Of a DNA stretch of 32,312 nucleotides, positions 1 through 32,312 are shown piece after piece. Position numbers and translations under genes: made by a program. This DNA is from an uncultured bacterium (GTDB taxonomy: Bacteria; Patescibacteriota; Minisyncoccia; Moranbacterales; GWC2-37-73), in assembly GCA_903837175.1 (NCBI GenBank), contig CAILTR010000090.1:1-32312 (forward strand), given 5' to 3'. Each line of letters begins with the position of its first letter. The stretch's first letter is position 1. The notes under the pieces are model-generated. The model worked only from the letters and a program-made list of their open reading frames with translations, ran no database searches and was not told the DNA's origin.

Positions 1-201
1 AGCAGTCCACATGTTAGGGTTTGTCCTCCTCTTGATCAAAAATGAATGAATTAGTAATTCTACTTCATCATCCCTCTTCCTAAACAAATAAATTCGCACG
101 GTCCGATGCCATAAACCTTTGGCATGGCAAACACTGCGAAGTTCTTTTTCGCCGGTTAATTTCCCATTTTCATCAACAAGGTCGAGATATTCTTCAGACA
201 T
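1..201 (-). CDS. NUDIX hydrolase (IPP-isomerase-like), truncated at the window edge
   Basis: Minus-strand translation from ATG at 201 runs open to base 1: MSEEYLDLVDENGKLTGEKELRSVCHAKGLWHRTVRIYLFRKRDDEVELLIHSFLIKRRTNPNMWTA. E.LDLVDE.G...G......CH..GLWHR...I.LF is typical of NUDIX/Idi-like N-termini. Not in the supplied ORF track because it is truncated. Confidence 0.8.
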   Translation of the reverse strand, partial: MSEEYLDLVDENGKLTGEKELRSVCHAKGLWHRTVRIYLFRKRDDEVELLIHSFLIKRRTNPNMWTA

Positions 202-321
202 AAGGTCATTTTAACATAAAAGCATTCAAACATTTAATCATTCAAGCAAGCATCTAAGCATCCAAACAAAGACAACATTTACCACAACTAGAACAATTAG
301 AACTTAACTACTGGTTACTGA

Positions 322-1965
322 TTATTTTTTTTCACTTCGCTTCTTGGCGGCGCTGACAAAACCAAAGAATAAAGGATGGGCCCTGAGCGGCGTTGATTTA
401 AATTCGGGATGAAATTGCGAGGCGATAAAGAAAGGATGCTGAGAAGTTGGCAGTTCAATAATTTCCATCAATTTTCCATCCGGAGATTTACCAGCAAAAA
501 CCAGTCCAGCTGTTTCGATTTTTGAAATATAAGCAGGACTAACCTCCCAACGATGCCTGTGGCGCTCTGAAATTTCAGCTTGGCCATATAGACTCTTGGC
601 GATAGTTCCCTCTTCAAGTTTAGCTGGATAAGCTCCTAATCTCATCGTAGCTCCATAGTTTCCATCTGCTAAGTTCTTTTTCTGCTCTGGCATAATATCA
701 ATGACGGGGCTAGATGTCTGGCGATTAACTTCGGTGGTGTTAGCATCAGCCAGTCCCAAAACGTTGCGAGCATATTCAATCACGGCTAGTTGCATGCCAT
801 AGCAAATGCCTAAAAATGGAATTTTATTTTCTCGACAAAATTGGATCGCTTTGATTTTTCCTTCAATCCCGCGTCCACCAAAGCCACCTGGCACCAAAAC
901 TCCGTCATATTGCGAAAGCGAATCAAGTTTTTCTGGCTCTTTTTCAAAAAGTTCACTGTTAATCCAATCTATTTTGGTTTTCACTCCGGCTTGATAACCA
1001 GCATGCTTAATCGCTTCAATAACTGATAGATAAGCATCAGATAAAACAAAATCTCCCGTGCCAAAATATTTACCGACAATCCCAATCGTGACACTATCTT
1101 CAGTCATTTTAATTTTTTCGACTAAGTTTTTCCACTGCAAAAGGTCGGAAGTTCTAGTTTCTAAGCGTAACTTCTTTAAAATTAATTCAGATAGATTATC
1201 ACGTTCAAAATTAAGCAAAACTTCGTAAACATTATCGACGTCTGGGGCGCTAATGACGTATTCCTCGCCTACGTTGCAAAACATGGAGATTTTCTCTTTG
1301 CGTTTTTGGTCCATTGGGACTTCGCTCCGCGCAATAATAAAATCTGGTTGGACTCCGGCACCATTAACTGTTCGCACGGCATGTTGGGTTGGCTTGGTTT
1401 TCATCTCACCGATTTTATTCGGCATCGGAACGTAACTAACCATCACGGAAAGCACGTCATCAGGATTTTTAATTTTCATTAGCCGAATTGTTTCCAGGAA
1501 AAGGATATTTTCATATTCACCTACCGTTCCACCAATTTCAATCATAGTTATTTCGGACTTATCTTTTTCTGAAGCTTTTACGATTCGGTCAATTACTTCC
1601 AGGGGAATGTGCGGCACAACCTGAACGCATCTCCCGCCGTATTCCAAATTACGTTCACGATGAATAACTGACTCATAAACGCGACCAGTTGTCATGTAAT
1701 TTTCTCGAGACAGTTGCACGTCCATAAAGCGCTCATAATTTCCCATATCTTGGTCGGTTTCGTCTCCATCATCAAGGACAAAAACTTCCCCATGCTCGGT
1801 CGGATTCATGGTGCCAGCGTCCACATTAACATAAGGGTCAATTTTTAGAGCCGTTACTCTATAACCTCTCGCTTTCAGGATTGCCCCAATGGAAGAAGTC
1901 GTAATTCCCTTCCCAACTCCACTCATAACTCCCCCCATCACGAAAATGTATTTTCTGTTTTCCAT
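322..1965 (-). CDS. pyrG: CTP synthase
   Basis: KYIFVMGGVMSGVGKGI N-terminus, VDAGTMNPTEHGEVFVLDDGDE, and glutaminase domain with PGGFGGRG and FLGICYGMQ; full length at 547 aa. Confidence 0.97.
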   Translation of the reverse strand: MENRKYIFVMGGVMSGVGKGITTSSIGAILKARGYRVTALKIDPYVNVDAGTMNPTEHGEVFVLDDGDETDQDMGNYERFMDVQLSRENYMTTGRVYESVIHRERNLEYGGRCVQVVPHIPLEVIDRIVKASEKDKSEITMIEIGGTVGEYENILFLETIRLMKIKNPDDVLSVMVSYVPMPNKIGEMKTKPTQHAVRTVNGAGVQPDFIIARSEVPMDQKRKEKISMFCNVGEEYVISAPDVDNVYEVLLNFERDNLSELILKKLRLETRTSDLLQWKNLVEKIKMTEDSVTIGIVGKYFGTGDFVLSDAYLSVIEAIKHAGYQAGVKTKIDWINSELFEKEPEKLDSLSQYDGVLVPGGFGGRGIEGKIKAIQFCRENKIPFLGICYGMQLAVIEYARNVLGLADANTTEVNRQTSSPVIDIMPEQKKNLADGNYGATMRLGAYPAKLEEGTIAKSLYGQAEISERHRHRWEVSPAYISKIETAGLVFAGKSPDGKLMEIIELPTSQHPFFIASQFHPEFKSTPLRAHPLFFGFVSAAKKRSEKK

Positions 1966-2063
1966 GCGAACATGAATCGCGAATCAACCCTAATTCACTC
2001 GCGAATATTCGCGAATATTAGTGAACAGATTCGTATTGATTAGTGATTTAAAATATACAAAAA

Positions 2064-2078
2064 GTCGCTAAAAGCGAC
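2064..2078 (-). terminator. Intrinsic terminator downstream of rplI
   Basis: Minus strand reads GTCGCT-TTT-AGCGAC followed by TTTTTGT, about 100 nt downstream of the rplI stop. Confidence 0.7.
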
Positions 2079-2080
2079 CC

Positions 2081-2117
2081 CCTGCCCGCAACGCTTCACA
2101 TAGTGATGCGGGCGGGC
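2081..2117. repeat. GC-rich imperfect palindrome, copy 1 of family CCTGCCCGCAAYGCTT...CATAGYGATGCRGGCGGGC
   Basis: CCTGCCCGCAACGCTTCACATAGTGATGCGGGCGGGC; second copy at 16765-16804. Confidence 0.75.
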
Positions 2118-2176
2118 TTGCTTGATATTGTTGAAAGATACTTCCCCTATAAACTAGTATATACCATTTAGAAAAC

Positions 2177-2608
2177 TTATTCAATTATGACGTTAATTTT
2201 AACGCTAAGGCCGTGTTCTAGATTTATTTTAACCTCATGCGACCCGAGTTCACGCAGGTGTCCGACTGCGATAGCTTTTTCAGGGACTTCTAGTTTTAAT
2301 TTTCTAATTTCGCTGGCGATATCTTTGGCGGTAATTGAACCAAAGAGTTTGCCATCCTTAGAACGAGCCTTAATAATAATTTCTTTTTTACTGAGCGCCT
2401 CAGCTAGTTTCTGAGTCTGAGCTCGTTGCTCTTTTAGGATGAGCTCCTTTTTTTCTGCTTCCTTTTGCGCGATGACGACTGCACCTGAAGTTGCAACGGC
2501 TGCTAATTTCTTAGCCAAGAGAAAATTACGAGCGTACCCATCCGGCACTTCTTTGATTTGACCTTTTTTCCCGATATTCTTAACGTCTTGTAATAAAATA
2601 ATTTTCAT
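2177..2608 (-). CDS. rplI: 50S ribosomal protein L9
   Basis: [36 protein letters not shown] is the canonical L9 N-terminus; 143 aa. Confidence 0.96.
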
Positions 2609-2695
2609 AAAAGCATTTAATCATTTAAACATTTAATCATTTAGGCATACTAACTTTATAACTTTATAACTTCTCTCACTATATCGCAGTCGCTT

Positions 2696-3427
2696 TTAAT
2701 TATCAAGCGGTGTAGTTTTTGTTGCGCTTTTTGGTTTAGACTTTTCTTTTTTCTTTTTTTTGTTAATAAACATGAAAAGCGACAAGGCCTGCATAGCAAG
2801 GACGCGCATAGTTTCAAGGTCGTCGTTGTTCCGTTGGGCACCCTTCTTTCTTAAAATAATACAAGAGTAAATATCGTCAATAGTTTTGGGTGAAGGTACG
2901 ACAATTAGTTGTTCATCTTCAACGATGCTTAATTTACTAGTGCATCTTTTTTGCGAAAAATTTAGCACAAGTTCATCTCTACTTTTAATCTCTTTTAAAA
3001 TTTCCCCCGAAAGCAGATTAACAAAGCGAATTTCAAATTCGTCAGACTTGCCGAATAGTTGAATCGCCTCCATGATTGAGTTATAAAAAGCCCGTTGTTT
3101 TTTAGCAGTAAGTCTTGAGGTGCTAGGAAATTCAAGCGCGATGTTCATAATAATATCAAGCTTTCGATTCATTTCGCCAATATAGGAATAGGAATGAGTT
3201 AAGTCTCGGTTAGTTCTGCTGATTTGGCCAATCATTTTAATTTTTTCTGCTTCATCTTTTTTTAAACGCCTTTCTAGTACCGTAAACAAAGCAAAGCCAA
3301 GAATTCCCATCCCTAAAATAGTGTATTCTTGAGTTTGAATAATACTAAGGCCTAAAATGCCTTTTGAGATAAAGGATGGGATAAAAACGATCAGGGTAAA
3401 AATAATAAAATAAATCCAATACATCAT
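2696..3427 (-). CDS. Membrane protein of unknown function: N-terminal TM hairpin, coiled coil, soluble C-terminal domain
   Basis: 243 aa ORF with two hydrophobic N-terminal segments; no family recognised. Confidence 0.7.
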   Translation of the reverse strand: MMYWIYFIIFTLIVFIPSFISKGILGLSIIQTQEYTILGMGILGFALFTVLERRLKKDEAEKIKMIGQISRTNRDLTHSYSYIGEMNRKLDIIMNIALEFPSTSRLTAKKQRAFYNSIMEAIQLFGKSDEFEIRFVNLLSGEILKEIKSRDELVLNFSQKRCTSKLSIVEDEQLIVVPSPKTIDDIYSCIILRKKGAQRNNDDLETMRVLAMQALSLFMFINKKKKKEKSKPKSATKTTPLDN

Positions 3428-3498
3428 CGCAGTTTGCTAGTTATTTGATTGGTTATTTTCTCATAGATAAGCTCAAAAGTCAATGTTTGAGGTATTTT

Positions 3499-3528
3499 TA
3501 AAAGCCCCGTCTTGCGACAGGGCTTTTA
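3499..3528 (-). terminator. Intrinsic terminator downstream of galU-like gene
   Basis: Minus strand AAAAGCCC-T-GTC-GCAA-GAC-G-GGGCTTTTAAAAAT: strong stem with a GCAA tetraloop and trailing Ts, directly after the 3531 stop. Confidence 0.85.
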
Positions 3529-3530
3529 GA

Positions 3531-4400
3531 TTATTTTTTGCAGTAAAGATGATTAATATATTCGTCTAAGTCTTTTCTGAGGTCTTCTCGATCGAAAGCA
3601 TACGCTAAAATAGCTTTGAGATAGTTCAGTGGGTCGCCGGTTGTGAGCCATTGCCCGTCAGTGAGCTGCTTAACTTCGACAATTCCGCCCTTGTCTACGT
3701 AAGTTTTAAAAGCATCAGTCATCCAAAGCTCGTTGCCTTTTCCAAGTGGAGTGTTTTTTAAAATATCTACAATCTCTTGATTGACAATCATTCTGCCGAA
3801 AACCGCTAATCTCGAAGGCGCTTCTTCAATGGAAGGTTTCTCGATAATATCCTCCATTATATTTGTGCCTTCCTTTATTTTAACTACGCCATAGCGACTA
3901 ACAACTTCCAGCGGGACCTCTTGAACTGAAATCATCGCATTGCCATTTTTATCAAAATCTTCCAGCATTTGTTTTGTAAAAGAAACTTTTGATTTGACAA
4001 GGTCATCACCGTAAACAAAAACGAAAGGCTCGTTGAGGACGAGGCTGGCCGCTGAAAGTACCGGCGTTCCATTACCATAAGGGCCTTTTTGTCTAACGTG
4101 AATAAAATTGGCCATCTCAGCGATACCTTCAATCATATCCGCAAACTTTCCTTTCCCATTTTTTCGCAGGTCATCTTCTAGGGCGGTGCTGTGATCAAAA
4201 TGATCTTCAAGGGGTTTTTTATCCCAACGAGTTACAAAAATAATATCTTTAATTCCAGCCTCAACTAATTCCTCTACCACTAGCTGAATGATTGGCTTAT
4301 CTACAATCGGAAGCATCTCTTTTGGCATTGATTTAGTAGCTGGCAAAAGCCTCGTGCCCGAACCTGCAACTGCAATAACTGCCTTGGTGATTTTAGCCAT
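3531..4400 (-). CDS. galU: UTP-glucose-1-phosphate uridylyltransferase
   Basis: MAKITKAVIAVAGSGTRLLPATKSMPKEMLPIVDKPIIQLVVEE nucleotidyltransferase signature; 289 aa. Confidence 0.92.
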   Translation of the reverse strand: MAKITKAVIAVAGSGTRLLPATKSMPKEMLPIVDKPIIQLVVEELVEAGIKDIIFVTRWDKKPLEDHFDHSTALEDDLRKNGKGKFADMIEGIAEMANFIHVRQKGPYGNGTPVLSAASLVLNEPFVFVYGDDLVKSKVSFTKQMLEDFDKNGNAMISVQEVPLEVVSRYGVVKIKEGTNIMEDIIEKPSIEEAPSRLAVFGRMIVNQEIVDILKNTPLGKGNELWMTDAFKTYVDKGGIVEVKQLTDGQWLTTGDPLNYLKAILAYAFDREDLRKDLDEYINHLYCKK

Positions 4401-4586
4401 ATTATTGGAATAATGTTATTAATTTAAATTTATTTTCTTTGAAGTTTAAAATTTCATTCGTATACATTTTTATTTTTATCCCAGTGAAAGTGTTTCTTAT
4501 TTTTTTGATAAATTACGCCAAGGTAAACCACTTTCAAGCGAAAAAATAAAAAGTATACTCACTCAATTTTAAACAACAGAAAAAGA

Positions 4587-5447
4587 TTATTTTAATTTCT
4601 TCTTGCTTAAAACTTTTAATTCCTCACTAAACTCAGTGATTGCCTCATCAATAACAGGATGGAAATTTCTGGTGATGCCTTTTTCTTTGACAATCCGACT
4701 AGCTTCTAAAAGTGAATCCGGCGTTCCAGCGTCGAGCCATTCCCCTTCAAAAATGGTTACTTCCAATTTTTTCTTTTTAAGGTAAGCCTTATTAACTTCC
4801 GTAATTTCAACTTCACCTCGTTCAGAAGGTTTAATATTTTTTGCAATTTCGATGCAATCGTTATCAAAAAGATAAAGCCCAGTTACAGCGTAATCGCTAA
4901 TCCACTCGTTCGGTTTTTCGACAATTTCTATGGCGCGCTGATTCTTGTTAAACTTAACGACTCCGAAACGCTCTGGATCAGAAACTTTTTTAGCAAAGAC
5001 ATGCCCACCACTTCGGAATTCCTTGATTTGTTTAGAAAAATCATCTTCAAAAATATTATCACCCAAAATCAGCGCCACATTATCATCGCCAATGTGATTT
5101 TCCCCAAGAGTCAGGGCTTCAGCTAGTCCACGCGGGATGGACTGAACCTCAAAAGTAATATGGATCCCATATTTTTTAAAAAGCGAACCAAGCAGATTTA
5201 GAAACTGACCAGAATGTTCTGGCGCGACGATGATTAAAATATTTTTAATCCCAGCTTTGATTAGGGTATTTAATGGATAAAAAATCATCTGACGGTCGTA
5301 GACTGGCAAAAGTTGTTTGCTGGTCGTGGCGGTCATTGGAAAAAGCCGCGTGGCAGTTCCGCCCGCTAAAATAATACCTTTCATTTTGCGTTTTTTTGGT
5401 TTGATTGTTTCTTCCCCCATAATTATTTTGTAAATTACAAAAGACAA
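4587..5447 (-). CDS. rmlA: Glucose-1-phosphate thymidylyltransferase
   Basis: MKGIILAGGTATRLFPMTATTSKQLLPVYDRQMIFYPL, LILGDNIF, FEGEWLDAGTPDSL. The true start may be an internal Met (MGEE... or MKGI...). Confidence 0.9.
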   Translation of the reverse strand: MSFVIYKIIMGEETIKPKKRKMKGIILAGGTATRLFPMTATTSKQLLPVYDRQMIFYPLNTLIKAGIKNILIIVAPEHSGQFLNLLGSLFKKYGIHITFEVQSIPRGLAEALTLGENHIGDDNVALILGDNIFEDDFSKQIKEFRSGGHVFAKKVSDPERFGVVKFNKNQRAIEIVEKPNEWISDYAVTGLYLFDNDCIEIAKNIKPSERGEVEITEVNKAYLKKKKLEVTIFEGEWLDAGTPDSLLEASRIVKEKGITRNFHPVIDEAITEFSEELKVLSKKKLK

Positions 5448-5525
5448 ATTTCAAATTCCAAATTTGGAAAATTGATTTTTTTTGTTTGTAATTTGTTTGG
5501 AATTTGTTAATTTAAATTTGTAATT

Positions 5526-6773
5526 TTAAACAGTTGGATAAATCGGATATTTCTTGCAAAAAGCCACGACTTCTTTTCTGATTTGGGCTAGCACTTTTTT
5601 GTCTGCATGCGCCAGGATAATTTCTTCAATCCAACCAGCAATTAGCTTAATCTCTTTTTCTTTCATCCCGCGACTCGTGACAGCTTGCACGCCAATTCGA
5701 ATGCCACTTGGGTCCATCGGAGAGCGAGGATCATCTGGAATCATATTTTTATTGACTGTGATTCCCGCTTCGTCCAGGGCATGCTCAGCTTTTTTGCCAG
5801 TTACGCCTTTGCTCCCCATTACATCCACTAACACCATATGATAGTCAGTTCCGCCAAACTTGATTTCAAAGCCTCTTTTTCGAAGTTCTGTTTCCAAAAC
5901 TTTAGCATTTTTAATAACTTGCTTAGCGTAGGTTTTAAAGGCGGGTTTTAGGGCCTCACCAAATGCCACGGCCTTGGCGGCAATGTTGTTCATGTGTGGT
6001 CCGCCTTGGAAACCAGGAAAAGCTGATTTGTCAATCGCTTTAGCAAACTGAGCTTTGCACATAATCATTCCCCCGCGCGGTCCGCGCAAAGTTTTATGGG
6101 TCGTCGTCGTTACAATATCAAAATACGGCACGGGATTTTCAATCACGCCTCCCGCGATGAGTCCAGCGATATGGGCAATGTCAAACATCGAAATTGCTCC
6201 AACCTTCTTGGCAATTGCTTGAAATTTCTTGTAATCAATTTTTCTCGTATAGGCAGAAAAACCAGCCAGAATCAATTTTGGCTGATGTTGGAGCGCCAAT
6301 TTCTCCAATTGTTCGTAGTCAATTTCTCCAGCCTGATTTGTCTTATAGCCAACAAAATTATATATCTGAGCTGAAAGTGTCAAAGGATGACCATGAGTCA
6401 AATGTCCCCCATGCGAAAGATCCATGCCCAGCACGGTGTCGCCCGGTTTCAAAACTGCATTGTAAGCAATCATATTAGCCGGTGCGCCAGAGTGCGGCTG
6501 CACATTGACATGCTCGGCGCCGAAAATTTTCTTGGCGCGCTCAATGGCCAGAGATTCAATTTGATCAGTGAATTCCTGCCCGCCATAGTATCGCTTGCCA
6601 GGATAGCCCTCAGAATATTTGTTCGTAAAAACAGAGCCCAACGCTTCAAGCACCGCCTTGGAAACATAGTTCTCGCTCGCAATCAGCTCCATGCCTTCCT
6701 GCTGGCGTTTGATTTCACCAGTAATGGCTGAGTATATTTGCTTGTCTTGTTTTTTTAGATTATCGAATGACAT
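5526..6773 (-). CDS. glyA: Serine hydroxymethyltransferase
   Basis: [34 protein letters not shown], and PLP-lysine region [14 protein letters not shown]; 415 aa. Confidence 0.97.
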
Positions 6774-6886
6774 AAGGTAATTTTGAATTTTGAATTTCGA
6801 ATTTTGAAAGAATTTCTAATGTTTTAATGTTTCAAACATTCGGTAATTCCGACTTGATTCGAAATTCAAAATTCTTGCTTCGAAAT

Positions 6887-7816
6887 TTATTTGTTCTTTA
6901 AGTATTCTCTCAGTGCCAGTTTGTAACTTCGCATTGGGTTGAGCCTGGTGTTAATGAGCGTCGAAACATAAGGTCGTTGAGCTGGACGGGGAAATTCGTC
7001 GCTGGAAACTGGAATGACTTTAGTTTTAAGCTTTGCTATCCGATATAATTCTACAACTGCTTGGTGCCATGTGCAAGCGCCTTCATTGGCAACATGATAA
7101 ATTCCGAAAGGTTTTCCCGCTTCAATAATTTCTTTGGTTTTCTTGGCCAAATCTGGGGCATATGTAAAGCAGCTTGTTTCTTCATCAACCACGTTGACCT
7201 CAGTATTTTTTTTGCCTACTGCCAACATCACGTCAAAGAAACTTTTCTTGGCCGTCTTTGCTTTAGCTGGTTTTCCGAAGAGTTTTGAAAGACGGATAAT
7301 ATAATATTTTTCGCCAAATTTTTGCACCGCAATTTCTCCCATTAATTTACTCTTGCCATATTTTTGAACTGGTTCAGGAATGGCATCCTCATCAAAACCA
7401 AGCTGCGGGACAAATCCTTCGTGCAAACTACAAGAGTTGCATGATCCTCCGCAACCAGCTGGTTCGGGAAGTTCGGGCATGCCAGAAAAAACGTAGTCCG
7501 TGGAATAATGCACTAAAGTTGCATCTAATTTTTTAGCTAGCTTAGCTAAATACCCCGGCGCTTTGCCGTTAAGCTTCTTGGCTTTTTCAAATTCAGCTTT
7601 GTCTTTCTCGCACAAATCAACTGCGTTATAGCCAGTGGCGTTGATAATAATGCTCGGAGTAAGTTTACTAATTTTTTCTTTGACCTGGTTTTCATCCGTA
7701 ACGTCGATGTTATCAAAATCCCAAGCCGTTACCTTATAATCCCTATCACTTTTAAAAAGCGAAACTAATTCTTGTCCCAACATTCCCCTAGCCCCAATTA
7801 TTAAAACTTTTTGCAT
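6887..7816 (-). CDS. rmlD: dTDP-4-dehydrorhamnose reductase family protein with a Cys-rich insertion
   Basis: GARGMLGQELV Rossmann start, HYSTDYVFSG, YGKSKLMGE; atypical insert PAGCGGSCNSCSLHEG after the YVF motif. Confidence 0.85.
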   Translation of the reverse strand: MQKVLIIGARGMLGQELVSLFKSDRDYKVTAWDFDNIDVTDENQVKEKISKLTPSIIINATGYNAVDLCEKDKAEFEKAKKLNGKAPGYLAKLAKKLDATLVHYSTDYVFSGMPELPEPAGCGGSCNSCSLHEGFVPQLGFDEDAIPEPVQKYGKSKLMGEIAVQKFGEKYYIIRLSKLFGKPAKAKTAKKSFFDVMLAVGKKNTEVNVVDEETSCFTYAPDLAKKTKEIIEAGKPFGIYHVANEGACTWHQAVVELYRIAKLKTKVIPVSSDEFPRPAQRPYVSTLINTRLNPMRSYKLALREYLKNK

Positions 7817-7855
7817 AAAAATATATAAATAAATTTTTTAATCTTTTATAAGCCA

Positions 7856-7970
7856 TGTCATGCTGAACTTGCCTGTCCGCCTTGGGAGGGTTTCAGCATC
7901 TCTATTACATTAAACGTTATAAAATAAAGAAAGTAGATTCTGAATCCGCCAGCTGGCGGACAGAATGACA
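7856..7970. repeat. Intergenic repeat pair with nested GC-rich palindromes, including the perfect palindrome TCCGCCAGCTGGCGGA (7945-7960)
   Basis: TGTCATGCTGAACTTG / TTTCAGCATCTCT and AAAGTAGATTCTGAA-[TCCGCCAGCTGGCGGA]-CAGAATGACA; the AAAGTAGATTCTGAA arm recurs on the minus strand at 16839-16870. Confidence 0.75.
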
Positions 7971-8042
7971 ACCTTGATTTATCTGTTCAAGTTCCTATAT
8001 TGTTGCAAAAAATGCGCATCTTGTCCACTAGAAAGAAAAAGT

Positions 8043-8065
8043 GGCAGTATCTAATAGATACTGCC
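8043..8065 (-). terminator. Intrinsic terminator downstream of the 48-aa small ORF
   Basis: GGCAGTATCTA-A-TAGATACTGCC perfect inverted repeat; on the minus strand it is followed by ACTTTTTCTTTC. Confidence 0.75.
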
Positions 8066-8206
8066 TTAAAGGGTTGCGAGTGTAATCACAAGCTTTCGAT
8101 ATTAGTCCAAGCCCTCCAAACTTTTTTAAGACAAAAAAGACAAAAACCAACAAAGGAACTTATTCCTAAAATAACCAGGAATATTTTCATGTGTTTAAGA
8201 TTTTAT

Positions 8207-8353
8207 TCATTCCGGATATCCGTAAAAAATGCCATAAGTACAAAACTCTGCCCAACGTGATGACTTAAAAGCTCTTAAGAAAGAAGCTAGTCTTGACCAT
8301 ATAGAATCATTATTCAAAACTTCTTTCTTGGATGTGCTATTGTTAATTTTCAT
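8207..8353 (-). CDS. Small protein of unknown function (48 aa)
   Basis: MKINNSTSKKEVLNNDSIWSRLASFLRAFKSSRWAEFCTYGIFYGYPE. ATG at 8353 is preceded by a strong SD (GGAGGAGAAAGAATC-ATG), and a terminator follows at 8043-8065. The 65-aa call in the ORF track uses an upstream start. Confidence 0.55.
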   Translation of the reverse strand: MKINNSTSKKEVLNNDSIWSRLASFLRAFKSSRWAEFCTYGIFYGYPE

Positions 8354-8448
8354 GATTCTTTCTCCTCCAAAGAAATCTTGAGTTTTTAAAAAGTTAAAGA
8401 ACAATTGTACCCATATTAAACCAAACCTTTCGAAAAAAGTCCATTTTT

Positions 8449-10179
8449 TTACCAGCCTCCTCCCCCGCCTCCGCCACCACCTCCACCAGCTGAACCAGCA
8501 CCACCGCTGCCGGAAGGCGCTGAAGTTGAAGCGGCAATGCCAGCTGAGAGACTGTCCATCGTACTAGCGAAGATGTCCGCATTGAAAGTTGAAAGATTGC
8601 CCGTATACCAAATAGGCACATGGCTTGCAAAATACTGCTCACCATAAAGTTCTTGCATCTTTTTAATCCAAAGTTTCGTCATACCAAACAGAATAGCGTA
8701 TGGTAAGCACTTTTCAAAAATATTTTCTTTTTCATAAAAAGCCGCCCGATCTTTATCGACGGTTTCCATAAAAAGCTTAAAACCCTTGATTTTCCAATTA
8801 AGCTCCGCGCCTTTTAAGGTACGCTTTGGCATTAGTAGCCCAAAAATAACTAAGCAAGCCACGCTAAGAAGCAGGCTCAGGCCTAGAAAAACCGAGGTTT
8901 CAAAGGATGAAATTGCCACAAAAATTAAAATAACTGCCAGCACCTCAAAAATAATGCCGATATTAAGACCTTTGGTTAAAATTAAACCCTTGTCCTTTAA
9001 ATTTTCTTTGCTGGTCTTGGAGATCGCCGGAAGTTTTTTGTAAAAAGAATCTTTCAAGCTCGAAAGCATGATCACATTCCCAACTTCAAAAATATTTTCC
9101 AGAATTTTCTTTTGAACATTATTGAGAGAGGCTTCACTTTCTGGCTTGTCATTTTTTGTCAGCTCAAAATCCTTGCTGGAAAAAAACAAAATTTTGTTTT
9201 CAACTTCTTTGATGGTGATGAATCCCCTGCTAGCTAGCCAAATTAATTCTGCCGTAATAAAAGTATTATCGAAACCGCCACTTTTTATTAGCATCCCTGC
9301 TTCGGCTGGGGAAAGATTTTCTGGAATTTCATATTCGGCAATAATCGTTTTATTAACCACGGGGTCTTTACCATATTTTTTCCAAACAGCAAAGATGATC
9401 AAGAAAAATGCAATTGGGATCAAACAGAAAAAATACTCCCCATACAACTCCCAAAAGCTTGGCACATATCGCGTAAAAATATTTCTTGGAAAAACTACTG
9501 AAGCTGTAATCCCTTGCTTTTCCAATAAGGTTCCCGTGGAATTAAATTCAAGCACATTTGGAGCGCTCCATTTAAAAGTTGCTAAAGTTTTTTCCTTGGA
9601 GCCAGCGTATCCTGTATAATAGTCAACACCAGCATTATTACTAACTACTTCTTTAGGAAATTCAAGTACTCCATGAAAGTTATCGATCTGTAAATCCCAA
9701 AAATTACCACTGAGATTCCAATAAAGCTCATCCAGACCCTTATCAAAACTTGGGATATCAAAACGAATTGCGTTCTTTACTTTATAGTGAATAACGTACT
9801 CCTTGACTCCCGTCACAGTCGCTTTAGCGTCGCCAATTTTCCAGGTCACCGTGCCATCGCCAGAGTTCTTAATAATCTGATAAGCATAAGCCTTACCTTT
9901 TTTATCCGTGATGCTTAAGAGCTGAATAGGCGTTTGAACCTTTTTCCCATTGAGATTAAGCTGTGTTGGCAGGATGCGAAAAATACCATGCTTGTCCGGA
10001 GCATTCCCACAATCAGCCGTAATTGTTTCCGTAATGTCTAACGAAGAATCCTTATTGACAACAATTCGCGAATCAAAATCTTTCACATACCAATCCGTGA
10101 CATTCTCTCGTGCCAAAGAAAAGTTCGGAAAAAGAAAAAGCATTGCCATAAACATCAACAGAAAGATTTTTTTAGACAT
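8449..10179 (-). CDS. DUF2207-type predicted membrane protein with poly-Gly C-terminus
   Basis: Signal peptide, N-terminal beta-rich domain (VKDFDSRIVVNKDSSLDITETIT), TM segments, and C-terminal GSGGAGSAGGGGGGGGGGGW, typical of this family. Confidence 0.85.
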   Translation of the reverse strand: MSKKIFLLMFMAMLFLFPNFSLARENVTDWYVKDFDSRIVVNKDSSLDITETITADCGNAPDKHGIFRILPTQLNLNGKKVQTPIQLLSITDKKGKAYAYQIIKNSGDGTVTWKIGDAKATVTGVKEYVIHYKVKNAIRFDIPSFDKGLDELYWNLSGNFWDLQIDNFHGVLEFPKEVVSNNAGVDYYTGYAGSKEKTLATFKWSAPNVLEFNSTGTLLEKQGITASVVFPRNIFTRYVPSFWELYGEYFFCLIPIAFFLIIFAVWKKYGKDPVVNKTIIAEYEIPENLSPAEAGMLIKSGGFDNTFITAELIWLASRGFITIKEVENKILFFSSKDFELTKNDKPESEASLNNVQKKILENIFEVGNVIMLSSLKDSFYKKLPAISKTSKENLKDKGLILTKGLNIGIIFEVLAVILIFVAISSFETSVFLGLSLLLSVACLVIFGLLMPKRTLKGAELNWKIKGFKLFMETVDKDRAAFYEKENIFEKCLPYAILFGMTKLWIKKMQELYGEQYFASHVPIWYTGNLSTFNADIFASTMDSLSAGIAASTSAPSGSGGAGSAGGGGGGGGGGGW

Positions 10180-10189
10180 AAATTTAAAA

Positions 10190-10867
10190 TTAGTCGTTTA
10201 AAATATTTTCTAAATATTTTTTCGCTAGCAACTGCTCCTCAAATGAGTTCTCTAATTCCAAGCTGACATAGTACGGCAAAAAATGTTTGTATTCTTTAGT
10301 ATAATCAAGCCACTTTAGTTTTTTCATGTAATGCCTATCAAACCCAATGTAATAGTTTTTGAGGTTGAAAAAGTTGCTGTTAAAAGCTGAAATGTGACAA
10401 CAGCCAATCGGATATTTTTCCAAGGTGCCCATGATCTGCGCATACTCAGGTCTTCTGCGAATTCTGGAAGATGCAAGATGGGAAGTGTCTAGACATATTC
10501 CGGCGCAATGCTCAATTGCCTCAACCGGAAGAAGGCAATGATGATTTTCAACATATATCTTTGACATATATTTTTGATAGAGCGGGACGTCCACATGACT
10601 AATGTGAATATTGTATACTTGAGTTTTATATTTTTTCTCAAAAAGCTCCAGCTCCCAAGCTTCCATATTGTCACGAAGATGCACGTGCGGAATTTCCAAA
10701 TCCTCGATAGTCGCAAGCAAAGCATACAACTCCTTTCTTTTTTCCAACTTGAAAAAAGTTGGAAAAAGGGCAATTCTTTTAATCCCAAGCTTTTTCATTT
10801 CTTCAACTTTTGCTTGCCAATCTGACCCTGGCGTCGTCGTCAACCCCAAAAGAATTTCGTGTTTCAT
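10190..10867 (-). CDS. Sugar phosphate isomerase/epimerase-like (TIM-barrel) protein
   Basis: PHVHLRDNMEAWELE, YNIHISHVDVP, ICLDTSHLASS, CCHISAFN: metal-binding His/Asp/Glu pattern of xylose-isomerase-like TIM barrels. Overlaps the rmlB stop by 4 nt (ATGA). Confidence 0.65.
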   Translation of the reverse strand: MKHEILLGLTTTPGSDWQAKVEEMKKLGIKRIALFPTFFKLEKRKELYALLATIEDLEIPHVHLRDNMEAWELELFEKKYKTQVYNIHISHVDVPLYQKYMSKIYVENHHCLLPVEAIEHCAGICLDTSHLASSRIRRRPEYAQIMGTLEKYPIGCCHISAFNSNFFNLKNYYIGFDRHYMKKLKWLDYTKEYKHFLPYYVSLELENSFEEQLLAKKYLENILND

Positions 10868-11868
10868 TTCTGGTATTGTTTTAGGTAATATTTTTCATAC
10901 TCTCCGCTTTTAACATTCCTCCACCAAGCTTCATTTTCTAAAAACCAGGTGACCGTTTTCAAAAGACCTTCCTCAAAAGTTACCTGGGGCTCCCAACCAA
11001 GCTCATTTTTGATTTTGGAAAAATCAATTGCATAGCGCTTGTCATGTCCTTTTCTATCTTCAACATATTCAAGCATACTTTCATCCTTATGCAGTAAGTC
11101 TAAAATAGTTTTAGCAATTTCGAGGTTCGGTTTTTCACCATTGCCACCAACGCAATAAGTTTCCCCTATTTTTCCACGATGAATAATTAGGTCAATCGCC
11201 TTGCAATGATCTTCGACATATAGCCAATCACGAACTTGTAAACCATTGCCATAGATTGGAATTTTTTTATCTTCAATTAAATTTGTAATAATAAGTGGGA
11301 TAAGTTTTTCTGGAAAATGATATGGCCCGTAATTATTTGAACAATTTGAAATTGTGATTGGCAAGTTATGAGTGTGGAAATAGGCGCGGACGAGGTGGTC
11401 ACTGCCAGCTTTGGAAGCGCTATATGGACTGCGCGGGTCATAGGGCGTGGTTTCGGAAAAGGGCTTATCTTCAGCACTTAAAGAACCAAAAACTTCATCC
11501 GTAGAGACGTGGTGAAAACGCTTATTTCCTGCTTGCCTGGCCGCTTCCAAAAGGGTGTGGGTTCCAACCACATTTGTGCGTACAAAGGCCTCTGAGTCCA
11601 AAATAGAGCGGTCTACGTGCGATTCGGCAGCAAAATGGACGACGATGTCAACTTTTGAGACTAACTCTGCAACTAGCTCTTTATCGCAAATATCCCCTTT
11701 AATAAAGGTATATCTGGCTTCGCTTTCGAATTCCTTCAGGTTTTCTAAATTTCCCGCGTAAGTCAACGCGTCTAAATTAATAATTTCATAGTCATGGTAA
11801 GTTTTGAGAATGTGATGGATAAAGTTGGATCCAATAAATCCAGCCCCACCGGTAACAAGTAATTTCAT
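10864..11868 (-). CDS. rmlB: dTDP-glucose 4,6-dehydratase
   Basis: MKLLVTGGAGFIGSNFIHH, HFAAESHVDRSI, YSASKAGSDHLVRAY. ATG at 11868 is preferred; the 7 extra residues in the ORF track (MFHVPCS) are translated intergenic repeat. Confidence 0.96.
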   Translation of the reverse strand: MKLLVTGGAGFIGSNFIHHILKTYHDYEIINLDALTYAGNLENLKEFESEARYTFIKGDICDKELVAELVSKVDIVVHFAAESHVDRSILDSEAFVRTNVVGTHTLLEAARQAGNKRFHHVSTDEVFGSLSAEDKPFSETTPYDPRSPYSASKAGSDHLVRAYFHTHNLPITISNCSNNYGPYHFPEKLIPLIITNLIEDKKIPIYGNGLQVRDWLYVEDHCKAIDLIIHRGKIGETYCVGGNGEKPNLEIAKTILDLLHKDESMLEYVEDRKGHDKRYAIDFSKIKNELGWEPQVTFEEGLLKTVTWFLENEAWWRNVKSGEYEKYYLKQYQK

Positions 11869-11958
11869 AGAGCATGGAACATGAAACATGGAACATATGA
11901 TACAAAATAAATTTTATGAGTTTGTATTCTTGCTCTATGTTTTATGTTTTGTGTTATG
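11869..11958. repeat. Word-like intergenic repeat, ATGTTCCATG/ATGTTTTATG family
   Basis: GAGCATGGAACATGAAACATGGAACATATG and, at the other end of the same spacer, GCTCTATGTTTTATGTTTTGTGTTATG; related sequence at 14450-14484. Confidence 0.65.
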
Positions 11959-11961
11959 TTT

Positions 11962-12507
11962 TTAAAATGGTGAATCCAGATCTTTAAATAAAATTCCCTT
12001 TAAATCTTTTTCAGACAAAATCGGATCTTCAAGTGGCCAATATATTTTTAGGGTTGGGTCGTTCCAGATAATAGCGCCTTCACTTTCAGGGGCGTAATAG
12101 TTGTCACATTTATATTGGAATTCGGTATAGTCTACTAGGGTGCAAAAACCGTGGGCAAAACCTCGGGGAACAAAAAGCATTAGATGGTTGTCGTCAGTTA
12201 GTTCAAAACCTTCCCATTGTCCGAAAGTCGGCGAATCCTTGCGTAAATCAACAATCACATCATAGGCAGCGCCCTTGGTCACTCGCACAAGTTTAGCTTG
12301 GGTGTGTGGTGGGTCTTGAAAATGCAGTCCACGTAGCACGCCTTTTGTGACTGACATGGAGTGATTGTCTTGCACAAAATCAGCTTCGATTCCAAGTTCG
12401 GCAAATTTCTGCTTGGAATAATTTTCCGTGAAAAAACCACGTTCATCTTGAAAAAATTTAAGCTTTAATAAATACGCACCGTTGAGAGTTTTTTTGACTA
12501 TTTCCAT
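11962..12507 (-). CDS. rmlC: dTDP-4-dehydrorhamnose 3,5-epimerase
   Basis: DERGFFTENYSKQKF, VQDNHSMSVTKGVLRGLHFQ, VPRGFAHGFCTL; 181 aa. Confidence 0.96.
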   Translation of the reverse strand: MEIVKKTLNGAYLLKLKFFQDERGFFTENYSKQKFAELGIEADFVQDNHSMSVTKGVLRGLHFQDPPHTQAKLVRVTKGAAYDVIVDLRKDSPTFGQWEGFELTDDNHLMLFVPRGFAHGFCTLVDYTEFQYKCDNYYAPESEGAIIWNDPTLKIYWPLEDPILSEKDLKGILFKDLDSPF

Positions 12508-12616
12508 AAATCCTACAAATATACAAATTAATTACAAATATACAAAAATTCTAAAATTACTAGTTACTGATTACTTATCGCACGTATTTATCATAGTATA
12601 TTTTAGGGAAAATAAA

Positions 12617-12646
12617 AAGGGTAGCTATAACGTAGTAGCTACCCTT
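12617..12646 (-). terminator. Intrinsic terminator
   Basis: AAGGGTAGCTA-loop-TAGCTACCCTT (11 bp perfect stem) followed on the minus strand by TTTATTTTCCC. Confidence 0.8.
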
Positions 12647-12685
12647 GAAAAACTGGAACCATCTTTATCAGTCGTCCATAGATAC

Positions 12686-12964
12686 CTAATGGACTGGCTG
12701 ATTTTTTACATACAGGATTTTTTGCGGAGTTGCAACTAATCTCTTTGCCATATTTTCTGAAACATAATATTGAGGCGTTGCCATTACGGTAACTAAAAAT
12801 TTGGACTCCTTGAAGGAATCAAGATACTTGAGGAAGTCTTGAATATTTCCCATAAAGAATTTGTCCATTTCGCCGCTAGCTACTAAATTAATGGCCCTAA
12901 GCCAGTATTTTTCTTTAAGCAAGCCTCCTAATCTAACAGAGGGAATAAAAATAACTTTCAGCAT
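12686..12964 (-). CDS. Small hypothetical protein
   Basis: MLKVIFIPSVRLGGLLKEKYWLRAINLV...KNQPVH; ATG at 12964 preceded by GGAGTGATA; terminator directly downstream at 12617-12646. Confidence 0.6.
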   Translation of the reverse strand: MLKVIFIPSVRLGGLLKEKYWLRAINLVASGEMDKFFMGNIQDFLKYLDSFKESKFLVTVMATPQYYVSENMAKRLVATPQKILYVKNQPVH

Positions 12965-13011
12965 TATCACTCCATTGGTTAAATTATGGGAAAGTACTAA
13001 AAAAATCTATC

Positions 13012-14352
13012 TTAATCTAAAACCTCCGAAAATTCTTCTGTTGTCCCATCGGCATTTTTAAGTTGGATGGAGACTGGCTCGGCGGTGATGCCGGCTTGTT
13101 TTTGGATTTTTAAATTATACTCATTTTTTACCGACGCTGGCAAATTATATTTAATTTCAACAACCTTAGGAGTTCCAATTGGAACGCGGATGATTGAACC
13201 AAAATATTTCTTGCCAAACTCGGTGCCAAAGTTAGGACTGTTAAAATTTTGTTGCGAAACCAGCCAAGCCTCAGCCGGCACGTAAACACGCAAATAGCTA
13301 GTATAATCCCTCGTCATCCAATCTTTCTGTTTAGCAGTATGCTCGTAAGTAATTTTTAAACTTGCTTGCGGAATTTCACCAGTAAGATCGACCGCGTAGT
13401 TAAAGGAGCGTTTAATATAGTAATCGCTTTTAAACGAACCCAGATTAGCGTCAACGAGCATCAAGAAGTCTTGCTTCCAAGCCTGGTCGATTGCGCCGGT
13501 CCAGGAAACTGCTTGGGCGGTTTGTTGTAAGCTAGGGTTTTTAAAATAAAGCTGGATATCTTTTTGATTTAAATCCTGAATTAAAATTTTGGCTAGTTGA
13601 AATTTTTGGGAAATTGAAAAAGCTAAGACTTTTTTCTCGATTTCGCTACCTAGGGCGCTCATGACTGATTTTCTTTTGTCCCTAGAAATCCCCTGCTCCT
13701 CGAAAGCTTTTTCGACTTGGTATTCCAGCGAAATAATTGCGTCTTCGCTCTTATAAGTCCCCGGATAACCTTCGACTTGAATTGGGCCGGTAATTTTTAA
13801 AATCGAGGTTAGCATATTAGCGGTAATTCCAACTACGCCGTCGAATTTTTCACTACCGCCACCTAGATAGTAAAAGTCTAAAGCTTGTTTGGCGTTAGTT
13901 TCGAAATCAGGCGAAAAATTACTGTCGCGCATCTTCCAAAAATCAACGTAGCCCAATTCTCGCATAGGATAAGGTGGCGCAACAGTGTTAGGAATTTGCC
14001 CGTCAAAATTAGAAAGATCTTGAGTTTCCATGGAAACAATCTTTCCGCCTTTTAATTTAACGATTGCAAAAGCCCCGATAAATCCTCCGCCCGGACGAAG
14101 CTCTAGATTATTTTGAAATAAAACTAAAAGCGTTTTTTCTTGATTATCCAGCGCTAGAAACTGACCGCCTAAAACCGCCAAGGCTTGAAATTGTTTTTTC
14201 TGCGTGCTTTCAATTGGGAAGATTCCAATAACTCCTGAAACCGTTTCGCCCAGTCCCCTATTTCTGATATTCCAAAAGAAGAACCAACCCACCAAAAAAA
14301 TTCCGGCAAGTGTCCAGAAAATCAGCCAAAATTTTAGAGTTCGATTTTTCAT
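13012..14352 (-). CDS. DUF4012 domain-containing protein
   Basis: N-terminal TM plus LLVLFQNNLELRPGGGFIGAFAIVKLKGGKI, the DUF4012 hallmark. Confidence 0.87.
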   Translation of the reverse strand: MKNRTLKFWLIFWTLAGIFLVGWFFFWNIRNRGLGETVSGVIGIFPIESTQKKQFQALAVLGGQFLALDNQEKTLLVLFQNNLELRPGGGFIGAFAIVKLKGGKIVSMETQDLSNFDGQIPNTVAPPYPMRELGYVDFWKMRDSNFSPDFETNAKQALDFYYLGGGSEKFDGVVGITANMLTSILKITGPIQVEGYPGTYKSEDAIISLEYQVEKAFEEQGISRDKRKSVMSALGSEIEKKVLAFSISQKFQLAKILIQDLNQKDIQLYFKNPSLQQTAQAVSWTGAIDQAWKQDFLMLVDANLGSFKSDYYIKRSFNYAVDLTGEIPQASLKITYEHTAKQKDWMTRDYTSYLRVYVPAEAWLVSQQNFNSPNFGTEFGKKYFGSIIRVPIGTPKVVEIKYNLPASVKNEYNLKIQKQAGITAEPVSIQLKNADGTTEEFSEVLD

Positions 14353-14487
14353 AGAAGGTAGCTACTGAACTAGCAAGCTCTACAAGCCTCTTAGTGTTTT
14401 AAAAGAGTCGTGGTAGCACGGAGGCTTAGCCTCCAACGTCTTGCTTGCTTTTTATGTTATGTGTTTTATGTTCTATGCTCTATGAAA

Positions 14488-15558
14488 TTAGATTTCCCCT
14501 TTCAGTAATTGATTTAATCTTTCCTTGAGTTCCTCAGGCGTTGGCTCGTGAATCTTTGCTACGACTGGAACAACTTCCTCAACCGCCTCTTCGTTTAAAG
14601 CAGGCTCACTTTCAACCATTGGCCCAAAACTAAAATCAAAATCACCAATTGGTAAGTTACTTGGGGCAGTCGCCTTCTCACCAATATTATGCACGGGCAT
14701 CTCGGGAAAATTCGGATAAACGCTGCGGCTCACAATTTCTTGTAAATGCTCAACTTCTTTTGCAAGAGTTTGTGGTTGCGCAGGTTTTTCAATTGCAGGT
14801 ATTTCTCTTGGCTCAACAGCTAGCGCTGGTTGCCTTGTAATTAAAGTTTCTGGCGTAGTTTCAGCTTCGTATAAATTTTCCAAAGCTTCTAAGGGCATTG
14901 GCTCGATAGCTGTCTTCTTTTGATTTAGCTTTCGAAGCGGATTATTTTTAAAAATATCTGGTAGTCCAACCGTCTTTCTTTCCAGCGTTATAATTTTTTC
15001 AATTAAAATTGCCACTGAGCTACCCAGGATAATACTAATTAAAACTAGCCAGGGCCAACCAGCCACACTTGTTTTTGTAATCGGGCCATCAATAATTCGC
15101 AAGTCAACATCGTCCTTAACATTATAATACGCGCTAGTCACGTCAAAGATTGTGCGCGCAGTCTTAGCGGCTACTAAATCAGCGCTGCCTTCGTTGCTAC
15201 TTGAAATTGAAAAGACGATAGTTGAACTTTTTTCTTCAATTTGTTCAATTGAGAGCATTTCATTCCAAACTTGTTTTCGTATCTCTGGCCTTTCTCCTGC
15301 GGAAGAGTCCTGAAAAGCAGGATTATCTTTTAGGAGCCGGTCATAAAAAGCCAGCGACTTCGAAAGTTGCACAATATTATTTAGGATTTGATCTTTCTGT
15401 TTAGTCGCTACGGCTGATTTGGGAATAGCTAGAATAGTTACCTCGCTTTTATAAGTTCTGAATTTTGAAAAGCCAAGCAGAAAAAAAGCCAAGCCAAAAA
15501 GAGCAGCTAAAATAACTGTGCGCGGATTAAGGTTAAATTTTTTAAGCGTGTTTTTCAT
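14488..15558 (-). CDS. Wzz/chain-length-determinant-like membrane protein
   Basis: Two TM segments (ILAALFGLAFFLLGF; WPWLVLISIILGSSVAILI) flanking an extracytoplasmic domain, PxxP-like 'DGPITKTSVAGWPWL' before TM2; acidic/Pro-rich cytoplasmic tail. Confidence 0.7.
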   Translation of the reverse strand: MKNTLKKFNLNPRTVILAALFGLAFFLLGFSKFRTYKSEVTILAIPKSAVATKQKDQILNNIVQLSKSLAFYDRLLKDNPAFQDSSAGERPEIRKQVWNEMLSIEQIEEKSSTIVFSISSSNEGSADLVAAKTARTIFDVTSAYYNVKDDVDLRIIDGPITKTSVAGWPWLVLISIILGSSVAILIEKIITLERKTVGLPDIFKNNPLRKLNQKKTAIEPMPLEALENLYEAETTPETLITRQPALAVEPREIPAIEKPAQPQTLAKEVEHLQEIVSRSVYPNFPEMPVHNIGEKATAPSNLPIGDFDFSFGPMVESEPALNEEAVEEVVPVVAKIHEPTPEELKERLNQLLKGEI

Positions 15559-15625
15559 TATATTACAGACCGATTCGAATCTACGAATGAATTTCGAATC
15601 TACGAATGCTTATGATTTATATTGT

Positions 15626-16747
15626 TTAGTTGCTTTTTCCATAAACCTCCAATGTTCTTTTTACAATCGAATCCCAGCTATATTTTTCTTCCATCTTTTT
15701 TCGGGCTCGTTGGCCGACTCTCCTGACTTCATCGGCGCGACTAAGGAGGAACGCTAATTTATCTCGCAGGTCAATGACAGAATTTAGCGTAAAGGTAAAA
15801 CCGTCTTCGCCAATAATTTCTTGATTTGAATTGGTGTCGCTGACGAGCGAAGTTGCTGAGCAACTCATTGCTTCCAATAGCGCGATAGATGTTCTCGAGG
15901 ATTGAGAAGGCTCAACGAATAAGTAGGCGTGGGAAAAAAGTTGTTCTAAGGCTTCGCCTCGCTGCGAACCAGTAAAGATAATATTACTGCGCCCGGTGCT
16001 AAGCGTGCGGAGATATCCCTCATAATCATCGCCATAGAGACCTTGCCCTACAATCACTAGTTTAAAATTATTTGAAATCTTGGCCGTATTTTCCAGTTGC
16101 TTAAAGGCATCAATTAAAAAATGGACTCCTTCGCTTTTAACTAATCGCCCGACTGCTAATATATATTTTTTATCTTTTAAACCCCATTGCGAAATTGCGT
16201 CGAAATGCTCTGAGTAACTAATGTCGGAACCGTTCGGAATAATTATTGCCTTGCGTCCATACTTCTTTTCCGCTACTAAGGCCAGGGCTTTGTTGACTGC
16301 GATAGTTTGGTCAGTAGCCGTACAAGCGACCGCTTCTCCGAGACGCAAACACCATTTTGCAAAAGCGCCCCACTTTTGATGATGATAATCCTGATAATGA
16401 AAAGTCGCAACCACTACTGCGTTTCGTTTAAAAGTTTTCGGCAGCCACGCAAAGAAAGCTGGCCCAATCCCATGATAATGGACAACATCATATTTCTGAA
16501 AAAGACAATGCACGCTAGCTAGCAGTGAATGGGAAATTGCGTCCAGATGTTTTGTCGAAATGCTTGGCAGCTGAATCAGCTGAACATTTTCAAAACTAGT
16601 TAGCTCTTTCGGCGTATAATTATTTCGCACATAAACAAAAACCTCATGACCAAGTCCGGCCATTCGCTTGGCAATTTCTTCCACGTGTTTTTCCACGCCG
16701 CCATCTTTAGCCGGAAGTCCTTTTTGTCCGATAAAAGCAATTTTCAT
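15626..16747 (-). CDS. Glycosyltransferase family 4 protein
   Basis: MKIAFIGQKGLPAKDGGVEKHVEEIAKRMAGLGHEVFVYVR; VVHYHGIGPAFFAW; AVGRLVKSEGVHFLIDAF; FVEPSQSSRTSIALLEAMSCSATSLVSD. Confidence 0.93.
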   Translation of the reverse strand: MKIAFIGQKGLPAKDGGVEKHVEEIAKRMAGLGHEVFVYVRNNYTPKELTSFENVQLIQLPSISTKHLDAISHSLLASVHCLFQKYDVVHYHGIGPAFFAWLPKTFKRNAVVVATFHYQDYHHQKWGAFAKWCLRLGEAVACTATDQTIAVNKALALVAEKKYGRKAIIIPNGSDISYSEHFDAISQWGLKDKKYILAVGRLVKSEGVHFLIDAFKQLENTAKISNNFKLVIVGQGLYGDDYEGYLRTLSTGRSNIIFTGSQRGEALEQLFSHAYLFVEPSQSSRTSIALLEAMSCSATSLVSDTNSNQEIIGEDGFTFTLNSVIDLRDKLAFLLSRADEVRRVGQRARKKMEEKYSWDSIVKRTLEVYGKSN

Positions 16748-16764
16748 AAACCGATGCGAAACTA

Positions 16765-16804
16765 CCTGCCCGCAATGCTTAAGAGCATAGCGATGCAGGC
16801 GGGC
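16765..16804. repeat. GC-rich imperfect palindrome, copy 2 of the family at 2081-2117
   Basis: CCTGCCCGCAATGCTTAAGAGCATAGCGATGCAGGCGGGC, in the leader of the GT4 gene. Confidence 0.75.
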
Positions 16805-16838
16805 GAATTAAATGCGAATCTACGAATGAATTAGATCT

Positions 16839-16870
16839 GTCATTCTAAAATTTTTTCAGAATCTACTTTT
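16839..16870 (-). repeat. Copy of the GTAGATTCTGAA...AGAATGACA hairpin repeat
   Basis: Minus strand AAAAGTAGATTCTGAAAAAATTTTAGAATGACA; matches 7929-7970. Confidence 0.7.
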
Positions 16871-16935
16871 TTAGTCTCACAAAACTATTTATAAGTAAAA
16901 TTAATTTAGAATAACCAAATAAATGTTAACTGTGT

Positions 16936-16964
16936 AGTATAGCAAGGATTTTGGGGGCTGTCAA
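16936..16964 (-). promoter_or_regulatory. Sigma70-type promoter for the GT4 gene/operon
   Basis: Minus strand TTGACA-(17 nt)-TATACT, with TGC immediately upstream of the -10 hexamer (extended -10). Confidence 0.8.
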
Positions 16965-17115
16965 GCGGAAAAATCCCTAATTATGATATTACTGCGTGGC
17001 TATATTGCCGTGAAAAGCTGGACTTTTTTGAATCAATAAATAATATGCTAATTCTGGCATATGCGGGAATTAACATACGGATATGGTTTAAGGGTTATTT
17101 TTTTGGAATTTTAAT

Positions 17116-17167
17116 AAAAAACCAAAACACCAGCGGTCGTATGTTTTGTGGTTTTTTTGTTTTTTTT
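17116..17167. terminator. Possible bidirectional A/T-rich terminator
   Basis: AAAAAACCAAAACA-(12 nt)-TGTTTTGTGGTTTTTT with T-rich tract on plus; on minus TGTTTTGGTTTTTTATT. Confidence 0.45.
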
Positions 17168-17222
17168 AACAATATAGCCATATGACAATGTAACAACATA
17201 GCATTTTAATGATTTTAAGCGC

Positions 17223-17257
17223 AAAAAAACCGAGTATTAAAAGTTTTTTAATATCGG
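17223..17257 (-). terminator. Intrinsic terminator about 300 nt downstream of the 264-aa gene
   Basis: Minus strand CCGATATTAAAA-AAC-TTTTAATACTCGG followed by TTTTTTT. Confidence 0.75.
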
Positions 17258-17504
17258 CGATTTTTGTGAAATATGATAATTTCTCCTCTAGTCAGGACTT
17301 TTAGCCTAGAGTTTCTAATTTCTTTTTCCGCGCTTCCACTTTTTGAAACGCTGGATGATTTGGACCTCATTGAGAATCCATTTTTTCAATTGCCGCATTG
17401 CGAAACAATTGAAGCTCAGAAATCATTAATATTCTGAGTCACCATCTGCATTACAAAATGGTGTCCTGCGTAAAAAATCTTTTTCTTTTTTTCTTTTTTT
17501 TGCT

Positions 17505-17533
17505 GAGCCCAGGTTATGCTTAATCCTGGGCTC
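17505..17533. repeat. Stem-loop in the 3' UTR of the 264-aa gene
   Basis: GAGCCCAGG-TTATGCTTAAT-CCTGGGCTC, perfect 9-bp stem; followed on the minus strand by an A-tract rather than a T-tract. Confidence 0.6.
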
Positions 17534-17557
17534 TAGCGACTCACCACATCAAACAAT

Positions 17558-18352
17558 TCACTGAAACCCGAAATGTTTCTTAACAATTGCGGTTTTAATC
17601 GCATTTGCTTGAACTTCGCTCATTAAATCAAATCGGAGCTCACCTTTCGAGTTGAACTGGAGATTCTGGAATGTACTGAATAGTGACCGGTTCGCCTGGT
17701 TGCGGTCTGTGAATCTTGCGATATTACCATCATCACGAACAAACAGAACGCTTCCGTCTACCTGATAGGTATACGAAAAATTGCGACCATTGATTTTGGC
17801 GACAAAACAGTCCGGCTGACTGGCATTAACTGTTGCCTCAATCACCTTTTCAGTTGTCTTTTCCGGCACCGCCTTTATATCCTTTTTGAGGAGCGAGACG
17901 ATAGCCACAACAGCCAAGGCCACAACAACTGTTATGCCAATAAGCAACCAGACAAGCATTCCGCCGAAAGATGACGGAACCGAATCAACTTTCGCACTCA
18001 ACTTTGCGAACTCACCTTTTTTACCAGTGAGGTTTTCATCGAGTGTGGCAACATTGTCATTTACGATGCGGATTGCATCGTTGACATCCGACTCACGTGC
18101 TGTTTTTTCCTCAGCTCTTTTCTTCTCCAAAGCAGTTGCCTGTCTGGAAAATTCAGCGCCGATTTGTTTTAGCGTCGGGCCTGCATACTTTGCAGGTGCC
18201 GGTGCGATAACGACCGGCTTGGTAGGCGTAGCGGATTTAGTTGCAGGAGTCTGAACCCCAGCAACCACCTGATCTCCTACTACCTCAAACGCCTGCGATG
18301 CAACTGGCATCGCAAACATCAAAGCAATTAAAAAACCTAAAAAACTTTTCAT
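17558..18352 (-). CDS. Secreted/membrane protein: signal peptide, coiled coil, one TM, soluble C-terminal domain
   Basis: MKSFLGFLIALMFAMPVASQAFE signal peptide; GGMLVWLLIGITVVVALAVVAIVSLL TM; SD GGAGGGAAAA-ATG. Confidence 0.75.
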   Translation of the reverse strand: MKSFLGFLIALMFAMPVASQAFEVVGDQVVAGVQTPATKSATPTKPVVIAPAPAKYAGPTLKQIGAEFSRQATALEKKRAEEKTARESDVNDAIRIVNDNVATLDENLTGKKGEFAKLSAKVDSVPSSFGGMLVWLLIGITVVVALAVVAIVSLLKKDIKAVPEKTTEKVIEATVNASQPDCFVAKINGRNFSYTYQVDGSVLFVRDDGNIARFTDRNQANRSLFSTFQNLQFNSKGELRFDLMSEVQANAIKTAIVKKHFGFQ

Positions 18353-18375
18353 TTTTCCCTCCAGGAAAGTTTTTT

Positions 18376-18407
18376 GGGTGAGCCTAATTTAATTAGAAGA
18401 CTCACCC
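18376..18407. repeat. Intercistronic stem-loop between the 418-aa and 264-aa genes
   Basis: GGGTGAG...CTAATTTAATTAG...CTCACCC nested inverted repeat just upstream of the downstream SD. Confidence 0.6.
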
Positions 18408-18424
18408 GTTGATAGAAACTAAAA

Positions 18425-19681
18425 TTACTTTTTCCTGCTGGCAGGAACAAAGTCGGAACCCCAGTGCTCGACTCCATACTTTTTCGCATGGACCTGAGCC
18501 TCGTGAGCCTTTCCTTGTGCCTGCAGGACTGTCGCCTGCAGAATTATCGCTCTTTTGTAGAGCTTTAAAGATTCGACTGCACGTTTCCCAACGCGCGTAT
18601 CCGAACCCTTTTCGTAATTCTTCAGGGCCCAATCCAGGTCTTTCTCAGCAGCTCTGAGATACTTTTGATCCCTTGTGCAGGCGTACAACTCAATGTTGCA
18701 CTCTGCACTTGGAACGCGATAACTCAGGTTGTCCGCACTAAAGAAATGACAACCCGCGATTTTTTGCTGCCACATCGCGAGGTCCGCAAAGACCTCACTC
18801 AAGTCGCCGCAATCGTTGCAAGGCTGCTTTTCAACAACTGGCCGAGGTCGTGCTTCAATATGCAACACCATATAAGCAACGCCTGCGCTGCCATATTTGA
18901 TGTTTTTCCCATTAGAAACCCCGCTACCCGCTCCAAGAACTGCGCCCAGATCACACCCCAGTAATTTGGATACTATTCCATTAAGCGAAAAACCGCTTGA
19001 ACCAGATAAAAATCTGGATTGGAATGATTGATCCATTTTCACGATGTGAGTGCTACCAAAGTGCATAGCATTTAGAGCCGTGTATGCCTGCAGATGAAGA
19101 GGTAAAACCGGGTGGTTTTTGTTGAACTCGGCATCGGGAATTAAAAACCCGGCCAATGTTGACTGGTTTACCATTTCAGGTCTGAATTCATCCGGACTCA
19201 TGACGGTCACTGAGCTTGTTGGAGAAAACCTTTTTACGATAATCGGATTTGGTTTAATCCGGTTACAGATTTCATCCCATTTTTCAGCACCATTGGTTTC
19301 CTGCATTACTGCAATCATGGTGTTGATTCCCTCGGTGGTCCAGGTGACTGAACCTGCCAAGTCGAGATTGAATTCTGTGTTCAAATGTCCGTAATCGCCA
19401 TATGCGACGGGTAAATTTCCTGGCTGGAAATTCTGCCCCATTGATGGTAGCTGCTGACGCTCAGTGTAATTGAGCGTTGAGCTGGCGTTGCCGCCTGTTG
19501 CCGTTGCATTGCCACCGGTAGCCGTCGACGTTGCCGTCGAAGTCGCGGTGACGTTGTTGGTATTGCTACTGGTGTTTTTATTAATAGTAATATCATCATT
19601 ATCTGCATGCGCAACGTTTGCAGTACCACACGCCAACAACAATACAGTCATCAGCGTCCCAATCATTTTAAGCGTTTTCAT
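18425..19681 (-). CDS. Secreted protein with N-terminal ATGGNA-repeat module and TPR-like C-terminal helices
   Basis: Signal peptide MKTLKMIGTLMTVLLLACGTANVAHA; DDITINKNTSSNTNNVTATSTATSTATGGNATATGGNA; C-terminal helical region AAEKDLDWALKNYEKGSDTRVGKRAVESLKLYKRAIILQATVLQAQGKAHEAQ. Confidence 0.75.
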   Translation of the reverse strand: MKTLKMIGTLMTVLLLACGTANVAHADNDDITINKNTSSNTNNVTATSTATSTATGGNATATGGNASSTLNYTERQQLPSMGQNFQPGNLPVAYGDYGHLNTEFNLDLAGSVTWTTEGINTMIAVMQETNGAEKWDEICNRIKPNPIIVKRFSPTSSVTVMSPDEFRPEMVNQSTLAGFLIPDAEFNKNHPVLPLHLQAYTALNAMHFGSTHIVKMDQSFQSRFLSGSSGFSLNGIVSKLLGCDLGAVLGAGSGVSNGKNIKYGSAGVAYMVLHIEARPRPVVEKQPCNDCGDLSEVFADLAMWQQKIAGCHFFSADNLSYRVPSAECNIELYACTRDQKYLRAAEKDLDWALKNYEKGSDTRVGKRAVESLKLYKRAIILQATVLQAQGKAHEAQVHAKKYGVEHWGSDFVPASRKK

Positions 19682-19858
19682 TATCTTCTCCGTTATGTAT
19701 TGTTGTTATTGTTGTTTTATTTAAAATCCTAATTCTGTTTTCAAAATTACTTATCTTATCTAAACTTTTTCGGCGTTCATTTCTTCTCCACTTTTTCATG
19801 AAATGAAACAAAGACGCCAATTCAAATCTAGATATAAACCCAATTTCCAGAACTATAT

Positions 19859-19887
19859 AGCGTAGCAGATAATTTCATTTTTGTCAA
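19859..19887 (-). promoter_or_regulatory. Sigma70-type promoter for the 418-aa/264-aa gene pair
   Basis: Minus strand TTGACA-(17 nt)-TACGCT with TGC immediately upstream of the -10. Confidence 0.65.
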
Positions 19888-19891
19888 TACC

Positions 19892-19963
19892 CCAGTCAGA
19901 TTTATAAACTGACGGGGTAAGCTATAGCCAAAATCAGCTTTGTAGAGCTGATTTTTGGGGGTA
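19892..19963. terminator. Two tandem stem-loops downstream of the sortase gene
   Basis: CCCCAGTCAG-ATTTATAAA-CTGACGGGG, then AAAATCAGCT-TTGTAG-AGCTGATTTT; each followed on plus by G(4-5)TAAG. Confidence 0.5.
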
Positions 19964-20014
19964 AGACATTTAATTTGGTAGATGTTAGATTTTAGAATAC
20001 TTTATTTTGTTATT

Positions 20015-20137
20015 GTGTCATTCCGAGTGCAGTGAATCCGACCATAGGGAGGAAGAACGCAATCGAGGAATCTGAGCCCAGATCTTTCGACTTCATTTCT
20101 CCCGCTTTGGGCGGGAGAAATTTCGCTCAAGATGACA
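20015..20137. repeat. Interspersed repeat TGTCATTCCGAG...CTCAAGATGACA with internal 10-bp stem hairpin
   Basis: Ends are inverted (TGTCAT...GATGACA); internal TTTCTCCCGC-TTTGG-GCGGGAGAAA flanked by TTC on both sides. Confidence 0.7.
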
Positions 20138-20165
20138 ATCTAAAATCTAATCCTCAATATTTTTT

Positions 20166-21023
20166 TTATTTCACCAATTCAGCTTTAACAATAAGTCTCT
20201 TTAAATTCGTTCCAATTGGCCAACAAGTCGTCAGGGTCAGCGTTGGGGTTGGGCTGTCGGCAAAGATCCTTTCGTCGTCAGGCGTAGTGGTAAATTTTTC
20301 GGTAATCTTATATTGATAATTAATAATCCGGCCGTTTTTTTGCACAGTCTTAACCGTTACTAAATCGCCGATTTGCAAATTGTTCAAGTCTTTAAAGATA
20401 TGGTTATATCCGCCCTTGGCCCAAATATAATTACTAGAATGTCCGGAAACAATCATATTTCCGACTTGCCCAGGAGCGGCCGTTTTCATAAAATGCGCTA
20501 GCCCATTTTCCAAGTCTTTGAGCATGTTAGCTTCCACGTCAGTCTTTGACCAAACCATTGGCGCGTCCACGCCAAGTTTTTCAATTTTAATGTAAACGGT
20601 CGTCATCGCCTCCCCTTTTGAATCTGGGTCATAACCGTTCGTAATTTCAGCTTTATCGGAAAAAATATCTCCATCAGTGTCAGCGTTGTTTGGATCGGTG
20701 CCATGAATATACTCGAGATAATTTGGCAAGCCATCGCGATCTGGGTCGCCATCATAAAGGTCTTTCCCCGTTAGCTTATTAATTTTAGCCCAAGCTTGAA
20801 AATCCGCGAGGCTAATTTTATCTTGTCCAGCTCTCTTTTGAAGTTCTTCATTATTTACAATTACGTCTTGCACTGCCTCAGGCGAAGTTGCTTCTCTTGG
20901 AGCGGGATGGATATCTAAAATATTAACGAAATAATAAGCGCCAAAAAACACAGCCAAAAAAAGGCTGGCTAGGAGCCCAACCTTTTTAAGTTGAAATTTT
21001 AAATTGTCAGATAAAAAAGACAT
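20166..21023 (-). CDS. Sortase with Ca-binding (thrombospondin type 3/dockerin-like) insert
   Basis: TM; DGDPDRDGLPNYLEYIHGTDPNNADTDGDIFSDKAEITNGYDPDS; catalytic VSGHSS (His), TLTTCWP (Cys), NLKRLIV (Arg). Confidence 0.9.
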   Translation of the reverse strand: MSFLSDNLKFQLKKVGLLASLFLAVFFGAYYFVNILDIHPAPREATSPEAVQDVIVNNEELQKRAGQDKISLADFQAWAKINKLTGKDLYDGDPDRDGLPNYLEYIHGTDPNNADTDGDIFSDKAEITNGYDPDSKGEAMTTVYIKIEKLGVDAPMVWSKTDVEANMLKDLENGLAHFMKTAAPGQVGNMIVSGHSSNYIWAKGGYNHIFKDLNNLQIGDLVTVKTVQKNGRIINYQYKITEKFTTTPDDERIFADSPTPTLTLTTCWPIGTNLKRLIVKAELVK

Positions 21024-21042
21024 TGTTTTAAAATTCAGGAAG

Positions 21043-21642
21043 TTATTTTGTCTTCACAAAATATTTTTTTACAAGCAGTCCAGCAGCAACAAGGGCAACG
21101 ACAACTAATGCGATAAGTCCAACCATTCCGCTTCCCGTAGCTGGCAAGCGTCGTTTGACAACAACTTTTTTGTGATTCTTATCGTAAGTATATTTTTTAT
21201 CATTATCTTTTTTATACTCTTTATCCTTTTTGTCTTCATCATGACTCTTATCAGTATCAACGGTTATTTTGGTTGATGATGAAGATTCTTGTTTTTGACT
21301 AACAGCTGTACTGGTTCCACTAGAAGCAATGGCACTACCGCCAGTAGCAGTTGCGCTACCTCCTGTAGCGGTTGTAGTTCCGCCTCCGGTTGTGTGTCCA
21401 CAGTTTGAACAATAGCCTCCACAACTTGAGCCTGAACATGACCCGCCACCAACAGTTGCGCTTCCACCCATAGCTATCGCATTGCCTCCTGTTGCGATTG
21501 CAGTCGAGGTTGCGCTAACGCTTACATTATTAACATTAGTACTAGAGTTACTATTTCGAATTACAATGTCAGCCGAAGCGGTTTTCACTGAAAACAGCAT
21601 AGTTACCAACATAATTACTAGCACGGCGATTTTCTTGTTCAT
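21043..21642 (-). CDS. LPXTG-anchored surface protein, sortase substrate
   Basis: Signal peptide; ATGGNA-type repeats; Cys-rich CSGSSCGGYCSNCGH; C-terminal RRLPATGSG + hydrophobic segment + KKYFVKTK. Sortase starts 19 nt downstream. Confidence 0.88.
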   Translation of the reverse strand: MNKKIAVLVIMLVTMLFSVKTASADIVIRNSNSSTNVNNVSVSATSTAIATGGNAIAMGGSATVGGGSCSGSSCGGYCSNCGHTTGGGTTTATGGSATATGGSAIASSGTSTAVSQKQESSSSTKITVDTDKSHDEDKKDKEYKKDNDKKYTYDKNHKKVVVKRRLPATGSGMVGLIALVVVALVAAGLLVKKYFVKTK

Positions 21643-21697
21643 ATAATTATAGTTTCTTAAAAAATTGATTACTTAAGCCCTTTCTCAAGGATTTTAC

Positions 21698-21726
21698 AGG
21701 CTAGCACAGAAGTGATTTCTTGTCAA
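21698..21726 (-). promoter_or_regulatory. Sigma70-type promoter for the LPXTG-sortase operon
   Basis: Minus strand TTGACA-(17 nt)-TAGCCT with TGC upstream of the -10. Confidence 0.6.
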
Positions 21727-21762
21727 GACGAGGGGAGCTTCGAAAGTTCTCCATTTGTAAGG

Positions 21763-22932
21763 CTATAATTGCAAAGAAAGTTTAATTTCAACTCCAGCTC
21801 TATCGATGGTCAGCTCAACGCGGTCCCCTTTTTTAAACTGGTTAATTAAATTTGAAAGTGGATTGTCTAAATTAACATCCTTATCATTTACCATCGTCAC
21901 GATATCATTAATTCTGAGTCCCGCTTTTTCAGCTGGCGAACCAGCCAGGATGGCAAGCCCTTGTTTTCCTGAAGGAGAAAAAATGAGCGCCCCACGGTCA
22001 CGTTTCAAATCATGCGCCAAGGCATACTCTTTTGAAATTGAAACGTAGTAAGCGCCTAGGGTTGGCCGCCCTTCAAATTTTCCGTCGCTGGCAAAGGCCA
22101 TGGACTTGCGAATTTCACTAGCAGGAATTTCAAAAAAATGCTCTTTGCTGTCCATAATAACTTTCCCAACCAGCCCAATCAATTCGCCGTTATAATTAAT
22201 AACTGGCCCGCCTAAATATTGCGCCTGATTATCAAAATCCATTTCCAAAACGCCCTCATATTTTTCAGTTGAGGCCAAGGCTAGTCCATTTAAATTGAAA
22301 GTTTTATTTAAATTACTTAAAAGACCAGCAGCGTAGCGGTTTTGGTATTCTCCAAAAGCATTGCCGATAGCTACTAATTTTTTCCCTGGTTGAACGGCCA
22401 GCGAATCGCCAAAAGAAATCGCGGTTAAATTTGGGGCACTAACTTTTAGATAAGCTAGGTCAGTAAAACTGTCGATACCTAGGAGGGTCGCGTCGTAGTA
22501 GCTTCCGTCATACAAGAAAACTTTATAGGTCGCATCTTTTTCAATAATGGCTCCACGATAAGTAACAATGGTGCCGTCGCTAGTCACGACCACACCTGTG
22601 CCAGCCTTATCCGTTTTTCTAAGAAGTTTCGTAAGGGGATCTTTTTGTGAACCTAATGAAAGAATGTTAACGGTGGCGTTAGAAGCTTGCGAAGAAATTT
22701 CACTGACCGATTCACCGTCTTTAATCGTTACTTGCTCAGTGGTTCTAATTACAGTCACATTCTCGGCCGTATGCTTTAAGAAATCAAATTTAGAAAGATA
22801 ACGATTAGTTCGAATAAACGGCAAGACTTTTTGATCAAAATAGACCCCGCCAACCCCGCCAATGACAAAGATAGTTAAGCCAATCAAGGCGAACTTTAAA
22901 ACTTTTCTGAACTTAATTTGGCTGATTTTCAT
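21763..22932 (-). CDS. HtrA/DegP-like trypsin-fold protein with PDZ domain, predicted protease-inactive
   Basis: N-terminal TM; AGTGVVVTSDGTIVTYRGAI, DSFTDLAYLKV, AIGNAFGEY, QYLGGPVINYNGELIGLV; PDZ AGSPAEKAGLRINDIVTMVNDKDV. Confidence 0.85.
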   Translation of the reverse strand: MKISQIKFRKVLKFALIGLTIFVIGGVGGVYFDQKVLPFIRTNRYLSKFDFLKHTAENVTVIRTTEQVTIKDGESVSEISSQASNATVNILSLGSQKDPLTKLLRKTDKAGTGVVVTSDGTIVTYRGAIIEKDATYKVFLYDGSYYDATLLGIDSFTDLAYLKVSAPNLTAISFGDSLAVQPGKKLVAIGNAFGEYQNRYAAGLLSNLNKTFNLNGLALASTEKYEGVLEMDFDNQAQYLGGPVINYNGELIGLVGKVIMDSKEHFFEIPASEIRKSMAFASDGKFEGRPTLGAYYVSISKEYALAHDLKRDRGALIFSPSGKQGLAILAGSPAEKAGLRINDIVTMVNDKDVNLDNPLSNLINQFKKGDRVELTIDRAGVEIKLSLQL

Positions 22933-22966
22933 AGGGTTTCTTAAAAGCTAAAAGGATTAATAATAA

Positions 22967-23743
22967 TTAAACCGCTGGGAGCCAGCGCGTACTGGAAAGC
23001 ACAATCGCAATAATAACGCCCAAGAAAACCATATTAGCAACAATTCGTCTTTTTGACAATTTTTGCAGAAAATGACATTGAATAATATCCCAAAAAACAA
23101 AGTAAAAAATCAGCCCGCAGACGCTCGTAGTTAGGTAACCAAAAGGCCAAAAATTAAGGACCCAAACCATTTCCGCCATAATAAGGCCCAAAATGACGCT
23201 ATAATTTAAGACCGCCCGCTTATTGTTATTAATTAAAAAGAAAAACTGAAAACCAATCGCAATAGTTATCAGCATAATAGCCAACATAAAAAACCACAAG
23301 CTAATTGCAAAGTTCAAATAAAGCCCATACGCCACGCTATACATTAAAAAGATTGTCGCTACGTTGCCCGCGCTTAAAATTCCCAGCGCTGTTTGATCTT
23401 TTTGGCAACTACGCAAGCGATAAAGCGCGAGATGGATAAAATAATAAACAAAAGCACAAAGAATGATAAAGAAATGTTGCTGCCAATGAGAAGCGATAAA
23501 ATAGAGCAGTCCAAAAGAACCAAGCACGAAAAAAATTGGCACCGCAGTCATAATTAAACTCTTGGCTATTTTCCTAGCAACTTGAAAAAAATAAAAGAAG
23601 AAACCCAAGAAAATCAAACTTATAAAAAAGTTTCCCTTATCAGATAAGGCGCCTAATTGAGCGCTAATAAGATCGGTTGAAATAAATTCCAAAATTCCGA
23701 GAAAGATAAGACTATATAAAAATATCTTGGCGTGAAAAAACAT
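22967..23743 (-). CDS. Polytopic membrane protein of unknown function
   Basis: 258 aa, hydrophobic throughout with about 7-8 TM-like segments. Confidence 0.75.
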   Translation of the reverse strand: MFFHAKIFLYSLIFLGILEFISTDLISAQLGALSDKGNFFISLIFLGFFFYFFQVARKIAKSLIMTAVPIFFVLGSFGLLYFIASHWQQHFFIILCAFVYYFIHLALYRLRSCQKDQTALGILSAGNVATIFLMYSVAYGLYLNFAISLWFFMLAIMLITIAIGFQFFFLINNNKRAVLNYSVILGLIMAEMVWVLNFWPFGYLTTSVCGLIFYFVFWDIIQCHFLQKLSKRRIVANMVFLGVIIAIVLSSTRWLPAV

Positions 23744-23830
23744 TTTTTTATTTTTAATTTTAAACTCAAATAAAATATACTAGCTTAGTAATATTTTCGC
23801 AGTGAAAATCCCCAACTTAGTTTCTGTGTG

Positions 23831-26446
23831 CTATTTACTTAAAACAATCTTCTCTTTTTCAAGTTGAACCTTAACTGTATCTCCACTGTCGATTTTCTTT
23901 TCAATTATCTCTAGCGCCAGTTCGTCCAGAATTTCATTTTGGATTACTCTTTTTAGCGGTCTAGCCCCATAAACGACGTCGAAACCCTTGTTCGAAATAT
24001 ATTCTTTAACCTCTTTGGAAATTTTTAATTTAATATTTTTCTCAGTTAAGCGCTTTTGTACAATTTCCAGCTGCAGTTCAACGATCTTTTCTAAAACTTT
24101 TTTGCCAAGCGGATGAAAAATAATGAGCTCATCAATCCGATTTAAAAACTCCGGCTTAAACTGCTCCTTCAAACTAGCTTGAACCTTACTTCGCATTTCA
24201 GTTTCGCTATTTCCATCCTCACTACGCTCACCCTGGAAACCAAAACCCTGCGCTCTATATATTATATCAGAACCAACATTGGATGTCATCACAATAACCG
24301 TGTTTTTAAAATTGACTTCGCGACCCTTTGCGTCAGTTAGGCGTCCATCATCTAAAATTTGGAGTAAAATATTAAAAACTTGCGGATGAGCTTTTTCAAT
24401 TTCATCGAATAAGATTACGCTATAGGGTCGTCGGCGAACAATTTCAGTTAGTTGACCACCTTCTTCATAGCCAACGTAACCTGGAGGCGAACCAGTTAGT
24501 TTAGCGGTTGAATGTGATTCCATGTACTCACTCATATCTAAACGGATTAGCGCTTTTGGATCATTAAAGAGAAATTCGGCCAGCGTTTTAGCTAATTGCG
24601 TTTTCCCAACCCCAGTTGGCCCTAGAAAAATAAAAGAACCGATCGGTCGGTTTTCTTCTGAAATCCCCGCTCGCGAGCGACGAATAGCGTTAGAAACTGA
24701 TTTAATCGCTTCATCTTGACCAATCACGCCTTTGGCCAATTCCTTTTCCATATAAGCTAATTTTTCTACCTCACCAGCTAACATTTTTGAAACTGGAATT
24801 CCTGTCCAGCGCGACACGATTTGGGCAATATCTTCGGCCGTAATTTCCTCCTTTAATAAAGAGCCTTCGCGCTGAATTTTCCCAAGTTTTTTTTCTTCCT
24901 CTGTAATCTTTTTTTCTAAAAGCGGAATTTTGCCATAGCGAATTTCAGCCACTTGATCGAGTTGCCCTTTTCTTTCAGCTAGTTCGGCTTGGGATTTAAG
25001 TTTATCAATTTCTTTTTTGTGTTGCCGGCTCGCCATAATCAAACCTTTTTCCGTTTGCCATTGTAACATTAAACTATTTGCGCGCTCTTTTAATTCCGCC
25101 AGTTGCTTATTAAGGTGCAAAATCTTGCGGCGACTGTCTTTATTTTTATCGCGCTGGATCGCTTTTTTCTCAATTTCAAATTGACGAATTTTTCGTTGCA
25201 TTTGATCAAGCTCAATTGGCATCGAATCAATTTGCATCCGTAGCGCTGAGGAAGCTTCATCAATTAAATCAACGGCTTTATCCGGTAAAAATCGATCCGT
25301 AATATAACGACTAGATAATTTTACGGCAGCCTCAATGGCATCATCGGTAATTTTTATACCATGGTGAAGCTCATAGCGTTCTTTAATCCCCCGCAAAATC
25401 GCGATTGAATCTTCTAGCGATGGCTGCGAAACAAGGATAGGTTGAAAGCGTCTTTCTAGGGCAGCATCTTTTTCGATATAGCGCTGGTACTCTTTAATGG
25501 TCGTGGCGCCAATGGTTTTTAATTTCCCTCGTGCCAAGGCCGGCTTGAGCATATTAGAAGCATCCAGCGACCCTTCCGTAGCTCCCGCGCCAACAAGGGT
25601 ATGCAGTTCATCAATAAATAAAATATATTTTCCCGCCGCACTTTCAGTTTCTTTTAAGATAGCTTTCAAGCGGTCTTCGAACTCGCCTCTGAATTTTGCG
25701 CCAGCCAGCATCGCGCCTAGGTCGAGCGAAATAAGTTCCTTATCCTTCAGCGTCTCTGGGACATCGCCCGAAACGATTCGTTGCGCCAAGCCTTCCACGA
25801 TAGCGGTCTTTCCAGTCCCCGCTTCGCCAATTAAAACTGGATTATTTTTAGTCCGCCGACTTAAAACTTGCATTACTCTTCTAATTTCTTCATCTCGACC
25901 AATTACCGGATCAAGTTTATCCAGTAGCGCCAATTTCGTCAGATTAATCGTATAACGCTCAATCACCTGGAATTTATTTTCCGGCTCAGGCGAATCAACG
26001 CGTTGATTACCGCGAACTTCAGATAAAATTTTCAGTACTTCCTCATAATTAATTGCATTGGCTACCAACATTTTTTCGGCGGGAGATTCAACAGCCAGCA
26101 GCGCCAGCAAGAGATGTTCCGTAGAAATAAAATCATCATTGATATTTTCCATTTCATCCTCTGCTTGTTCAAGCACCTGCATTAACATTGGCGTAATGAA
26201 AATCTGCCCTAAAACTCCCGTCGTGGCTTTCGGATATTTTTCAGCTTCAGCCAAGGCTTGCCCTTTAATTTTTTCAAGCTCAGCTCCAATTTTCTTCAAA
26301 ATTGTCGGCACAATCGAACCCTTTTGAGAAATTAAACAATTCAGCAGATGAAAAACATCCACTTGTTGTTGGCCCAGGGAGAGCGCCAATTCCTGAGATT
26401 TCCGTAGTGCTTCCTGGCTTTTAGTTGTAAGTTTGCTGATATCCAT
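23831..26446 (-). CDS. clpB: ATP-dependent chaperone ClpB
   Basis: Clp N-domain; Walker A GEAGTGKT and GPTGVGKT; full coiled-coil M-domain; C-terminal [12 protein letters not shown]; 871 aa. Confidence 0.93.
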
Positions 26447-26506
26447 ACTCTTTATGTTGTTACCAATTTACTGCTTTTTTCATTATAACCACAAGAAGAT
26501 TTTAAT

Positions 26507-26650
26507 TCAAGCAAAGCGGTCTAATGAAAACATTCCCTCTGGCGCAAGAAATTTCAACTGGGTAGTACTACTAACCACTCTATTTTTCTCATCCCACGCA
26601 GCCCGAACTTCCCGATCATTAAAAAAGCGAATTGATATTTTATTATTCAT
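26507..26650 (-). pseudogene. Relic of a BRO-N/DinD-like (phage-antirepressor-type) protein with internal deletion
   Basis: Minus translation MNNKISIRFFNDREVRAAWDEKNRVVSSTTQLKFLAPEGMFSLDRFA*. IRFFNDREVRA.WDE is the recognisable BRO-N-type start; QLKFLAPEG resembles a later segment of the same family, with the intervening region missing. Confidence 0.6.
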
Positions 26651-26744
26651 ATTGTTTGAAAGTTAATAATTTGTTTCGATAAAATTCATAATAATATCTC
26701 CTTGCTTCTAGTGCTACGAAATTGTTGTAAACTAGACAAGTTTT

Positions 26745-26814
26745 CATACTCTATTGTGCCTTATTTTTTTACCTTCCACAATTTTTATTTCTTCCTCCGT
26801 CAAACCATAAAGTC
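26745..26814 (-). pseudogene. Relic C-terminus of a restriction/methylase-type enzyme
   Basis: Minus translation LYGLTEEEIKIVEGKK immediately after an in-frame stop; [LV]YxLYGLTEEEI.IVEG is a common C-terminal ending of Eco57I/TaqI-like RM proteins. Confidence 0.45.
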
Positions 26815-26839
26815 AAAAACTTTCCTCATTCAATTTTAA

Positions 26840-27448
26840 CTATTCCCAACTTTCTATCAACAAATAAACTCGTCTATAAAGTAAATTCAAAAATGGCCAT
26901 AAAATAAAAACTAGAAATGCAATCAAAATGTTATGCCCAAAGTCAAAACAATAAAATTTGATACTTGCACTCCTCGCATCTTCTGAGAATTTACTCAAGC
27001 TCTCATCAAAAAATATACTCATCAGACTTAGAAATATAAGCAACCAAAATATATCAATGACGAGATTATATCTGTATTTATTCCACATCTTCAATAACCA
27101 TTTTCTGTTTTCTATTTCTGAAAGAACCTCGCCAACCAATAATCCTTTTTCAGTTATATTATAAGAGTTTTCATCATTTCTTACCAAATAGCCTCTCCAT
27201 ATTAAATTTCCAATTATTTGATCGTCAACAGTTTCAGAATATTCAGGGTAAACATCTTTAACCCATTCAATGATTGTCTTTTTATTCGGGCAAGCATTCA
27301 AAAACTGGTGACCTTTTCCATATGCGACCATTAAAAACGCAGCTTCATATTTCCAAAGATCTTTATGTTTGGAAAGACCCTGACCACTTCTGATTTGTTG
27401 ATAAATATCAAGTTTTTTCAAAAATCTTGTTGGAAATCCTAAGTTCAT
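26840..27448 (-). CDS. Hypothetical protein with winged-helix-like N-terminal half and two C-terminal TM segments
   Basis: VDDQIIGNLIWRGYLVRNDENSYNITEKGLLVGEVLSEIE (wHTH-like) followed by two hydrophobic segments; 15 nt after the helicase stop. Confidence 0.65.
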   Translation of the reverse strand: MNLGFPTRFLKKLDIYQQIRSGQGLSKHKDLWKYEAAFLMVAYGKGHQFLNACPNKKTIIEWVKDVYPEYSETVDDQIIGNLIWRGYLVRNDENSYNITEKGLLVGEVLSEIENRKWLLKMWNKYRYNLVIDIFWLLIFLSLMSIFFDESLSKFSEDARSASIKFYCFDFGHNILIAFLVFILWPFLNLLYRRVYLLIESWE

Positions 27449-27463
27449 ATTTTTAGCAAAAAG

Positions 27464-29977
27464 TTATTCAATTTCAACCTCGTTCTCAAAAGTCTGCACA
27501 TATTCCTTAGCGCTAATCACGGTGTCATAAAGACCGATATCCTCGCCCTCATGTTTATTGATGCCTGCATATTCAAGACTAGCATCTTCATAGCGTTTGA
27601 ATTTATAAACTGCATCATTCATAAGTGAACTATTGAAAACATTCAAACTTACCAACAATTCAAAATCTTTCACGGAAAGCCCTGTCACTTTTTTAAATAA
27701 ACCCGGCTCAAGTTGCGTAATCACATCTTTGAGACTTCTTTCTCTGAAATCCGTGAGATACATAAAAACTGGCACACGAGTGGCAAACTTGATCAGTTTT
27801 TCTTGAATTTGTTTTCTCATTCCCTTGTATGCCTTTTCATCTTCACTCAATTCCTTTTTTTCTTTGGCGGTTAATTCTCGGTCATTAGCTTCTTTCTTGG
27901 TTTTTTGCACAGCTTCGGATTTATTGATAATAGTTTCAATATCGGAATTCAAACTACGAAAACCCTCAATGTTCATCAAGGCATCCATCGCATCTTTGTT
28001 ATCCATCAATCTTTGCAGGGTGCTGTTGTCCACATTTACCAAAAGTGCACTTTCCCACCTGCGAGCTAAAAGCGTTGCAGTTGTGCCACTCATTGCCATA
28101 TCCAAAATTCCAGCAGCATCGATTTGCTTCATTGCACTGCCATCATAGGCAAGCACTGGCAAAAAATGAATAAATTCTTCCACTTTCTTTTCAGGATTTG
28201 TTTCGTTCACATTCAATCGGCATCCATAGTCTGCAATTTGTCGGAGTGCTCGATCTGGTGCAAAGTCAAAAACATAACATTCCTGTTTGATTATTTCTTC
28301 CTTGTTAGGAGATTTACTGTCTGGATTTTTCACAGTCCAAGGTGTTTGCACTCGGAAAGCTGCTTGAAAATATGTTTCTGGCGTGGACAGATTTCGCAAC
28401 ATAAAAATACCAGTCCAAGGTTTCACGGAAACACCAGTCGTCAATTTTCCGCAAGAAAGCGTGATAGTTTTTGAGTGCAAAGGATCGTCCATCGCTTTTT
28501 GCACTGGCGCAAGCGCAGCCACTCCGATGCCCGCACTTGAGCCTGCTGCCACCACCACTTCATAATCATGATAAAATTTGTTTTGCTTTTTTTCTAGCAA
28601 ATTTCTCATTGCATAGCACGCTGCCACACTCGGCAAAAACCAAAAAGTGTGTGACAAAACATTCAACAATGGCGCATGTGAAAAAGGCATCGGCGGTTTT
28701 TTGGCGCCAAGTTTCAAATTGTCAATCGTAGTTTCCGAAAAAGAACCGCGAATCAAATCAAGCCACTTTTGAACTTCGTCTTCATATTTGAATTTGGCTT
28801 TTTTACCTTCACTTTCCGCCCCAAAAAATAGATTCAAATCAAATTCATTGAACTCTCCTTTCATTGCAATTTCTCGAATAGAATCAGGAAGTTGATAAGT
28901 CAGCATCACCATTCTCGCCAAGGAAGCATAGGGGTTTGGCTCGCCTTGCCAATTTTCCTTGGCGCGCTGTTCGTCAGAATATGTCCAGTTGAAAATTTGT
29001 TCTTCAATAAATTCTCCAGATGCAATGGCTCGGAAAGGTGTGCCTGATAAATAAAGATACGCATTTGTCGTAATCGGCATCGCACTTTCATCAAAATATT
29101 CAATGCCCTCACCATCTTCAAACTCTCGTTCTTTTTTTTCTTCAGCTTCAAACAAATCTTTGGCATTTTCTCGCCAAGCACCATAATGATATTCATCCAA
29201 CACCACGCAATCCCAATTCGTGGCATGCACCCATTCATTTTTGGTTTTAATGCCGCCAGTTGAAGTATTTTTTCCAAGATAATCTTGAAATGATCCAAAA
29301 CAAACAAAAGGTTTGCTCTTGTCTGCCTGCTCAAATGTCAAACCATCCTTAGCAATAAACTGCCAACCCTTGAAATCGAGGTGCGTTTGCAAATCGTCAT
29401 CCCAAGCATTTTGCACCGCCGGCTTGAAAGTCAAAACAAGAATTTTTTTCCAACCCATTTTTTTGGCGAGTTGATAGGTGGCAAAAGTTTTTCCAAAGCG
29501 CATTTTTGCATTCCAAAGAAAATGAGGCGTCTTGTTTTGATTTTCTTTTTTGAAACTTTTAAAATAGGCAATCGTTTTTTGCACCGCTGCTTCTTGCTCT
29601 GGACGCATTGCAAAATCAAGCGTGCGATTGTCTTCATTTTTGATGCCACTTTTGATTGCAAGCAGAGCTGCAGTTAATTCTTTTTCATCGCATTTGAACC
29701 ATTCACCTTCTGGATTGGCAATTCCCTTTTTGCGCAAATAGCGATGCACTTCATGATCATCAAAAGAGGTGCCATCCCGACACATTGCAGGCTCTTCGAG
29801 AACTATTTTGTATGGCAAAGCACCTGGACGCAAAGTTGGATATTGTTGAGCAACTCGAGAGGGAGCGTCGGTGGTTGTGAAGCCCACTTTCAACAAACCT
29901 TTGTATTGCGGGTTTGTGTCTTGATAGGCATAAATTGTTGGTTTTGCGTTGGGTCGTTGTGGAAAAAATTTATTCAT
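27464..29977 (-). CDS. GIY-YIG (T5orf172-like) nuclease fused to SF2 helicase, putative restriction component
   Basis: N-term PTIYAYQDTNPQYKGLLKVGFTT (GIY-YIG type); P-loop NAKMRFGKTF; DEYH Walker B (VVLDEYHYG); helicase C-terminal FRVQTPW region. Confidence 0.82.
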   Translation of the reverse strand: MNKFFPQRPNAKPTIYAYQDTNPQYKGLLKVGFTTTDAPSRVAQQYPTLRPGALPYKIVLEEPAMCRDGTSFDDHEVHRYLRKKGIANPEGEWFKCDEKELTAALLAIKSGIKNEDNRTLDFAMRPEQEAAVQKTIAYFKSFKKENQNKTPHFLWNAKMRFGKTFATYQLAKKMGWKKILVLTFKPAVQNAWDDDLQTHLDFKGWQFIAKDGLTFEQADKSKPFVCFGSFQDYLGKNTSTGGIKTKNEWVHATNWDCVVLDEYHYGAWRENAKDLFEAEEKKEREFEDGEGIEYFDESAMPITTNAYLYLSGTPFRAIASGEFIEEQIFNWTYSDEQRAKENWQGEPNPYASLARMVMLTYQLPDSIREIAMKGEFNEFDLNLFFGAESEGKKAKFKYEDEVQKWLDLIRGSFSETTIDNLKLGAKKPPMPFSHAPLLNVLSHTFWFLPSVAACYAMRNLLEKKQNKFYHDYEVVVAAGSSAGIGVAALAPVQKAMDDPLHSKTITLSCGKLTTGVSVKPWTGIFMLRNLSTPETYFQAAFRVQTPWTVKNPDSKSPNKEEIIKQECYVFDFAPDRALRQIADYGCRLNVNETNPEKKVEEFIHFLPVLAYDGSAMKQIDAAGILDMAMSGTTATLLARRWESALLVNVDNSTLQRLMDNKDAMDALMNIEGFRSLNSDIETIINKSEAVQKTKKEANDRELTAKEKKELSEDEKAYKGMRKQIQEKLIKFATRVPVFMYLTDFRERSLKDVITQLEPGLFKKVTGLSVKDFELLVSLNVFNSSLMNDAVYKFKRYEDASLEYAGINKHEGEDIGLYDTVISAKEYVQTFENEVEIE

Positions 29978-29983
29978 ATTTAA

Positions 29984-31486
29984 TTATGCCATTGGTCGAA
30001 TTAGCGTATCAATAAAAGCTTGTTCTTCTTTAGTGATGCCATATTTTTTGTATAATTTTTCATCAGTCCAAGACTCTGAAAAATCTTGCACAGGAACCAA
30101 TGAATAAACTTTTCTCAATGCATCCTGAGTTGGTTTTTTAAGCATTACTAAAAATCTAAAAAATCGCGTATTTATATATGAAATAACGTTAAGGCATTCT
30201 TTCTTATTTTTAAATGGACCAATTGCTAAATATGTTTCCGTCGATATAGAATTTACGCATCCAAAAAAAGGTTTTCCTAAAATTGAATGTGGGAATTTAT
30301 CACTCCCACTTCCGGCACGAGGAATAAAAACTTTATATTTAGCAATGAGCTCTTTATTCTTTTCTATTAAATTTCTTGAAATATAAGAAATGCCACCATT
30401 TTCATACAATAAGATATCCCCATCTTTTTGATGCCTCCTACCACGATAAGTTGTTGGCAATCCAAAAGGTTTCTGTGAACTTACCTGCTCCACAATTGAA
30501 TCCTCATTAAAAGATTTAACTTTGTGTAATATGCTTATAGCATCATTATATCTAACAAAAAAATCATTACCTTTCTCTAACAGTGTGCGTTGAATTGTTT
30601 TGGACGCTTTATCGCCTTGATGCGTGGTTACACCACATAAACCAGGATTATCTCTATCCCAAAGGAAATAGCAAACACCACCCTTAATCTGTACGCCAGG
30701 AAAACAATCAATAGCTTCTGGATAATCGTGAATAACTCTAATTCTTCTATCATTTAATAATTCATCCCGAAAGGAATCCAAACCAAAACCACCCGAGAAC
30801 CATCTTGCAGGTATAATCATTGTTAAAAATCTAGGATTCAACTTTTTTGCTTGCAATACAAATTTATCATAAAGAGGCATCGCCTGAACCCCTGATCCTC
30901 CTGTACTTAATTGATACGGTGGATTTCCTATGATTACATCAAATTTCATATTGTTAAATATTTTAGATGGCTCATTAGTGTGAATAAATTGATAGGCATG
31001 CGTTTCCAACTGCTCGCCTCTATCATATTCCGCCTGACTAGCTCCGCAAAACTTGCATTTTCCATTTTCCCAAACATGCTCCGTGCGGTCAAAAATAATG
31101 TTGCCTTGTTCATTTTTGAAATTATCACAAACTGAATATTTCCCATTCGCCGTTTTCGAGCAATACACACTTCTGCGAGAAAGTAGCGAGGTCAGCTCCG
31201 TGATCCCAATTCCATAAACTTGATTTTGATAGATGTGATTAAGTCGCTCCTGATGATTTGGAATTTCTTTCTCAAGTCCAACCAATAGACGCTGGACAAT
31301 TTCCCTCAAAAATACGCCTGATTTACTCACTGGATCGAGAAATTTTGTTTCTTTGCTTTTCCAGATTTCCGCCGGCAACAAATCCAACATCTGATTGACC
31401 AACACTGGCGGAGTGAAAACCTCATCATTACTCAAATTGGCAAGACACGAAAGCACATCAGGATTATAGTTAGTTTGATTTTTCAT
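29984..31486 (-). CDS. Eco57I-like DNA adenine methyltransferase/specificity protein (degenerate motif I, intact NPPY)
   Basis: FLDPVSKSGVFLREI; CKFCGASQAEYDRGEQLETH Zn-like insert; FDVIIGNPPYQLSTGG; C-terminal target-recognition-like region. Confidence 0.82.
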   Translation of the reverse strand: MKNQTNYNPDVLSCLANLSNDEVFTPPVLVNQMLDLLPAEIWKSKETKFLDPVSKSGVFLREIVQRLLVGLEKEIPNHQERLNHIYQNQVYGIGITELTSLLSRRSVYCSKTANGKYSVCDNFKNEQGNIIFDRTEHVWENGKCKFCGASQAEYDRGEQLETHAYQFIHTNEPSKIFNNMKFDVIIGNPPYQLSTGGSGVQAMPLYDKFVLQAKKLNPRFLTMIIPARWFSGGFGLDSFRDELLNDRRIRVIHDYPEAIDCFPGVQIKGGVCYFLWDRDNPGLCGVTTHQGDKASKTIQRTLLEKGNDFFVRYNDAISILHKVKSFNEDSIVEQVSSQKPFGLPTTYRGRRHQKDGDILLYENGGISYISRNLIEKNKELIAKYKVFIPRAGSGSDKFPHSILGKPFFGCVNSISTETYLAIGPFKNKKECLNVISYINTRFFRFLVMLKKPTQDALRKVYSLVPVQDFSESWTDEKLYKKYGITKEEQAFIDTLIRPMA

Positions 31487-32141
31487 CTGCTAGTGTTAAA
31501 AAATGAGTTAAAGGAAATTCTTTGATTGTTTTTGGAATAAAACTAGTTGTGCCAAGGTCGGAAACATCCACTTTGGAAAAAAGATCATCTTTTTTTTGTT
31601 TGTCTTTTGGAATAATCTCCGAAAAAGCATAATCCCTTCTCTTGATTAAACTGCCCATCGCAGGCGACCACTGCGAAAAAATGATTTCCGTTTGTTTTTT
31701 TCCAACTGTTTTCAGCGAAAGCGCATCGCCCCAAACGATATTTCTTTTCAGAATAAAACGCACTGTTTCCAGACACGCCTGCTTGCATTTTTTCTTATAC
31801 AAAGCTCCATATATTTCAGCAAAAACTTCAAAGAGCCTCTCCCTGCAAGTTTGAACATTATCCCGAAGAATATCAATGCCATAAATACTCCCAACCGCAA
31901 CAACCGCATAACGCTCAAATTCTAACTGACTTTTGGCATATTTCTTTTTTGCCATCGCCAATTTTCTTTCCAGGATTGGAACCAAAAAATTCCCCGTCCC
32001 ACAGGCAGGCTCAAGAAAACGAGAATCAAATCTCTCAATTTCATGTTCAACCAAATCAAGCATCGCATTGACCTCTCTTTCCGCAGTAAAAACTTCCCCA
32101 TGATCCGCAATTCTTTTTTTTGAAACCACCTGACTTGCCAT
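31470..32141 (-). CDS. Class I SAM methyltransferase-like protein (intact motif I, no NPPY)
   Basis: DHGEVFTAEREVNAMLDLVEHE; RFLEPACGTGNFLVPIL; GIDILRDNVQTCRERLF; WGDALSL; FSQWSP in the motif IV position. Overlaps the downstream gene by 17 nt. Confidence 0.8.
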   Translation of the reverse strand: MASQVVSKKRIADHGEVFTAEREVNAMLDLVEHEIERFDSRFLEPACGTGNFLVPILERKLAMAKKKYAKSQLEFERYAVVAVGSIYGIDILRDNVQTCRERLFEVFAEIYGALYKKKCKQACLETVRFILKRNIVWGDALSLKTVGKKQTEIIFSQWSPAMGSLIKRRDYAFSEIIPKDKQKKDDLFSKVDVSDLGTTSFIPKTIKEFPLTHFLTLADEKSN

Positions 32142-32250
32142 ATTTTTTTAATAATTTGTTACATAGCTTGCTACGCAGCAAAGATAATTAGTCCACATTC
32201 CCATTTTGCATCATTTTTTCCAAAATAAATTTTCTTTCTTCTATTTGCTT

Positions 32251-32312
32251 CTATTTTTCATCTTTTTTTATTTTCACTTCCACTTTCTTCTCCAACGCCT
32301 TGATGCTTTCTA
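32251..32312 (-). CDS. C-terminal end of an upstream gene (partial), coiled-coil-like
   Basis: Minus translation ...ESIKALEKKVEVKIKKDEK* running in from the window edge. Confidence 0.4.
   Translation of the reverse strand, partial: ESIKALEKKVEVKIKKDEK

Follow-up and report, generated by a model that had tools for sequence, protein, structure and literature searches.

In the window (the whole stretch of DNA analysed, 32,312 nucleotides), a sortase gene is flanked by the genes of two secreted proteins, a 199-aa LPXTG surface protein and a 418-aa protein, and the short tags that these two proteins share change together across species, as if obliged to fit. The module common to both proteins, proposed in an earlier note on this DNA, comprises about 40 residues with 58% identity over 38 aligned positions, and the alignment of the two tags in the window stands at z = 12.2 against composition-preserving shuffles. 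As judged by eye, both tags begin directly after the signal peptide, as had been claimed, and a second copy of the motif is indeed present within the LPXTG protein (Table 1). When the tag of the 418-aa protein was compared with its entire own assembly, these two proteins were the only matches. All open reading frames quoted in the note are present, and its quotes and coordinates are right.

Table 1. Features of the sortase locus, in window coordinates, with the basis of each assignment.
Feature	Position	Strand	Basis
264-aa membrane protein	17558..18352	-	downstream of the 418-aa partner; conserved neighbour, no covariation with the tags
418-aa secreted partner	18425..19681	-	ORF; AF2 model; without sorting signal
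Tag of the partner, DNDDITINKNTSSNTNNVTATSTATSTATGGNATATGGNASSTLNY	19466..19603	-	mature N-terminus of the 418-aa partner; alignment to the LPXTG tag
Sortase	20166..21023	-	Pfam Sortase 2.9e-24; TSP3_bac 4.3e-6
199-aa LPXTG surface protein	21043..21642	-	ORF; homologues adjoin sortase in relatives
Sorting signal (LPATG, hydrophobic helix, basic tail)	21043..21147	-	sequence; conserved in homologue alignment
Second tag-like repeat in the LPXTG protein, TATGGSATATGGSA	21331..21372	-	sequence
Tag of the LPXTG protein, DIVIRNSNSSTNVNNVSVSATSTAIATGGNAIAMGGSAT	21454..21570	-	mature N-terminus of the LPXTG protein; aligns to the 418-aa tag; covariation

The minus-strand genes of the window run from ClpC, a DUF5656 membrane protein and an HtrA-type protease through the LPXTG protein, the sortase, the 418-aa protein and a 264-aa membrane protein to a glycosyltransferase, beyond which more envelope genes follow, likewise on the minus strand. 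The assembly (1.37 Mb, 120 contigs, 96% complete) looks like a CPR-type genome; the bacteria of this group have small genomes and are probably symbiotic. Membership of the sortase family is evident from the Pfam Sortase score (85.7 bits versus 26.6) and from its GHSS, TTCWP and KRL motifs, with the conserved Cys, His and Arg of the catalytic domain in place; the enzyme also has an N-terminal membrane segment and TSP3 repeats of the calcium-binding type. Its best NCBIfam match is a class D sortase (3.5e-18), which lies below the subfamily cut-off, and the NCBIfam models place it in neither class D (65.7 bits versus 165) nor class E (60.9 bits versus 160). The gap between the sortase and 418-aa genes holds a REP-like palindromic repeat (window 20010–20150), with 16 matches in its own assembly, itself included, and a minus-strand folding z of -3.4.

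The 199-aa protein consists, in order, of signal peptide, tag, Cys motif, second tag-like repeat, polar stalk and sorting signal. By inspection it has what a sortase substrate needs, namely the signal peptide and an LPATG-hydrophobic-KKYFVKTK ending, and the sorting signal is conserved across 25 aligned homologues. The profile matches are marginal, at 0.016 for the NCBIfam LPXTG_anchor model, just under its cut-off (15.8 bits versus 15.9), and at 0.019 for Pfam Gram_pos_anchor. In agreement with the note, LPATG was found in this protein alone of the pair. A Cys motif resembling SCSSCG follows the tag (window 21400–21440) in many LPXTG proteins of this locus, where it may form a disulfide or bind a metal.

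The 418-aa partner is built from a signal peptide, the tag, an alpha/beta domain (about residues 110–275) and a helical, TPR-like C-terminal domain (about 290–400), and AlphaFold2 (AF2) models this body, with both domains, confidently. Apart from stray weak matches, no Pfam family was found for the body in any of 24 members, and the Pfam and NCBIfam scans assigned it no family either. Foldseek of the model against the PDB gave no significant match, with weak TPR-like matches to the helical C-terminal domain, and a profile search of PDB sequences returned chance matches only. The 418-aa protein has a candidate lipobox (LLAC) within its signal peptide in genomes G000 and G001 only (window 19628–19681; L066:11801–13063); the lipobox is clearer in the partners of family f11, described below. 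The downstream 264-aa protein has a signal peptide, a coiled-coil-like region, a transmembrane helix and a C-terminal domain. Genes of its type adjoin those of the 418-aa type even where there is no sortase (window 17558–18352; L062:13062–13976, L131:7028–7801, L132:8837–9856), and by eye some members contain a LysM-like segment.

The coupling of the two tagged proteins was followed across 22 syntenic loci in a single order, drawn from two of its families (14 of f1 and 8 of f7), in a design chosen after the pattern had been noticed by eye in the first loci. For each locus, the mature LPXTG protein was cut to its first 45, 60 or 75 residues and set against the same stretch of the 418-aa-type neighbour, with signal-peptide ends assigned by rule and by eye; all pairs were scored by Smith-Waterman alignment, row and column effects were removed, and partners were permuted. 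The tag itself varies strongly among genomes, with TATGGNA, QSQSQ and N/T-rich forms. With 60-residue tags, the mean score was 108.7 within loci versus 55.8 across loci, and a protein's own partner ranked first in 15/22. The permutation test on these tags gave z = 11.0 and p = 2e-5, the floor of the test; since the loci share ancestry, such z-scores overstate independence, for which a permutation restricted to genera (p = 2.4e-4) and a partial Mantel test of tag-tag distances given sortase distance (r = 0.57, p = 5e-5) correct partly.

The signal is confined to the tag. Along the chain z runs 9.0, 9.5, 5.6, 5.4 and 4.4, then 0.5 beyond residue 60, so that matching is limited to about the first 50–60 mature residues. 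The controls gave z = -1.4 for the remainder of the proteins, 1.7 for the signal peptides, and -0.2 and -0.3 for the mature N-terminus of the 264-aa-type neighbour. Two of the 22 loci are mismatched, namely G037, with its own partner at rank 15, and G042, with its own at rank 22 and an LPXTG protein that carries no tag. For G009, G117 and G119, the LPXTG tags of several other loci fit equally well, since all are Q-rich. Within genus g14, G024 and G124 differ in concert, the tags being Q-rich in one and ATGG-rich in the other.

A third family shows the same matching in a different arrangement. In f11 (G034, G039, G068 and G056), and in G123 of f7, the neighbour of the LPXTG protein is a different protein of about 205–245 aa, mostly lipobox-bearing, whose body is unrelated to the 418-aa type and whose matching tag sits at the C-terminus. 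The actual pairing was the best among all 120 permutations, in what is a small test (n = 5). Within genus g24, G034 and G068 have similar partner bodies and similar LPXTG bodies, and both tags differ in concert, S/A-rich in one genome and N/T-rich in the other. A secretion element placed after the signal peptide was rejected as an explanation of the tag, given its C-terminal position in this family.

The distribution of the genes agrees with the coupling. The LPXTG query matched 27/142 genomes and adjoins the sortase in 25, the two others being G128, where the match lies at a contig end, and G123, in which a sortase of the window's type was not found. In the latter genome, a 418-aa-type protein (L058:7838–9127) and the pair of LPXTG protein and C-terminally tagged lipoprotein (L084:7620–8237) lie on different contigs. 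In f1, the window's own family, the sortase and the 418-aa-type protein co-occur in 15 genomes and are both absent in 4 (G002, G010, G013, G014). The window's sortase type is confined to this order in a class-wide sample. Another order (f41) also has a distant protein of the 418-aa type, next to a LysM-bearing one, but no sortase or LPXTG neighbour gene and no matched tag were seen there; such partners, lacking a matched tag and a sortase alike, would fit the docking idea developed below. The earlier note had considered that its motif might be random low-complexity sequence in unrelated proteins with no link to sortases. That is not what was found: the matches adjoin the sortase and the tags covary within loci, which strongly supports one module coupling the LPXTG protein and the secreted protein.

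One further argument, that the two genes have similar promoters, holds literally and carries little weight. Both have a TTGACA-N17-TAnnCT site upstream (19859–19887 for the 418-aa gene and 21698–21726 for the LPXTG gene), with an equal alignment in 3/500 shuffles. The same form recurs upstream of the glycosyltransferase gene (16936–16964) and looks like an ordinary sigma-70, general promoter; thus, promoter similarity was rejected as evidence for coupling.

As to structure, the tags show strong period-2 alternation, with lag-2 identity at z = 25.9 in LPXTG tags and 13.6 in partner tags; identity at lags 1 and 3 is below expectation on the LPXTG side, and most tags open with an alternating hydrophobic stretch (h-x-h). 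This pattern is that of two-faced beta-strands, from which we infer that the tags probably form beta structure. AF2 leaves the tags at pLDDT below 50 in the models of both proteins; in that of the LPXTG protein, strands of low confidence appear in two segments close to the two copies of the tag, a hint of beta structure. The two sides are alike yet not interchangeable, given their different use of Trp and of the GG-x-A/T positions. Thus, polar-Trp-polar motifs occur in 5/21 partner tags, all five Q-rich, and Trp occurs in 0/27 LPXTG tags; the GG-x-A/T positions mostly hold Ser, Asn or Thr on the LPXTG side versus Asn or Asp on the partner side. These preferences hint that the fit may be heterotypic.

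We propose that the tags are complementary, beta-forming docking elements that probably hold the secreted partner on a sortase-anchored stalk. The sortase would link the LPXTG protein covalently to the wall, with its mature N-terminal tag displayed on a low-complexity or collagen-like stalk. The secreted partner would bring the matching tag, and the two would associate as alternating beta-strands, probably in an amyloid-like or beta-solenoid stack, by which the partner's folded body would be kept at the cell surface with no sorting signal of its own. Tags would then diverge between lineages and yet match within a genome because they must fit. Direct contact between the tags and surface retention of the partner, in line with the recruitment that the earlier note had suggested, are what we infer from the covariation, and direct binding is its simplest reading.

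The main rival is a shared third factor, such as a dedicated chaperone, a wall polymer, a glycosyltransferase or a receptor, which would recognise both tags, so that each tracks the factor rather than the other. It predicts identical covariation; furthermore, the S/T/N-rich tags could accept glycans, and genes for glycosyltransferases are present nearby. Such a factor, however, would need a specificity for just two proteins, the tag being unique to them in the assembly; the mature N-terminus of the downstream membrane protein does not covary; and the Q/S flavours match too, although they are poorer glycan acceptors than the T/N flavours. On balance, we consider a third factor unlikely, if still a serious competitor to direct binding.

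It is less probable still that the tags are bulk low-complexity spacers whose likeness within a genome reflects a lineage-wide compositional preference. The tags are of low complexity and predicted to be unstructured, and composition alone does yield a within-locus excess (z about 4). The order-sensitive signal is nevertheless far above this, with a median z of 11 against composition-preserving shuffles, and no excess is seen elsewhere in the two proteins. Permutation within genera and the tests of residue order largely refute the spacer explanation.

Copying between neighbouring genes makes a different prediction at the DNA level. At identical aligned residues the same codon is used in 195/487 cases (0.40), versus an expectation of 0.376 given the codon usage of both tags, and nucleotide identity of the tags within a locus is 43–66% (21 loci with an alignable tag). 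With codon agreement at chance level, synonymous positions are near saturation and the likeness appears to be kept at the protein level; selection acting on the two proteins seems to maintain the match. A recent copying of the tag, by duplication or gene conversion and with no functional matching, was rejected on these figures and, with tags at opposite termini in the third family, is very improbable, even if the genes are neighbours, the tags look homologous and LPXTG paralogues within one locus have very similar tags. New tags may arise by old conversion events followed by selection.

Docking of the proposed kind would have parallels in known systems. In the fungal HET-S/NWD2 pair and in bacterial BELL/NLR pairs with BASS motifs, adjacent genes encode unrelated bodies with a short matched terminal motif, of which several families exist (PMC7889193, PMC8086366). 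A matched terminal motif in two adjacent gene products is likewise present here. Those systems have NLR and cell-death-type effector bodies and motif families defined by profile HMMs, whereas here both proteins are secreted, one with a sorting signal, and the tags are longer, of lower complexity and lineage-specific. Pfam and NCBIfam detected no NLR or BELL/HeLo-type domain in either protein, and since such bodies are absent we do not claim BASS/HET-s membership. By its sequence signature, the pair resembles these matched-motif systems, in a setting that is new for them, outside the cell and linked to a sortase.

The collagen-like LPXTG adhesins Scl1/Scl2 offer a likeness in the stalk. In congeners, the locus encodes LPXTG proteins whose tag and sorting signal are joined by a collagen-like GXY stalk (L066:10631–11416, L067:12615–13619, L068:7460–8296, L069:88–990), with matches to Scl models, the third giving 1.6e-23 and 83 bits with SclB, for which the cut-off is 325; GXY repeats are absent from the window's 199-aa protein. 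Here, the matches stay below family cut-offs, a matched N-terminal tag replaces the Scl head domain, and the partner has a gene of its own. In curli, surface-bound and secreted subunits (CsgB and CsgA) share beta-forming repeats; here, by contrast, the tag alone is shared, the bodies are unrelated and anchoring is by sortase, and no curlin match was found at E up to 1 in Pfam or at E up to 0.1 in NCBIfam. In cohesin-dockerin and similar systems, secreted proteins are held on a surface-anchored scaffold by matched folded domains that come from two different families, whereas here both halves are alike and of low complexity. In searches of the open-access journal literature, the titles and abstracts listed mentioned no sortase pair of CPR/Patescibacteria and no co-evolving low-complexity LPXTG tag system. 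The matched tags suggest a so far undescribed way to plug proteins onto the cell surface.

Stretches of low complexity in surface proteins tend to be written off as spacers. In these loci they bear a clear, order-specific, within-genome matching signal, which suggests that sequences this simple recognise one another specifically in the extracellular space. Some two dozen pairs that have diverged in nature, among them congeners that differ in their tags and tags at opposite termini, make self-recognition by low-complexity sequence directly testable. More tentatively, and with less than even confidence, we envisage an evolvable extracellular plug-and-socket code, in which beta tags of low complexity, particular to each lineage and carried at one terminus or the other, would dock unrelated bodies on a sortase-anchored scaffold and the pair would be exchangeable as a unit. 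Such tags could make surface assembly specific to close kin. If true, the tags would offer a mechanism to display proteins that lack a sorting signal, and a way to approach the function of the cell surface in these bacteria, which have small genomes and are largely uncultured.
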